Assembly (NCBI GenBank): GCA_944392335.1
Contig: CALXWJ010000062.1
Location: forward strand, 1-64,000
Reading direction: 5' to 3'
Source of the DNA: an uncultured Clostridia bacterium
GTDB taxonomy: Bacteria; Bacillota; Clostridia; UBA1381
Length of the DNA stretch: 64,000 nt
Position 1 is the first letter of the stretch, and every line of letters starts with the position of its first letter. Shown here one piece after another: positions 1 through 64,000 of the stretch. A program made the position numbers and the translations under genes. The notes beneath the pieces are model-generated. The model was not told the DNA's origin, made no database searches, and was given only the letters and a program-made list of their open reading frames with translations.

Positions 1-15
1 CGAACAATGAGGCCC

Positions 16-161
16 GCATTTATTCCACGGTTCACTTGACTGCGTGTCGATTTTGAAATTTTTAGCGCCTGTGGATTGTATGAAAAAATATGTTATACAA
101 TCCACTAAGGCATTGTATACAAAATCGTCACGCCGTCAAGTGACTTTCGCGGCATAAACGC
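16..161. repeat. Long imperfect palindrome enclosing a perfect hairpin
   Basis: Bases 16-55 are largely complementary to 119-161. The core CACTTGAC-N-GCGTG-N-CGATTTTG of the left arm (33-55) is mirrored on the right with only two differences, and the outer part is weaker. Inside lies a perfect 11-bp stem, GTGGATTGTAT at 71-81 with its complement at 95-105. The size and nested shape fit a decayed miniature inverted-repeat element or a structured RNA. No coding frame was recognised. The rest of the stretch up to 449 is AT-rich leader. Confidence 0.6.
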
Positions 162-238
162 TACTTTTGTAAAAAAATGAACTTATGCAAAAAACTTACA
201 CAGATTACTTGACAAACCCAAAGCAACTGTAATATAGA

Positions 239-280
239 TGCAAGTATTATGCATGGTATGCAAAATACTTGTATTTTTTT
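239..280 (+). terminator. Intrinsic terminator-like hairpin
   Basis: CAAGTATT (241-248) pairs with AATACTTG (264-271) and is followed by a run of T (274-280). It could end transcripts entering from the left, before the PTS gene promoter. Confidence 0.5.
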
Positions 281-396
281 GACCTTTTTATTTTTCGATA
301 AATAAAATTATTATTTTAAATATATAAGTAATTTAAAATAATATTTTCCTTCGTTTTACAATTATAAAATTAATGTATTTTTATGTTTTTTCTGCC

Positions 397-402
397 TATA
401 AT
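397..402 (+). promoter_or_regulatory. -10 box for the PTS gene
   Basis: A perfect TATAAT lies 48 bases before the start codon. The matching -35 is weak (TGTATT at 374-379, 17-bp spacing). Confidence 0.4.
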
Positions 403-449
403 AGTTACGGATACAGAAATGATTCAATGCAGAAAGGACAGAATAAATT

Positions 450-2036
450 ATGAGTGATAAAAAGGAAAGTGCAGTTTTCAGTGTACTTCAAAGAGTCGGA
501 CGTTCCTTTATGCTTCCTATAGCACTGCTGCCTATTGCCGGATTACTTTTGGGAATAGGCTCGTCTCTTACAAATACAACAACAATAGAAGCGTATAATC
601 TCGGAGGCATTTTAGGACCGGGAACCTTTTTGAATTCGGTCATGAAAGTACTGGCACAAACGGGTAATATAGTTTTTGCAAATCTTCCCATAATATTTGC
701 AATGGGAGTTGCACTTGGTATGGCGGAAAAAGAACAGGGAACTGCTGTTTTATCGGCGGCTATTGCCTTTTTTATTATGCATCAGACAATATCGTCATTG
801 CTTGCAATTAACGGTCAGCTGAATGAAGGAGCAATGCTTGAGGGTACAATATCCAATGTAGTCGGAATACAGTCGTTGGAAATGGGAGTATTCGGCGGGA
901 TAATTGTGGGATTAGGTGTTGCGGCGCTGCATAATAGGTTTTATAAAATACAATTACCGACGGTTATATCATTTTTCGGCGGTGTAAGATTTATACCTAT
1001 AATATCGACTTTTGTGTATATTCTTGTGGGAATATTAATGTATTTTATATGGCCGTTTATTCAAAAAGCAATATATTCGCTGGGAAATTTGGTTTTGGGT
1101 TCCGGATATTTCGGAACATTCATTTACGGTACAATAGAAAGAGCATTGATACCGTTTGGACTGCACCATGTATTTTATATGCCGTTTTGGCAAACCGGAC
1201 TCGGAGGCACAATGGTTATTGACGGACAAACTGTTGCGGGTGCGCAGAATATATTTTTTGCACAGCTTGCATCTCCCGATACAAAAGAATTTTCGGTTGC
1301 TGCCACAAGGTTTATGAGCGGTAAATTCCCTCTTATGATATTTGGTTTACCGGGGGCAGCGCTTGCCATGTACAGCGTTGCAAAGCCATCTAAGAAAAAA
1401 GTTGCGGGAGGATTATTGCTGTCGGCAGCATTAACCTCAATAATAACAGGCATAACAGAGCCATTGGAATTCACTTTCCTGTTTGTAGCGCCTTTGTTAT
1501 ATATCATTCACAGTATTTTTGCGGGGCTTGCATATATGTTTATGCATATATTTAACGTTGGTGTGGGAATGACATTTTCAGGAGGTATCATTGACCTGTT
1601 TTTGTTCGGTATTCTTCAGGGAAATGCAAAAACCCACTGGGTAAATATAATTTGGGTAGGAATAGTATATTTTATAGTATATTATTTTTTGTTCAGATTC
1701 CTTATAAAAAAATTCAATTATATCACACCGGGACGTGAAGATGATGAAGCAGAAACAAAGCTTTATACAAGAAAAGATGTAAATGCCGCAAAAGAAAATA
1801 AATCCGAAATGATCATAAAGGGACTTGGCGGAGTGGAAAATCTCGTAAATGTGGATTGTTGTGCTACGCGTTTGAGGGTTACGGTCAAGGATAGCGCCAA
1901 AGTAGACGATCCTCTCCTAAAACAGACGGGAGCATCGGGTGTTATAAAAAGCGGCTCGGGAGTTCAGGTAATTTACGGACCGAGAGTAACGGTTATTAAG
2001 AGCGAGCTGGAGGATTATATCGATTCATTAAAATAA
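450..2036 (+). CDS. PTS sugar transporter, EIICB (maltose/glucose-type)
   Basis: This is a 528-residue phosphotransferase permease that imports and phosphorylates a sugar at the membrane. The EIIC domain covers roughly residues 10-420 with about ten hydrophobic segments. It carries the family signature around GLHHVFYMPFWQ and the ITGITEPLEF motif. A charged linker then leads to an EIIB domain (about 445-528) with the phospho-acceptor cysteine in VDCCATRLRV. No EIIA domain is fused, so EIIA must come from another gene. The GLHH region looks closer to MalX/MalP-type α-glucoside or glucose permeases than to GlcNAc permeases, but substrate cannot be fixed from sequence. It appears monocistronic, with a strong terminator at 2127. 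Confidence 0.88.
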   Translation: MSDKKESAVFSVLQRVGRSFMLPIALLPIAGLLLGIGSSLTNTTTIEAYNLGGILGPGTFLNSVMKVLAQTGNIVFANLPIIFAMGVALGMAEKEQGTAVLSAAIAFFIMHQTISSLLAINGQLNEGAMLEGTISNVVGIQSLEMGVFGGIIVGLGVAALHNRFYKIQLPTVISFFGGVRFIPIISTFVYILVGILMYFIWPFIQKAIYSLGNLVLGSGYFGTFIYGTIERALIPFGLHHVFYMPFWQTGLGGTMVIDGQTVAGAQNIFFAQLASPDTKEFSVAATRFMSGKFPLMIFGLPGAALAMYSVAKPSKKKVAGGLLLSAALTSIITGITEPLEFTFLFVAPLLYIIHSIFAGLAYMFMHIFNVGVGMTFSGGIIDLFLFGILQGNAKTHWVNIIWVGIVYFIVYYFLFRFLIKKFNYITPGREDDEAETKLYTRKDVNAAKENKSEMIIKGLGGVENLVNVDCCATRLRVTVKDSAKVDDPLLKQTGASGVIKSGSGVQVIYGPRVTVIKSELEDYIDSLK

Positions 2037-2126
2037 TTAATTTTATTATTAAAAAATAAGGAATTCAATAAGGGCTTGCCTCATCATTAAATAATGACAA
2101 AAAAGGGTCATCTTGTCCGCAGTCAT

Positions 2127-2166
2127 AAAATCCGCCGTGATAATAATGCGGCGGATTTTGTTTTTA
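2127..2166 (+). terminator. Rho-independent terminator after the PTS gene
   Basis: AAAATCCGCCG (2127-2137) pairs perfectly with CGGCGGATTTT (2149-2159) and is followed by GTTTTT. Confidence 0.85.
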
Positions 2167-2240
2167 TGTGACCAAAACAAGCCTTACGGCATATTTTAAA
2201 TAATAAGAATATCATTCAGATATTTTAAGGAGATGATTAT

Positions 2241-4382
2241 ATGGGTCTTACCAACAGTTCGATCGGTACCAATGCCATAGATTCGGGTTTGGAAATAAAA
2301 AAAAGATGTCAATGTGATAAAGTTGTTGCACTTGCAGGGAATCCTAATGTAGGTAAAAGTACAGTATTTAACGGGCTTACCGGTATGAATCAGCATACGG
2401 GAAACTGGCCGGGAAAGACAGTCACAAACGCACAAGGATATTGTCAAACAAAAAATCAGTCATATGTAATGGTAGATATTCCCGGAACATATTCATTAAT
2501 GGCTCATTCTGCCGAGGAGGAGGTGGCAAGAAATTTTATTTGTTTTGCAGACCCTGATGCGGTTATAGTTGTGTGTGATGCAACCTGTCTTGAAAGAAAT
2601 CTCAATTTGGTGCTTCAGACAATGGAAATATCGAAAAATGTTGTAGTTTGTATAAATCTTATGGATGAAGCGAAAAGAAAAAATATTTCGATAGATATTG
2701 AGCGTCTTTCACAGATTCTTGGAGTGCCTGTAGTCAGTACGGTTGCACGGAAAAAGAAAAGCCTGGATTCCCTGTTACGTACTCTGGATAGAACAGTTTT
2801 TGAAAAAGAAAAAAAAGATATATATAAAATTACATACTGTGACGATATCGAAAAAGCAATATCTATAATTGAACCGACTGTAAAGCAACTGTTCGGAAAT
2901 AAATTAAACTGCAGGTGGCTGAGTCTGAAATTACTTGACAGAGACCCGTCTTTAATAAAAGAAATAAATGCATATTTCGGAGAAGGGCTTTTACATAATA
3001 AACAATTAATTAAAGCCGTCGATAAAGCAAAAAAATACTTGAATGAGAATAATGTAACTGCCGATATACTAAATGACAGTATAGTATCATCAATTGTTAA
3101 AGCCTGTGAAGAGATCGCGGCAAAAACAATATGTTATCAGAGTGAAAAGTATAATTCTTTTGACAGAAGAATGGATAAAATTTTAACAAGCCGGGCAACA
3201 GGTTATCCTGTTATGATCATTTTGATAGCATTGATTTTTTGGATAACCATAATTGGTGCAAATTATCCCTCTGAGGTCTTGTCAAATATTTTATTTTACT
3301 TCCAGGATAGATTAACTGATTTTTTCAATTATATTAATGCACCTCAATGGCTTCACGGTGCGGTTGTACTGGGAATATACAGGGTTCTTGCATGGGTAGT
3401 ATCGGTAATGCTGCCGCCCATGGCAATTTTCTTCCCCCTTTTTACATTGCTGGAAGATGCCGGGTATTTGCCGCGTATAGCATATAATCTGGATAAAACC
3501 TTTAAAAAATGCTGTGCCTGCGGAAAACAATCTCTTACTATGTGTATGGGATTCGGATGTAATGCGGCGGGAGTTGTAGGCTGTCGAATTATAGATTCTC
3601 CGAGAGAAAGACTTTTAGCAATTCTTACAAATAATTTTGTGCCGTGTAACGGAAGATTCCCTACACTAATAACACTAATAACGATGTTTTTTGTGGGAAG
3701 TGCCGGCGGATTATCCACTTTAATATCAGCTTCTCTTCTTACTTGTATTATAGTTTTTGGAATACTTGTTACATTTATGGCAACAAAATTGCTTTCAAAG
3801 ACACTTTTGAAGGGTACACCATCCTCATTTACACTGGAACTTCCGCCGTATAGGAAGCCACAGGTGGGAAAGGTGATAGTAAGATCAATATTTGACAGAA
3901 CGCTTTTTGTATTGGGAAGAGCAGCATCAGTAGCCGCTCCGGCAGGCTTGATCATCTGGCTGATGGCAAATGTTCATGTAAATGATATAAGTCTGCTCAG
4001 TCATTGTGCAAATTTTTTAGATCCCTTTGCAAAGCTTATGGGTCTTGACGGCGTAATTTTAATTGCTTTTATATTAGGATTTCCGGCAAATGAGATAGTT
4101 CTTCCAATTATTATAATGGCATATACCGCACAGGGAACATTAGTTGAAATGGAAAGTGTAATGCAGATGAAAGAATTGTTTGTTGCTAACGGCTGGACGT
4201 GGATGACCGCAGTGTCCGTCATGCTGTTCTCATTAATGCATTGGCCATGTTCCACAACAGTCCTTACAATAAAAAAAGAAACGGGCAGTATAAAATGGAC
4301 TCTGTTGTCCGCAGCATTGCCGACAGTTATCGGAATAGTGTGTTGTATGCTTTTTAATTTTATCGTAAGGATATTTGTTTAA
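2241..4382 (+). CDS. feoB: Ferrous iron transporter FeoB
   Basis: This is a 713-residue GTP-gated Fe(II) permease of the cytoplasmic membrane. A short lead (residues 1-28) precedes the G domain, which shows G1 GNPNVGKST, switch NWPGKTV, G3 DIPGTYS and G4 NLMD. A helical regulatory segment follows (about 190-300). The membrane part (about 315-713) includes the conserved GCNAAGV and NNFVPCNGR segments. The start is supported by AAGGAGATG just upstream. No FeoA is adjacent and no convincing Fur box was found. The gene converges on groEL with a shared terminator between them. Confidence 0.95.
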   Translation: MGLTNSSIGTNAIDSGLEIKKRCQCDKVVALAGNPNVGKSTVFNGLTGMNQHTGNWPGKTVTNAQGYCQTKNQSYVMVDIPGTYSLMAHSAEEEVARNFICFADPDAVIVVCDATCLERNLNLVLQTMEISKNVVVCINLMDEAKRKNISIDIERLSQILGVPVVSTVARKKKSLDSLLRTLDRTVFEKEKKDIYKITYCDDIEKAISIIEPTVKQLFGNKLNCRWLSLKLLDRDPSLIKEINAYFGEGLLHNKQLIKAVDKAKKYLNENNVTADILNDSIVSSIVKACEEIAAKTICYQSEKYNSFDRRMDKILTSRATGYPVMIILIALIFWITIIGANYPSEVLSNILFYFQDRLTDFFNYINAPQWLHGAVVLGIYRVLAWVVSVMLPPMAIFFPLFTLLEDAGYLPRIAYNLDKTFKKCCACGKQSLTMCMGFGCNAAGVVGCRIIDSPRERLLAILTNNFVPCNGRFPTLITLITMFFVGSAGGLSTLISASLLTCIIVFGILVTFMATKLLSKTLLKGTPSSFTLELPPYRKPQVGKVIVRSIFDRTLFVLGRAASVAAPAGLIIWLMANVHVNDISLLSHCANFLDPFAKLMGLDGVILIAFILGFPANEIVLPIIIMAYTAQGTLVEMESVMQMKELFVANGWTWMTAVSVMLFSLMHWPCSTTVLTIKKETGSIKWTLLSAALPTVIGIVCCMLFNFIVRIFV

Positions 4383-4403
4383 TAATTGTTGATAATAAAA
4401 AGG

Positions 4404-4455
4404 CTGCATTAACGGTAAGAAGAAAATCAAATTTTCCTCTTTATCGGTAATGCAG
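4404..4455. terminator. Bidirectional terminator between feoB and groEL
   Basis: CTGCATTA and the following purine-rich arm pair with the complement ending in TAATGCAG, giving a roughly 24-bp imperfect stem. T-rich runs flank it on both strands, as expected between convergent genes. Confidence 0.75.
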
Positions 4456-4474
4456 CAATTTATTTATTTATTTA

Positions 4475-6431
<1,957 letters not shown>

Positions 6432-6434
6432 TTA

Positions 6435-6461
6435 TTAGCACTCTTTCTCTTTGAGTGCTAA
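6435..6461 (-). promoter_or_regulatory. CIRCE operator (HrcA site) of groESL
   Basis: Perfect inverted repeat TTAGCACTC-N9-GAGTGCTAA, identical to the consensus CIRCE, placed between the groES promoter and its ribosome binding site. Confidence 0.97.
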
Positions 6462-6468
6462 CAATTAT

Positions 6469-6497
6469 ATTATAGTCATTTTACATATATTTTCAAA
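6469..6497 (-). promoter_or_regulatory. groESL promoter
   Basis: On the minus strand, TATAAT (6474-6469) lies 17 bp from TTTGAA (6497-6492), immediately upstream of CIRCE. Confidence 0.7.
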
Positions 6498-6592
6498 TCT
6501 TACATTACATCAGAAAACACCATTAAATGAAAATATATCCATAATGCTTTAAAATACTCATTAAATCTTTTATTATTGAATATTTTTGCGTA

Positions 6593-6991
6593 TTAGCTGG
6601 AAAAATCTTCTATAAGGGCAAAACCTTCCTCCTTGCTTGGTAGCTTGATACCGGCTTTTAATTTTTCTCTGTCCTCAGAAGGCAGGACGCTTGAATTGAT
6701 ATTGATGCTTTTAATAAGGACAGAATCTTCTCCGTTGATCTCATAAAGAGATAAAACTTCATTTTCATTTTTCAAAAGGTAGTAAGAGGAAATAATTGTC
6801 GGTATCGGGGAGGGAGTGATCTGCACAACAGGCTGTGTATAATAGATGTCGTCAGATTCTTTTGATTGTGTTTGTGCAGGAAAGTTGTTTTGTCCCAATA
6901 CATATCTTCCAAGAAAATATCCTCCGGTAAAACCAAAAGAAATACAAATAACAGATAGGATAATATAAGAAAATAATTTTTTTTGTTTCAT
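6593..6991 (-). CDS. Membrane-anchored BofC C-terminal-domain protein
   Basis: This is a 132-residue protein beginning MKQKKLFSYIIL. One N-terminal membrane helix (about 6-28) is followed by a Ser/Pro/Thr-rich linker, then a domain of about 60 residues containing YYLLKNENEVLSLYE and ending EEGFALIEDFSS. That domain matches the BofC C-terminal domain pattern. In Bacillus, BofC restrains the SpoIVB protease during σK activation, but in many Clostridia the domain occurs in small membrane proteins of unknown role. The chosen ATG has AAAGGGAAG upstream; an earlier in-frame ATG at 7057 has no such site. The gene stands alone. Confidence 0.7.
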   Translation of the reverse strand: MKQKKLFSYIILSVICISFGFTGGYFLGRYVLGQNNFPAQTQSKESDDIYYTQPVVQITPSPIPTIISSYYLLKNENEVLSLYEINGEDSVLIKSININSSVLPSEDREKLKAGIKLPSKEEGFALIEDFSS

Positions 6992-7197
6992 TGTCTTCCC
7001 TTTCTTAAATAAATATAAGTGTATAAATATAATTTTAAAGCTTTTATCTATAATCATTTACATAAAAACTAAAAATATACATTAAATGGAAATATTTATG
7101 GCAAAAATGATATTAATATATAAAATAATAAAATTTTTATGTTGTAAAAAAATTTTAAAATGCTTATCCTTTGCCCATATAAAATTTCATAAAAGTA

Positions 7198-7226
7198 TTG
7201 CAAAAAAAAACAAAATGTATTATAAT
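7198..7226 (+). promoter_or_regulatory. Promoter of the PBP gene
   Basis: TTGCAA and TATAAT are separated by 17 bp, about 50 bases before the coding start. Confidence 0.6.
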
Positions 7227-7276
7227 ATAAAATATGATATTATGGGGTAGAAAGCAATTGTACGGAGGGATGTGCG

Positions 7277-9625
7277 TTGAGAAGAGGACGGAAGAGAACA
7301 CATGGCGGCCTTCATTCGATTATACATCATGATAATAAATCAAATAAGAAGAGTGTAAAAACAGGGAAAAAGAGCAGGGGTATTTTCAAGAGCCTTGTAT
7401 ATTCTGTTTTTGTTTGCATTTTTGTTGTTATGATAGCATGTCTTGGAATAGGTGCGGGAATGTATGCGGCAATTACTCAGGAAATTGAGGACATGAATGT
7501 ACAAAATCTTGCATTGACAAGGTCGTCCATAGTTTATTATACAGACAGTGACGGAAACTCAAGAGAAGCCGAAATATTGTTTGGTGAAGGAAATTGTATA
7601 TGGGTCAATTCGGATGAAATATCCGAGTATGCAAAGGTTGCTCTTGTATCAATAGAAGACGAGAGATTTTATGAACATAACGGCGTTGATCTGAAAAGAA
7701 CGGCCGGTGCGGTCTTAGAATATATTAAGGAAAAATTGGGCATGGGTACGGCGTCTTATGGAGGCAGTACGATCACTCAGCAGGTAATAAAGAATATCAC
7801 ACAGGAAAAAGACAGAACACCGACAAGAAAGATAAAAGAAATGATGCGGGCCGTTGCTCTTGAAAAGCAGCTTTCTAAGGATGAAATCCTGACATTGTAT
7901 TTAAATATTGTATTTTTTGGAAACAATTCGTATGGTATAGAAGCGGCGGCAAACATGTATTTTAATAAAACCGCTGCGGAATTAAATTTAAGTGAAGCGG
8001 CATTGATAGTAGGTATAACCAACAGACCGACTTATTATGATCCCATTGAAAATCCGGATAATGCGTTAGAAAGAAGAAATGTTATTTTAAAAAAGATGTA
8101 TGAGCTGGGAAAGATAAGCGAGGAGGAATATAACGAAGCGTCCAATGCCGATATAGGACTCAGCGAAATTCATACCGCATACAAGAGCAGGATATATTCA
8201 TATTTTGTTGATACGCTTATAAATGAAGTGATCAGGGATCTGCAGACAGAAAAAGGATATGCGGAAGATTTTGCGAAGCAATTGATATTTGGAGGCGGTC
8301 TGAAAATTTATTCAACGATGGATTATGATATCCAAAATGCCGTTGAAGCCGTATTCGAGGATAGCTCCAATTTCAGCGGCGGCGCGAGAAATGCGCAGTC
8401 GGCAATGATCGTAATAGATCCCAAAACGGGTGCAATAAAGGGAGTAGTAGGAGGAAAGGGAGAGAAAGTAGACAGCCGCGGACTGAATAGAGCGACGCAA
8501 ACAAAGCGGCAGCCCGGGTCTTCAATAAAACCGTTATCGGTATATACTCCGGCAATTGAAAAAGGGATAGTAACTCCGTCAACAAAAATTGTTGATGAAC
8601 CGATAACAATAGGAGACTGGGAACCTAAAAATTCATATTCGGGATTTAAGGGAACGATGACGATTAAGAAAGCGGTGGAGATATCTGCAAATATCCCTGC
8701 AATAAAGGTTTTGCAGCAGGTGGGTTTAAATACAAGCTTTGATTATGTAAAAAATAAATTTCATTTATCAACGATAGTTGACGCCGATAAGGATCTGAGC
8801 CCTCTTTCACTGGGAGGGCTGACGGAAGGTGTCACGGTTAAAGAAATGGCAGCGGCTTATGCGGTATTTGCAAATGATGGATATTATATACCGGCTTATA
8901 CCTATACAAAGGTGTTGGATAGCGCGAACAGAGTGCTATTGGAGCATGATCCCGAGAAAGAAAAAGAAAGAGTGATCGAGTCGTCAACGGCATATACTAT
9001 ATCAGATATGTTATATGGCGTTGTAAACGGTTCAAACGGTACGGGAAAGGCTGCAAAGCTTAGCAACGCGCCGACATACGGAAAAACCGGAACAACAAAC
9101 AATAATTATGATAAATGGTTTGTAGGATATACCTCAAATTATGTGGGAGCGGTATGGTTCGGATTTGATACACAAACCTCCATAAGCAAAGCGGGAATAT
9201 CGGAAACCATAGCAGTAAGATTGTGGAAAAAAGTCATGGAACCCATTCATGAAAACATTTCGTCTGATGAAATACAGACCTCTGAAGAAATGGTAACGGC
9301 ATATGTATGTAGTGTAACCGGATTGTTAGCATCTTCTTCATGTAAAGGAACAAACGTATATTTTGTAAAGGGTAGTGAACCAAAACAATATTGTAATGGA
9401 GATCATACCTTGTCAGAAACACAAAAAACGCCTACACCGACACCTTCTGCTGCCGCAAATGGAAATACGCCATCGTCCGGAGAGGACATTCAAACAGGTG
9501 ATTTTTTGCCGGTAGAAGGAAATGACGCGGATAATACAAACAATGCAACTCATGAGACCACAGAAGATAATGACAGCGGCCGGCCGGCAGCCAATACTGA
9601 TGATAATGTTATAAGTTTAGATTGA
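7277..9625 (+). CDS. Class A penicillin-binding protein (PBP1A-type)
   Basis: This 782-residue bifunctional peptidoglycan synthase acts at the outer face of the membrane. A basic cytoplasmic tail and one membrane helix (about 38-65) precede the GT51 glycosyltransferase, with EDERFYEHNGVD and GGSTITQQ. The transpeptidase follows, with the active-site SxxK in GSSIKP, SAN in ISANIPA and KTGTT in YGKTGTTNN. The last 75 residues are a low-complexity Thr/Asn/Pro/Glu tail. Translation starts at TTG, chosen because ACGGAGGG stands just upstream and the basic N-terminus follows at once. A hairpin at 9653 may end the transcript. Confidence 0.95.
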   Translation: MRRGRKRTHGGLHSIIHHDNKSNKKSVKTGKKSRGIFKSLVYSVFVCIFVVMIACLGIGAGMYAAITQEIEDMNVQNLALTRSSIVYYTDSDGNSREAEILFGEGNCIWVNSDEISEYAKVALVSIEDERFYEHNGVDLKRTAGAVLEYIKEKLGMGTASYGGSTITQQVIKNITQEKDRTPTRKIKEMMRAVALEKQLSKDEILTLYLNIVFFGNNSYGIEAAANMYFNKTAAELNLSEAALIVGITNRPTYYDPIENPDNALERRNVILKKMYELGKISEEEYNEASNADIGLSEIHTAYKSRIYSYFVDTLINEVIRDLQTEKGYAEDFAKQLIFGGGLKIYSTMDYDIQNAVEAVFEDSSNFSGGARNAQSAMIVIDPKTGAIKGVVGGKGEKVDSRGLNRATQTKRQPGSSIKPLSVYTPAIEKGIVTPSTKIVDEPITIGDWEPKNSYSGFKGTMTIKKAVEISANIPAIKVLQQVGLNTSFDYVKNKFHLSTIVDADKDLSPLSLGGLTEGVTVKEMAAAYAVFANDGYYIPAYTYTKVLDSANRVLLEHDPEKEKERVIESSTAYTISDMLYGVVNGSNGTGKAAKLSNAPTYGKTGTTNNNYDKWFVGYTSNYVGAVWFGFDTQTSISKAGISETIAVRLWKKVMEPIHENISSDEIQTSEEMVTAYVCSVTGLLASSSCKGTNVYFVKGSEPKQYCNGDHTLSETQKTPTPTPSAAANGNTPSSGEDIQTGDFLPVEGNDADNTNNATHETTEDNDSGRPAANTDDNVISLD

Positions 9626-9652
9626 TAATTTTATAACTAAGTTTATGTTGTA

Positions 9653-9676
9653 ATTGCGAAATTTCTATTTCGCAAT
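9653..9676 (+). terminator. Possible terminator hairpin after the PBP gene
   Basis: ATTGCGAAAT pairs perfectly with ATTTCGCAAT across a 4-base loop. The following tract is A/T-rich but not a clean T run, so termination is uncertain. Confidence 0.45.
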
Positions 9677-9716
9677 GAATTAAAATAAGTTTAATTTGAA
9701 AGGAAGTGAAGAAACT

Positions 9717-9818
9717 ATGGATACAGGTAATTGCAGTAACGTAAGTACGGCACCTGATGGGCGAGGGCAAAAATCATATAATAAGCTCTGTGATATATTT
9801 GTATTCATAGGAGCTTGA
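9717..9818 (+). CDS. Possible leader peptide upstream of mgtE
   Basis: A 33-codon frame begins with ATG at 9717 and ends with TGA at 9816-9818. AGGAAGTG lies about 10 bases before it. The encoded peptide starts MDTGNCSNVSTAPDGRGQ and matches no family I know. The frame runs through the hairpins of the mgtE leader, so its translation would compete with RNA folding, as in transcription-attenuation leaders. Whether it is translated is inference; the codons may simply reflect RNA structure. Confidence 0.3.
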   Translation: MDTGNCSNVSTAPDGRGQKSYNKLCDIFVFIGA

Positions 9819-9840
9819 TTTTCAATGTCCGATTTGCCCT
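9764..9840 (+). promoter_or_regulatory. Structured mgtE leader with competing stems
   Basis: AGGGCAAAAATC (9764-9775) can pair with GATTTGCCCT (9831-9840). Inside, AAGCTC (9783-9788) pairs with GAGCTT (9811-9816), and AAAATCA (9770-9776) can extend that hairpin with TGATTTT (9816-9822), which excludes the outer stem. An A/T-rich tract follows at about 9846-9875. This looks like a cis-regulatory switch for the Mg2+ transporter. It does not match the M-box or yybP-ykoY consensus as I remember them. Confidence 0.45.
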
Positions 9841-9896
9841 GATGATGAATATTTTATTTTTAAGAATATTTTTGGATAATCAGGGAGGAGTTAAAA

Positions 9897-11276
9897 ATGG
9901 AAGAATTAAATTTATTAAAGGATAAAATTCTCGGTCTTTTGATCAAGAAGAATTATCATGAACTCAGGAATCTATTTGATGGAATGGAACCGGCGGATAT
10001 AGGTATCGTATTTGAGGATCTACCGAAAGAAAGCTTACCGCTTTTGTTTAGACTTCTTAGCAAGGAGCAGGCGGCGGAGGTATTTGTGGAATTGAATTCC
10101 GACATGCAGGAGCTGCTGATCGAAGGATTCAGTGATTTTGAATTAAAAGAGGTATTGGAAGAATTATATCTTGACGATACCGTTGATATTATTGAAGAAA
10201 TGCCCGCCAATGTGGTCAAGAGAATTTTAAAACACACCGATCCCAATATAAGGGCAAGCATAAATGAAATATTAAAATATCCGAAATACAGTGCAGGAAG
10301 TATTATGACAATAGAGTTTGTCGATTTGAAAAAGAATATGACTGTAGAGGATGCTTTTACAAGGATAAGAAGAATCGGTGTTGATAAAGAAACAATCTAC
10401 ACATGCTATGTCATCGATGAAAACAGAGTATTGCTGGGACTTGTTTCGGTAAAAGATTTGTTGCTTGCCGATCAATCCAAAATAATTGAAGATATTATGG
10501 AAACAAATGTAATTTATGTCAACACACTTGATGACCAGGAAGATGCCGCAAAGACTTTTGATAAGTATGACTTTTTGGCATTGCCTGTAGTTGATAATGA
10601 AAAACGCTTAGTTGGGATTATCACTGTTGACGATGCTATTGATGTTATTCAGGAGGAAAACACCGAGGATATTGAAAAAATGGCTGCCATTATGCCAAAT
10701 GATAAGCCGTATACACAAACAGGTGTGTTTGAAACATATAAAAAAAGAATACCATGGCTGTTATTGCTCATGATCTCGGCAACTTTTACCGGAAAAATTA
10801 TCCAGTCCTATGAAGAGGCGCTTGCGGCTTGTGTAATTCTTACTTCATTTATTCCTATGATAATGGATACCGGAGGTAATTCGGGAGGACAGTCCTCGGT
10901 TACCATTATAAGAGGAATGTCATTGAATGATATAGAGATGAAGGATATATTCAAAGTGGTCTGGAAAGAGATACGAGTAGCTTTGTGCTGCGGTATCACC
11001 CTTGCGGCTGCCAATTTCATAAAGATGTTAATAGTTGATAGAGGGGAAATAATCGCCTCGGGACAAAATCCGGTAATGGTAGCGCTTGTTGTTTGTTTAA
11101 CATTGATATTTACGGTATTTTTCGCAAAGCTTATAGGATGTACCCTACCCATGCTTGCAAAAAAGGTTGGATTTGACCCGGCAGTTATGGCAAGCCCGTT
11201 TATAACGACGGTAGTTGACGCCGTTTCTCTCATGATTTTCTTCAGAATAGCAACAATTATGCTGCATATCAGTTAA
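9897..11276 (+). CDS. mgtE: Magnesium transporter MgtE
   Basis: This is a 459-residue Mg2+ channel/transporter. The N-terminal helical domain (about 1-130) includes EPADIGIVFEDLP. Two CBS domains follow (about 137-255), which in characterised MgtE sense cytosolic Mg2+. The membrane part (about 285-459) has five helices and the conserved PMIMDTGGNSGGQSS loop, and ends in the conserved ASPFITTVVDAVSLMIFF segment. GGGAGGAG supports the start. The roughly 240-base leader before it carries a small ORF and alternative hairpins, so expression is probably controlled after initiation. Confidence 0.95.
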   Translation: MEELNLLKDKILGLLIKKNYHELRNLFDGMEPADIGIVFEDLPKESLPLLFRLLSKEQAAEVFVELNSDMQELLIEGFSDFELKEVLEELYLDDTVDIIEEMPANVVKRILKHTDPNIRASINEILKYPKYSAGSIMTIEFVDLKKNMTVEDAFTRIRRIGVDKETIYTCYVIDENRVLLGLVSVKDLLLADQSKIIEDIMETNVIYVNTLDDQEDAAKTFDKYDFLALPVVDNEKRLVGIITVDDAIDVIQEENTEDIEKMAAIMPNDKPYTQTGVFETYKKRIPWLLLLMISATFTGKIIQSYEEALAACVILTSFIPMIMDTGGNSGGQSSVTIIRGMSLNDIEMKDIFKVVWKEIRVALCCGITLAAANFIKMLIVDRGEIIASGQNPVMVALVVCLTLIFTVFFAKLIGCTLPMLAKKVGFDPAVMASPFITTVVDAVSLMIFFRIATIMLHIS

Positions 11277-11358
11277 GGTGAATTATAGAATTATTTTGCA
11301 TCGCATAAAGTTTATGTGATAAATATATTATGCCATGCCGGCAGAGAGGATTAAAACA

Positions 11359-11916
11359 ATGACTACAGCAAATAAGATAACCATTTTCAGAATCATATTG
11401 GTTCCGATATTTATGATATTGATGTTAATTGATAATACGACATGCAGAATGTGGGCATTGGCGGTTTTCATTATTGCATCAATATCCGATGCGGCAGACG
11501 GATATATAGCAAGGCACTGCAATCAGATATCAAATTTCGGTAAATTCATGGATCCGTTGGCAGATAAGATACTTACCACGAGTGCATTTATTATCCTGCT
11601 GGAAATAGGAAGAATAACATGGCTCGGTTCGGTTGCGATCATGCTGATACTCGCAAGAGAATTTACCGTTTCAGGGCTTAGGATGCTTGCGGGTGCGGAA
11701 GGGAAGGTCATAGCCGCCAGCATGTTCGGAAAAATCAAAACAGTATCTCAGATGATCGCGATAATTGCATCGATCCTTTTGATGAATGATAATTGGTTTA
11801 CACAATTGCCGGCAGTGTTGATTACAAATATACTGGTATGGATCTCAGTTGTATTTACGGTATTATCGGGAATAGATTATATAATAAAAAATAAATCGGT
11901 GTTTACGGTAAATTAG
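11359..11916 (+). CDS. pgsA: CDP-diacylglycerol-glycerol-3-phosphate phosphatidyltransferase PgsA
   Basis: This 185-residue membrane enzyme makes phosphatidylglycerol phosphate. It has the CDP-alcohol phosphatidyltransferase motif D-G-x2-A-R-x8-G-x3-D-x3-D, seen as SDAADGYIARHCNQISNFGK then DPLADK. About four to five membrane helices are visible. The start at MTTANKITIFRI is preferred because GAGAGGA stands at the right distance; the upstream ATG at 11335 lacks a site. Cls elsewhere in the window could use its downstream product, phosphatidylglycerol. Confidence 0.93.
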   Translation: MTTANKITIFRIILVPIFMILMLIDNTTCRMWALAVFIIASISDAADGYIARHCNQISNFGKFMDPLADKILTTSAFIILLEIGRITWLGSVAIMLILAREFTVSGLRMLAGAEGKVIAASMFGKIKTVSQMIAIIASILLMNDNWFTQLPAVLITNILVWISVVFTVLSGIDYIIKNKSVFTVN

Positions 11917-11932
11917 TTTGAGGAGATGTTTA

Positions 11933-12721
11933 ATGAAAAGAATAATTAGCTGTGTCAGAAAAGCAGTTGAAGAGTATGATATGATACAGGAAGGCGACAG
12001 AGTGGCGGTAGGTATATCGGGAGGCAAAGACAGTCTTATATTGTTGGGGGCATTGGCGTCATTGAGCCGGTATTACCCGAAAAAATTTACTGTTGTAGGT
12101 CTTACTCTTGACATGGGATTTGAAAATGATTATTCAAAAATAAAAGAATACTGCAATAGTTTTGGAGTAGAGTATCTGGTAAAAAAAACAAATATAAAAG
12201 AAGTGATTTTCGATTACAGACATGAGACCAACCCTTGCTCCTTATGTGCCAAAATGAGAAGAGGAGCGCTTAATGATTTTGCGATTGAACAAGGATGCCA
12301 AAGAGTTGCATTGGGACATCACAATGACGATGTGCTTGAGACTTTTCTTTTAAGTCTTTTGTATGAAGGAAGGATCAATTGTTTTTCACCGGTTACATAT
12401 CTTGACAGAACAAACTTATATTCTGTCAGACCTTTGATATATGTTAAAGAAGGTGATATCAAAGGAGCGGTAAAAAGATTAAATATCCCTGTTCAGAAAA
12501 GTTTATGCCCCGCCGACGGAAGCACAAAAAGACAGGAGATCAAAGATATTTTAGCATCGCTTGATAAAAGTGTAAATCCGGGATTAAAGAAAAGATTGTT
12601 CACCGCAATACGTAACAGCTCGATAGAAGGCTGGAATGTAACTGCAGACAAGATACCCCCCGCCTCTTCAGGAGGCGGGTTCCATATATGTAATCAGTGT
12701 GAGAGTGAAAACTCCCACTGA
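11933..12721 (+). CDS. TtcA/TtuA-family tRNA thiolation ATPase with a repeat-derived C-terminus
   Basis: This is a 262-residue PP-loop protein. It has the ATP motif SGGKDS (about residue 30) and the cysteine pair in NPCSLCAKMRRG that holds a Fe-S cluster in TtcA enzymes. The ALGHHNDD segment and a third cysteine in SLCPADGS also fit the family. Related enzymes thiolate tRNA bases; the target here is not known. The start follows AGGAGATG. The last roughly 20 codons, from about 12651, run straight through the dispersed structured repeat, so the native C-terminus was probably replaced by insertion just after SIEGWN. Confidence 0.88.
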   Translation: MKRIISCVRKAVEEYDMIQEGDRVAVGISGGKDSLILLGALASLSRYYPKKFTVVGLTLDMGFENDYSKIKEYCNSFGVEYLVKKTNIKEVIFDYRHETNPCSLCAKMRRGALNDFAIEQGCQRVALGHHNDDVLETFLLSLLYEGRINCFSPVTYLDRTNLYSVRPLIYVKEGDIKGAVKRLNIPVQKSLCPADGSTKRQEIKDILASLDKSVNPGLKKRLFTAIRNSSIEGWNVTADKIPPASSGGGFHICNQCESENSH

Positions 12722-12790
12722 TCGCAGCACTGTATAACAGCGTGCTTGTCCTCGTTGAATGACGGTATAAGCTCTTATTGAATGAAAGCC
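12640..12790 (+). repeat. Structured dispersed repeat, copy A
   Basis: The copy has the same plan as those at 13651, 15037 and 21704. A GC hairpin, CCCGCCTC-TTCA-GAGGCGGG type, sits at 12658-12678. A second hairpin with arms ATCAGTG and CACTGAT follows at 12692-12722. It overlaps the 3' end of the TtcA-like gene. The right boundary is uncertain because this copy is divergent. Confidence 0.65.
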
Positions 12791-12799
12791 GCGAAATAT

Positions 12800-12871
12800 A
12801 CAGAATGGCAAATTAAGGATAGTTATATTATGACTTCATATATGTTGCCTTTATTTTACCATTCTGTTTTA
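12800..12871. terminator. Bidirectional terminator between the TtcA-like gene and mecA
   Basis: ACAGAATGG at 12800 and the following ten bases pair, with a few mismatches, with the arm ending CCATTCTGT at 12867. T-rich ends occur on both strands and the genes converge. Confidence 0.65.
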
Positions 12872-12886
12872 CGGACGGTCTAGACT

Positions 12887-13510
12887 TCAGTCAATGTCAT
12901 AGAGCCGTGAAATGCCGTCAGCCATATTGATAAGCTCATCACCTGAGATCTTAAGTACGCAATGTTCCTGCAGGAAATGTTCGGCAAGAGCATTGTTTAA
13001 TTCAAAGTTGTCAGTGAATTCTTTTAATATAAGTATATCTTTATGTGAGGGATCTTGTATAGTCAGAGCGTGATAGTTTTCCGATTTATAGTATGAGGCG
13101 GATTTTATTGCAGTGTGGCTTAAATGTATAATTGCTTGACACAGGGTCTCGAAATCGTTAAAATAAAAGACCGATATGTCCGCAGATTTTTTCTCCTTAA
13201 CAACGGCACGGATTTTTTTTGTTTTGATATTGTCTTTTGTTATGACTTTTGAAGTTGGTTTTTCTTCGGAAATTTTGGTTACCGTTAAAACTATACTGTC
13301 ATTTGTGGGCAATGCTTCAACAACGATCTGCCCGGTGTAAGGATTAAAATCTGTTTCTTTTTTTACACGTTCCATTATTCTGAATAAAAAATTGTGAAGC
13401 ACAGGAGAGTCAGGTTTCAAATTTTTTATATTTATATTCATATTGCTCAGCTCCATCTTGGAAACTGTTACTTTGATCTTATTAAATTCTATCTTTTCAA
13501 TACGCACCAA
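12887..13510 (-). CDS. mecA: MecA-family adaptor protein
   Basis: This is a protein of about 207 residues with the two-part MecA layout. An N-terminal substrate-binding domain (about 1-85, VRIEKIEFNKIKVTVSKMEL) is followed by a Lys-rich linker. The C-terminal ClpC-binding domain (about 115-205) contains YFNDFETLCQA and YKSENYHALTI. MecA proteins deliver substrates to ClpC/ClpP. The start is uncertain: TTG at 13510 lies 8 bases after AAAGG, and GTG at 13516 or 13507 are alternatives. clpC is not in this window. The gene stands alone between two copies of the structured repeat. Confidence 0.78.
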   Translation of the reverse strand: MVRIEKIEFNKIKVTVSKMELSNMNINIKNLKPDSPVLHNFLFRIMERVKKETDFNPYTGQIVVEALPTNDSIVLTVTKISEEKPTSKVITKDNIKTKKIRAVVKEKKSADISVFYFNDFETLCQAIIHLSHTAIKSASYYKSENYHALTIQDPSHKDILILKEFTDNFELNNALAEHFLQEHCVLKISGDELINMADGISRLYDID

Positions 13511-13650
13511 TATCACTGCCTTTCTGAAATATTGAAAATCTTACAGTCGGCGTAATTTTAATAAAAAACAATGCAAATATCTTTAATAATTATATTACGG
13601 TCAAAAGCATTTTAATACTTTTCATTAAAATGAAAGTAAGATGTGTTTAT

Positions 13651-13820
13651 TATAACCTAAGTGCCGATGTCCCCCCGCCGTTATCGGCGGCGGGTTCCAT
13701 TCATCATTTCAGTGGGAGTTATAATCTCCCACTGAAATCCTGAGGAGAAGACGCTTTCTGTACAGGTCGCAATCTCTGCTCCTTGCAAGCAAAGCAGGAG
13801 CGTTGCTCTGATTTAAATTA
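13651..13820 (+). repeat. Structured dispersed repeat, copy B
   Basis: It starts TATAACCTAAG. Hairpin 1 is CCGCCG-TTAT-CGGCGG. Hairpin 2 is TTTCAGTGGGAG with a perfect 12-bp partner (13708-13738). A third hairpin, GCTCCT/AGGAGC, lies near 13779-13801. The copy ends near GATTTAAATT. It is almost identical to copy C over its whole length, and no reading frame is conserved. It occupies much of the 500-base gap between mecA and the next gene; the rest is AT-rich promoter DNA. Confidence 0.85.
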
Positions 13821-13962
13821 AAACTCTTTATTATATTATACTATATTTATTTGGATTTGGGAATACTTTTTTTATATTTAACGCAAATTACATAAACTGT
13901 AATAAAAAAACATAAGTAAATTTTATTTATATTCCAAATATTTATAATAAGAAAAGATAAAT

Positions 13963-13991
13963 TTGACAATTGACAGCAATTGATTTATAAT
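13963..13991 (+). promoter_or_regulatory. Promoter of the P-loop/Asp23 gene
   Basis: TTGACA (13963-13968), a 17-bp spacer and TATAAT (13986-13991): a consensus σA promoter about 38 bases before the start codon. Confidence 0.85.
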
Positions 13992-14028
13992 TATATAGAA
14001 GAGTATTTATGATGAAAGAGGATAGATA

Positions 14029-14892
14029 ATGAGAATAGTTGCATTGGTTGGGAAAAGCGGAACGGGAAAGAGTCATCATGCGGCAGAATTGGCACAAAAA
14101 AAAGGGACAGAGGCGATAATCGACGATGGTTTACTTATATATTCAAACAAGGTTGTGGCGGGAAAATCCGCAAAAAGAGAACAGAATATAATGGCTTCGG
14201 TCAAACGCGCTTTATTTATGGATCCACGGCACGTTGAAGATGTGCGCAGGGGAATAAAAGAGAACAAAATCGAAAATATACTGCTGCTTGGAACATCGGA
14301 TAGAATGGCCGACAGAATCGCAGAGACCCTTGGCTTGGGAAAGGTTTCCGAATATGTGCGCATAGAGGACATATCTACACCTGAAGATATAGCAATTGCC
14401 CAAAATCTCAGAATGACACAGGGAAAGCATATTATCCCGGTCCCGACTTTTGCGATAAAGAATGAATTTTCCGGATATTTTCTTCATCCTCTGAGAATAT
14501 TTGCAAAAAGAAACGGAAAAAAAGAGCAGATAGATGTTAAATCGATTGTCAGACCGACTTATAGTTATATGGGGGAATACTCAATTTCTGATAATGTTAT
14601 AAAGCAGGTGGTCGTTTATGAAACGGAAAAAATTGAGAATGTGATAAAATCAGGCAATATTATCGTAAATAAAAATTATGGAGTTGTTGAAATAAATATA
14701 ACGGTAACACTGAAATACGGATGCATAATTAAATGTGTATGCAAAGAAATCGGTGAAGTAATAAGCAAACAAGTTGAGAAAATGACAGCAATTAATTTAT
14801 GTAAAATAGATGTTTTTGTAAAAAGCATGATAAAACCGTCAATGCCGGATAAAAGCAGCCTATTATTGAAGGATGATCACAAAAACGGCTGA
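14029..14892 (+). CDS. P-loop ATPase fused to an Asp23/Gls24-like domain
   Basis: This is a 287-residue protein of unknown function. A nucleotide-binding domain opens at once with Walker A GKSGTGKSHHA (about residues 8-18). An IDDGLLIY segment follows, and the domain runs to about residue 175. The C-terminal part (about 190-270) begins GEYSISDNVIKQVV and ends MTAINLCKIDVFVKSM, the pattern of Asp23 envelope-stress domains. The P-loop domain probably binds a nucleotide. The join suggests an ATP-driven partner for envelope-associated Asp23 proteins, which is inference. It has its own consensus promoter and is bracketed by repeat copies B and C in direct orientation. Confidence 0.7.
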   Translation: MRIVALVGKSGTGKSHHAAELAQKKGTEAIIDDGLLIYSNKVVAGKSAKREQNIMASVKRALFMDPRHVEDVRRGIKENKIENILLLGTSDRMADRIAETLGLGKVSEYVRIEDISTPEDIAIAQNLRMTQGKHIIPVPTFAIKNEFSGYFLHPLRIFAKRNGKKEQIDVKSIVRPTYSYMGEYSISDNVIKQVVVYETEKIENVIKSGNIIVNKNYGVVEINITVTLKYGCIIKCVCKEIGEVISKQVEKMTAINLCKIDVFVKSMIKPSMPDKSSLLLKDDHKNG

Positions 14893-15036
14893 CGGCAAAA
14901 ATATTTTTAGCGTGGCGGTAATAATGATTTATATGTATTATATGTTGTTGACGAATATTGTTTGTAAGTTGTTTCATTATTTTTCATAGCTTGACATAGA
15001 TATTTATTTATGCTATTATTGAAGCTGATATTATTT

Positions 15037-15220
15037 TATAACCTAAGCGCGGATGCCCCCCCGCCGTTATCGGCGGCGAGTCCCATTTCAGGATTTCATT
15101 GGGAGTTATAATCTCCCACTGAAATTCTGAGGAGAAGACGCTTTCTGCACAGGTTGCAAGCTGTCGCAATCTCTGCTCCTTGCAAGCAAAGCAGGAGCGT
15201 TGCTCCGATTTAAATTCATG
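15037..15220 (+). repeat. Structured dispersed repeat, copy C
   Basis: It starts TATAACCTAAG and carries the same three hairpins as copy B, with scattered substitutions. It has an extra segment of about 9 bases near 15155-15163 (TGCAAGCTG), and it ends GATTTAAATT. It fills most of the gap between the P-loop/Asp23 gene and dxs. The remaining bases to 15330 hold no recognisable gene. Confidence 0.85.
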
Positions 15221-15330
15221 CAGGAAAAGATTAAATAAAGATATGGCAAGGGTATTTACAGTATTATCCAAACAGATATTGCCATATTGAATGAAAGGGT
15301 TTTGCTCTTTATTGAACAAAAGGTAATAAA

Positions 15331-17181
15331 ATGTATAAAGTGTTAAATAGAATAAACGATCCGCAGGATCTAAAACAATTGAATAATGAAGAACTAAATA
15401 TTTTATGTGCCGAGATAAGGGACTTTCTTATAGAAAAAGTAACAAAGAGCGGAGGACATCTGGCGTCAAATCTCGGGATTGTTGAATTAACGGTTGCACT
15501 GCATTTGGTCTATAACATGCCGAAAGACAAGTTAGTATGGGACGTTGGACATCAATCCTATGTACACAAAATATTAACGGGAAGAAAAGAAAAATTTGAT
15601 ACCTTAAGAAAGTATAAAGGACTGAGCGGTTTCCCAAAAACCTCGGAAAGTGAGTATGATTCATTTAATACCGGACATTCATCGACTTCGGTATCGGCAG
15701 CCTTGGGAATGGCGAGGGCAAGAGATCTGTTAAATGACGATTATAATGTTGCGGCTGTATTCGGTGACGGCGCTATGACGGGTGGCATGATTTACGAAGC
15801 CTTGAATGATGTAGGGCACAACAAAACATCAATAGTTTATATACTCAATGATAATGAAATGTCAATTTCAAAAAACGTGGGGGCGCTGTCAAAATATTTA
15901 CGTAACCTGAGACATAAGAAATCATATCATCATTCAAAAGAGGTTATCGAGCATACGCTTGAAAAGGTACCGGTTGTAGGGGAATCAATAAAACACGGTT
16001 TAAAACATATAAAAAATACCATTAAATTAAGTGTTATCCCTTCGACTTTTTTTGATGATTTGGGAATTGAATATCTAGGGCCTGTGGACGGACATAATAT
16101 CGTTGATTTGACGAGCGTTTTAACTCTTGCAAAAGATATGAAGAAGCCCGTGATAGTCCATGTCATAACCCAAAAAGGAAGGGGATACAAGCCGGCAGAG
16201 AGCAATCCGCAGAATTTTCATGGTATTCCCGGGGCAGAAGCAAAAAAAGAGGTCAAAGCAAAATATAAAGATTATTCCGGGTGTGCCGGAGAAACATTGG
16301 TAAAGCTTGCGGATAAAAATGAAAGAATTGTTGCCATCACGGCAGCAATGACTTCGGGAGTGGGGTTAATTGACTTTTATAAGAAATATCCGAAAAGATT
16401 TTTTGACGTGGGAATTGCAGAACAGCATGCTGTGACATTTGCGGCAGGACTTGCTATTTCGGGAGTAGTCCCGGTATTTGCCGTATATTCCTCGTTTTTG
16501 CAGCGTTCCTATGATCAGATACTGCATGATGTATGCCTTCAAAATCTGCATGTTGTTTTTCTTGTGGACAGGGCTGGGGTTGTCGGCGCTGACGGAGAAA
16601 CTCATCATGGAGTACATGATATATCCTTTCTTTCAGATATGCCCGGTATGACAATATTATCGCCGTCATCATTTTCGCAGCTGGAGAGGATGATCGATTA
16701 TGCAATCAATGAACATAAAGGGCCGATCGCTGTAAGATATCCCAGGGGAAATAGTGAATATATCGGGAAAGAAGACTGTATCGGCGATGAAATGGAGATC
16801 ATAAATCCCGATGGGAATAATGTTATTATAACCTCGGGCAGAATGGTAAACACTGCTGTAAAATCGGCAGTTATGTTAAAAAAAGATGGAATAAATATAA
16901 AGATAGTAAAATTAAATAAAATATATCCCGTCCCCAAGGCTCTATATGAGCATGTAAAGGATGCGCAAAGTATCATTACACTTGAAGATAATACCATATC
17001 CGGAGGAATGGGAATGATAATCGGAGCTGAGCTTGAACAAAGAGGTGTTCATACTAAATTTAAAATATGCGCGTTTCCTGATGAGCCTATTATCCATGGA
17101 AGTATAAGAGAATTGGATAAGCATTACGGTCTTGACGCCGAAGGTATTGCAAAAGAAATAAAGGAGCTCAAAAATGCCTGA
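15331..17181 (+). CDS. dxs: 1-deoxy-D-xylulose-5-phosphate synthase
   Basis: This 616-residue thiamine-diphosphate enzyme joins pyruvate and glyceraldehyde-3-phosphate to make DXP, the first step of the MEP isoprenoid route. Seen are the ThDP motif GDGAMTGGMIYEALND...NDNEMSIS and the conserved VWDVGHQSY and FNTGHSSTS segments. The pyrimidine-domain part DRAGVVGADGETHHGVHD is also present. It heads a dxs-tlyA pair that overlaps by 8 bases. ispE, a later MEP enzyme, follows within 1 kb. Confidence 0.97.
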   Translation: MYKVLNRINDPQDLKQLNNEELNILCAEIRDFLIEKVTKSGGHLASNLGIVELTVALHLVYNMPKDKLVWDVGHQSYVHKILTGRKEKFDTLRKYKGLSGFPKTSESEYDSFNTGHSSTSVSAALGMARARDLLNDDYNVAAVFGDGAMTGGMIYEALNDVGHNKTSIVYILNDNEMSISKNVGALSKYLRNLRHKKSYHHSKEVIEHTLEKVPVVGESIKHGLKHIKNTIKLSVIPSTFFDDLGIEYLGPVDGHNIVDLTSVLTLAKDMKKPVIVHVITQKGRGYKPAESNPQNFHGIPGAEAKKEVKAKYKDYSGCAGETLVKLADKNERIVAITAAMTSGVGLIDFYKKYPKRFFDVGIAEQHAVTFAAGLAISGVVPVFAVYSSFLQRSYDQILHDVCLQNLHVVFLVDRAGVVGADGETHHGVHDISFLSDMPGMTILSPSSFSQLERMIDYAINEHKGPIAVRYPRGNSEYIGKEDCIGDEMEIINPDGNNVIITSGRMVNTAVKSAVMLKKDGINIKIVKLNKIYPVPKALYEHVKDAQSIITLEDNTISGGMGMIIGAELEQRGVHTKFKICAFPDEPIIHGSIRELDKHYGLDAEGIAKEIKELKNA

Positions 17182-17989
17182 AAAAATCAGATTGGACATT
17201 TATATGACCGAAAATAAAATGACTGAAAGCAGAGAGAAGGCAAGAATGCTGATAAAAAACGGACAGGTTTCGGTAAACGGACAGATTTTAAAAAAGGCGG
17301 GAAGCCTCATAAATGCGGATAATCCAAGGATAGAGATAATAGGGGGTATGCTTCGATATGTAAGCCGGGGCGGATTAAAGCTTGAGAAGGCAATAGACAG
17401 CTTCAATATCAGCTTAAAAGATAAAATTGCCGTTGATATCGGCGCTTCAACGGGTGGATTTACCGACTGTATGCTGAAAAACGGCGTGAAAAAAGTTTTT
17501 GCAATAGATGTGGGATCGGGACAATTGGACAAAAGACTGGCAGAGGACGAAAGAGTCGTAAATATGGAGAAAACCAATATCCGTGATGTCACGCCGAAGG
17601 ATATCGGAGGAACGGCCGATTTTATATCCATCGATGTTTCCTTTATCTCATTAAAGCATGTTATTCCTGCGGCAGGCAATTTACTCAACGAATCCGGTGA
17701 GATCGCGGCATTGATAAAACCACAGTTTGAAGCGGGCAGAGGGAAGCTCAGCAAAAAAGGAGTTGTAAGGGATATCAATGTGCATATGGATGTATGTTTA
17801 GATGTGATCAAGTTTATAAGTGAGACGGGACTGTATCCCGTAAACTTTGATTTTTCGCCGATTAGGGGGCCTGAAGGGAATATAGAGTATCTTGTATATA
17901 TAAAAAAAACAAAAACGGATACGGCTTTATCGGAAGCCGAGATAAGAGAAAAGGTTATATTATCGCATGCTTTCTTCAAAGGAGAATAA
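17174..17989 (+). CDS. tlyA: TlyA-family rRNA 2'-O-methyltransferase/hemolysin-like protein
   Basis: This is a 271-residue protein with an N-terminal S4 RNA-binding domain (about 4-65, IRLDIYMTENKM...). An FtsJ-like SAM methyltransferase domain follows, with motif I VDIGASTGGFTDCML and DVGSGQLD. Characterised TlyA modifies 16S and 23S rRNA cytidines. It overlaps the 3' end of dxs and has AAGGAG before its ATG, so the two are co-translated. The dxs-tlyA neighbourhood is common in Firmicutes. Confidence 0.92.
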   Translation: MPEKIRLDIYMTENKMTESREKARMLIKNGQVSVNGQILKKAGSLINADNPRIEIIGGMLRYVSRGGLKLEKAIDSFNISLKDKIAVDIGASTGGFTDCMLKNGVKKVFAIDVGSGQLDKRLAEDERVVNMEKTNIRDVTPKDIGGTADFISIDVSFISLKHVIPAAGNLLNESGEIAALIKPQFEAGRGKLSKKGVVRDINVHMDVCLDVIKFISETGLYPVNFDFSPIRGPEGNIEYLVYIKKTKTDTALSEAEIREKVILSHAFFKGE

Positions 17990-18083
17990 TCAGTAAAATG
18001 GAAAAATCAGCCCGAAAGCATACAGTTTATCTGCCCGGCTTGTTTTATGCTTAGTATTTCGAAGGGAGTTAATAAATAAAAAC

Positions 18084-18968
18084 ATGAAATTATCTGATGA
18101 TATGGTAATTAGCGGTAAAAAAGCAATGGGAAGATCATATGCCAAAATAAATCTTACCCTTGATGTTGTGGGAAAAAGACCGGACGGATATCATTCAATT
18201 GAAACAATAATGCAAACGGTCAATCTGTCAGATATAATTATTGTAGAAAAATACGGCAATGATATAAAAATAACCTCTAATAAAAAATTTTTACCATTGA
18301 ATAATAAAAATACGGCATATAAGGCAGCAGAGTTATTTTTTAATGAATTGGGGGAAAAAAGACGGGGTGTGAAAATTTTAATACATAAGAACATACCGGT
18401 TGCTGCCGGATTGGCGGGAGGAAGTGGAAACGGAGCGGCCGTGCTTGTTGCGTTGAATATGCTTTATAATAAACCGTTTCGGAAAGAGGAAATTCTTAAG
18501 ATCGGTACAAAATTGGGAGCGGATGTCCCTTATTGCATGACGGGAGGAACGCAGCTTGCTTCGGGGATAGGAGAAATCATGCAGCCGTTAAAGCCTTTGA
18601 AAAGGTGTTATGTTCTGCTTGTAACGCCCCCGATAAGCGTTTCAACTCCCTGGGTTTACAGTGAATTTGACAATACCGAAAAAAATATTTTCCCTGACAC
18701 AAAGGCCATGATAAACGCGATCGAAAATAATGATTATTTCGGCATTTGTGAAAATTTTTCAAATGCTTTGGAAGATGTTACCGTGAAAAAATATCCCGTT
18801 ATAAGAGGGATCAAAGAAAAAATGATCTTAAACGGTGCAAACGGCGCGTTAATGAGTGGAAGCGGCCCGACCGTGTTTGGATTTTTTGATGATTACAATA
18901 AAGCAAAAGCATCGCAAGACAGTTTTTCCTTAATGTACAAAGACGTGTATCTTGTGACAACACTTTGA
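18084..18968 (+). CDS. ispE: 4-diphosphocytidyl-2-C-methyl-D-erythritol kinase
   Basis: This is a 294-residue GHMP-family kinase of the MEP pathway. It has AKINLTLDVVGKRPDGYHSIET near the N-terminus, the ATP-binding PVAAGLAGGSGNGAA glycine loop and a C-terminal LMSGSGPTVFG motif. The first 14 residues (MKLSDDMVISGKKA) extend beyond the usual start, and the SD-like AAGGGAG is about 15 bases away. A start at ATG 18126 (MGRSYAKINL) is therefore possible. It acts downstream of Dxs, whose gene lies just upstream. Confidence 0.93.
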   Translation: MKLSDDMVISGKKAMGRSYAKINLTLDVVGKRPDGYHSIETIMQTVNLSDIIIVEKYGNDIKITSNKKFLPLNNKNTAYKAAELFFNELGEKRRGVKILIHKNIPVAAGLAGGSGNGAAVLVALNMLYNKPFRKEEILKIGTKLGADVPYCMTGGTQLASGIGEIMQPLKPLKRCYVLLVTPPISVSTPWVYSEFDNTEKNIFPDTKAMINAIENNDYFGICENFSNALEDVTVKKYPVIRGIKEKMILNGANGALMSGSGPTVFGFFDDYNKAKASQDSFSLMYKDVYLVTTL

Positions 18969-19095
18969 TAAGGACTGAATACAATCAATGGAATGAAATA
19001 TTTTAAATTTTTATACAGTCGTCATAAAAATTTAACGGAATAAAAATGAATTATTGCCCCTTATACCGAATAGAATGTATAAAGGGGTGATTTTT

Positions 19096-19560
19096 TTGAA
19101 AGATAAATTAAAAGCATATATTATATCAATAGTGATCCCGTTAGTGATCGGCGGGATTTCGGCCATGCTCACATTTAATAATATGAATATATACGGGGAA
19201 ATTGAAAAACCGTTTCTTTCGCCGCCTGCCATATTATTTCCCATAGTGTGGACAATTTTATATATACTTATGGGAATAAGCAGTGCAATTATAAAATTGA
19301 GTGATAATGAAAATAAAGCAGATGCACTGATCATCTACAGATTTTCATTGCTTATCAATTTTTTCTGGAGTATAATATTTTTTAATATGCGTGCATATAA
19401 TTTTGCCTTTGTATGGCTGATTGCTTTGTGGTTATTTGTATTTTATACTATAATAAAGTATTCAAAAATCAATAAGACCGCGGCATATCTGCAAATTCCG
19501 TACTTACTGTGGATCACTTTTGCGGGATATCTGAATCTTATGATAAGTATATTGAATTGA
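19096..19560 (+). CDS. TspO/MBR family membrane protein
   Basis: This is a protein of about 154 residues with five predicted membrane helices. It has the family's aromatic-rich pattern PFLSPPAILFPIVWTILYILMG (read in pieces) and a second Trp-rich helix around NFFWSIIFFN. TspO proteins bind tetrapyrroles or other ligands; the role here is unknown. A TTG start is chosen because AAAGGGGTG lies just before it, while the upstream TTG at 19054 has no such site. Confidence 0.82.
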   Translation: MKDKLKAYIISIVIPLVIGGISAMLTFNNMNIYGEIEKPFLSPPAILFPIVWTILYILMGISSAIIKLSDNENKADALIIYRFSLLINFFWSIIFFNMRAYNFAFVWLIALWLFVFYTIIKYSKINKTAAYLQIPYLLWITFAGYLNLMISILN

Positions 19561-19633
19561 TACAATTTAATGCAACATCCCTCTGCCATATTCATAACAA
19601 TAAATAATATATACCGCATGTGTCAGAAAAGAT

Positions 19634-20647
19634 TTAATCTTCGATCGAAAGGGAGGCGGCGGCATTTAAATCAAGCGTTGCACGGCTGCCGTCAAGATAA
19701 AGATAATATCCTTCACAAGCGATCATTGCCGCGTTATCGGTGCATAAAACCGGTGAAGGATACAGAACGTCTATACCTTTTTCCCTGCACAGTACGATCA
19801 TTTTATTGCGCAGATCGGAATTTGCGGCAACTCCTCCTGCCATAGCTATTGTTTTCATGTTATTTCTTATTGCCGCATCGATTGTATGTTCACATAACAC
19901 ATCGGTAACGGCGTCCTGAAAGCTTGCGGCAACATCGGCTTTGTTGATTTCCGCGCCCTGCTGCTCAGCTTTGTGTAAGTAGTTTATTACGGCTGTTTTT
20001 ACACCGCTGAAAGAAAAGTCAAGTGAATCCTTGTCTATTTTAACACGCGGAAAATGAATTGCTTTCGGATCTCCTTGCTTTGCAAGCTTATCTATAAGAG
20101 GGCCTCCCGGATAACCCAGCCCGAGAACTCTTGCTATTTTGTCAAAAGCCTCTCCTGCCGCGTCATCTCTTGTTCTTCCTAGAATTTTAAATTTGGTATA
20201 ATCTTCAGCCAAAACGATATGACTGTGACCTCCCGAGGCCACAAGAGAAATAAAAGGAGGCTTCAGGTCTTTGTGAGCCAAAAAGTTTGCCGCAATATGA
20301 CCTTTGATATGATGTACGGGGATCAAAGGCTTTTTTGCCGCATACGCGTAACCTTTTGCGTAGGATACACCCACCAAAAGCGCGCCCACAAGCCCCGGCC
20401 CGTATGTGACCGCGACGGCATCGATATCGTTAAGGGTAACGCCTGCCTGTATCAATGCTTCTTCAACAACTGCATCGATATTTTCAATATGCTTTCTTGA
20501 AGCGATCTCAGGCACAACACCGCCGTATTTTTTGTGTAGGTCTATTTGAGTATTTATAATATTTGATAAAATTTCACGGCCGTTTTTTACAACAGCCGCT
20601 GCAGTTTCATCGCATGAACTTTCTATGCCGAGTATCAGTTTATCCAT
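19634..20647 (-). CDS. tsaD: tRNA threonylcarbamoyladenosine transferase TsaD
   Basis: This 337-residue ASKHA-fold enzyme transfers the threonylcarbamoyl group to A37 of ANN-decoding tRNAs, with TsaB and TsaE. It begins [19 protein letters not shown]. It carries the metal-binding histidines in [12 protein letters not shown], the ASGGHSH motif and the C-terminal [12 protein letters not shown]. The start ATG at 20647 sits 8 bases inside the 3' end of the rimI gene, so the two are coupled. Confidence 0.97.
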
Positions 20648-21122
20648 TATATCTTGTCCTTTCCGTAACAGACGATAAAGCATCAGGAATGGTCAGCTCC
20701 ATTAAAACAGCATTTTCGGTGGGAGAATGATAATAATTTTTCCTTTCTCCTACCACCTTAAAACCGCATGAAGTATATAGAGAAATTGCGGCGTTGTTTG
20801 ATTTTCTGACTTCAAGAGTAAGACGTGAAATATTATGCTGTATTGCCTTTTTTATAAGCTCAAAAATCATTGCCGATGCAATTTTGCGGCGTCTTGAATC
20901 CTTTCTTACCGCAACGTTTGTGATCTGCCCCTCATCCAAAACCTGCCAAAAGCCCGCATAGCCCGCTATAATATCGCCGTCCTTTGCGATAACATATTTT
21001 GCCGCTTGATTTGATACCTCGTCAAGGAAGGATTTTTCTGACCATGGAACAGAAAAACATTCTTTGTCAAGCTGTGCAAGAGCTTTAGCATCCTCCCGTG
21101 TAATATCCAAAAAAGTAATCAT
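20640..21122 (-). CDS. rimI: Ribosomal-protein-alanine N-acetyltransferase RimI
   Basis: This is a 160-residue GNAT acetyltransferase. The acetyl-CoA loop reads [15 protein letters not shown], and the C-terminal part has [19 protein letters not shown] and VGERKNYY, the usual RimI signature. Start [11 protein letters not shown] is placed after AGGTGG. It overlaps tsaD, a classic pairing. RimI acetylates the N-terminus of S18 in characterised bacteria; targets here are not established. Confidence 0.92.
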
Positions 21123-21170
21123 AAAAAATCCACCTGTTTTCAATGCTTTTTAATATAACTATTGAACACA

Positions 21171-21629
21171 TTAGTTATTCTGCTGATTTTCCTGAATTTC
21201 CGCAAGTTTATCCGATAACTGAGTCAAGGCGATATAAAGCTTGTCCGCGGTTTCTTCATATTCTTTTAAATCACCGCCGAAAGGATCGGGTATATCCCCC
21301 TCCATATCCGCAAGCTCACATATAGTGCGGGTTTTGTCAGCTGCCAGATCTTGTAGGATCAGTTTATGAGCTTGTGTCATTGTGACGATCAAATCGCTTT
21401 GAGCAATAAGCTCCGGAGTCAGTTGTTTTGATTTGTGATCACTAAGATCAATATCATATTTTTTAAGAGCTTCAACAGCCTCCGGGCTTGCCGCCTCACC
21501 TTCTTTTGCAAACAGGCCTGCCGATTCTATCCTTATATCCAGATCATTTTCAATTGCCAGCTTGTTCATAATGGCAGCTGCCATGGGGCTTCTGCAAGTG
21601 TTGCCCGTACATACAAATAATATATTCAT
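21171..21629 (-). CDS. ywlE: Low-molecular-weight phosphatase, YwlE-like (protein-arginine phosphatase)
   Basis: This is a 152-residue LMW-PTP fold protein. The phosphate loop is CTGNTCRSPMA, starting at residue 7, and the general-acid loop is PDPFGG near residue 112. The threonine inside the loop (C-T-G-N-T-C-R) is the residue that makes Bacillus YwlE prefer phospho-arginine over phospho-tyrosine, so an arginine phosphatase is likely. The matching kinase McsB is not in this window, though MecA, another Clp-system protein, is. The gene lies 49 bases upstream of rimI in the same direction. Confidence 0.85.
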   Translation of the reverse strand: MNILFVCTGNTCRSPMAAAIMNKLAIENDLDIRIESAGLFAKEGEAASPEAVEALKKYDIDLSDHKSKQLTPELIAQSDLIVTMTQAHKLILQDLAADKTRTICELADMEGDIPDPFGGDLKEYEETADKLYIALTQLSDKLAEIQENQQNN

Positions 21630-21703
21630 TTAGTATTACCTCTTTTAACAATAAAGGAAAAACTCCCTTATTAATAATTATATTCAAATTCTACCTTTAG
21701 AAG

Positions 21704-21878
21704 TTATAACTCAAGTAAAGATGTCCCCCGACGCTTGTCGGCGGGCTTCGTATCTGTAATCAGTGAGAGTACGATCTCCCACCAAAACGCCAAGCAGCTA
21801 ACGCTCCTATTGCCGGCCGCAACGTTTTCAAGACCCGTTTCAAACGAGCTTAATAGAGTGTTGCTCCTATTTAGAGTA
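21704..21878 (+). repeat. Structured dispersed repeat, copy D (divergent)
   Basis: TTATAAC opens this copy. Hairpin 1 is CCGAC-GCTT-GTCGG and hairpin 2 is GTGAGAG with CTCCCAC. The end, GTTGCTCCTATTTAGAG, resembles the right end of copies B and C. The stem sequences differ from the other copies while pairing is kept. It sits between the YwlE-like gene and the 3' end of the RNase H gene. Confidence 0.7.
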
Positions 21879-21882
21879 AGTA

Positions 21883-22470
21883 TCATTCTATTCCCAGTGC
21901 ACTTTTTGCAAGAGTATCCGCAAGATCGTTATATTTGTCTCCGGAGTGGCCTTTCACTTTAATGAAATGAATATCCACAAATTGAGATATTTGTTTATAA
22001 GTATTCACATAGTTTTGCGTGCCGAATTTATTTGCCTGCCATACACCGGTGCACCATTTTTCAATTCCCTCGTAGTCATAATAAATATCTATGCTTTTAA
22101 TACCGTGTTCAAGACAGTATTGCATTATAAATTCAGCGCCCTTGATTTCGCCGGCAACATTTCTCATAGAAACAAGCTCGGGGTCGCGAAAGGCTTTTTT
22201 AAATTGTAATTCTTCCCCGTTATAAAACAATACCGCACCATATGAAAACATTGCTTTATCTTTTGAAAAGCTGCCGTCAACATATGCAGCTGCTTCGCTT
22301 TTTGTGTGTGTTTTCTTTTTTTCACCGTTCATAAAGGACAGCGCGTCGTCAAGATTTATAAAACTTTTATATTCAGCTCCGGAAAAACCATGTATTTCAT
22401 TTTTACATTCATCCCATGATTCATATATCCCCGGGTTTCTTCCGATCTTTACCGCATAATATTTTTTCAA
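21883..22470 (-). CDS. rnhA: Ribonuclease HI with N-terminal hybrid-binding domain
   Basis: This 195-residue enzyme cleaves RNA in RNA-DNA hybrids. The N-terminal hybrid-binding (viroplasmin-like) domain is KKYYAVKIGRNPGIYESWDEC (in two pieces) with FSGAEYKSF. The RNase H fold (about 62-195) carries all four acidic residues: D in AYVDGS, E in VAGEIKG, D in IYYDYEG and D in DLADTLAK. The length is normal for the two-domain form. Repeat copy D begins a few bases beyond its stop codon. Confidence 0.93.
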   Translation of the reverse strand: MKKYYAVKIGRNPGIYESWDECKNEIHGFSGAEYKSFINLDDALSFMNGEKKKTHTKSEAAAYVDGSFSKDKAMFSYGAVLFYNGEELQFKKAFRDPELVSMRNVAGEIKGAEFIMQYCLEHGIKSIDIYYDYEGIEKWCTGVWQANKFGTQNYVNTYKQISQFVDIHFIKVKGHSGDKYNDLADTLAKSALGIE

Positions 22471-22533
22471 AACAACACCTCATTAAAAATAAACGTATGC
22501 ACCGAAAGAGTGCAAAATACTTAAAAGGTTATT

Positions 22534-23883
22534 TCAGTTACATAGCCTTTGAATAAGCTCTGCAAGATCCTTTGCTTTTTTATCTATATATTCTTTGTCT
22601 TTTCCCTCGATCATGACACGAACCAGGGGTTCAGTTCCGGATGGTCTTATAAGAACTCTGCCCTGTCCCGCAAATTCATCTTCGATATTCTTGATCTCTG
22701 CTGCAATTTCTTCAATTTCCATATAGGAATTTTTATATTCCGGCTTTACTGTGGCATTATACAGTACCTGCGGCATAACGGTTATTATTTTTGCAAGCTC
22801 GGAGGCTTTTTTATTGGATTTTTTCATAACGGAAAGGAACTGAAGTGCGCTGACAAGCCCGTCGCCCGTTGTATTGTGCTCCAAAAATATAATATGCCCC
22901 GATTGTTCGCCGCCCAATACATAACCTTTGTCAAGCATTTCTTCAAGGACGTACCGGTCTCCCACCTTTGTTTTAGGGATATTTATACCCATTTCCTCAC
23001 CGGCAATGAATAATCCGAGATTACTCATAACGGTTGCAACCAGTGTATTTTTGGCAAGCTTGTTTTCATCCATTAATGCCTTCGCACATATTGCCATTAT
23101 CTGGTCGCCGTCAATAATATTCCCCTTTTCATCTACCGCGAGCATCCTGTCGGCGTCGCCGTCAAAAGCAATACCCACATCCGCGCCGATGGATACCACA
23201 TATTGCTGCAGGCTTTCCATGTGAGTAGAGCCGCACATATCATTTATGTTCTTGCCGTCCGGAGTATTGTGTATCGCTTCAACGGAGGCGCCCAATTTGT
23301 TTAAAGCCTTAAACGCGGTCTGATAGCTTGCACCGTTAGCGCAGTCTACCGCAATTTTTAATCCTTCAAGATCGGTATCGATGGTAGAAATGGCAAAAGA
23401 TACATAATCCTCTACCGCCGCATGATTTGCCGATACATAACCAACCCTGCCGTGAGTAGGTAAATCTCCTATCAGCTTTCTGCCTTCAATGTAATCTTCT
23501 ATTTCATTTTCTATTTCGTCACTAAGCTTATAGCCGTTTCTGTTGAAAAATTTGATTCCGTTATATTCACATGGATTGTGGGAAGCGGAAATAACAACCC
23601 CCGCATCTGCTTTATACAGTCTTGTAAGATATGCAACGGCAGGGGTGGGAATTACGCCCAGCGGAATAACTTTAGCGCCTACGGAGCATAATCCGGCAGT
23701 CAGAGCAGCCTCTAACATATCTCCTGATTTCCTGGTATCCTTACCGATCAATATCCGGGGTCTTTTTGTGGTCTCTTTTGTTAAAACATAAGCGCCGCTT
23801 TGCCCCGTTTTAAATGCAAGCTCTGCCGTAAGGTCTTTATTTGCGATACCTCTTATTCCGTCTGTTCCGAATAGGTTTCCCAT
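22534..23883 (-). CDS. glmM: Phosphoglucosamine mutase
   Basis: This 449-residue enzyme interconverts glucosamine-6-phosphate and -1-phosphate on the way to UDP-GlcNAc, which MurA then uses. It begins [15 protein letters not shown]. It has the phosphoserine loop VISASHNP, the metal loop FDGDADRM and the phosphate-binding [15 protein letters not shown] at the C-terminus. The start follows AAGGAGG; a 21-codon in-frame extension upstream has no ribosome binding site. Confidence 0.97.
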
Positions 23884-24119
23884 TTGATAATCCTCCTTGA
23901 TAATATAATATATTGTCATTTGTAATTGCGGAAAAGATATGCCCATTTGTTGGCGGCGGTTGCTGTATTTTGAAAAAACAGCCGGTCATCAGAGCGAAGG
24001 TTTTCCGTCAGAATCATAAATATGACAAAATTTTTATACTGTCTATTGTAAAGTTCTATACTATATGATATAATAAAATATCGAAAAAGTCAATTATTTT
24101 TTCATGAAGGGGTATGGAT

Positions 24120-24599
24120 ATGTCCAAAAGAATAAGCGGATTGTTTTTTGTAATAACGGTTTTGGTCACTGTGTTTATTTTTTCACGGTCCATGAAGTCT
24201 GCCGTTGAATCAAGAGAGGAAAGTGCATTTTTTGCAAATATTGTATTGGCGTTTTTTCATATAGATCCTGATATTATTATACCTATATTAAGAAAATCAG
24301 CACATTTTATTGAATTCTTTTTGCAGGGAGGCTGTTTGTCGGCTGCGATCATATGTCTGGGAAAATATTATCAAAGATTGATATATGTGTTGTTTGTTGG
24401 TTTGTTTACCGCCGTGCTCGATGAATTTCTGCAGTTATATGTAGAGGGCAGAGGGAGCATGGTTTCGGACGTACTTATTGATTTTTCGGGAACATGCGCT
24501 GCGGTTGTTATCTTTTCCGTTATTTATTATTTATTAAAAGGGAATCATGGTATAAAATATTGTAAAGACATGGTAAATGGTGATGAGGGCGCAAAGTGA
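24120..24599 (+). CDS. VanZ-like membrane protein
   Basis: This is a protein of about 159 residues with four membrane segments. It has the VanZ pattern: an FSRSM tail on helix 1, LRKSAHFIEFFLQG in helix 2, DEFLQLYVEGRGSMVSDVLID before helix 4. VanZ proteins lower teicoplanin sensitivity in enterococci, but most chromosomal members have no known role. The start at 24120 is preferred because AAGGGG lies about 7 bases before it. It runs 33 bases ahead of the cardiolipin synthase gene, probably in one transcript. Confidence 0.82.
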   Translation: MSKRISGLFFVITVLVTVFIFSRSMKSAVESREESAFFANIVLAFFHIDPDIIIPILRKSAHFIEFFLQGGCLSAAIICLGKYYQRLIYVLFVGLFTAVLDEFLQLYVEGRGSMVSDVLIDFSGTCAAVVIFSVIYYLLKGNHGIKYCKDMVNGDEGAK

Positions 24600-24632
24600 A
24601 TATTGCATTACGGGGGAAAAAAGGAGTAAGAT

Positions 24633-26075
24633 ATGTATAATTTTTCTTGGTTTTGGATATTAAGCTATATTATAAATTTTATATTGATAATTACAATTGT
24701 ATGCTTTCAGCGCAGGGATCCCATCGTATCCATTGCATGGATCCTGTGCTTTATAGCGTTGCCCGCGATCGGTCCTGTTATATTTCTCATATTCGGATTG
24801 GGGTTAAAAAGACATACGAAAAATAAATATAAGCAAAAATTTGATATGGCGGCGAAATCAGATGTAAAGCTGAATAAACAATTGAATCACCCGAATATGC
24901 AAAAGACAGATTCAAAATATTCGGATATGATAAATTACTTCAGATTGGCGGCAAAAAGCCCATATACGGAAAAGAATGAAATAAAGGTTTATACTGACGC
25001 AAAGGAAAAATATATTTCTGTTTTAAATGATATCGAAAATGCAAAAAAAAATATTAATTTACTCTATTTTATAGTCCGGGACGATATTATAGGAAACAAG
25101 ATCATTGACGCGCTTATTAAAAAGGCGCGTGAGGGTGTAGAGATCCGTTTTTTATATGATGGATTCGGCTCAATCCTGACAAATCCGAAGATTTTTAAAA
25201 AATTAAAAAGGGAGAAGAATGTACATGTGGCGGAATTTTTCCCGGTAAGGCTTTTTTCATTTTCAAAAATAAATCATAGAAATCACAGAAAAATTATATT
25301 GATAGACGGTAAAATAGCATATATGGGAGGAATGAATCTGGGAGATGAGTATATGGGTTTGGGCAAGCCGTCACCTTGGAGAGATACGCATATAAGGATT
25401 GTGGGAGAGGCGGTATTCCAGGTACAGAAATATTTTTGCTTTGATTGGGAATTTTCAACAGGAGAAAATTTATCTGCAAAAATGAAGGATTTCTTTTCTT
25501 TTAAAACAGATGTAGAGAATAATCTGCCGGTCCAGATCGTTGCCGCAGGACCCGATTCAAAGGCTGAGGAAATAAAATTCGGTATGATGAAAATGATAAA
25601 CAGTGCAAAAAAATATATTTACATACAGACGCCGTATTTTGTGCCAGATTCTTCGTTTCTGACGGCTGTAAAAATGGCGGCGGAATCGGGAGTTGACGTA
25701 AGGATCATGATCCCCGGAATACCCGATAAAAAATATGTTTACCATACTACGTTATCTTATGTTGAGGATCTGTTAAATTCCGGTGTCCGCGTTTATTGTT
25801 ACAACGGTTTTATTCATTCAAAAACCATAGTATGCGACGATGATGTCACGACTATAGGAACGACCAATATAGATACGCGCAGCTTTCTTTTACATTTCGA
25901 AATAAATGCATTTATGTACAGCAGGGAATTTGCACTGCTCAATAAATCTATTTTTTTGAACGATATAGCAAAATCCAAACCGTTAACACAAAAAGATTAT
26001 GATGAAAGAAAGATGAATCATCCCATAAGCTATATGCTGGATGGTTTTTTCAGATTGTTTTCACCTATTCTATGA
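24633..26075 (+). CDS. cls: Cardiolipin synthase
   Basis: This 480-residue membrane phospholipase-D-family enzyme condenses two phosphatidylglycerols into cardiolipin. Two N-terminal membrane helices (about 5-55) precede two HKD motifs, HRNHRKIILIDG (about residue 217) and HSKTIVCDDDVTTIGTTNID (about residue 396). The size and layout are standard. It follows the VanZ gene closely, and PgsA elsewhere in the window supplies the pathway. Confidence 0.95.
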   Translation: MYNFSWFWILSYIINFILIITIVCFQRRDPIVSIAWILCFIALPAIGPVIFLIFGLGLKRHTKNKYKQKFDMAAKSDVKLNKQLNHPNMQKTDSKYSDMINYFRLAAKSPYTEKNEIKVYTDAKEKYISVLNDIENAKKNINLLYFIVRDDIIGNKIIDALIKKAREGVEIRFLYDGFGSILTNPKIFKKLKREKNVHVAEFFPVRLFSFSKINHRNHRKIILIDGKIAYMGGMNLGDEYMGLGKPSPWRDTHIRIVGEAVFQVQKYFCFDWEFSTGENLSAKMKDFFSFKTDVENNLPVQIVAAGPDSKAEEIKFGMMKMINSAKKYIYIQTPYFVPDSSFLTAVKMAAESGVDVRIMIPGIPDKKYVYHTTLSYVEDLLNSGVRVYCYNGFIHSKTIVCDDDVTTIGTTNIDTRSFLLHFEINAFMYSREFALLNKSIFLNDIAKSKPLTQKDYDERKMNHPISYMLDGFFRLFSPIL

Positions 26076-26267
26076 TAACCGCCTATTTTTGAGCGGCAGA
26101 TAAAAAGTGAGAGAATATTTTGCGTGTTTTACATTATTGAAAATTAAGTGTTATTTCTTATTTCCATTTATAGTAGATAAAGTATTTACGGCAAAATGAA
26201 AAATTTGTTTGTTTATCTCTCACGTAGTGGTTTGTGTTGCCGATGAATGACAGAACGGAGGATAAAA

Positions 26268-27626
26268 ATGAATTTACCCGCGGAATTTGCCGACAGAATG
26301 AAATGGATGCTTGGGGCTGAGTACGAGAAATTTTTGGAAGCCTTTGAAAAACAAGCTCCGTATGCCGGGATCAGATTAAATTTAAAAAAAGAGAATACAA
26401 AAAAATTGTTTGAAGAATTATTTTCTGATAAGGATAAAATACCATGGTGTGATTACGGATATTATACTGACAAACAAAAAATAAACGGAAACCATCCCTA
26501 TCATATTGCCGGGATGTGCTATTTTCAGGAACCGTCGGCAATGGCGTGTGTTGAGGCATTGGACATAAAAGAGGACGATTTTGTTTTGGATCTCTGTGCG
26601 GCTCCGGGAGGCAAAGCCACGCAGGCGGGAGCAAAATTATCCGAAAAAGGATTGCTTGTCGCAAATGAAATAATACCGAAACGAGCGTCTGTTCTTGCCG
26701 AAAATACAGAACGTTTCGGATTTGGAAATGCTGTTGTGACAAATGAGAGCCCTGACAGGCTTTCGGAAAAATTCAATGAATTTTTTGATAAAATAATAGT
26801 TGATGCTCCGTGCTCGGGTGAGGGGATGTTTAAAAAAGAACCCAAGGCGATAACCGAATGGAGTGTGAATCATACAAAAACTTGCGCGCTAAGACAGAAG
26901 CATATTATGGAGCATGCTTATAAGATGCTTCGAAAAGGAGGGTGTATGGCATATTCTACCTGTACTTTCGCTCCTTGTGAGAATGAGGGCGTTATTGAGT
27001 ATATGTTATCAAAATATCCTGATCTGAGTCTTGCCAAAACAGGTCTTGATATGCTCACAGACGGAAATGGGGCATGGGTGGGATCTGACAGGGATATGTC
27101 TGATGCCAAGCATATATTTCCGCATATCAACAGAGGAGAGGGTCATTTTGTCGCAGTGCTTCACAAAAGAGGCGGGAGTTCAGAGCGAACGTTCACCCGT
27201 ATAAAGCCCAAAGAAAGTATCAAAAGCGAGATAAATTTGTTTAAAGAATTTGAAAGATCCGTGTTGAATACGAATTTTGAAGGAATATTTAATATGCTTG
27301 GAGATAACTTATACTTGATACCTCACGGGATTGATTTGAATAAGATAAAATTGGTACGCGCGGGACTGCATTTGGGAATAATAAAGAAAAACAGATTTGA
27401 ACCGTCCTATTCTCTTGCACATGCGTTGAAATATGATGATTTCAAAAGTAAAATATCATTTTCGGCATCAGATGCAGAGCTGAATAAATATCTTCACGGA
27501 GAAACAATCAATTCGGAATTGAAGGGATATACGGCGGTAATGGTGGAGAGAAATCCCATAGGCTGGGCAAAAAGCTCGTGCGGGATATTAAAAAACCATT
27601 TTCCGAAGCATTTAAGAATACCCTGA
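26268..27626 (+). CDS. RsmF/RsmB-type rRNA (cytosine-C5) methyltransferase
   Basis: This is a 452-residue SAM-dependent RNA m5C methylase. The core has motif I DLCAAPGGKATQ, the catalytic-loop motif IV DAPCSGEGMFKK and the second catalytic cysteine in YSTCTFAPCENE. A C-terminal PUA-like/RsmF-type domain (about 330-452) ends with the conserved NPIGWAKSSCGILKNHFP pattern. The start follows ACGGAGG; an ATG 21 bases earlier lacks a site. Close relatives methylate 16S rRNA, but the exact base is not known here. Confidence 0.9.
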   Translation: MNLPAEFADRMKWMLGAEYEKFLEAFEKQAPYAGIRLNLKKENTKKLFEELFSDKDKIPWCDYGYYTDKQKINGNHPYHIAGMCYFQEPSAMACVEALDIKEDDFVLDLCAAPGGKATQAGAKLSEKGLLVANEIIPKRASVLAENTERFGFGNAVVTNESPDRLSEKFNEFFDKIIVDAPCSGEGMFKKEPKAITEWSVNHTKTCALRQKHIMEHAYKMLRKGGCMAYSTCTFAPCENEGVIEYMLSKYPDLSLAKTGLDMLTDGNGAWVGSDRDMSDAKHIFPHINRGEGHFVAVLHKRGGSSERTFTRIKPKESIKSEINLFKEFERSVLNTNFEGIFNMLGDNLYLIPHGIDLNKIKLVRAGLHLGIIKKNRFEPSYSLAHALKYDDFKSKISFSASDAELNKYLHGETINSELKGYTAVMVERNPIGWAKSSCGILKNHFPKHLRIP

Positions 27627-27672
27627 ATAACACTGAACATTTGATGAAAGTATATGGTATCATATCGGTCAT

Positions 27673-28149
27673 TTATTTATGATAGGTTTCATTTGCATTG
27701 ATTTTGCAGGCTCTGTAAATTTGTTCACAGAGTACAACTCTCATAAGCTGATGAGGAAGAGTTATTCTTCCGAAGCTTATCTTCATGTCTGCGCGTTTTT
27801 TGACCGCCTCCGATAAACCGAGGGAGCCTCCGATAATAAAAGTAATATTACTTGTTGTTTGTGTAAGTGTTTTTATTGTATCGGCAAGCTCTTCGCTTGA
27901 TATAAGGTCACCTTCAACGCACATAGCGATAACACTGCCGTTATCTTTAAGTTTGGAAAGTATCTGTTCGCCCTCTTTTTCAAGAATTTTCTCATCAATT
28001 TTGGCATTTGATTTTTCGGGTATTTTCTGATCGGGCAGTTCAATAATGTTAAGCACCGCGAATCTTGATAATCGTTTGGAATATTCGCAAAGGGCGTCTT
28101 TCAGATATTTTTCTTTAAGTTTTCCGATACATATTATATTTATGTTCAT
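27673..28149 (-). CDS. rlmH: 23S rRNA (pseudouridine-1915-N3) methyltransferase RlmH
   Basis: This is a 158-residue SPOUT methyltransferase. The knot region reads ITFIIGGSLGLSEAV and the C-terminus has ISFGRITLPHQLMRVVLCEQIYRA, the standard RlmH ending ...YHK. It overlaps the upstream MBL gene by 4 bases, a pair conserved in many Firmicutes. Confidence 0.97.
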   Translation of the reverse strand: MNINIICIGKLKEKYLKDALCEYSKRLSRFAVLNIIELPDQKIPEKSNAKIDEKILEKEGEQILSKLKDNGSVIAMCVEGDLISSEELADTIKTLTQTTSNITFIIGGSLGLSEAVKKRADMKISFGRITLPHQLMRVVLCEQIYRACKINANETYHK

Positions 28150-28919
28150 ATAAATTCAGTCACCTCATACCTTCCGGCAACACACAACCCTATATCGGAG
28201 CCGATTTTCGCGCCGTTTTTAGTCAACGCCGCTTCAACAGTCTTGTATGCAATGTTCGGAGCATTGTTTTTATCGCTTAAATGTGAGAGCATAATATGTT
28301 TTGTATTGCTTTCAAGCAGATGTACGGCAGTCTCGGCGGTAATATCATTTGACATGTGGCCGTATTTGCCGAGAATCCTTCTTTTCAGCTGATAAGGGTA
28401 TTCTCCGTGCATAAGCATTTCAACGTCATGATTAGCTTCCAATATAATGGCGTCACTTCCTTTGATGGCGGAAAAAATCACTTCTGTCATGACGCCTGTA
28501 TCGGTTGCAACGGAATATTTTTTTTGCCCGCACAAAAAAGAATACCCGACAGGATCCTTTGCGTCATGGGAAACAGGAAAAGGGTTTACAATGATATCTC
28601 CTATTTCAAAGGCAGTGCAGTTGTTTATTATCCTGATATTTTCATCTTGTATGGGGCCTATATTCATATTCTTGTGAGTTCCGGCGGTTGCATAGATCGG
28701 GATGTTAAATCTTCTTGAAATAACTCCGGCTCCCGTTATATGATCGGCATGCTCGTGAGTTATGAGCATGGCATTGATGTTATTTGCATCTATTCCTATA
28801 TTTTTCAACATGGAGATGAGTTTTTTCCCTGACAAACCGCAGTCGATCAATATAATGGTATTTTTATTTTTTATAATCGAAGCATTACCGCTCGAACCGC
28901 TGACAACAGAACAAAACAT
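28146..28919 (-). CDS. Metallo-β-lactamase fold hydrolase, WalJ/YycJ-like
   Basis: This is a 257-residue protein. Its metal-binding HxHxDH motif is THEHADHITG (about residue 55), and further ligands lie in PVSHDAKD, ATDTGVM and LSHLSD. It opens with the family's CSVVSGSSGNAS. WalJ-type proteins link cell-wall signalling and DNA metabolism in some Firmicutes, but the substrate is unknown. A hairpin with a T run stands about 30 bases before the start codon. Confidence 0.88.
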   Translation of the reverse strand: MFCSVVSGSSGNASIIKNKNTIILIDCGLSGKKLISMLKNIGIDANNINAMLITHEHADHITGAGVISRRFNIPIYATAGTHKNMNIGPIQDENIRIINNCTAFEIGDIIVNPFPVSHDAKDPVGYSFLCGQKKYSVATDTGVMTEVIFSAIKGSDAIILEANHDVEMLMHGEYPYQLKRRILGKYGHMSNDITAETAVHLLESNTKHIMLSHLSDKNNAPNIAYKTVEAALTKNGAKIGSDIGLCVAGRYEVTEFI

Positions 28920-28949
28920 TTCAAATTCCTTTCAATTGTATACATATAA

Positions 28950-28972
28950 AAAAGCGGAATATACCGCTTTTG
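28950..28972 (-). terminator. Terminator-like hairpin just upstream of the MBL gene
   Basis: AAAAGCGG and CCGCTTTT form the stem on the minus strand, followed by TTTTTTATATG. It lies between murA and the MBL gene, about 30 bases before the latter's start. It may end murA transcripts or attenuate the downstream pair. The rest of the 280-base gap has no gene. Confidence 0.6.
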
Positions 28973-29200
28973 TTAACTCCTGTGTAAAAGGATCAATATA
29001 GGTCATGATCGCTTTTTAAGGAAATATCGGGCAATATATAAAAAGCAGAAAACACTTGACGTTTTATGTCAAAGATGTCGATTAAAAGCAAAACAGAAAA
29101 GTATAATGCGAAGCATCAGTATACAACTGTTTTTAAAACAGCTGTTCTAATCTTTTAATCAGCTCCTGCAAAACATGACCTGACGATTCTGTCAAATTTG

Positions 29201-30466
29201 CTAAATGACCTCTACTCTTTTTATGTTTCCGCCAAGCCTGATAAATTTGTCCTCAAAGTTTTCATAGCCTCTGTCAATGTGATAAATATCGTGGATTTCG
29301 GTAACTCCGTCCGCCATCAAGCCTGCTATGATCATAGCTGCCCCGGCTCTCAGATCGGTTGCTCTGACACTTGTCCCCATGAGCTTATCAACGCCGTTTA
29401 TTATAGCAAGCTTACCCTCTACCGTTATGTCCGCACCCATTCTGTTGAGTTCGCCTACATATCTGAAGCGGTCGTCCCATACACCTTCACGAGCGGTGCT
29501 TGTACCCTTGACTGCCGATAAGAAGGTAACGAGCTGCGGCTGCATATCGGTGGGATATCCGGGATATGGAAGGGCAATAAAATTAATTTTTTTAAATACT
29601 GTGCCTTCTTCCACATAAACTCTTATTTTATCATCAAATTCCTCGATTTTTACACCTGCTTCGATAAGCTTTGCGGAAATGGGCTCAAGATGACGGGGGA
29701 TGATGTTTTTTATCGTGACATCCCCGCGGGTTGCTGCGGCCGCGATCATAAATGTTCCCGCTTCAATTTGGTCGGGGATGATCGAATATGTTCCGCCGTG
29801 GAGCTTTGGTACGCCCTGTATTCTTATAGTATCGGTCCCGGCGCCTCTGATTTTTGCACCCATGGCATTTAAGAAATTGGCAAGGTCAACAATATGAGGT
29901 TCTTTTGCAGCATTTTCAATTACCGTAAGACCTTTTGCTTTCACCGCGCCAAGGATCACATTCATTGTTGCACCTACGCTTACAACATCAAAATATACAT
30001 TTGCACCTCTTAATTCGTCTGCCTGTGCATAAATTGTGGCATATTTTATTTCAATCGTTGCACCGAGAGCTTCAAAACCTTTAATATGCTGATCTATTGG
30101 ACGTGTACCGAAATCACATCCGCCGGGAGATTTGACGATACATTTATTGGATCTGCCCAAGAGTGCGCCGATCAAATATGATGATCCCCTCATCTTTTCA
30201 GTCATATCATTATCCGGTTCTATGGATATAACCTCAGTGCAGTCTATATCGACGGTGTTCTTATCAATATAAGTTATACTTGCACCGAGGTTTTTTAATA
30301 TTTGTAAATATAAATTAACGTCTTTAATGTTGGGCAGATTTTCAAGACGACAGCTTCCGTCTATCAACAGACAGGCAGGGATGATTGCCACAGCGGCATT
30401 TTTTGCACCGCTTATGCATACTTCACCGTGAAGTCTGTTTCCTCCCTTAATTACTATTTTTTCCAA
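29201..30466 (-). CDS. murA: UDP-N-acetylglucosamine 1-carboxyvinyltransferase
   Basis: This 421-residue enzyme transfers enolpyruvate to UDP-GlcNAc, the first committed step of peptidoglycan synthesis. It starts EKIVIKGGNRLHGEVCISGAKN (in pieces). It keeps the fosfomycin-target cysteine in SPGGCDFGTRPIDQH. The start is TTG at 30466, placed 7 bases after GGAGGAG; upstream in-frame codons have no site. A second murA paralogue is usual in Firmicutes but is not seen here. Confidence 0.95.
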   Translation of the reverse strand: MEKIVIKGGNRLHGEVCISGAKNAAVAIIPACLLIDGSCRLENLPNIKDVNLYLQILKNLGASITYIDKNTVDIDCTEVISIEPDNDMTEKMRGSSYLIGALLGRSNKCIVKSPGGCDFGTRPIDQHIKGFEALGATIEIKYATIYAQADELRGANVYFDVVSVGATMNVILGAVKAKGLTVIENAAKEPHIVDLANFLNAMGAKIRGAGTDTIRIQGVPKLHGGTYSIIPDQIEAGTFMIAAAATRGDVTIKNIIPRHLEPISAKLIEAGVKIEEFDDKIRVYVEEGTVFKKINFIALPYPGYPTDMQPQLVTFLSAVKGTSTAREGVWDDRFRYVGELNRMGADITVEGKLAIINGVDKLMGTSVRATDLRAGAAMIIAGLMADGVTEIHDIYHIDRGYENFEDKFIRLGGNIKRVEVI

Positions 30467-30856
30467 TTTGTACTCCTCCGAATAATTTTGTATACAATAT
30501 AAGAACACGAGCAGTTATGTTTGGAAGCAAAACCAAAACATTTAAAAACACTGTAAAGCGTGTGTTGCTTATATTCGGTTATATACAGCCTATTAGCATA
30601 AATTTCAAAATAAAACAATAATTTCGGATCAAATGCAAGCGCAAGGCATGAACGCCTTGCCTTATATAATATTTTATTGACAAAATTCAATGCGGTTTTC
30701 TTTAGAATAAAAGACAAAGTACCAAATTATTATTTTTCAGATATATTATAACATATGATTTACCAAAATGCAAAACAATTTTAAAAAAAATTGTTAATTT
30801 TTACGGTTTATATATCTTTTAATATAAATTTAAGTAAATTTAATGTTAAATTATTC
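30467..30856. other. Intergenic region between asnB and murA
   Basis: No gene is visible. It holds a perfect 7-bp hairpin, GCAAGGC-ATGAAC-GCCTTGC (30641-30660), in the murA leader, and a weak A/T hairpin AACAA...TTGTT at 30774-30795 that could end asnB transcripts. The remainder is AT-rich. Confidence 0.5.
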
Positions 30857-32707
30857 TTAAACAAGGACAGGATTGAATTCTTTAAGCCAGAAATTTACCT
30901 GTATCAGATAACCCATAAACTGGGGTACCGCCATAAGCTGACCGAAAAATGGTTTTCCGTAATCAGAACCTTCGGCACATAATTCTTTAACGCTTTGTTT
31001 GTCAATGAAGGTCAAAATAGGGGAAGACGGATCCTCCAATACTTCATTGAGCAGATGGTGAACCGATTTTTCATAATATGGATTGTGAGTTTTCGGATAC
31101 GGGCTTTTCTTTCGCATAAGCACATCGTTAGGCAATATATTTTTTGCCGCGTCACGCAGAAGGCTTTTTGATATATTGTCACGGCATTTCATGCTCCATG
31201 GGATATTCCATACATATTCCGCAAGACGGTGGTCACAGAACGGGACTCTGACTTCAAGCCCTGACGCCATTGACATTCTGTCTTTACGGTCAAGCAGATT
31301 TGACATAAACCAGTTAATGTTCAGATATGATATTTCACGGCGTCGTTTTTCTTCTTCGTTGTCGCCTTCAAAGCAAGGAGTTTCGGCAATAGTTTCATCA
31401 TATCTCATACGGGAGTATTCCTCCAAGTCAAGTGTTTCGGCTACTGCGGGCTTCAAGGCATTTATTCTCATCGACAAATCATAACACCATGGGAAAGCCG
31501 GAGTTTTAAAAGCCTTATCGCTTCTGAACCACGGATAACCGCCGAATATTTCATCGGAGCATTCTCCTGATAGGATAACGGTATGATTCTTTTTGATTTC
31601 ACGGCAAAAATAAAGCAAAGAAGAATCACAGTCCGCCATGCCGGGCAGATCCTTGTAATACATTGCGTCATAAAGATATTTTATAAGATTGTCATTATTG
31701 CATACCAAAAAAGTATGATTTGTATCAAACTCTTCTACCATTCTTTTTACCCATGGTATGTCTGCATCGGGCTGGAATGATGAGGCTTTAAAATATTTGT
31801 CGTTGTCTTCATAGTCGAAAGAATAGGTAGATAATTGTTTTCCCTGTTTTTTCATTTCAATGGCTGCAACGGCGGAAATAATGCTGGAATCAAGACCGCC
31901 TGAGAGAAGCGTGCCTATGGGAACATCGGAAACAAGCTGACGTTTTATAGAATCGTAAAGCAGATCATGGACCTTTTCAACAGTTGTATCATAATCATCG
32001 GTATGCTCTTTGCTTTCAAACTGCCAGTATCTGTTTACAAATGTTCCCGAGCGGTTAATGATCATTGTACAGCCCGGACGAAGCTCGTTAACTCCTTTGA
32101 ATACACCGATTCCCTGTGTTCTTGCCGGAGAAAGGGCAAAAATTTCGCAAAGGCCAGACCTGTCAAGCTGAGGCTTTAAGGATGGATAATGGAACAATGC
32201 TTTTATCTCGGATGCAAAAATAAAGGTATTGCTGCATTTTGCATAAAAGAAAGGCTTTACCCCGAATCTGTCCCGGCATATAAAGACCTGCTGACGCATT
32301 GAGTCCCAGATACAAAAGGCATATATGCCGTTGATCATTTGAGCGCATTTTTCACCGTAGTGGATATAAGCATACAGCAAGACCTCGGTATCCGATGAGG
32401 TATCAAACCGATATCCGCATTTTATCAGATCCCTTTTTAATTCGTCGGTATTGTATAATTCCCCGTTATATGTAATAACAAACTCATAACCTTCAATTGT
32501 TTTTTTCATTGGCTGTTTTCCGCCTTCGGGGTCAATGACCGCAAGGCGTGCGTGTGCAAAGGCGGCGTGCTCGCCGACCCATTCCCCGCTGGAATCCGGT
32601 CCTCTGTGACTGAGGGACTGCGCCATATCCTTTACAAGCAATCTGTTATATGAGCTATATGCATACATATTTTTTTTAAAATTAACTATGCCGGCAATTC
32701 CGCACAT
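30857..32707 (-). CDS. asnB: Asparagine synthase (glutamine-hydrolysing)
   Basis: This is a 616-residue two-domain enzyme. The class II glutaminase begins with the processed Cys2 (MCGIAGIVNF) and has LSHRGPDSSG, YNGELYN and SSDTEVLLYAY. The synthetase domain has the PP-loop LLSGGLDSSIIS and GECSDEIFGGYPW. It makes asparagine from aspartate with glutamine as ammonia donor. The start follows AAGGAGTTGG. Together with the GatCAB/AspRS operon it gives this organism two separate asparagine routes. Confidence 0.95.
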   Translation of the reverse strand: MCGIAGIVNFKKNMYAYSSYNRLLVKDMAQSLSHRGPDSSGEWVGEHAAFAHARLAVIDPEGGKQPMKKTIEGYEFVITYNGELYNTDELKRDLIKCGYRFDTSSDTEVLLYAYIHYGEKCAQMINGIYAFCIWDSMRQQVFICRDRFGVKPFFYAKCSNTFIFASEIKALFHYPSLKPQLDRSGLCEIFALSPARTQGIGVFKGVNELRPGCTMIINRSGTFVNRYWQFESKEHTDDYDTTVEKVHDLLYDSIKRQLVSDVPIGTLLSGGLDSSIISAVAAIEMKKQGKQLSTYSFDYEDNDKYFKASSFQPDADIPWVKRMVEEFDTNHTFLVCNNDNLIKYLYDAMYYKDLPGMADCDSSLLYFCREIKKNHTVILSGECSDEIFGGYPWFRSDKAFKTPAFPWCYDLSMRINALKPAVAETLDLEEYSRMRYDETIAETPCFEGDNEEEKRRREISYLNINWFMSNLLDRKDRMSMASGLEVRVPFCDHRLAEYVWNIPWSMKCRDNISKSLLRDAAKNILPNDVLMRKKSPYPKTHNPYYEKSVHHLLNEVLEDPSSPILTFIDKQSVKELCAEGSDYGKPFFGQLMAVPQFMGYLIQVNFWLKEFNPVLV

Positions 32708-32856
32708 ATTACCAACTCCTTATTTTTTATTTGTTTATTAATATAATATTCCCGATTTCCTTTAGTGTTCCTCAACACTTAACACAAATGGACGCGTCAA
32801 AAGCCTCAATTACAGGATAAAATATATAAATTTTGTCAAAAATATTATAAAATTAC

Positions 32857-32885
32857 TTGAAATCCGGTAATTTTTATGATATTAT
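32857..32885 (+). promoter_or_regulatory. rpsB-tsf promoter
   Basis: TTGAAA and TATTAT are spaced by 17 bp, about 107 bases before rpsB. Confidence 0.65.
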
Positions 32886-32916
32886 CTATAGGTATGACAT
32901 TACACACATTTTCTGA

Positions 32917-32949
32917 TTTTTAAGATGTTGCCTGCGGGTTTCTTAAAAA
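32917..32949 (+). promoter_or_regulatory. Hairpin in the rpsB leader
   Basis: TTTTTAAGA pairs with TCTTAAAAA around a 15-base loop (TGTTGCCTGCGGGTT). It may be an autoregulatory S2-binding leader; this is inferred from position only. Confidence 0.35.
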
Positions 32950-32991
32950 GGCGAGGGAAATGGAGGAATAAAAAACAAGGAGGAAAAAATA

Positions 32992-33744
32992 ATGTCAAAT
33001 GTAATTTCAATGAAACAGCTTTTGGAAGCAGGTGTTCATTTCGGACACCAGACAAGAAGATGGAACCCTAAAATGGCGGAGTACATTTTCACGGAAAGAA
33101 ACGGGATCTATATCATTGATCTTCAAAAAACGGTCAAAAAGGTGGAAGAGGCTTATTATTTCATCAGAGATATCGCGGCTGAGGGTGAAGATATTTTGTT
33201 TGTAGGTACCAAAAAGCAAGCCCAGGACTCTATTAAGGAAGAGGCGGAAAGAGTCGGAATGTACTATGTAAATGCAAGATGGCTCGGCGGTATGATGACT
33301 AACTTTAAGACGATCCAGAAGAGAATCGAAAGACTTGCGCAGATCAATAAGATGGAAGAAGAAGGCACTTTTGAGCTTTTGCCTAAGAAAGAAGTTATAA
33401 AATTAAAGGCGCAAAGAGATAAGCTCGAGAAGTATCTCGGCGGTATTAAAGAAATGAAGAAGCTTCCGGGAGCTTTGTTTGTTGTTGACCCGAGAAAAGA
33501 AAAGATCGCTATTGCAGAAGCAAAAAAATTAGGTATTCCGGTTGTAGCAATTGTTGATACAAACTGTGATCCCGAAGAAGTGGATTACGTTATTCCGGGT
33601 AATGATGATGCTATCAGAGCAGTTAAATTGATCGCTTCAACAATGGCAAATGCCATTATGGAAGGCAGACAAGGCGCAGACGCTATGCCTGAAACAACTG
33701 AAGAGGTTGAAGCTGAGGAAACAGCGGCAGAAGCAGAAGAATAA
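32992..33744 (+). CDS. rpsB: 30S ribosomal protein S2
   Basis: This 250-residue small-subunit protein begins [20 protein letters not shown] and keeps the [15 protein letters not shown] and [11 protein letters not shown] segments. The last roughly 20 residues form an acidic Glu/Ala tail that is variable in the family. AAGGAGG supports the start. It is followed by tsf, the near-universal arrangement. Confidence 0.98.
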
Positions 33745-33838
33745 TATTAAAATCTATATAAGCAGTTTCGGATATTTTAATAAGAATGTTGACTGCTCTT
33801 CAAATTAAATAAAATATTATATATTGGAGGAAAAAATT

Positions 33839-34735
33839 ATGGCATTTACGGCACAGGACGTTAAAGAATTAAGAGAAATGACCGGCTGCGGTATGATGGA
33901 CTGTAAAAAAGCGCTTACCGAAACAAACGGTGATAAAGATAAGGCAATTGAATTTTTAAGAGAAAAAGGATTGGCAACTGCTGCGAAAAAAGCAGGAAGA
34001 ATTGCATCTGAAGGTATTGTTAAGGCATATCTTACAGAGGATAAAAAAATCGGCGTTCTGGTTGAAGTAAATTCTGAAACCGACTTTGTTGCAAAAAATG
34101 CCGAATTCCAAGGCTTTGTTTCAAAGGTTGCTGAAATTGTTGCAGATAAAAATCCTGCTGATGTCGACGCTCTAAAGACATTGGCATATGATGATAATCA
34201 GAGTGTCGGTGACGCTTTGACAGCATTAATTGCAAAAATCGGTGAAAATATGAATATCAGAAGATTTGCAAGGATGGAAGGAAATATTTGTTCATATACA
34301 CATGGTGAAGGAAGAATCGGTGTATTGGTACAGGCCGAAGGAAGTCTTGCGGACGCGGATGCATATGAAGCGGCAAGAGACGCGGCAATGCAGATTGCAG
34401 CTATAAATCCTCTTTATCTCTCAAAGGACGTTGTTCCGGCTGAAGATGTTGAAAAGGAAAAGCATATAATCATTGCGCAAATCAAAGAGGATCCTAAAAA
34501 CGCGAATAAACCTGACGCTATTATTGAAAAGATGGTTGGCGGAAAGATCAATAAGTTTTATGAGCAGAATTGTTTGTTACAACAGGAATTTGTTAAGAAC
34601 GGTGACCTTAAAGTGGAAGAATATCTTGCATCAAAAGGCGTTAAATTAATTAATTATGTAAGATTTGAAAAAGGTGAAGGTCTGGCAAAGAAGGAAGAAA
34701 ACTTTGCTGATGAAGTTGCAAGTATGATTAAATAA
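33839..34735 (+). CDS. tsf: Elongation factor Ts
   Basis: This is the 298-residue nucleotide-exchange factor for EF-Tu. The N-terminal domain reads FTAQDVKELREMTGCGMMDCKKAL, in pieces, and the core has EVNSETDFVAKN. The ATG at 33839 has TTGGAGG before it, while the in-frame ATG at 33824 does not. It is co-transcribed with rpsB. Confidence 0.98.
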   Translation: MAFTAQDVKELREMTGCGMMDCKKALTETNGDKDKAIEFLREKGLATAAKKAGRIASEGIVKAYLTEDKKIGVLVEVNSETDFVAKNAEFQGFVSKVAEIVADKNPADVDALKTLAYDDNQSVGDALTALIAKIGENMNIRRFARMEGNICSYTHGEGRIGVLVQAEGSLADADAYEAARDAAMQIAAINPLYLSKDVVPAEDVEKEKHIIIAQIKEDPKNANKPDAIIEKMVGGKINKFYEQNCLLQQEFVKNGDLKVEEYLASKGVKLINYVRFEKGEGLAKKEENFADEVASMIK

Positions 34736-34875
34736 TGGGAATTATATAAAATTTTGTATTTGTAAAAAAGGTGAAATATATAAGTATATGTTTTATATAT
34801 CGGTTTTTGGTAAAATATATACAATAACAAATATAAAAACGAATAATTTTAGTAAAAAATTATTTTTGAAAATGC

Positions 34876-34904
34876 TTGCAAAAAATAATTGTATGTGTTA
34901 AAAT
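34876..34904 (+). promoter_or_regulatory. gatCAB operon promoter
   Basis: TTGCAA, a 17-bp spacer and TAAAAT. A small hairpin, CTATGCG-TTTTT-CGCATGG with a T-rich tail (34928-34955), follows in the leader and could attenuate. Confidence 0.55.
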
Positions 34905-34976
34905 ATAAAATAATATTAGCAATGGGGCTATGCGTTTTTCGCATGGTCTCTTTTATTATCAAGGGAGGAAATTGAA

Positions 34977-35255
34977 ATGATCGATAAAAAACTTACACAG
35001 CATCTTGCAAACCTTTCAAAAATAACCTTTACTGATGAAGAACTTGATAAAATTACAGTTCAAATGGATGATATTATAAATTTAATGGATAAAGTGAAAA
35101 ATATAGACAGTAATAATCCGACATATACCATAGATCCCGTTAATTACGGGGATTTGAGGTCTGATGTAATCGCGGAATCTTCTTCAAATGAGGAGATATT
35201 AAAAAATTCGAAGGCAATAAAAGAAAACAGCTTTGTTGTCCCCAAAGTGGTGTAA
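34977..35255 (+). CDS. gatC: Asp/Glu-tRNA amidotransferase subunit GatC
   Basis: This is a 92-residue scaffold subunit of the GatCAB complex. It shows the family pattern: IDKKLTQHLANLSKITFTDEEL (in pieces) near the N-terminus, LMDKVKNIDSNNPTYTIDPV in the middle and a C-terminal SFVVPKVV. It is the first gene of a tight operon, with AAGGGAGG before the start. Confidence 0.95.
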   Translation: MIDKKLTQHLANLSKITFTDEELDKITVQMDDIINLMDKVKNIDSNNPTYTIDPVNYGDLRSDVIAESSSNEEILKNSKAIKENSFVVPKVV

Positions 35256-35273
35256 AAAGAAAGGAATGGTAAT

Positions 35274-36710
35274 ATGTCGCTGAAAGATTTAAGAGAGAAA
35301 CTTGACTCTCATGATTTGTCAGTACAAGAGCTGACCGAGAGTTATTTGAAAAAAATAAAGAAAAAGGATAAAACGTTAAACAGTTATATAACAATATGTG
35401 AAGAAGAAGCAAAAAAGGATGCCAAAGCCGCCCAGGAGATAATCGATAAAGGACAGTCAAAGGCATTAACGGGTATCCCTCTTTCAATAAAGGACAATAT
35501 CTGTACAAAAGGAATAAAAACAACATGCGCGTCAAAAATGCTTGATGATTTTGTACCTTTTTATGATGCGACAGTAATGGAAAAATTAAATAGTGAAAAT
35601 GCTGTTATTTTAGGAAAAACCAATATGGATGAATTTGCAATGGGTGCATCAAGCTGTACCTCATATTTCGGAAGAGTAAAAAATCCATATAACACGGATT
35701 GCGTCCCGGGAGGTTCATCGGGAGGAGCGGCAGCAAGTGTTGCGGCGGGATTGTGTGCGGCTGCACTTGGAAGCGATACGGGCGGCTCGATCCGTCAGCC
35801 TGCTTCCTTTTGCGGAGTTACGGGATTAAAACCTACATACGGGACAATTTCCCGTTATGGGCTTATTGCTTTTGCTTCAAGTCTTGATCAGATAGGAATC
35901 CTTGCAAATTCAGCAGAAGATACGGGCTATATTCTCAATGAGATCTACGGGTATGATTTAAATGACAGGACCACATCAAAGAAAGCTGCCGGAAATTATC
36001 TTTCAAAAATCGGGAACAGTTTAAAGGGGCTCAGGATAGGTATCCCGAAGGAATTTTTTTCGGATGAAATAGCGGATGAAGTAAAACAAAGCGTTATGGC
36101 GGCAGCAGAATATTTCAGATCATGCAAAGCAGAACTTGTTGACAGCTCAATGCCGTCGCTGCCCTACGCCGTTTCGGCATATTATCTTATTTCATCGGCA
36201 GAAGCGGCATCTAACCTTGCAAGATTCGATGGGATCAAATACGGACATCGTTCCGATACGGGTGACACCTATAACGAACTTATTTCCAATTCAAGAAGAG
36301 AAGGTTTCGGGGATGAAGTCAAAAGAAGGATATTACTCGGGAACTATGCTTTATCAAGCGGATATTATGATGCATATTATAAAAACGCGTCGAGGATAAG
36401 AAAAAAAATCAGTGATGAATATGCTCAGATTTTTGCCGGCTGCGATATCATTCTTACCCCTACAGCGCCTACGACAGCATATAAGGCAGGCTATCAGGAA
36501 AACGATCCAGTAAAAATGTATTTGGCAGATATATGTACGGTAACGGTAAATATTGCGGGGCTTCCGGCGATCAGTACGACCTGTGGTTATGACAGTAATA
36601 ATATGCCTATAGGAATGAGTCTTATAGGTAAGGCTTTTGATGAAGCAACAATAATCTCAGCAGCCGACGCATTTGAAAAGGATTTTGCTAAAAAGGAGGC
36701 GGTTATATGA
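35274..36710 (+). CDS. gatA: Asp/Glu-tRNA amidotransferase subunit GatA
   Basis: This 478-residue amidase-signature glutaminase releases ammonia from glutamine for the GatCAB reaction. The Ser-cisSer-Lys triad is visible: Lys in SIKDNICTKG, the cis-Ser in PGGSSGGAAASVAAG and the nucleophile in GSDTGGSIRQPASF. Family length is normal. Its last codons overlap the gatB start by 4 bases. Confidence 0.97.
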   Translation: MSLKDLREKLDSHDLSVQELTESYLKKIKKKDKTLNSYITICEEEAKKDAKAAQEIIDKGQSKALTGIPLSIKDNICTKGIKTTCASKMLDDFVPFYDATVMEKLNSENAVILGKTNMDEFAMGASSCTSYFGRVKNPYNTDCVPGGSSGGAAASVAAGLCAAALGSDTGGSIRQPASFCGVTGLKPTYGTISRYGLIAFASSLDQIGILANSAEDTGYILNEIYGYDLNDRTTSKKAAGNYLSKIGNSLKGLRIGIPKEFFSDEIADEVKQSVMAAAEYFRSCKAELVDSSMPSLPYAVSAYYLISSAEAASNLARFDGIKYGHRSDTGDTYNELISNSRREGFGDEVKRRILLGNYALSSGYYDAYYKNASRIRKKISDEYAQIFAGCDIILTPTAPTTAYKAGYQENDPVKMYLADICTVTVNIAGLPAISTTCGYDSNNMPIGMSLIGKAFDEATIISAADAFEKDFAKKEAVI

Positions 36711-38131
36711 AATACATTCCTGTGATCGGACTTGAAATTCATGCGGAAATGCTTACAAGATCGAAAGTTTTTTGCTCCTGTGCAAATGAATTCGGCGGGG
36801 ACAGAAATGACAGGGTATGCCCCAGATGCTCCGGTATGCCGGGGACGCTTCCGGTTGTAAATCATGATGCCGTCACACTTGCCGCGAAAGCCGGTATTGC
36901 ATTGGGATGTACGGTAAACAATTATTCTGCATTTGACCGTAAAAATTACTTCTATCCCGATTTGCCGAAGGCTTATCAGATCACACAGTTTGAATTCCCT
37001 ATCTGCACAAACGGACTTGTTCATGTACTTGACAGGGATATAAGAATTAACAGGATACACATAGAAGAGGATGCCGGGAAGCTTGTTCATGACGATTATG
37101 AGGGTATTTCAATGGCAGATTACAATCGCTGCGGCGTTCCTCTTATTGAAATAGTGACCGAACCGGATTTCCGTACAGTTGAAGAGGTTCAGGTCTTTGT
37201 TGAGGAAATAGCTTTGCGATTGAAATATGCGGGTGTATGTGACGCAAAGCTTGAACAGGGTTCTTTGAGAGTTGATGTAAATATATCAATAATGCCTTTT
37301 GATTCGCAGGAGTTTGGAACCCGTGCCGAGATAAAAAATTTAAATTCAATAAAATCGATTGGCAGAGCAATAGAATATGAAATTGAACGTCAATCCGAAT
37401 TACTTGATAAAGGGCAAAAGGTCGTGCAGGAAACAAGAAGATTTAACGATAACCATGGAAACACAAAAGCGCTCCGATCAAAGGAGGAAGCTCATGACTA
37501 TCGTTATTTCCCCGAACCGGATATTCCGCCTGTTTATATAACTGATGAAGAAATATCAGATATTAGAGCGTTAATGCCCGAAATGCCGCAGCAAAGATAT
37601 ATGCGCTATACCAATGACTATAAACTGCCGGCGGATGATGCAAAGCTGATAATTGCCGATAAAGCATTTTCCGACTTTTATGACAGTGCGGTTTCGGTTT
37701 ACCCAAAATTCAGAGAAATTTCAAATCTCATGTTAGGTGAGGTAAACAGAAATTTAAATGATACGGGAAAAACAATTGGCGACGTACCTTTCTCGCCTGA
37801 AGATATTGCTGAAACGATCAAGATGACGGATGACGGGAAGATAAGCAAAAACGCGGCAAAAACAATAGTAAAAATAATGTTTGAATCAGGCGGCACACCG
37901 GAAAAGATCGCAAAGGATAATGATTTGATAATGCAGGATAACTCAGATGAGCTTGAAGGAATAGTTGAGGGTGTACTTTCTGAAAATGAAGAAACTGTTG
38001 CTGCATACAAAAACGGAAATGAAAAATTATTCGGCTTTTTCATGGGGCAGGTAATGGCTGCTGCCGGAAAGGGTACAAATCCGAAATTAATAAAGGATAT
38101 CTTGACGAAAAAGTTGAGTAATAACCAATAA
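36707..38131 (+). CDS. gatB: Asp/Glu-tRNA amidotransferase subunit GatB
   Basis: This 474-residue subunit phosphorylates and then amidates the misacylated Asp-tRNA(Asn) or Glu-tRNA(Gln). It has the cradle motifs IGLEIHAEML, CPRCSGMPGTLPV, RKNYFYPDLPKAYQITQ and HIEEDAGKL. The C-terminal YqeY-like tail domain (about 330-474) is also present. It overlaps gatA by 4 bases. Confidence 0.97.
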   Translation: MKYIPVIGLEIHAEMLTRSKVFCSCANEFGGDRNDRVCPRCSGMPGTLPVVNHDAVTLAAKAGIALGCTVNNYSAFDRKNYFYPDLPKAYQITQFEFPICTNGLVHVLDRDIRINRIHIEEDAGKLVHDDYEGISMADYNRCGVPLIEIVTEPDFRTVEEVQVFVEEIALRLKYAGVCDAKLEQGSLRVDVNISIMPFDSQEFGTRAEIKNLNSIKSIGRAIEYEIERQSELLDKGQKVVQETRRFNDNHGNTKALRSKEEAHDYRYFPEPDIPPVYITDEEISDIRALMPEMPQQRYMRYTNDYKLPADDAKLIIADKAFSDFYDSAVSVYPKFREISNLMLGEVNRNLNDTGKTIGDVPFSPEDIAETIKMTDDGKISKNAAKTIVKIMFESGGTPEKIAKDNDLIMQDNSDELEGIVEGVLSENEETVAAYKNGNEKLFGFFMGQVMAAAGKGTNPKLIKDILTKKLSNNQ

Positions 38132-38148
38132 AAATTGACGGAAAGAAG

Positions 38149-39468
38149 ATGATGGATATGAGAACTGCCGACGGTCTTGATACTATAAAACAGATAAGAC
38201 TTGCCGATGTTGTATCATCGGCGGGAAAAGATATAACTTTTTGTGCCTGTATTCATAAGCTGCGCAAAATGAGCGGTTTTACCTTTGTTCTTTTAAGAAC
38301 GGGAGAAACAGTTTTTCAGGCGGTATATTCAGCTGAATTATGTAAAAAAAATATTGATGATTTATGTGAGGGGACATATATAAAGGTGTCGGGGACAGTC
38401 ATAGATGATGGGCGCGCTCCTCATCATATTGAAATTCAGATAAAGGATTTTGAAGTTTTGTCAAAACCAAAGGAATTGTATCCTTTGCATGTATCGGATA
38501 AAGTATTGGGGTGTTCAATCGAAACAAATCTTGAACATCGCAGCTCCGCTTTGAGAAATCCCAGAGAAAAAATGGTATTCAAAATTTCCGAGGGAGTATG
38601 CGGGGGTTTCCGCGAATTCCTGATAAAAAACGGTTTTACAGAGATCCATACGCCTAAGATTGTTGCGGCAGAAGCAGAGGGAGGCGCAAATGTTTTTAAG
38701 CTGAAATATTTTGGCAAGGATGCATTTTTGGCGCAAAGCCCCCAATTTTATAAACAAACCTGTGTTGCGTTTTTTGACAGGGTATTTGAAATTGCACCTG
38801 TTTATCGTGCTGAAAAGCACAATTCAACAAGACATTTAAATGAATATATAGGACTCGATTTTGAAATGGGTTATATCAATGATATGTCGGATGTTATGGA
38901 TATGGAGACTGCAATGCTTAAATATGTCATGAATTATTTAAAAGAATATTACAGTTATGAAATATCGGAATTAAACATAACACTTCCGGAAATTGACAAA
39001 ATACCGGTTTTAACCTTTTTTGAAGCTCTCGATGTCCTGAAAAAAACACATAATCAATTTGACCTGGATCCGCAGGATGAAGCTGCTTTGTGTGAATACG
39101 CAAAAAAAGAATATAACAGTGAATTTATATTTATTGAAAAATTTCCCGGGCTGAAAAGACCGTTTTACGCAATGGATTCAAAAGAGGATTCGAAACTTGC
39201 CGAAAGTTTTGACCTGCTTTTCAGAGGGCTTGAAATTACTACGGGCGGTCAGAGAATACATGATTATGACCAACAGGTAGCAAAATTGAAAAAGTATAAC
39301 ATTGAACCGGAAGCTATAAAAACATATCTTGAAATACACAAATACGGTATGCCGCCGCACGGCGGTCTGGGAATGGGGCTTGAACGATTGGTCATGAAAT
39401 TATGTAATCTTTCCAATATTCGACAGGCAAGCTTATTCCCGAGAGATATAAATCATCTTGATCCATGA
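38149..39468 (+). CDS. aspS: Archaeal-type aspartyl-tRNA synthetase (probably Asp-tRNA(Asn)-forming)
   Basis: This is a 439-residue class IIb synthetase of the short archaeal form, not the 590-residue bacterial form with its GAD insertion. The OB-fold anticodon domain (about 15-115) is followed by the catalytic core. Motif 2 is YRAEKHNSTRHLNEY and motif 3 is GLGMGLERLVM. LEITTGGQRIHDYD marks Asp rather than Asn specificity. Its place as last gene of gatC-gatA-gatB suggests it charges tRNA(Asn) with Asp for GatCAB to amidate. Several ATGs lie together at 38149, 38152 and 38158, so the exact start is open. Confidence 0.9.
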   Translation: MMDMRTADGLDTIKQIRLADVVSSAGKDITFCACIHKLRKMSGFTFVLLRTGETVFQAVYSAELCKKNIDDLCEGTYIKVSGTVIDDGRAPHHIEIQIKDFEVLSKPKELYPLHVSDKVLGCSIETNLEHRSSALRNPREKMVFKISEGVCGGFREFLIKNGFTEIHTPKIVAAEAEGGANVFKLKYFGKDAFLAQSPQFYKQTCVAFFDRVFEIAPVYRAEKHNSTRHLNEYIGLDFEMGYINDMSDVMDMETAMLKYVMNYLKEYYSYEISELNITLPEIDKIPVLTFFEALDVLKKTHNQFDLDPQDEAALCEYAKKEYNSEFIFIEKFPGLKRPFYAMDSKEDSKLAESFDLLFRGLEITTGGQRIHDYDQQVAKLKKYNIEPEAIKTYLEIHKYGMPPHGGLGMGLERLVMKLCNLSNIRQASLFPRDINHLDP

Positions 39469-39554
39469 TTTATACAAAATCAACAAACCAACATTTAATT
39501 TTACAAAAACCATTTTACCTTTTGTCTTTTGTTTGAGAAATTCTCATTTTATTA

Positions 39555-39582
39555 TTGACAAAAGAATGAAATGTGCTATAAT
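39555..39582 (+). promoter_or_regulatory. Promoter of the glutamine synthetase gene
   Basis: TTGACA (39555-39560), 16-bp spacer, TATAAT (39577-39582). Confidence 0.8.
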
Positions 39583-39612
39583 ATTATTAAAAGAAATTGT
39601 GATAATTAAAAC

Positions 39613-39669
39613 AAGGGCGTTTTATTATATCGCTTACAAAAGTAGGCCTTATGATTACGCCCTTTTTAT
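39613..39669 (+). promoter_or_regulatory. Attenuator-like hairpin in the glutamine synthetase leader
   Basis: AAGGGCGT (39613-39620) pairs perfectly with ACGCCCTT (39657-39664), followed by TTTATTTAT. The 36-base loop contains CGCTTACAAAAGTAGG. The position between promoter and gene suggests conditional termination. Confidence 0.5.
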
Positions 39670-39696
39670 TTATCAACAAATAAGGAGGTATTCTTT

Positions 39697-41763
39697 ATGT
39701 CAGTATCAGATTTTTTTGGAGAAAATGTATTTAATCTTTCGGTTATGAAAAAACGTTTGCCGAAGGAAACATTTAAGTCGGTAGAAACAACAATAAAAGA
39801 AGGAACGGCTTTAGATGCGGGAGTTGCAGAGATCGTAGCAACGGCAATGAAGGATTGGGCGATAGAAAAAGGTGCGACACACTTCACACATTGGTTTCAG
39901 CCGATGACAGGAGTTACTGCCGAAAAACACGATTCATTTATTTCACCTACGGGAGACGGCAATGTAATTCTTGAATTTTCAGGAAAAAACCTTGTACGCG
40001 GTGAACCAGATGCATCAAGTTTCCCTTCGGGAGGGTTGAGAGCAACTTTTGAAGCCAGAGGATATACCGCATGGGATCCTACATCATATGCTTTTATTAA
40101 GGATGGTTCGTTATGTATACCAACAGCATTCTATTCATACACCGGTGAAGCGCTTGATAAAAAGACACCTTTGTTGCGGTCAATGGAAGCTATTAACAAG
40201 CAAGCATTAAGAGTATTAAAACATTTCAATTCAAATGCAACGAGGGTAATATCATATGTAGGACCGGAACAAGAGTATTTTATTGTTGATGAAAAGCTAT
40301 ATTTACAGCGTAAAGATTTAATGTTAACCGGTAGAACACTATTTGGTGCTCCTCCTGCAAAAGGACAGGAAATGGAAGACCACTATTTCGGACAGATCAA
40401 AGACAGAATTTCTGCTTATATGAAGGATCTTGATGAAGAACTTTGGAAATTGGGTGTTTGTGCAACTACAAAACATAACGAAGTTGCCCCGGCACAGCAC
40501 GAGTTAGCTCCTATTTTTACAACTGCAAATGTTGCGTCTGACAATAATCAGCTTACAATGGAAGTTATGAAGAAGATTGCAAAAAAGCATGGACTGGTAT
40601 GTTTGCTGCATGAGAAACCCTATGACGGCGTAAACGGATCAGGAAAACACAATAACTGGTCTATAGGAACGAATACCGGAGAGAACCTGTTTAAACCTGG
40701 AAAGAAGCCTATTGAAAATAAAAAGTTCCTATTATTCTTGGCAGCTGTAATAAAAGCGGTTGATGAGTATGCAACAATGCTCAGGGTTGCCGTTGCAACA
40801 GCAGGGAATGATCATAGATTGGGAGCCAATGAAGCACCTCCGGCTATTGTTTCAATATTCCTCGGAAAACAGCTTGAAGACGTTATTGAAACCTTAAAAA
40901 CAGGGAAAGTATCCGTTGAAGAAACATTGAGTAAAATATCCGCGGGGGTTGATGCAGTACCTCTTATCAATAAAGATTTGACCGACAGAAACAGAACTTC
41001 ACCCTTTGCATTTACCGGAAACAGATTTGAATTCAGAATGCCGGGCTCGGCACAATCAATTGCAGGTGTTAATTCTGCCATAAATACGGCTGTTGCGGCG
41101 TCTTTATCGGATATTGCCGATGAATTGGATGCGGGAAAAGATGTAATGAGCATTGTTATAGATATTCTTAAAAAGCATGACAGAGTATTGTTTGACGGCA
41201 ACGGTTATTCAGATGAATGGGTGGCTGAGGCTGAGAAGAGAGGATTGCCGAACTTAAAGTCTACTGTCGAAGCTATTCCTGAATTGTTAAATGAAAAGAA
41301 TGTAAAGGCTTATGAAAGCATGAATGTTTTGTCAAGAGTTGAGATAGAATCAAGGTATGAAATCCTTTTGGAGGAATATTCAAAAATAATTAACATAGAG
41401 ATGCTGACGTCTCTTGAAATGGCAAAACAAGAAATATTACCGGCTTGTATAAAATATGTAAACAGCCTTGCGGAGGGTATAAAGACCAAAGAGGCTATAG
41501 GGATCAGTGTCCCTGAGGAGAAAAAGACAGTTACCGAAATGGCGTCGCTTACGGAAGAGCTGACTAAAAATATTTCGGAGCTTGAAACGGTTAAATCTAA
41601 AATACCTCATGATGCTGATGCATTGGAGATCGCAAAATATTATGAGAAAGACGTTCTTAGTGCTATGGGAGCATTGCGTAAGACAGCAGATACGCTGGAA
41701 TGTGTTGTTTCAAAAGAATTTTGGCCTTTCCCGACATATGAAGATTTAATGTACAGAGTTTGA
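39697..41763 (+). CDS. glnN: Glutamine synthetase, type III (GlnN family)
   Basis: This 688-residue enzyme makes glutamine from glutamate and ammonia. The length and the early [19 protein letters not shown] segment (read in pieces) identify the large GSIII class, not GlnA. Catalytic-core signatures include [38 protein letters not shown] and [13 protein letters not shown]. It stands alone between its own promoter/attenuator and a strong terminator. It feeds the glutamine-using enzymes AsnB and GatCAB nearby. Confidence 0.96.
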
Positions 41764-41785
41764 TATATTATATGTTATACAATTA

Positions 41786-41816
41786 TCTGCCGCGAAATGA
41801 CCGCGGCAGATTTTGT
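41786..41816 (+). terminator. Terminator after glnN
   Basis: TCTGCCGCG pairs perfectly with CGCGGCAGA, followed by TTTTG. Confidence 0.85.
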
Positions 41817-42004
41817 ATGTGAAATTTTATTGGCTATACAAATATATTTAATGGAATATAAACGGTCGTATCTGAAATAATGTACAATTTTATAATATCC
41901 ATATTGACATATATACAAAAATTTAATATAATATGCAGTATTGATTAAATATATTTACCAAAATATATGCTGATGGGAAAAGCAGCGGAATGGAGATAAA
42001 ATTT

Positions 42005-43375
42005 ATGAATATTATAATTGCCGGCTGCGGAAAGGTAGGTCAAAAACTTGCCAAGCAGCTTAACAGCGATGAACATCAGGATATTACAGTAATTGACCTA
42101 AAATATAATATCGTACAGCAAATTGTCGGCAGAAACGATATTATGGGTATAGCCGGAAGCTGTACCAATCTTGACACGTTACTTGAAGCGGGGATCCAAA
42201 ATGCAGATATATTGATAGCGGTGACCGGTTCGGACGAAGTGAATATTATAACATGTCTTATTGCAAAAAAAGCCGGTAATTGCCAAACAATTGCAAGAGT
42301 AAGGAAACCGGAATACAACAAAAATCTTTATGTTTTTAAAGAGGATCTGGGCCTTGCTATGGTCATAAACCCGGAACATGCAGCTGCAAATGAAATGGCA
42401 AGAATACTTCGATTCCCGTCTGCGATACAGATAGATACGTTTGCAAAGGGACATATTGAAATATTGAAATTCAAAATTCCGGACAGCTGTATTTTAAAAG
42501 ATATGGCGGTTGCCGACATTCGAACCAAGCTGGGATGTGACGTACTTATATGCGGAGTCGAGAGGAAAGACGATGCTTTTATTCCTGGCGGAGATTTTGT
42601 TTTAAAGGAAAATGATTTTGTAAGTTTTGTCGCGTCTCCTAAAAATTCCGCGCATTTTTTTAAAAAAATAGGAATTAAAACAAACAGCGTTAAGGATACG
42701 ATAATAGTCGGAGGCGGGGATACCGCATATTATCTTGCAAAAAATCTGATGCAAACCGGGATTCAGGTAAAGATCATCGAACAAAATGAAAAAAGATGTG
42801 ATGAACTGTGCCGGTTATTGCCCAAAGCGTCAATTATCAATGCTGACGGAACGGATGATCAGCTGCTTATGGAGGAAGGGCTTGAAAATGCCCAATCCTT
42901 TGTAGCATTGACTAATATAGATGAAGAAAATATTATGCTGTCGTTATTTGCAAAAAGCAAGATGCCCGGAAAGATCATAACCAAAATAAACAGAATAGCT
43001 TATGATAATGTTATAAACAATCTTGATCTGGGTACAATAATTTATCCAAAAAATATAACAGCAGAGTACATTGTAAATTTTGTAAGAGCGAAAATAAATT
43101 CAATAGGCAGCAACATAGAGACTATGCATATTATCCTTAACGGAAAGGCAGAAGCATTGGAATTTAAGATAACAAAAAATTCTCCTATTATCAATAGACC
43201 ATTGGAGGAACTCCCGATAAAGGAAAATGTATTAATAGCATGTATATACCGCAACGGGACTGTATTTTCGCCGCGGGGTCAGGATGTCATATTGCCTATG
43301 GATACCGTTATTATCATAACGCTCAAATCCGGACTGAATGATATTGAGGATATATTGGAACAGGGAAAGAAGTAA
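42005..43375 (+). CDS. trkA: Trk potassium uptake regulatory subunit TrkA
   Basis: This 456-residue cytoplasmic ring protein gates TrkH. It has two tandem RCK units: Rossmann NAD(H)/nucleotide-binding folds starting MNIIIAGCGKVGQKLA and, at about residue 230, TIIVGGGDTAYYLAKNL. Each is followed by a TrkA-C domain. The ATG at 42005 is preceded by GGAGAT at good spacing; an upstream ATG at 41990 is not. The next gene, trkH, begins 5 bases after its stop. Confidence 0.95.
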   Translation: MNIIIAGCGKVGQKLAKQLNSDEHQDITVIDLKYNIVQQIVGRNDIMGIAGSCTNLDTLLEAGIQNADILIAVTGSDEVNIITCLIAKKAGNCQTIARVRKPEYNKNLYVFKEDLGLAMVINPEHAAANEMARILRFPSAIQIDTFAKGHIEILKFKIPDSCILKDMAVADIRTKLGCDVLICGVERKDDAFIPGGDFVLKENDFVSFVASPKNSAHFFKKIGIKTNSVKDTIIVGGGDTAYYLAKNLMQTGIQVKIIEQNEKRCDELCRLLPKASIINADGTDDQLLMEEGLENAQSFVALTNIDEENIMLSLFAKSKMPGKIITKINRIAYDNVINNLDLGTIIYPKNITAEYIVNFVRAKINSIGSNIETMHIILNGKAEALEFKITKNSPIINRPLEELPIKENVLIACIYRNGTVFSPRGQDVILPMDTVIIITLKSGLNDIEDILEQGKK

Positions 43376-43379
43376 GGCT

Positions 43380-44816
43380 ATGAATTACAGAATGATACTA
43401 AACATATTGGGTTGGGTCCTTAAATTTGAAGCCGCCGCAATGCTGCTTCCCTTTGTGTGTTCGCTTATTTATATGGAAACAGCGGCATTGAGCTTTGTTA
43501 TTTGTATATTGCTATGTTTTTTATGCGGTTTTTTTCTTGCAAGAATAAAGCCAAAAAGCAAAATAATGTATTCAAAGGACGGATTTACTGCCGTTGCACT
43601 CTCATGGATTGTTATAAGTATATTTGGAGCGCTGCCGTTTATCATTTCGGGTTCAATGTCTAACTTTGCCGATGCTTTGTTTGAAACGGTTTCGGGATTT
43701 ACGACAACTGGGGCTTCAATTTTATCAGATGTTGAATCATTTCCGAAAGGAGTAGTTTTTTGGAGAAGCTTTACACACTGGATAGGCGGAATGGGGGTTG
43801 TCGTATTTTTAGTTGCGGTACTTCCCCTTTCGGGAGGGAACAATTTATATTTGTTAAAAGCGGAAAGTCCCGGTCCTTCGGTAAGCAAGCTCGTTCCGAA
43901 AGTAAGAGCCACCGCAAAAATATTGTATAGTATATACAGTGTAATGACATTGATCGAAATAGTCATTCTTTTGATCGGCGGAATGGATATTTTTGAAGCA
44001 ATAACAATATCCTTCGGTACGGCCGGAACAGGAGGGTTTGCGGTCAGAAACTCAAGTATGGCTGATTATTCCTCTTTTATACAAAATACCGTAACAATAT
44101 TTATGATCCTATTCGGTGTAAATTTCAGCTTGTATTATTTGGTTTTAGTCAGAAAATTCAAAGAGGTCCTTCGGTCCGAAGAGTTTCGTACATATATATT
44201 AATTATAATTGTCTCAACAACATTGATATGTATAAATTCGTATCATTTGTTTGACGGGCCCGGCAGTGCTGTAAAGCATAGCGCATTCCAGGTCGCTTCG
44301 ATCATGACGACTACCGGGTATGCAACAGACGACTTTAACAGGTGGCCGGTGTTTTCCAAAACTATTCTTGTGATATTGATGCTGATAGGCGCTTGTGCCG
44401 GCAGTACAGGCGGCGGGATAAAGGTATCAAGAATTATCATTGCATTAAAAACAGTTGCAAAAGAACTTATTTTAACGGCTCATCCTAAAAGTACACGAAA
44501 AATCACTATGGATAAAAGAATTGTTGAACACGAAACAATACGCTCGATAAATGTGTTTATTATGGCATATGCCGTAATTTTTGTGGCTTCAACGCTTATT
44601 ATCAGTATTGATAATTTTGATTTTACAACAAATTTTACAGCCGTTGCGGCAACCATAAACAATATAGGGCCTGGACTTAATGCGGTGGGACCTACCGGGA
44701 ATTTCGGCGGATTTTCCAATATATCAAAAATAGTACTGACATTTGATATGCTGATAGGACGACTTGAAATTTTTCCGATACTAATGTTATTCTCACCTTA
44801 TACATGGAGAAAATAA
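43380..44816 (+). CDS. trkH: Trk potassium transporter membrane subunit TrkH
   Basis: This is a 478-residue K+ channel-like transporter. It has the repeated selectivity-filter segments of the SKT family: ETVSGFTTTGASIL, TFGTAGTGGFAVRN-like (SFGTAGTGGFAVRN), ASIMTTTGYATDD and ATINNIGPGLNAVGP. About ten hydrophobic segments are visible. It forms an operon with trkA. Confidence 0.95.
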   Translation: MNYRMILNILGWVLKFEAAAMLLPFVCSLIYMETAALSFVICILLCFLCGFFLARIKPKSKIMYSKDGFTAVALSWIVISIFGALPFIISGSMSNFADALFETVSGFTTTGASILSDVESFPKGVVFWRSFTHWIGGMGVVVFLVAVLPLSGGNNLYLLKAESPGPSVSKLVPKVRATAKILYSIYSVMTLIEIVILLIGGMDIFEAITISFGTAGTGGFAVRNSSMADYSSFIQNTVTIFMILFGVNFSLYYLVLVRKFKEVLRSEEFRTYILIIIVSTTLICINSYHLFDGPGSAVKHSAFQVASIMTTTGYATDDFNRWPVFSKTILVILMLIGACAGSTGGGIKVSRIIIALKTVAKELILTAHPKSTRKITMDKRIVEHETIRSINVFIMAYAVIFVASTLIISIDNFDFTTNFTAVAATINNIGPGLNAVGPTGNFGGFSNISKIVLTFDMLIGRLEIFPILMLFSPYTWRK

Positions 44817-44887
44817 CGGTATAGACCGGTAATATATTTTTTATTAAGATTTATGCCGGACAAAACGAAAAAACAAAGGAGACAGCA

Positions 44888-45661
44888 ATGAAATTAAAGG
44901 AAATTATAAGTATAATCGAAAAAGAGTATCCGCCTGTTCTTGCATATGATTGGGACAATTCGGGAATGTTTTACGGGAATACCGAAAGTGAGATAACAAG
45001 GATAATTGTGACACTTGATATTACTCCCGAAGTTGTATATCAAGCAATTAAAAATAAAGCAGGGTTAATTCTTGCACACCATCCGATCATAATGGAGGGT
45101 ATAAAAAAGCTTTCGGGTAATTCAATGGCGGTTAAGATAATTACCGAAGCAATAAAAAACGATATTGCCATATATTCTGCGCATACAAATATGGATACCG
45201 CAAAAAATGGAATAAATCAGAAATTAGCAGAAATATTCAGCCTTAAAGATGTGGAAATACTGGAAAATGATAAGCCGTTTGATGATTGCGGATTGGGAAG
45301 AATAGGCTTGCTTGAAAAAGAAATGCCGCTTTTTGAATTTTGTGAAGTTGTAAAGCAAAAACTCAATACTCCTTTTGTGCGTCTTTGCGGAGAGAACAGA
45401 CCTGTAAAAAAGGTTGCGGTGGCTTCGGGAAGCTGCTCTGAGTATGTTCCGACCGCGATAAAAAAAGGTGCGGATGTTATTGTAACAGCCGACATGAAAT
45501 ATCATAACTGTATTGAATTTGTGTATGACGGCATAGCAATAATAGATGCGGGACATTACCCTACAGAAATAATTGTGCGTGATATTTTTAAAGAACTTCT
45601 GAAAAATACGGATGTGAAAATCATTAAAGCAGAAAGCGCCGATATTTTTAAAGTAAGATAA
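44888..45661 (+). CDS. Nif3-like dinuclear metal centre protein
   Basis: This is a 257-residue protein of the short Nif3/YbgI class, without the central PII-like insertion seen in Bacillus YqfO. The metal ligands appear as LAHHPIIM, SAHTNMD and DAGHYPTE. These proteins are often labelled GTP cyclohydrolase type 2 homologues, but the cellular role is unsettled. AAGGAG supports the start. It follows trkH by 71 bases. Confidence 0.9.
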   Translation: MKLKEIISIIEKEYPPVLAYDWDNSGMFYGNTESEITRIIVTLDITPEVVYQAIKNKAGLILAHHPIIMEGIKKLSGNSMAVKIITEAIKNDIAIYSAHTNMDTAKNGINQKLAEIFSLKDVEILENDKPFDDCGLGRIGLLEKEMPLFEFCEVVKQKLNTPFVRLCGENRPVKKVAVASGSCSEYVPTAIKKGADVIVTADMKYHNCIEFVYDGIAIIDAGHYPTEIIVRDIFKELLKNTDVKIIKAESADIFKVR

Positions 45662-45746
45662 ATATATTCAAATATTAAAAAAAGGAACCAAACAAAAATA
45701 TCGTGCATTAAATATCATTAAATTGAAAACTGAATACAGATATGAA

Positions 45747-45776
45747 ACATCACAAAAAATTGTGGTGTTTTTTTCT
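45747..45776 (+). terminator. Terminator after the Nif3 gene
   Basis: ACATCACAA pairs with TTGTGGTGT (one G-T pair), followed by seven T. Confidence 0.8.
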
Positions 45777-45789
45777 TTCGAAAAAATTA

Positions 45790-45815
45790 TTACTGAGCAG
45801 CCATACCAATAATTA
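45790..45815 (-). pseudogene. Relic of the 3' end of an XRE regulator gene
   Basis: GCCATACCAATAATTA (45800-45815) is identical to bases 51143-51158, the 3' end of the intact XRE gene, and the bases to its left are similar. Only the last few codons survive, directly ahead of the shared leader. Confidence 0.6.
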
Positions 45816-45839
45816 AAAAAGAATAAGATTGAAATTATT

Positions 45840-46093
45840 TACAAAAAAATGTTATAAATTGCCTAATAACCTGTTGCGTGTTGAAAATATATATGATAAA
45901 ATATTATATATCTCAATGAGAATTTGGGATTGTCATATCATAATGATTTTAGTCAAACCTCGACAATGCGGATTGGCGGAACACGAATATCAATCTCCAA
46001 GCAGATATGTATTATTCAAATCATATTGAAACATTTCCATTCCCTGCTAACAAATTCTGTGTTAATAGATTAAAAGAAAAAGAGGTTTTGTAA
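45840..46093 (+). repeat. Leader duplication, copy 1
   Basis: This roughly 250-base stretch before the first propeller/stalk gene recurs almost unchanged at 48519-48772. From about 45895 to the start codon only a handful of bases differ by eye. It ends with AAAGAAAAAGAGGTTTT before ATG. It holds possible short stems such as ATTGTC/GACAAT, and no recognised riboswitch. Confidence 0.9.
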
Positions 46094-48268
46094 ATGAAAA
46101 AAATATTTATAACTTTAATGATATTAATGACGATGCTTATTACAACAACCGTATATGCTGAAGATATTCCATATACTGTTGGCAGGGACAGTGTAGTTAA
46201 AATGACGGATTGTGCTTATAACGGCAATGTCTATGTGATGGTTGGCACAAAGGGATACATTGGTGTATCTGATGATTTGACAAAATGGAATGAAGTTTCA
46301 AATGTATGTTATACAGATATTGAAAATATTATCTGGGACGGAAAAGAATTTGTATTTATATCAAATTTTAATGTCTATAAATCTTCTGACGGATATAATT
46401 GGAGCAAGCAAGCATCTGATGTCATTGCCGGAAAAGAATTTCAGTATATAGACGGAAAATATTTAGTAAGACAGGCAGATGACGACAAAACAAATTCCGT
46501 TGTGACAGCACGTGTTGGTTTTACATCTGACTTTAAGAATTTTGAAGAAATAGACTTTTCCCAAGCTGAAAATATGTCTGAGCTGCATTATACCTTTACA
46601 CCTGATTTTTATTATATAAACGGATTTTATTTTGTTCAAGGGTTAATTCCAGATATTGTATATTCAACTGATTTAAAAACATGGAATATACTTCCCGAAT
46701 TGCCGAATAAAAACAACTCGGATAAAAAGCGGTTGTTATTTACAAATATAGGAGACTCATATGTTATTTACTATGAAGAAAATGATTCTGTTGTTGCGTA
46801 TTCAATAAGCCTTGATAATATATCAGAATGGACAAAGCATACAACAAATTTACCAAACACTATTTCTGACAGAACAATGCAGAAAACACATGAAGGCATA
46901 TTTTGCTTTTCGTCATTTTATGATGCGTATTACTCAAATGATGGATTTACCTTTGAAAAAATAGATTTCAGATGTGTTAATCCGGTTGTGAATGAGTATA
47001 TTCCGTTATCTGTTTATCAGAATAACAGTCATGCTTTAGTCAATCTTAATGAAACGAGAATCTGTGATAAAATTCAGGATGTTCCGCCTTCGGAACAGAA
47101 GCCTATATGGACAGGGAAAGAATACATCAAATATGATTCGACAGTATTACAATCAAGTGATGCTGTAAATTATTCACAATCAAATATATTGAGTGAGAAT
47201 TATCTTTCAATTTACCAAAAAGGTGCAACAACAATAAAATATACAGGCAAATTTTATATGGCTCGTGTTGGGGGATATGAGGATCCTAAAGGTCGCGGCG
47301 GTGCTTTGGAAAACGGACGCACATTATTCTTGCTTGATAATGAATGGAATGTAGTAAAAACATATTTGTTTGATGGTGATGTGTGCGATATGGCGTATTG
47401 CGGCAACAGATATTATGTTAAAATAGGAGACTTAATAAATAAAGATAAATATACAATTCTGAGTTCTGACGATATGGAAAATTGGGTTGTTGAAAATGAT
47501 ATGACAGAAGTGCCGATAAGCAACAGTAAGTCTGTTTTGCTCCCTGAATACGATAGACAAACATCAAGCAATATTTCTTATACATCAAGAGACACTATAG
47601 AAAATATAAAATTAATGAACGGGCAGTGGGGATTTGTTCCGGTAAATTATGAAACCAAGACAGATAACAATGTTTATATTATTAATGAGATATATGCAGC
47701 TAAAATGATGTTGCCTGACGGAGTCTTTATAGGCTTTTCCAATGACGGTGTTTACTATACAAAAGTCAGAATATCTGATGATTTTATTAAGCTGTCCGAA
47801 AGAAGCACAAATAATAAAGATGATATATTTTATTCTGCAAATGAAAGTATTGTATATAGTGAATATGGATTTAACCTGACCTTTAATATGAACGACATAC
47901 AGACTGCCTTACAACACGGTGAAACCGCATATGTTGAGGTCAACGGAGAAATTTTAGGATTTGATACAATGCCTGTAATTGAAAATGACAGAACGCTTGT
48001 TCCCCTAAGGTTTATTTTTGAAACACTGGGAGCGGAAGTTGACTGGATAGCTGATACGAATACAGCCCTTGTAAATGACGAGGATACAACGATTATGTTT
48101 TCCATTGACAACACAACAGCAGTTGTGAATGATGTTTCAAAAGTCATGGATGTTCCGGCAAGGCTTATCAATGATAAAACACTTGTTCCGTTAAGATTTT
48201 TAAGTGAAGAACTTGGATTCGATGTTGAATGGAATGAGGAAACAAGAACAGCATCTATCAGCAAATAA
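46094..48268 (+). CDS. Secreted β-propeller-like protein with C-terminal stalk domain (paralogue 1)
   Basis: This is a 724-residue exported protein with a signal peptide ending near TVYAED. The large middle (about 30-600) has repeated short units such as YIGVSDDLTKWNEVSN and VYKSSDGYNWSKQ, typical of sialidase/YCF48-like propellers. The last roughly 110 residues are a copper-amine-oxidase-N-like stalk domain, with LVPLRFIFETLGAEVDW and LVPLRFLSEELGFDVEW. Stalk domains often attach proteins to the cell surface or substrates in Clostridia. No enzyme motif was found. The 3' 340 bases and the leader are near-identical to the second copy, while the middle is strongly diverged. Confidence 0.75.
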   Translation: MKKIFITLMILMTMLITTTVYAEDIPYTVGRDSVVKMTDCAYNGNVYVMVGTKGYIGVSDDLTKWNEVSNVCYTDIENIIWDGKEFVFISNFNVYKSSDGYNWSKQASDVIAGKEFQYIDGKYLVRQADDDKTNSVVTARVGFTSDFKNFEEIDFSQAENMSELHYTFTPDFYYINGFYFVQGLIPDIVYSTDLKTWNILPELPNKNNSDKKRLLFTNIGDSYVIYYEENDSVVAYSISLDNISEWTKHTTNLPNTISDRTMQKTHEGIFCFSSFYDAYYSNDGFTFEKIDFRCVNPVVNEYIPLSVYQNNSHALVNLNETRICDKIQDVPPSEQKPIWTGKEYIKYDSTVLQSSDAVNYSQSNILSENYLSIYQKGATTIKYTGKFYMARVGGYEDPKGRGGALENGRTLFLLDNEWNVVKTYLFDGDVCDMAYCGNRYYVKIGDLINKDKYTILSSDDMENWVVENDMTEVPISNSKSVLLPEYDRQTSSNISYTSRDTIENIKLMNGQWGFVPVNYETKTDNNVYIINEIYAAKMMLPDGVFIGFSNDGVYYTKVRISDDFIKLSERSTNNKDDIFYSANESIVYSEYGFNLTFNMNDIQTALQHGETAYVEVNGEILGFDTMPVIENDRTLVPLRFIFETLGAEVDWIADTNTALVNDEDTTIMFSIDNTTAVVNDVSKVMDVPARLINDKTLVPLRFLSEELGFDVEWNEETRTASISK

Positions 48269-48270
48269 GT
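47928..48270 (+). repeat. Stalk-domain coding duplication, copy 1
   Basis: This matches 50582-50924 with about nine base differences counted by eye. The coding sequence immediately before it is not alignable at DNA level. Confidence 0.9.
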
Positions 48271-48278
48271 ATAATTAT

Positions 48279-48318
48279 ATCGAGGAAGGATTATTTACCT
48301 ACCTCGATTTTTATTTAT
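48279..48318 (+). terminator. Terminator after paralogue 1
   Basis: ATCGAGG pairs with CCTCGAT, extended by AAGG-type pairing, then TTTTTATTTA. Confidence 0.75.
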
Positions 48319-48344
48319 TATGATTGTTATAGCATTCAAGCTTA

Positions 48345-48510
48345 GTCACATAGCTTTATCAGGGTTTCAACACTCGGAAAGGCTATACCTTTTCGTATGC
48401 ACTGACAGTTTCCCGCGCATCTCCTAATTGAGTAGATAAAGTGAGCTGACTCATATGTTTTTCGGTACGTAATAAGTATAATTTTTTTATAAAAGCATCT
48501 CTTTTAGATA
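48345..48510 (-). pseudogene. Broken 5' part of an XRE regulator gene
   Basis: This is homologous to the N-terminal 50 codons and upstream DNA of the intact gene at 51130-51459. The start ATG has become ATA. A one-base deletion after the codons for SAYEK shifts the frame into a stop, and the 3' half is missing. The recoverable peptide LLRTEKHMSQLTLSTQLG matches the intact helix-turn-helix. It lies just before the second leader copy. Confidence 0.85.
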
Positions 48511-48518
48511 TTATATTT

Positions 48519-48772
48519 ACAAAGAAAATGTTATAAATTATTTAATAACATGTTGCGTGTTGTAAATATATATGATAAAATACCATATATCTCAATGAGA
48601 ATTTGGGATTGTCATATCATAATGATTTTAGTCAAACCTCGACAATGCGGATTGGCGGAACACGAATATCAATCTCCAAGTAGATATGTATTATTCAAAT
48701 CATATTGAAACATTTCCATTCCCTGCTAACAAATTCTGTGTTAATAGATTAAAAGAAAAAGAGGTTTTATAA
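48519..48772 (+). repeat. Leader duplication, copy 2
   Basis: Second copy of the leader at 45840-46093. It shares the block from TTTGGGATTGTC to AAAGAGGTTTT, with a few substitutions and one length change in an A run near 48525-48530. Confidence 0.9.
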
Positions 48773-50923
48773 ATGAAAAAAATAATAATATCATTATTTA
48801 CATTTATAATGTTTGTAAATACTTGTGTTAGCGCTAATTTTATTAGCTGTTCATATGTTTATGAACGAACTGATAGCGGAAAGCTGTTTTACGATATTGC
48901 GGCTAATGAAACCACTTCTGTATTAGTAGGAAAAACAGGACGAATATATTGTTTTGATTCAGGCAAATGGAATGAAATAGATACAGGTTATTTTGATACA
49001 TTCGAACAAGTCGAGTACGGAACAGATAAATTTGTTGCGGTCAGCAAAGATATTGCAATTCAATCGACGAACGGTAAAGATTGGACATTGCTGTCATCAG
49101 AGTTGAACTGTGCCGAGAATGGTCTGTTTCTTTATGCAGACAATGCCTTTATAATCGAAAGGGACAATGGTGTATACAGAACGGTTGATTTTTTGACATA
49201 CAATAAAATTTTAGAATCGTTGGTTCAATCAAATAAGATTCAATTTTATAACAATGACATATTTTATGATAATAAAATCAAATCTGCATATGATATGCCC
49301 GAAATAAAACATATTTTTGATAATGTTTTTGGAGAAAACAATATAACGGATACATATGGATTTAATAAAAAATTCAAACTGTTTATCAGTCTTTCAGGAA
49401 TAGCATTAGATGCTTTTCCCGTTTCTATTGACAATATTGCTTATATAGAAGCATCAGAAGACAGCATTTCAGTTTATTATGTAAAAGATGGTGAATTATT
49501 AAAATCAACTACAACCGATTTTGTTAATTGGGAAAACATAACGATTGACTTACCCGAAAAGAGTGAACATTTAAGCAATATTATAATAGGTAAATATAAT
49601 AATAAATATCTGTTGATTTATGATACAAATGAAATAGAAGATAGAAGAAGCAAGCAAAACTATATCACATCATATGACTTAGAAACATTTGAATACTTAA
49701 CTGTCACATCTATAAGAGGTGATATTTATTCCAAAGACAGTAAGATTTATATTATTACACCGATGGAATTATATTCGTATGAAAATTCGGATTTTGTAAA
49801 ACAATTGTCAACTGATACTGTTATGTATAAAGATGATATAATTAGTACAGACAAGGACGATTTTCTATGGAAACGTGATAATGGGAACAAGCTATATATT
49901 GGTAAAAATAATACTTGGGAATTAGTTGAAAATCCTGATCCGTTTTTAATAAGCCATTATATTGATGGAAATGCAAATTATCAGATAATATGGACAGGAG
50001 CAAACTACTTGATAAGACCTACAGACTATGATAATGGTTATAATCCCACCGAAGCCAAAGGAACAATAAATGTATATGATGAAAATTTAAACTTGATAAA
50101 AACCATAGCAGGCGATGAGTATATTTTACAAATGTCTTTTGTAAATGGTAAATGTTATGTTCTTACGTCTGAAGATACCGTGTCATCTTTATCCGAAACA
50201 GGTGAGTGGGAGGTTGAAAATCGGAGCAGCTTACCTATTGGCAATAAAATAACAGAAGCATACAAAGTTATTACGCCAAAAGAAAGTGGTTATGGGTATA
50301 ATCAGAGTATATCAAGCATAATGAATAACAATATAGAAAAGAAAATATGTTATGAAAACTGGCAAGGTTCAAATGTTGATGTTATTAATAACTATTATGT
50401 AAGATATGATGATTCAATGGTCTCTTTGTCGAGTGATTGTGTGTATTGGACGGATATAAAATTACCAAGCGGAATTAGAAATGTTAAAAAGATAAATATA
50501 GTGGACAATAAAATTATAGTAACAACTCCTGATGTTATATTGCATTATTCAATATCTGACATTTTTAACAGAAGCAAAGAAACATATGTTGAGGTCAACG
50601 GAGAAATTTTAGGATTTGATACAATGCCTGTAATTGAAAATGACAGAACGCTTGTTCCCTTAAGGTTTATTTTTGAAACACTGGGAGCGGAAGTTGACTG
50701 GATAGCTGATACAAATACAGCACTTGTAAATGACGAGGATACAACGATTATGTTTTCCATTGACAACACAACGGCAGTTGTAAATGATGTTTCAAAAGTC
50801 ATGGATGTTCCGGCAAGGCTTATCAATGATAAAACACTTGTTCCGTTAAGATTTTTAAGTGAAGAACTCGGATTCAATGTTGAATGGAATGAGGAAACAA
50901 GAACAGCATCAATCAGCAAATAA
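48773..50923 (+). CDS. Secreted β-propeller-like protein with C-terminal stalk domain (paralogue 2)
   Basis: This is a 716-residue exported protein; the signal peptide ends near TCVSAN. The middle (about 25-600) has the same style of repeats as paralogue 1 (SVLVGKTGRIYCFDSGKW, IAIQSTNGKDWTLLSS). It shares motifs such as IWTGANYLI, but amino-acid similarity there is low. The last 113 residues are a stalk domain identical to paralogue 1 apart from one Asp/Asn change seen by eye. A surface or substrate-binding role is likely; the ligand is unknown. The stop codon abuts DNA resembling the upstream flank of the XRE gene. Confidence 0.75.
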   Translation: MKKIIISLFTFIMFVNTCVSANFISCSYVYERTDSGKLFYDIAANETTSVLVGKTGRIYCFDSGKWNEIDTGYFDTFEQVEYGTDKFVAVSKDIAIQSTNGKDWTLLSSELNCAENGLFLYADNAFIIERDNGVYRTVDFLTYNKILESLVQSNKIQFYNNDIFYDNKIKSAYDMPEIKHIFDNVFGENNITDTYGFNKKFKLFISLSGIALDAFPVSIDNIAYIEASEDSISVYYVKDGELLKSTTTDFVNWENITIDLPEKSEHLSNIIIGKYNNKYLLIYDTNEIEDRRSKQNYITSYDLETFEYLTVTSIRGDIYSKDSKIYIITPMELYSYENSDFVKQLSTDTVMYKDDIISTDKDDFLWKRDNGNKLYIGKNNTWELVENPDPFLISHYIDGNANYQIIWTGANYLIRPTDYDNGYNPTEAKGTINVYDENLNLIKTIAGDEYILQMSFVNGKCYVLTSEDTVSSLSETGEWEVENRSSLPIGNKITEAYKVITPKESGYGYNQSISSIMNNNIEKKICYENWQGSNVDVINNYYVRYDDSMVSLSSDCVYWTDIKLPSGIRNVKKINIVDNKIIVTTPDVILHYSISDIFNRSKETYVEVNGEILGFDTMPVIENDRTLVPLRFIFETLGAEVDWIADTNTALVNDEDTTIMFSIDNTTAVVNDVSKVMDVPARLINDKTLVPLRFLSEELGFNVEWNEETRTASISK

Positions 50924-50924
50924 G
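50582..50924 (+). repeat. Stalk-domain coding duplication, copy 2
   Basis: Counterpart of 47928-48270; see that entry for the comparison. Confidence 0.9.
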
Positions 50925-50980
50925 CATAATTTTTTTATATAAACACCTCTTTTATATGTTACATATGTAATTATACAAAT
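50922..50980. repeat. Relic of the XRE gene upstream flank
   Basis: AATAAGCATAATTTTTTTAT followed by ATAAACACCTCTTT resembles 51440-51497 (the start region of the intact XRE gene) and 48470-48525 (the pseudogene). It is a third copy of that junction DNA. Confidence 0.65.
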
Positions 50981-51071
50981 AAAATATGAAATGCAATAAA
51001 AAAAATATAAGGTAAATATGGAAGGATCTTTATCAATAGTTATGGTAAAATAATTAAAATAAAATTCAGTG

Positions 51072-51109
51072 ACAAGCAGTTGGTGTCAGACAGCTGCTTG
51101 TTCATTTTT
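51072..51109 (+). terminator. Terminator-like hairpin
   Basis: ACAAGCAGTTG pairs with CAGCTGCTTGT (one G-T pair), followed by TCATTTTTG. It lies between paralogue 2 and the convergent XRE gene. Confidence 0.65.
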
Positions 51110-51129
51110 GTGTAACGAAAAGCACCTGC

Positions 51130-51459
51130 TTATGACTGCGATGCCATACCAATAATTATGCCTAAAGCTTTATTTTTCTGGGGATATGTTAGCGTTCTAA
51201 AGGTGGTTACAAGTTCAAGTTCTTCAGGAGAAAGATTTTTATCGCAAAAATCTTTGATGCTATATCTTATTTCTGTTCGGTCCAACAAAAAATCAGCGGA
51301 TACGTTGAATATGTCGCACAGTTTCATCAGGGTTTCGACACTTGGAAAAGCCTTGCCTTTTTCGTATGCACTGATGGTTTCCTGTGCAACACCCAATTGA
51401 GTGGATAAAGCGAGCTGACTTATATGTTTTTCTGTACGTAATAAGTATAAATTTTTCAT
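51130..51459 (-). CDS. XRE-family transcriptional regulator
   Basis: This is a 109-residue DNA-binding protein. A helix-turn-helix occupies residues 1-60 (LRTEKHISQLALSTQLG, TISAYEKGKAFPS, LCDIFNVSADFLLDR). A C-terminal part of about 45 residues, of unknown fold, ends IIIGMASQS. The start is set by AAAGGGGTG seven bases upstream. At least two broken copies and one copied flank lie beside the propeller/stalk genes. This suggests the regulator gene travelled or duplicated with them. It is divergent from the SLOG-like gene, so it may control that gene and itself. Confidence 0.85.
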   Translation of the reverse strand: MKNLYLLRTEKHISQLALSTQLGVAQETISAYEKGKAFPSVETLMKLCDIFNVSADFLLDRTEIRYSIKDFCDKNLSPEELELVTTFRTLTYPQKNKALGIIIGMASQS

Positions 51460-51571
51460 ATAAACACCCCTTTCAGATATTGTATTTATAATTATATAAA
51501 ATATACTTGCAAATTATAGATATATAATATATAATATAAGAAATACAATGTCTTATAAAAGGTGGTACAGT

Positions 51572-52027
51572 ATGGATAAAAAGATTTGTTGTTTTGCATG
51601 GCATGGGCATTTAGGCTATAAAGATGAATTGAAAAATTTAATTTACAATAAATGCATTGAATTAATTACGATTAATTATGTAAGAAAATTTTGTGTAGGG
51701 AATTACGGAAATTTTGACACAATGGCTGCAAATATTGTTAGAGAATTGAAACATGAATATCCGGAAATTGAACTAAATTTAATAATTCCTTATCTTACGG
51801 CTGAAATAAATAATTATAAAGAATATGATAATATTATTATGGTTGATATTCCGCTTAATACACCTAAACGTTATTGGATATTGAAATCCAATCAATATAT
51901 GATAAATCAATCAAATTATCTCGTTGCATATGTGAACTATTCCTTTGGAGGTGCTGTTAAGACGTTGGAGTATGCTAAACGACGAAAACACATAGTTATT
52001 TTTAATTTCGGCAATTATAAAAATTGA
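51572..52027 (+). CDS. SLOG-superfamily (DUF1273/YpsA-like) protein
   Basis: This is a 151-residue protein beginning MDKKICCFAWHGHLGYKDEL. The pattern continues FCVGNYGNFDTMAANIVRELKHEYPEIELNLIIPYL, read in pieces. That order (a short strand and helix, a G-x-x-G-x-F-D loop, then a strand ending IIPY) resembles DUF1273/YpsA-like Rossmannoid proteins. These are thought to bind nucleotide-type ligands. The function is unknown. The start is placed after AAAGGTGG. It is divergent from the XRE gene with a promoter-sized gap and ends at a strong terminator. Confidence 0.6.
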   Translation: MDKKICCFAWHGHLGYKDELKNLIYNKCIELITINYVRKFCVGNYGNFDTMAANIVRELKHEYPEIELNLIIPYLTAEINNYKEYDNIIMVDIPLNTPKRYWILKSNQYMINQSNYLVAYVNYSFGGAVKTLEYAKRRKHIVIFNFGNYKN

Positions 52028-52062
52028 ATACATCGGTTAAACATATTCTATATACCGTCAAA

Positions 52063-52098
52063 AAAAGCTCTGCATTCAAAGGAAAGCAGAGCTTTTTC
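52063..52098 (+). terminator. Terminator after the SLOG-like gene
   Basis: AAAAGCTCTGC pairs with GCAGAGCTTTTT around a short loop; it is flanked by A and T runs and could act in both directions. Confidence 0.85.
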
Positions 52099-52221
52099 CA
52101 TATTTTATTTAGTATTTGCTTGTAAAAAATTTGTATTGTAAAATTTAATAAAGGTCTAAAATCCTTTTTGAAATATAAACAATTACAAATCTATACTTTA
52201 CATCAATGTTTTATTTGTAAA

Positions 52222-52395
52222 TCAGTTAAGTTCAAAAGATTTACAATCGGTACATTCACAAGCTGTAGGATTTGATTCGTGTGTTCCTATCATAATTGAA
52301 GAAAGAGAACAATAATCTTTTGAATTGCAGTGATGTTTACATTGCTGAACTGTACATTTAATACTTTCATTTGGATTTGAACATTTGTTATTCAT
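52222..52395 (-). CDS. DUF1540 small cysteine-rich protein
   Basis: This is a 57-residue protein starting MNNKCSNPNESIKCTVQQC. Regularly spaced cysteines (C-x3-C, then YC, then ACECTDCKSFEL) match the DUF1540 pattern and probably bind a metal. The function is unknown. The start follows CTGGAGGG; the longer frame upstream has no site. Confidence 0.75.
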   Translation of the reverse strand: MNNKCSNPNESIKCTVQQCKHHCNSKDYCSLSSIMIGTHESNPTACECTDCKSFELN

Positions 52396-52516
52396 GATTT
52401 TCCCTCCAGAGTTATTTTTTTCAATACTTAAAATAAATAACATAAATATATACAGAAATTTATTTTAAATATCTATAAAATATTTTCTCTTTTTTTGCAA
52501 AAAATATGCAAAATTT

Positions 52517-52993
52517 TTAACAATAAATTTTTAATGCTCTGTATCTGTAGAAGGAATAAGAAGAGAGAGGGCGGTAATCTGCGTCTTTTGAGTGAGCGGC
52601 GAGAAGAACGGTAGTGGGTGTCCCTCTGCCGGCGTCAACCACAACAGGAGAATGATCAAATCTTCCGTCAGACGAATTAAAATCCAGTTGTATTATATCT
52701 CCGGGTTCTATATCTTTTAATGTAGTAAGCTTTGCTTTTGGACCGGGGCCTTTGTTATTAATAAGGAAATTGTACAATTCGTTTACTCCGGTCCATGCGG
52801 GAGCCCTGTTGTTGACGTTTATATAGTACCATCCGAAAGTCGGAGTATAGTTCATCACACCGCAGCCGGCATACAAAACCTGAGATGCAAAGTTTGTACA
52901 ATCTCCTCCTATATTATTAAAGTTATAATATGCGGGGTTTCTGCCGAACGCCCATTTATGTGCATATTGAACTGCTTTTTCACGGTTATACAT
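52517..52993 (-). CDS. Putative amidase-domain (Amidase_6) protein
   Basis: This is a 158-residue single-domain protein of the papain-like Amidase_6 family. It has YNREKAVQYAHKWAFGRNP at the start, the likely catalytic cysteine in NIGGDCTNFASQVLYAG and the histidine in RFDHSPVVVDAG. It ends in the aromatic SFYRYRALKIY motif. No signal peptide is seen, so it may act inside the cell, in spores, or after lysis. AAGAGGTG precedes the ATG. Confidence 0.78.
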   Translation of the reverse strand: MYNREKAVQYAHKWAFGRNPAYYNFNNIGGDCTNFASQVLYAGCGVMNYTPTFGWYYINVNNRAPAWTGVNELYNFLINNKGPGPKAKLTTLKDIEPGDIIQLDFNSSDGRFDHSPVVVDAGRGTPTTVLLAAHSKDADYRPLSSYSFYRYRALKIYC

Positions 52994-53154
52994 TCATTTT
53001 CACCTCTTTTAAATTTAATAAAAAAAATTATTGCAAAAAAAGAAAGTATGTTATATAATATAATATGATATGTAAAATCGCAGCGTGAATATGACAAATT
53101 TATGATTTGTGTATGTTATGATTCATACAACCGAAATACATGGAGGACGGATTA

Positions 53155-53850
53155 ATGATATTAAGTATTGCGGATCTTGTAATTGAGGTAAAATCAAGGT
53201 ACAAATATACATATGATCTTTGCCGTGATTATTTGTATAAAGGTGATAAAACTGTAGATTTTATTACCTTTGCAACAAACGAGCAATTAAAACAAGAGGC
53301 GGAAAAAACTCCGCAGTATCCGTTGGATGTAATAGAAAATACATGTATATATCGTAATATTTGTAATGAAATACTTAAATTTAACGGTATTTTCATACAT
53401 GCGGCAGCGATATCGGTTGATGATGAGGCTTATCTTTTTACGGCGAACAGTGGTACCGGCAAGACGACTCATATGAATCTGTGGCTTGATAAATTTCAAC
53501 AAAGAGCATTTGTAATAAATGGGGACAAACCTATTTTGAGAAAATTAAACGGGATTATCAAGGTATACGGAACACCGTGGTGCGGTAAAGAAGGAATGAA
53601 TAAAAATATTTCGGCGCCTCTAAAAGCTATATGCATATTGGAAAGATCACCGACAAATGTAATAAATAAGGAGAACAATAAGGATGCGCTCATGTTTTTG
53701 ATAACGCAGACACAGCGTCCCAAAGATCCCGGATTATATGCTTTGATGTATGATAATTTGGGTATGATAATTGAGAATACCGATATTTACAGATTAAAAT
53801 GCAATATGAAAAAGGCAGCATGTGAGATTGCGTATAATGCCATGAAATAA
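53155..53850 (+). CDS. Orphan HprK/PEPCK-fold kinase-like protein
   Basis: This is a 231-residue protein. A weakly conserved N-terminal part (1-80) is followed by a nucleotide-binding core with Walker A ANSGTGKTTHMNLW. VINGDKPIL and GTPWCGKEGMNKN come next, then ICILERSP. This matches the HPr-kinase-like family that often sits beside PqqD-type peptide-maturation genes. No PqqD, radical-SAM or transporter gene is present here, so the partner is unknown. The start is set by TGGAGGACGG. The GH94 gene follows by 57 bases and may share its transcript. Confidence 0.72.
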   Translation: MILSIADLVIEVKSRYKYTYDLCRDYLYKGDKTVDFITFATNEQLKQEAEKTPQYPLDVIENTCIYRNICNEILKFNGIFIHAAAISVDDEAYLFTANSGTGKTTHMNLWLDKFQQRAFVINGDKPILRKLNGIIKVYGTPWCGKEGMNKNISAPLKAICILERSPTNVINKENNKDALMFLITQTQRPKDPGLYALMYDNLGMIIENTDIYRLKCNMKKAACEIAYNAMK

Positions 53851-53907
53851 GATACATATGTTGTATAAAATATTTATATACAAATTTTAAAGAGAAAGGA
53901 TGTTATT

Positions 53908-56181
53908 ATGTATAAGTTTAACAACGAAAAAAAGGAAATAACATTTGAAAAGTATAATACTCCCACTCCGTGGATGAATTACTTTTCAAACGGTACGTTT
54001 CATACAATGATGTCTCAGGCAGGAGGCGGTGTTGCCTTTTATAAGTCACCGCAGATATGGAGAATCAATCATTACAGATTTTTCCATTTGCCCACAGACC
54101 GAAGCGGATTTTATGCATTTATAAAGGATGGGAACGATTATTGGACGCCGACAAACGAGCCGTGCAAGTCAAAGCCGGAGCAGTGGTGTTCAACTCATGG
54201 TATGGGATATTCGCGTTTTGAAGCAAAAAAGAACGGTGTAGGGGTTGTTGCTACATACTTTGTTGGGCCGTATGAAAATGCTTTGATATGGAATATTAAA
54301 TTGGTATCGGACACTGATAAGAAGATCACGATCTTCCCTTATGTGGAATTGGGTATGATGGAATTTATGAGAGAACTCCAGTGGCAGTGTTACAATAAGC
54401 ATCAGCTGTCAGTATATAATTTGGGAGATATTCTTGTGTATAAATACGGCGTAGAAATGCAGCCTAAGCCTGATGAAACACCTCTTGTATACTTTGCGGC
54501 AGATGTTCCCGTATCGGGATATGATTGTGACAGAGATGAATTTGTCGGTTCATACAGAAGCGAAGAAAATCCTAAAAATATTGAAGAAGGAAAATGTACA
54601 AATTCAACATTATACGGCGGAGATCCCTGTTTTGCCCTTCAGCTTGATATTGAATTAAAGGCGGGAGAAGAAAAGACTGTTAATGTATTTTTAGGAACGG
54701 CAATGACAGAGGAAGAAATAAAAAATTGCGCTGCACATTGCAGAGAGAAAGATTTTGTTGAAAAATCCTTTAATGCATTGCATGAACATTGGGAGAATCA
54801 TTTAAACAAATTTAAGTGTGAAATCCCCGATAAAGATGCGGAAACAATGATTAATATTTGGAATCCGTATCAGGCGGAAAGAAACTTCCAGTTCTCAAGA
54901 AATATTTCGTATTATGCAACAGGAACTTTCAGAGGTGTTGGCGTAAGAGATACAGCACAGGATATATTGTCAATGGTACCGTTTGATACAAGACGAGCAA
55001 AGGATAAGCTGAATCTGTTGCTGTCACAGCAATATCAGGATGGTCATACAAACCATTACTGTTTCCCTACAGAGGGTTGGGAACCGCTTGCAAGAACACA
55101 CTCGGACAATCATTTGTGGCTTGTAATGACTGCATACAATATTGTTATTGAAGAAGGTACTCTTGATTATCTGGATGAAGAAGTTGAATACTATGACGGC
55201 GGTAAAGGCACTGTTTGGGAGCATATTAAAAAATCAATTGATTTTTGTATGGCAAATCTCGGAAGCCACGGTTTTCCGCTTATGCTTGCATCCGACTGGA
55301 ACGATATGCTGTATAAGGTATGCCGTGAAGGAAAGGGAGAAAGTATATGGACTTCAATGCAGTTCGGTACAGTATTAAGACAGATTGCTGAACTTGCTGA
55401 ACTTAAAGGCGAAGATAAACAGAAATATCTTGATATATACGAACAGCAGAAGAAGCTTGTGAATGAAATTGCATGGGACGGAGAATGGTACAGAAGATGT
55501 ATTACAGATAACGGTACATTTATAGGATCAAAAGCTGAGCCGCAGGCAAAAATCTGGCTTAACACTCAAAGCTGGGCGGTAATTTCAGGTATGGGTGATA
55601 AAGGTGAAACAGCGATGGACAGCGTTAAAAAATATCTTGACACCGAATTGGGTATTAAGAAAATACATCCTTCAATGAAAGACTATCCGTCAAAAGAAGA
55701 TCCTCTTACATATTACAACACAGGCTGTGGTGAAAACGGCTCGGTATTCTGTCATGCAAATACATGGGCGATTATTGCGGAATGTATCCTGAAAAGACCT
55801 GAGTATGCATATAAATATTATCATCAGTTATTGCCAATGGTTGCACAGGCAAAGGCGGGAGAATGGAGATATAAAGCAGAGCCTTATGTATATTCATCAA
55901 ATATATTCGGACCTGAAAGCGATAAGTTCGGACTTGCAAATGTTTCATGGCTGTCAGGTACTGCTGCATGGATGTATGTTGCGGCAACTCAATATATATT
56001 GGGTGTAAGAGCACAGTGGGACGGATTGCTGATTGATCCATGTATGCCAAAAGAATGGGATAATGTAAAAATAACAAGAGAATTCAGAGGCTGTGTATAT
56101 CATATTACCATTAAAAACGGCGGAAAGAAAACATTTATTCCTCATGTTGAAGGAAGAAAAGAATATACAGTTGAAGTATGA
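53908..56181 (+). CDS. GH94 glycoside phosphorylase (β-glucoside type)
   Basis: This 757-residue cytoplasmic enzyme splits a β-linked disaccharide with phosphate to give a sugar-1-phosphate. The N-terminal β-sandwich (about 1-270) has THGMGYSRFEAKKN. An α/α-barrel follows, with GVRDTAQD and the general-acid Asp in ASDWNDML. TGCGENGSVFCHANTWAI near residue 615 is the phosphate-site region. The length is a little under that of classical cellobiose phosphorylases (about 810). Cellobiose, laminaribiose, chitobiose and related donors cannot be told apart by eye. It probably salvages sugars from plant glucans. Confidence 0.88.
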   Translation: MYKFNNEKKEITFEKYNTPTPWMNYFSNGTFHTMMSQAGGGVAFYKSPQIWRINHYRFFHLPTDRSGFYAFIKDGNDYWTPTNEPCKSKPEQWCSTHGMGYSRFEAKKNGVGVVATYFVGPYENALIWNIKLVSDTDKKITIFPYVELGMMEFMRELQWQCYNKHQLSVYNLGDILVYKYGVEMQPKPDETPLVYFAADVPVSGYDCDRDEFVGSYRSEENPKNIEEGKCTNSTLYGGDPCFALQLDIELKAGEEKTVNVFLGTAMTEEEIKNCAAHCREKDFVEKSFNALHEHWENHLNKFKCEIPDKDAETMINIWNPYQAERNFQFSRNISYYATGTFRGVGVRDTAQDILSMVPFDTRRAKDKLNLLLSQQYQDGHTNHYCFPTEGWEPLARTHSDNHLWLVMTAYNIVIEEGTLDYLDEEVEYYDGGKGTVWEHIKKSIDFCMANLGSHGFPLMLASDWNDMLYKVCREGKGESIWTSMQFGTVLRQIAELAELKGEDKQKYLDIYEQQKKLVNEIAWDGEWYRRCITDNGTFIGSKAEPQAKIWLNTQSWAVISGMGDKGETAMDSVKKYLDTELGIKKIHPSMKDYPSKEDPLTYYNTGCGENGSVFCHANTWAIIAECILKRPEYAYKYYHQLLPMVAQAKAGEWRYKAEPYVYSSNIFGPESDKFGLANVSWLSGTAAWMYVAATQYILGVRAQWDGLLIDPCMPKEWDNVKITREFRGCVYHITIKNGGKKTFIPHVEGRKEYTVEV

Positions 56182-56213
56182 TGTGATTATAAAAGAATAA
56201 TCAGATAAAAATT

Positions 56214-56270
56214 AATCCCCTTAAACATTTTGAAAAATGATTAATTTCGGAATGTAAGAGGGGATTTTTT
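56214..56270 (+). terminator. Terminator after the GH94 gene
   Basis: AATCCCCTTAAACATT pairs, with a few mismatches, with AATGTAAGAGGGGATT, followed by TTTTT. Confidence 0.8.
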
Positions 56271-56344
56271 ATGAATAAAATTATTATTCAATATATTTCT
56301 GTTTAAGGTTACAAATATGTAACAAAATCGTAAAAACATAATTC

Positions 56345-56373
56345 TTGACTTATTGTTCGTCTTATTATATTAT
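56345..56373 (+). promoter_or_regulatory. ruvAB promoter
   Basis: TTGACT and TATTAT with 17-bp spacing. The rest of the gap from 56271 to the ruvA start shows nothing further. Confidence 0.6.
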
Positions 56374-56526
56374 ATAATGAGGGAAATTTACAAAGTAATA
56401 TAATATACTGCTTTGTATATTACTATGTTATGTATTTTCCGACAAAGTTCTTGATTGTGCCGTAAACAGAGATGTCTTTTTAAGATAATACTGCGGAATC
56501 GGCGGATAAGAAAGGAATATTTTAAT

Positions 56527-57123
56527 ATGTATTATTATATCAGAGGAAAGTATGTCTTAAAAGGTGAAACCTACGTTGTAATTGATGTAGGCGGAATAGG
56601 ATATAAGATATACACCTCAACGGCGAATATAGAAAAAATGCCGTCATACGGTAGTGAAATTACAATGTATACACATTTATATGTACGAGAAGATGCACAG
56701 GATTTATACGGATTTATAACAAATGAAGAGTTGACATTGTTTTTACAGCTTATGTCGATATCCGGAATAGGCCCCAAAGCCGCACTCTCTGTTTTATCGG
56801 TTACAACGCCGGAACAGTTTGCAATGGCGGTTATTTCAAATGACGTAAAGATGCTGACAAGAGCGCAGGGAATAGGCCCTAAAGCGGCACAAAGGATCAT
56901 ATTGGAATTGAAGGACAAAATAAAATCGACTGATGCAATGCCTGAGAATATAAAAACGGCAGTGATTGAAGAACAAAACAATCAGTCGGAAGCAATAACG
57001 GCGCTTATAGTTTTGGGGTATACGGCAAATGAGGCAAAACGTGCCGTTTCCGGGATCGATCCATCGTTAAATGTTGAGGCAATAATAAAAGAAGCCTTGA
57101 AAATACTTATGAAGCAGGTGTAA
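56527..57123 (+). CDS. ruvA: Holliday junction DNA helicase subunit RuvA
   Basis: This is a 199-residue junction-binding protein. The OB-fold (about 1-60) opens MYYYIRGKYVLKGETYVVID (read in pieces) with VGGIGYKI. Two helix-hairpin-helix motifs read ISGIGPKAALSVL and AQGIGPKAAQRIILELK. A C-terminal UBA-like domain contacts RuvB. The ATG at 56527 is chosen by AAAGGA and by family alignment. ruvB starts 3 bases after its stop. Confidence 0.97.
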   Translation: MYYYIRGKYVLKGETYVVIDVGGIGYKIYTSTANIEKMPSYGSEITMYTHLYVREDAQDLYGFITNEELTLFLQLMSISGIGPKAALSVLSVTTPEQFAMAVISNDVKMLTRAQGIGPKAAQRIILELKDKIKSTDAMPENIKTAVIEEQNNQSEAITALIVLGYTANEAKRAVSGIDPSLNVEAIIKEALKILMKQV

Positions 57124-57126
57124 ACA

Positions 57127-58143
57127 TTGATTTTTGATGATGATGAAAGAATTGTAACAGGCGATCTTATAGAAGAAGACACAGAAATCGAAAGTGGTCT
57201 GAGACCGCGCCAATTCAGTAATTATATAGGCCAGGATAAGGTAAAGGAGAATCTTCAAATTTACATAAAAGCCGCACTTGACAGAAAAGAAGCGCTTGAT
57301 CATGTGCTTTTATACGGTCCTCCGGGATTGGGCAAAACCACTCTTGCGGGAGTAATTGCCAATGAAATGGGTGTGAATTTAAGGATAACAAGCGGGCCGG
57401 CAATTGAAAAAGCCGGAGATCTTGCCGCAATTCTTACAAACCTGTCACAGCATGATATTTTATTCATAGATGAGATTCACAGAATGAGCAGGGCGGTGGA
57501 AGAGATTCTTTATCCGGCAATGGAAGATTTTGCTTTGGATATTATTATAGGTAAAGGGCCGTCCGCAAAATCGATTCGTCTTGATTTGCCGAAATTCACC
57601 CTGATCGGAGCTACAACAAGGGCGGGTAATTTATCTGCGCCGTTACGTGACCGATTTGGTGTAATTTCACGGCTGGAGCTTTATTCGCCCGACGATTTGA
57701 TAAAGATCATAACACGTTCCGCGTCTATATTAAATGTAGAAATTGATGAAGAAGGTGCAAGGGAAATTGCGATGCGGTCACGAGGGACGCCGCGTATCGC
57801 AAACAGGTTTTTAAAACGTGTACGTGATTTTGCGGAAGTAAAATATAACGGAAAAATCACAAAAGAAATTGCGGATCTTGCACTGTCATTGATGGAGGTT
57901 GACAATAAAGGCCTTGATATGACCGACAGTAAAATGATTATGACAATGATAAAGTCATTTGGTGGAGGACCGGTAGGTCTTGATACGATAGCTGCTTCGA
58001 TAGGTGAAGATACCAATACGATAGAAGATGTATATGAGCCTTATCTGATGCAGCTTGGGTTTATTTCAAGAACCCCGAGAGGCAGGATAGTTATGCCGCC
58101 GGCATATGAACATTTTAATATTCCAATACCTTATAAAGAATAA
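57127..58143 (+). CDS. ruvB: Holliday junction branch-migration ATPase RuvB
   Basis: This is a 338-residue AAA+ motor. It has the [12 protein letters not shown] leader, Walker [13 protein letters not shown], Walker [10 protein letters not shown], sensor GATTRAG and a C-terminal winged helix ending [16 protein letters not shown]. Translation begins at TTG, 3 bases after ruvA, preceded by AGGTG. Confidence 0.97.
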
Positions 58144-58215
58144 TTTAAGGTTAATTGCCGGATCAATATGAGGCAGTTACTTAAAATATATATTTACGAA
58201 AGGAAGTATATGTGA

Positions 58216-59640
58216 ATGAAAGCTAAGTTATTGCTGTTAATAACGGTAGTTTTATGTTTTTTTAAAATATCTTCAGCATCCGCCCTTACTTTGCAATATA
58301 ACGGAGGACAATATGAATACACCGGATCGGTATATTCTTTAATGGTCAATGACCAGTATGTACAGACATCTCTGCCGCCGATAATTTTTAATGATTATGC
58401 GTTGGTCCCTATAAGAGATGTATTTGAAGCAATGGGGGCAACGGTGAAGTATATCGATGCATCTCAGCAGATTTTTATTGAATATAATGATACCTACCTG
58501 CGTTTAAAAATTGGAAGCAGTGATGCATATATAGATGCAAACCATGTAACCATACCGGGTAATGTTACTCCTATGCTGATAGCAGAAGCGGGCAGAGATG
58601 CAAAGACCATGGTGCCTGTGAGATTTGTATCTGAAAGCCTGGGGTTATACGTAGAGTTTGACGGAGGGAACGGAATAATTAAAATAGTAGATTCAAATGC
58701 CGGGAAGCAGCCTGTTTTATATAATGTTAAATGCTCTATGTTTGACAGTGTAACAGCCACAATGGAATTGTATCTGGATGCACCGGTGCAATCCATAACA
58801 ACACCGGTTTATACCGAAGCAGGTGTACTGTATTTCGACATACCGAATGCAACACATTCACTTGCAAATACTACTCCCATAAATACAGGGGCAATAAAAC
58901 AGCTTCGTGTGGGAATACATGATGGTTTTACACGAGTTGCGCTTGATCTTGAAAATTGTAAAAGCTACAATGTAGCATTGTCGGAAAATAAGAAAATAAT
59001 ATTGATAGCAATTGTAAAATTTGAAGAAACGGAGAACGTTACGCCTCCAAATTCCGGGAACGGGAAGGTGGTTGTCATAGACGCTGGCCACGGAGGCAGT
59101 GATCCCGGAACAAGCGGAAGCGTCGGTGGAAAAACTTATCAGGAAAAAGATATTAATCTTTCGGTTGCAAAAAAGGTACGTGATATTTTATCAGCAAACG
59201 GAGTCACGGTGTTAATGACAAGAGATGGGGATACATATCCGTCATTGACAGATCGTTCGGATCTTGCAAATGCAAATAATGCAGTGATATTTGCAAGCAT
59301 ACATTCAAATTCCGCGTCCGCTGCATCAGCATCCGGATTTGAAGTGTATTATAGTGTTCAGAATAATGAATCGGTAACAGGATTAAGCAGTTCGGAGCTT
59401 GCATCATCGGTAGTAAACAGTATAAGTAAAAATGTTTCAATAAGAAACAGAGGTGTCAAAACGGAAAATCATGTTGTGACAAGAACAAGCAATATGCCGG
59501 CGATACTTATAGAAATAGGATTTATGTCAAACCCTGATGAACTTTCATTGATGATAAGTGATGATGTTCAGAACAGCTTTGCAAAAGGAGTTGCAGACGG
59601 AATACTTGCAGTAATAAATAAAGCGAATCCTCCGCAATAA
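58216..59640 (+). CDS. Secreted N-acetylmuramoyl-L-alanine amidase with stalk and AMIN domains
   Basis: This is a 474-residue cell-wall hydrolase. The signal peptide (1-24) ends SSASA. A stalk domain (about 25-155) has PPIIFNDYALVPIRDVFEAMGA and TMVPVRFVSESLGLYVEFD (each in part). An AMIN-type domain (about 165-270) targets peptidoglycan. The Amidase_3 catalytic domain (about 285-474) has zinc ligands in VIDAGHGGSDPG, glutamate in the YQEKDINL segment, and ASIHSNSA. It ends in ILIEIGFMSNPDE. It cuts the bond between MurNAc and the stem peptide. It shares its stalk domain type with the two propeller proteins at 46-51 kb. Confidence 0.94.
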   Translation: MKAKLLLLITVVLCFFKISSASALTLQYNGGQYEYTGSVYSLMVNDQYVQTSLPPIIFNDYALVPIRDVFEAMGATVKYIDASQQIFIEYNDTYLRLKIGSSDAYIDANHVTIPGNVTPMLIAEAGRDAKTMVPVRFVSESLGLYVEFDGGNGIIKIVDSNAGKQPVLYNVKCSMFDSVTATMELYLDAPVQSITTPVYTEAGVLYFDIPNATHSLANTTPINTGAIKQLRVGIHDGFTRVALDLENCKSYNVALSENKKIILIAIVKFEETENVTPPNSGNGKVVVIDAGHGGSDPGTSGSVGGKTYQEKDINLSVAKKVRDILSANGVTVLMTRDGDTYPSLTDRSDLANANNAVIFASIHSNSASAASASGFEVYYSVQNNESVTGLSSSELASSVVNSISKNVSIRNRGVKTENHVVTRTSNMPAILIEIGFMSNPDELSLMISDDVQNSFAKGVADGILAVINKANPPQ

Positions 59641-59799
59641 TATAACGTGAAAATACCTGTGCATTTCATATGTTTACAGAACTATGAAGTATACATATGC
59701 CGACGTCATTCAAACAGGCAATTTGCTTGCATTTTTCATGTTATAATTTGTACTGCTGTATATCGGCAAAACAGAGATTATTTAGGGAAAGAGACCAAA

Positions 59800-60825
59800 A
59801 TGGAAAGAAAAGATTTTTACTATGATTTACCGCAGGAACTTATTGCACAGGAACCTCTTGAAGACAGAAGTGCCTCAAGGTTAATGTGCCTTGATAAAAA
59901 AACGGGTGAATTTTCACATAAGCATTTTTATGATATTATTGATTTGTTAAATCCGGGGGATTGCCTTATTTTAAATGATACAAAGGTAATACCCGCAAGG
60001 CTTTACGGATACAAAGAGGATACAGGCGGTGCAATTGAATTTTTGCTTCTCCATAAGCATTCGCTTGATGTGTGGGAGGTAATATTAAAACCGGGAAGAA
60101 GGGCAAAGCCCGGAACGGTTTTTGTATTCGGAGACGGGAAACTGAAAGCAGAGATTCTTGAAGTTATAAATGACGGAAACCGACTTGTAAGATTTATATA
60201 TGACGGTGTGTTTGAAAATATACTTGATGAATTGGGTGAAATGCCCCTTCCGCATTATATTACAAAAAAATTGGAGGATAAGGACAGGTATCAGACAGTT
60301 TATGCAAAAAATTCAGGATCTGCCGCTGCGCCTACGGCGGGGCTGCATTTTACAAATGGACTGCTTGCAAAAATAAAAGCAAAGGGAATAAACATAGGAT
60401 ATGTTACTTTGCACGTAGGACTGGGAACGTTCAGACCGGTAAAAGCAGACAATATCGAGGAACATAAGATGCATTCTGAATTTTATATTTTGCCTCAGGA
60501 AACGGCCGATTTGGTAAATAAAACAAAGGCGTCGGGAAAAAGGGTAATATCGGTGGGAACAACCGCAACAAGAACACTCGAAACCGCAGGTGTAAACGGT
60601 ATGCCCATTAAGGCAGGTACGGGATGGACGGATATTTTCATATATCCCGGAAAGGAATTTCATGTTATAGACGCACTTATCACCAATTTTCATCTTCCCG
60701 AATCAACTCTGATAATGCTTGTAAGCGCTTTGGCGGGAAAGGATAATGTTTTGAGAGCTTATAATGAAGCTGTTAAGGAAAGATACAGATTTTTCAGCTT
60801 TGGCGACGCCATGTTTATTAGTTAA
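59800..60825 (+). CDS. queA: S-adenosylmethionine:tRNA ribosyltransferase-isomerase QueA
   Basis: This 341-residue enzyme turns preQ1-tRNA into epoxyqueuosine-tRNA. It opens [24 protein letters not shown] (in pieces). It has [14 protein letters not shown], the [11 protein letters not shown] region and the conserved [20 protein letters not shown] end (in part). The start is [10 protein letters not shown] after AGGGAAAGAG; the long in-frame extension upstream is not conserved. Other queuosine genes such as tgt are not in the window. Confidence 0.96.
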
Positions 60826-60970
60826 AAACAGATAGCTTATTGCTTTAATATCCTGATACTGAATATCTTTTGCGTTATACAATTTTGCCGGTATGTTTGA
60901 TGATTGTATGGTCATATTATTATTGTGTATTTGTATTATCACTGAGGATGTCGGAAGAGGTGAGGGGAAA

Positions 60971-61879
60971 ATGTCAAAGGGCAGAAAAACAGTAACGGGG
61001 ATATTTTTATTTCTGGTCATAGCTTCATGCATTGCATGGCTGAGCGTGCGGGACCGTCCGCAAAACAAGGAATATTTAAACAAGGATTTATCGGAGAATA
61101 ATAACGAGAGCGGACTGAATAATATTATAGATCCCAACGGAACGAATGTGCAAACCAGGTTTAAAACTCCTGACGGATATACACGTTTTGAGGAAGATGA
61201 CACAAGCTTTGCGGAATTTGTAAGGAACTATCCTCTTTATCCTGATAAAAGCCTGGTCTATCTATACAATAAGGAGCCAAAAGCCCGTCAGGATGTACAT
61301 GCGGCAGTATTCAAAATGGATCTGTCCGACCGTGATTTACAGCAGTGCGCGGATTCCGTTATGAGAATGTATGCGGAATATTATTGGAACACTCATCAAT
61401 ATGACAAAATAGGATTTCATTTTGTCAGCGGTTTTTTCTGTTCGTATGATAAATGGCGTGAAGGCTGCCGTGTAAGCGTGAACGGAAATGACGTCCAATG
61501 GGTAAAAAGTGAGGATATAGATACGAGCCGGGAAGGTTTTGAACAATATCTTGAAACAGTATTTACTTATGCGGGTACTTTATCGATGGAGGATGAGAGT
61601 GCCCCGGCAGACATTTCAGACATTAAGATAGGAGATGTGTTTCTTTGGGGAGGAAGCCCCGGTCATGTTGTCATGGTGGCTGATGTATGTATTAATGAAC
61701 AAAATAACGATAAAGCATTCTTGCTTGCCCAAGGGTATATGCCTGCCCAGCAGTTTCACATACTGAAAAATCCCGCGCATGAAGATGATCCGTGGTACTA
61801 TCTTTCGGAATTCTCATGGCCTTTTAAAACACCGGAGTATACATTCAAAGAGGGCACCCTCAAACGGCCGATGTATTAA
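60971..61879 (+). CDS. DUF4846 lipoprotein-like/anchored protein
   Basis: This is a 302-residue protein with one N-terminal membrane segment (about 8-28, ending near IASCIAWL). A short Asn/Glu-rich linker and a DUF4846 domain (about 85-300) follow. The domain shows the family's PDGYTRFEEDDTSFAEFVR, HAAVFKMDLSDRDLQQCADS and VFLWGGSPGHVVMVAD blocks (in pieces). The function is unknown. The start at 60971 follows GAGGTGAGGGG. It sits alone between queA and the CCA-like gene and ends at a terminator. Confidence 0.8.
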   Translation: MSKGRKTVTGIFLFLVIASCIAWLSVRDRPQNKEYLNKDLSENNNESGLNNIIDPNGTNVQTRFKTPDGYTRFEEDDTSFAEFVRNYPLYPDKSLVYLYNKEPKARQDVHAAVFKMDLSDRDLQQCADSVMRMYAEYYWNTHQYDKIGFHFVSGFFCSYDKWREGCRVSVNGNDVQWVKSEDIDTSREGFEQYLETVFTYAGTLSMEDESAPADISDIKIGDVFLWGGSPGHVVMVADVCINEQNNDKAFLLAQGYMPAQQFHILKNPAHEDDPWYYLSEFSWPFKTPEYTFKEGTLKRPMY

Positions 61880-61911
61880 AAAGAGGTAATGATAATAAAT
61901 AATTGAATTGT

Positions 61912-61950
61912 AAAAATAACTCGATTCTTTTCGGAATATGAGTTATTTTT
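61912..61950 (+). terminator. Terminator after the DUF4846 gene
   Basis: AAAAATAACTC pairs perfectly with GAGTTATTTTT; a T run follows within the right arm. Confidence 0.75.
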
Positions 61951-62103
61951 CTACATATGAGCTGTTTTAAGTGCATTTTAAAGAATAACTGAGAGATAAA
62001 AGCAACGAAAAAATATTTATCAATATATTGCAGCCGCCGCATTGACAATTAATAATGGTTGTTGTATAATAATAATTAAAATCTGGTTTTCGGAGGTGCT
62101 TTA

Positions 62104-63423
62104 ATGTTTGAACAATTGAGCCATACCGCGCTGCAGGTTATAAGCCGGATCAAAAGCCGCGGATATTCGGCATTTATCGCTGGAGCAACCGTTCGTGAAC
62201 TGGTAATGAATGAAACACCTTCTTCGTATATTATAATAACAGACGCGGAGCCTGCAAGGATAAAAGTATTGTTTAAAAGGACTCTTGAGAACCGCGACAG
62301 AAAAAAAGTAATAACGGTGATCGAAAACAAGACGGCTTTTGATATTTATTGCCGTGACAATAAAACAGAGGCTTGTGAATATGCCGAAGAGGCATTAAAG
62401 AGGTTATTGACCAATTTTGATTTTACAATGAATGCCATGCTTTATAATAATGAGGATGGGCTTATTGATTATTTCGGCGCAATGTCGGATATAAAAAACA
62501 AAACTATAAAGATGATGGAATCATCAAAGCTTTTTGCAGCGCAAAAGCCCGTAAGAATGTTAAGAGCGGTAAGATATTGCGCGCAGCTTGGTTTTAAGCT
62601 TGATGAAAAAACAACGAGCGACATTAAAAGATATGCCGTTTTTATAAAAAGAACACCGAGCGAGAAAATAAGGGAGGAGCTTGATAAAATTCTTATGTCG
62701 GATAATCCGGGAGTTTTTATCGACTTAAATAAACTCGGTCTGTTAAAGCATATTATGCCTGAATTGGATGTCTGCTTTGATGTCCCGCAAAAAAACAAAT
62801 ATCATATTTATAATGTGGGAGAACATATAGTCCATGCCGTTATAAACACACCCAATGATCCGGCATTGAGGTGGGCCGCGCTCATGCATGATATAGGAAA
62901 ACCCCTTTGTAAAAGTGAGGATTCTAACGGCATAATACATTTTTACGGACATCACAGAGAAAGCGTTCGGCTTGCTTCAGATATATTGAGACAATTCAAA
63001 ACCGAACCGGAGCTGACAAAAGAGATACTTGTTTTGGTAGAAAATCATGACGTCAGAATAGAAGCAACACCGCAGGGGGTAAAGAAAATGATGATGAGAA
63101 CGGGAGCCGAAACCTTTGCAAAGCTGCTTTTATTGCAGGAGGCGGACAATAAGGCAAAAAACATGAAGTATTTCACCGATAAAATGAACAAAATCAATGA
63201 CGTCAGGAAAATATATCAAAAAGTTGTAGCGGAACGTCATCCATACCGTATTTCCGATCTGGCGGTAAACGGACGTGATTTGAATAAGCTGGGATTCAGA
63301 CCGGGACATGAAATATGGGATACACTCCAGATGCTTTTAAATGAGGTGTTAATAGATCCCGGACTGAATACAAGAGAATATTTAATTACAAGAGCCAAGC
63401 AATACAAACGAAAAAGGGTTTAG
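62104..63423 (+). CDS. CCA-adding-enzyme homologue with degenerate catalytic site and intact HD domain
   Basis: This is a 439-residue protein with the layout of class II tRNA nucleotidyltransferases with an HD domain. The head domain aligns with the family (AFIAGATVRELVMN for the GGxVRDxLL motif; KPVRMLRAVRYCAQLGF). However, the catalytic DxD site, usually in a PxDxDI-type string, reads PSSYIIITDAEP, so both aspartates are gone. The RRDF motif reads TNFDFTMNAM. The HD domain keeps LMHDIGKP, HFYGHHRES and NHDVR. It is therefore unlikely to add CCA; a phosphohydrolase or RNA-binding role is possible. Its stop overlaps that of the convergent flippase gene. Confidence 0.78.
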   Translation: MFEQLSHTALQVISRIKSRGYSAFIAGATVRELVMNETPSSYIIITDAEPARIKVLFKRTLENRDRKKVITVIENKTAFDIYCRDNKTEACEYAEEALKRLLTNFDFTMNAMLYNNEDGLIDYFGAMSDIKNKTIKMMESSKLFAAQKPVRMLRAVRYCAQLGFKLDEKTTSDIKRYAVFIKRTPSEKIREELDKILMSDNPGVFIDLNKLGLLKHIMPELDVCFDVPQKNKYHIYNVGEHIVHAVINTPNDPALRWAALMHDIGKPLCKSEDSNGIIHFYGHHRESVRLASDILRQFKTEPELTKEILVLVENHDVRIEATPQGVKKMMMRTGAETFAKLLLLQEADNKAKNMKYFTDKMNKINDVRKIYQKVVAERHPYRISDLAVNGRDLNKLGFRPGHEIWDTLQMLLNEVLIDPGLNTREYLITRAKQYKRKRV

Positions 63424-64000
63424 AGATGCAGTCCTTTAAGCTCTTTTTTTTGTATGCAGTTGGTAGAAAGCAATACCAGTGCATATGTAACGATGCCTAT
63501 GAAGGCCGTTATTATCAGTGCGACCGAGGAGGATTTAAAGATAATACACATAGGATCATTTAACAGATATACCACGACGCCCATGACTGCGGCCGCAAAT
63601 AACGGTTTTAACAGGGAATTTGACGGGTTCAATCTGATATGTAAATTGTGCTTGATACTGAATGTGTTTAATATCATAATAACCAAAAATTCGGCTGTTG
63701 CGCCTATCGGCGCTCCGAATATATTTATTTCGGGATACGGGATCAAAAAAAAGTTTACGGCAAGTTTTATTGCCATTCCGATAAGCCCATAAAAAAATGG
63801 TTCCATGATTTTCCCGCCGGCATGTAATATTACCGTGAACAGCTGAGATACACATACAAAAACCATGCAAGGAGAAAGTATTTTTAAAAGCTGTGCGGAA
63901 GCCGTGTTGTGAAACAGCAGATCAAGCAGCTGTTCGGAGAAAAGATATGTCATAAGAGCAGAAGGAAGCGCTATTATTAAAGTCAGCTTTAAAGACAGCG
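63420..64000 (-). CDS. Polysaccharide/lipid II flippase family protein (SpoVB/MurJ-like), C-terminal part
   Basis: The frame is open to the window edge, so only the last roughly 190 residues are present and the start lies outside. At least five hydrophobic segments are visible, with the MOP-superfamily patterns VCVSQLFTVILHAGGKIMEPFF and NFFLIPYPEINIFGAPIGATAEFLV (each in part). Such proteins move lipid-linked wall or spore precursors across the membrane. SpoVB-like is the best fit; other MVF/MATE flippases are possible. Confidence 0.78.
   Translation of the reverse strand, partial: LSLKLTLIIALPSALMTYLFSEQLLDLLFHNTASAQLLKILSPCMVFVCVSQLFTVILHAGGKIMEPFFYGLIGMAIKLAVNFFLIPYPEINIFGAPIGATAEFLVIMILNTFSIKHNLHIRLNPSNSLLKPLFAAAVMGVVVYLLNDPMCIIFKSSSVALIITAFIGIVTYALVLLSTNCIQKKELKGLHL

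Follow-up and report, generated by a model that had tools for sequence, protein, structure and literature searches.

A resident class II CCA enzyme of a gut Clostridia family with a decayed polymerase head and a conserved HD site

The locus and the protein it encodes

We analysed a stretch of 64,000 nucleotides from an uncultured Clostridia bacterium (hereafter, the window), in which a CCA-type gene, preceded by a putative promoter and a Shine-Dalgarno-like sequence, encodes a 439-residue protein on the + strand (Table 1). The first-pass annotation had described a full-length, uninterrupted frame, and the reading of the open reading frames agrees, as it runs from ATG to stop without any internal stop. 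Its neighbours are a DUF4846 gene on the upstream side and, downstream, a gene of MurJ/MatE-like type; both flanks recur in the closest relative (L033), and the downstream gene is also found in L034.

The Pfam models for the PolyA_pol head, PolyA_pol_RNAbd, HD and tRNA_NucTran2_2 all scored over their cut-offs on this protein, with PF01743, PF12627 and PF01966 among the matches, and none of the NCBIfam CCA models attained its curated cut-off. The predicted structure has a mean pLDDT of 91.4, with the head still folded, and the whole model (residues 1-439) aligns to class II CCA enzymes, the best match being 1miv (Z 31.1, 381 residues, rmsd 2.7, 22% identity). By descent, therefore, as seen in its full-length homology and fold, the window protein is a class II CCA tRNA nucleotidyltransferase, orthologous to the intact members of its family; we refer to these orthologues as the residents. 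The HD domain sits in place of the class II body, a position that should bring it close to the acceptor of the bound tRNA, as seen in known class II complexes; the tail is a tRNA-binding part in class II enzymes.

Table 1. Features at the CCA-type locus, with positions in the window
Feature	Position	Strand	Basis
DUF4846 gene	60893-61879
Promoter-like TTGACA-17-TATAAT, putative (-35 62042-62047, -10 62065-62070)	62042-62070	+	read directly from sequence
Shine-Dalgarno-like ggagg	62092-62096	+	read by eye
Head-dead resident CCA-type protein, 439 aa	62104-63423	+	frame, Pfam, alignment
Nucleotidyltransferase head, decayed, residues 1-135	62104-62508	+	Pfam, alignment
Former PHDYDIAT catalytic strand, now PSSYIIIT	62218-62241	+	alignment
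Former RRDFTINAM, now NFDFTMNAM	62413-62439	+	alignment
Neck / RNA-binding part, residues 136-228, decayed alongside head; includes motif D (EDALRM, now QKPVRM)	62509-62787	+	Pfam, conservation
HD domain core (class II body), residues 229-320, every ligand-type residue conserved	62788-63063	+	Pfam, alignment
HD dyad H262-D263	62887-62892	+	alignment
Family-specific HD-site residues H284, S287	62953-62964
C-terminal tail, residues 321-438, contains Q345, D348, K352	63064-63417	+	alignment
Family-specific HD-site residue Q345	63136-63138
Family-specific HD-site residue K352	63157-63159
MurJ/MatE-like gene	63420-63998

Motifs of the head and of the HD side

Residue changes were read against 53 full-length intact-head relatives of the same family, in which G28, D32, D41, D43, R104, R105, E147 and D148 are invariant or almost so. 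In the window protein, the catalytic residues D41 and D43 (PHDYDI), aspartate in 53/53 intact relatives, are replaced by serine and isoleucine (PSSYII), the invariant G28 of the glycine pair is alanine, D32 is glutamate, R104-R105 of the RRDF motif read N-F (NFDF), and E147-D148 of motif D read Q-K, with EDxxR now QKPVR. The flexible-loop stretch is also shortened in the alignment. The loss of the P-x-D-x-D-I aspartates and the altered glycine pair and RRDF, as noticed in the first-pass annotation, are thus borne out by the family alignment. That annotation had also allowed for catalytic acids at other positions, and none conserved was found: no replacement acid is common to the four species of the window's genus, whose strands read SSYII, AAYVI, VAYVI and SVYIL, and a substitute such as D47 was rejected, being unconserved within the genus. 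Judged by these motifs, with DxD, RRDF and EDxxR all absent, the window protein is not a functional class II CCA enzyme, and the label "CCA tRNA nucleotidyltransferase", when given through a domain match, is wrong for head-dead genes.

On the HD side, comparison with the 53 intact proteins shows that H234, H241, H262, D263, K266, H279, H283, H284, H315, D316, Q345, D348 and K352 are all kept. The H...HD...D ligands H241, H262-D263 and D348, together with H234, H279, H283, H284 and H315-D316, are invariant in 63/63 residents, and the window protein carries, as far as its residues tell, the ligands that define the HD phosphohydrolase superfamily; the HD motif is intact, as had been claimed, with all HD-side ligands unchanged.

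Retention was scored as the share of cells kept in the head-dead residents at sites invariant in the 53 intact residents, giving 0.58 for the head, 0.55 for the neck, 0.975 for the HD domain and 0.90 for the tail. For the head-dead residents other than the headless G055 protein, the nearest intact relative shares an identity of 0.28-0.60 in the head against 0.62-0.86 in the HD domain, and the head values lie below the mean of intact pairs at equal HD identity. For the pair of head-dead species closest to each other, dN/dS comes to 0.037 over the whole protein, 0.092 in the head and 0.019 in the HD domain, values that are rough because dS of this pair is near saturation. The head value, together with the confident fold of the model, suggests that the head retains structural importance and is not fully free to vary.

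Second CCA-type genes and repeated loss of the head

Apart from the window gene, the window's genome (3.64 Mb, 99.5% complete) has a single PolyA_pol head, located at C21:184607 and belonging to a 416-residue protein with GGCVRD, PNDWDI, RRDFTINAM and EDALR intact, a full-length flexible-loop stretch and no HD motif. The window gene is consequently not the sole CCA-type gene of its genome, a possibility that the first-pass annotation had raised against its own reading. Its term "paralogue" is loose, the window gene being the family's resident orthologue and the second gene the newcomer. The order polA, second CCA gene, coaE is found in 4/4 species of the window's genus. Among eight single-copy relatives checked, polA is directly followed by coaE in four (G006, G057, G063 and G011, the nearest ones among them), and in the other four no polA lies beside coaE. 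Because polA and coaE adjoin in relatives without the second gene, this gene was most simply inserted between them in the genus ancestor. Contamination of the metagenome-assembled genome was ruled out as its source, given its 213-kb contig and the polA-cca-coaE arrangement common to the four species. CCA is encoded in all 26 distinct tRNA genes scanned (from the 30 best-scoring tRNA loci of the genome), so CCA addition may matter here for repair only.

The family sample comprised 70 genomes, most of them draft metagenome bins, and 66 had a match. Head-dead residents occur in 10 genomes, those of the four species of the window's genus plus G019, G030, G038, G045, G055 and G069; the 56 intact-head residents comprise 53 full-length and three partial proteins. 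A second CCA-type gene is present in 10/10 head-dead genomes vs 1/56 intact-head genomes (G037), an association with a Fisher p of 5e-11 when relatedness is ignored, and in all ten head-dead genomes the catalytic motifs of the other PolyA_pol gene are intact. In a resident tree built from neck, HD domain and tail, the dead state maps to six changes, at least five of them on well supported branches; we give 5 to 6 independent losses because the placement of G055 and G030, where long branches meet, is unsure. The loss defines a clade, the window's genus, a point that the first-pass annotation had proposed to check, and it recurs in other genera. The second copy accompanies head loss in nearly all independent pairs (sign test p 0.06, with five pairs only).

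The second copies lie outside the resident clade, at several places among CCA enzymes of other Clostridia, and on this sequence evidence are of several origins; those of the window's genus group together, and that of G019 adjoins that of G037. In G019, G055, G069 and G045 the second copy has an intact HD motif of its own, and the resident HD is kept there nonetheless. H284, S287, Q345 and K352 are invariant in all family residents and mostly different in the HD-CCA enzymes of neighbouring families and in the second copies, the pattern being mostly missing even from those second copies that have the HD motif. A profile of the C-terminal half scores 478-538 bits in this family vs at most 339 bits in other Clostridia among the genomes listed. 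All head-dead proteins have open frames.

The G055 resident, at L072:992-1894 (-) and at the same locus in L054:6001-6903 (+), is a protein of 301 residues from which the head is wholly absent. It has its own Shine-Dalgarno sequence and ATG just ahead of the neck, its HD domain and tail are intact, Pfam recognizes the RNA-binding neck and HD only, and it is predicted to be well folded (pLDDT 89.8); no head remnant was found in the 2 kb upstream of the gene.

In G037 (L030, L055), the resident head is intact and the second CCA enzyme is a close relative of the one in G019; this genome looks like the stage before head decay. Separately, extra CCA-like proteins from other Clostridia families, namely G453 (L113), G330 (L111) and G181 (L118), have head and HD motifs both degraded (HNVGI, HGAGK); considered as further cases across the class, they were ruled out and left uncounted because the HD site is degraded along with the head.

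Interpretation and comparison with known systems

The best reading of these patterns is that lineages acquired a second tail-adding enzyme, after which the resident lost its tail-adding site. As for the window gene, we think it rather probable that it is the family's resident HD-type CCA enzyme, which lost its polymerase and was retained as a tRNA-guided, metal-dependent HD phosphohydrolase. Judging from sequence comparison, the genus ancestor gained an HD-less CCA enzyme between polA and coaE, and the head and neck of the resident later decayed, with loss of RRDF, of motif D and of both aspartates that bind metal; in between, the newcomer would have taken over CCA addition or repair and so made this part of the resident catalytically dispensable. 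The HD site and tail, whose conservation is seen in the alignment, would have been maintained by selection. The most likely substrate would be a 2',3'-cyclic phosphate, 2'-phosphate or 3'-phosphate on damaged tRNA 3' ends, removal of which would let the second enzyme rebuild CCA. By analogy with the Mycobacterium tuberculosis CCA enzyme, the window protein should act as an HD phosphohydrolase led to tRNA by its tail.

Because it was kept intact at every head loss, the HD site of these residents probably has its own job. The division of labour is plain in the window's genus, as the second enzyme there is without HD, but it fails for the four genomes with HD-bearing second copies, where the persistence of the resident HD implies an importance peculiar to the resident's own site; the residues H284, S287, Q345 and K352 are candidates for this feature. 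The first-pass annotation had proposed a new role, and its picture of a dead head combined with an apparently live HD domain and with parts that bind tRNA is supported, although the role need not be new: the HD ligands match those of intact, presumably bifunctional relatives, so the simpler reading is that an older second activity was retained.

Other explanations start from the same observations. The HD domain might act on a free or cyclic nucleotide instead of the tRNA 3' end, with the tRNA-binding scaffold merely inherited, which would explain why the HD of the second copies has not replaced that of the residents, and to which the strong decay of the neck and the four resident-specific residues also lend weight; nevertheless, with the tail kept at 90% of invariant cells and the same HD site present in the presumably bifunctional intact relatives, we regard it as unlikely. 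It is conceivable, if doubtful, that a family-specific HD reaction other than CCA maintenance, marked by H284/S287/Q345/K352, explains the survival of the gene, in which case a family-specific HD job, and not CCA addition, would keep it through replacement by HD-bearing enzymes and head loss. A subunit role, in which the protein binds tRNA or tunes the second CCA enzyme as its partner without any catalysis, would agree with the folded head of the model (mean pLDDT 91) and with the partial constraint on that head (dN/dS 0.092), and has a precedent in the beta subunit of GlyRS (PMC8464048); yet such a pseudoenzyme needs no invariant HD ligand-type residues, and 10/10 dead proteins have them, the S-K dyad of GlyRS beta is unlike that of the window protein, and G055 does without the head, all of which make it quite improbable. 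In the literature searched, with subscription papers mostly outside the search, nothing relevant on a pseudoenzyme or inactive CCA paralogue was found, nor any account of the pattern described here.

The decay of head and neck could also mark a gene becoming a pseudogene after its replacement, a course rendered very improbable by the open frames, by the conservation of HD domain and tail over deep divergence, by the low dN/dS (0.037, with dS near-saturated) and by the independent recurrence of the same outcome; for the window gene itself we ruled it out, given its open frame, the low dN/dS and the 97.5% of invariant HD cells kept in the head-dead proteins. Least credible of all is that the window protein and the second enzyme are CC- and A-adding partners: such pairs are known, but in the window protein neither catalytic carboxylate survives and the motif D pair is missing too, and DxD, RRDF and EDxxR are all present in the second enzyme, whose flexible-loop stretch is of full length.

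As to the retained HD site in general, the activities of CCA-enzyme HD domains are known from work in vitro, and their cellular role is poorly understood. Evolution apparently ran the separation-of-function experiment several times, removing the polymerase and keeping the HD site, in one lineage down to a headless protein of 301 residues. This repeated retention suggests that the HD activity is itself under selection, and the head-dead residents constitute ready-made single-activity proteins for finding the HD substrate.

Escherichia coli Cca and M. tuberculosis Rv3907c share the head, neck, HD body and tail order and the HD motif of the window protein; each is a single bifunctional enzyme, whereas the window protein has a dead polymerase half and the intact head of its genome resides in a second gene. 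The Bacillus stearothermophilus CCA enzyme (1miv) has the same body and tail fold, and class II enzymes such as this one retain polymerase function but have no HD motif, being a mirror image of the window protein and of the same type as the second gene of its genome. GlyRS beta carries an HD-like domain beside CCA-enzyme-like tRNA-binding parts, has no nucleotidyltransferase, and is a tRNA-binding synthetase subunit with a dead HD domain, its dyad mutated to S-K (PMC8464048), in contrast to the dyad kept here. Pairs of CC-adding and A-adding enzymes, known in bacteria and eukaryotes (PMC7014341), likewise involve two CCA-type genes per genome, but both partners are active polymerases, and here one is without catalytic carboxylates. 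The HD activities of E. coli Cca are credited to Yakunin 2004 in PMC10673834. In the M. tuberculosis enzyme, changing DLD to ALA abolished CCA addition and left the metal-dependent phosphohydrolase activity, which the HD-motif mutation H298A in turn abolished (PMC10673834); the DLD-to-ALA mutant corresponds, as a laboratory construct, to the natural window protein.
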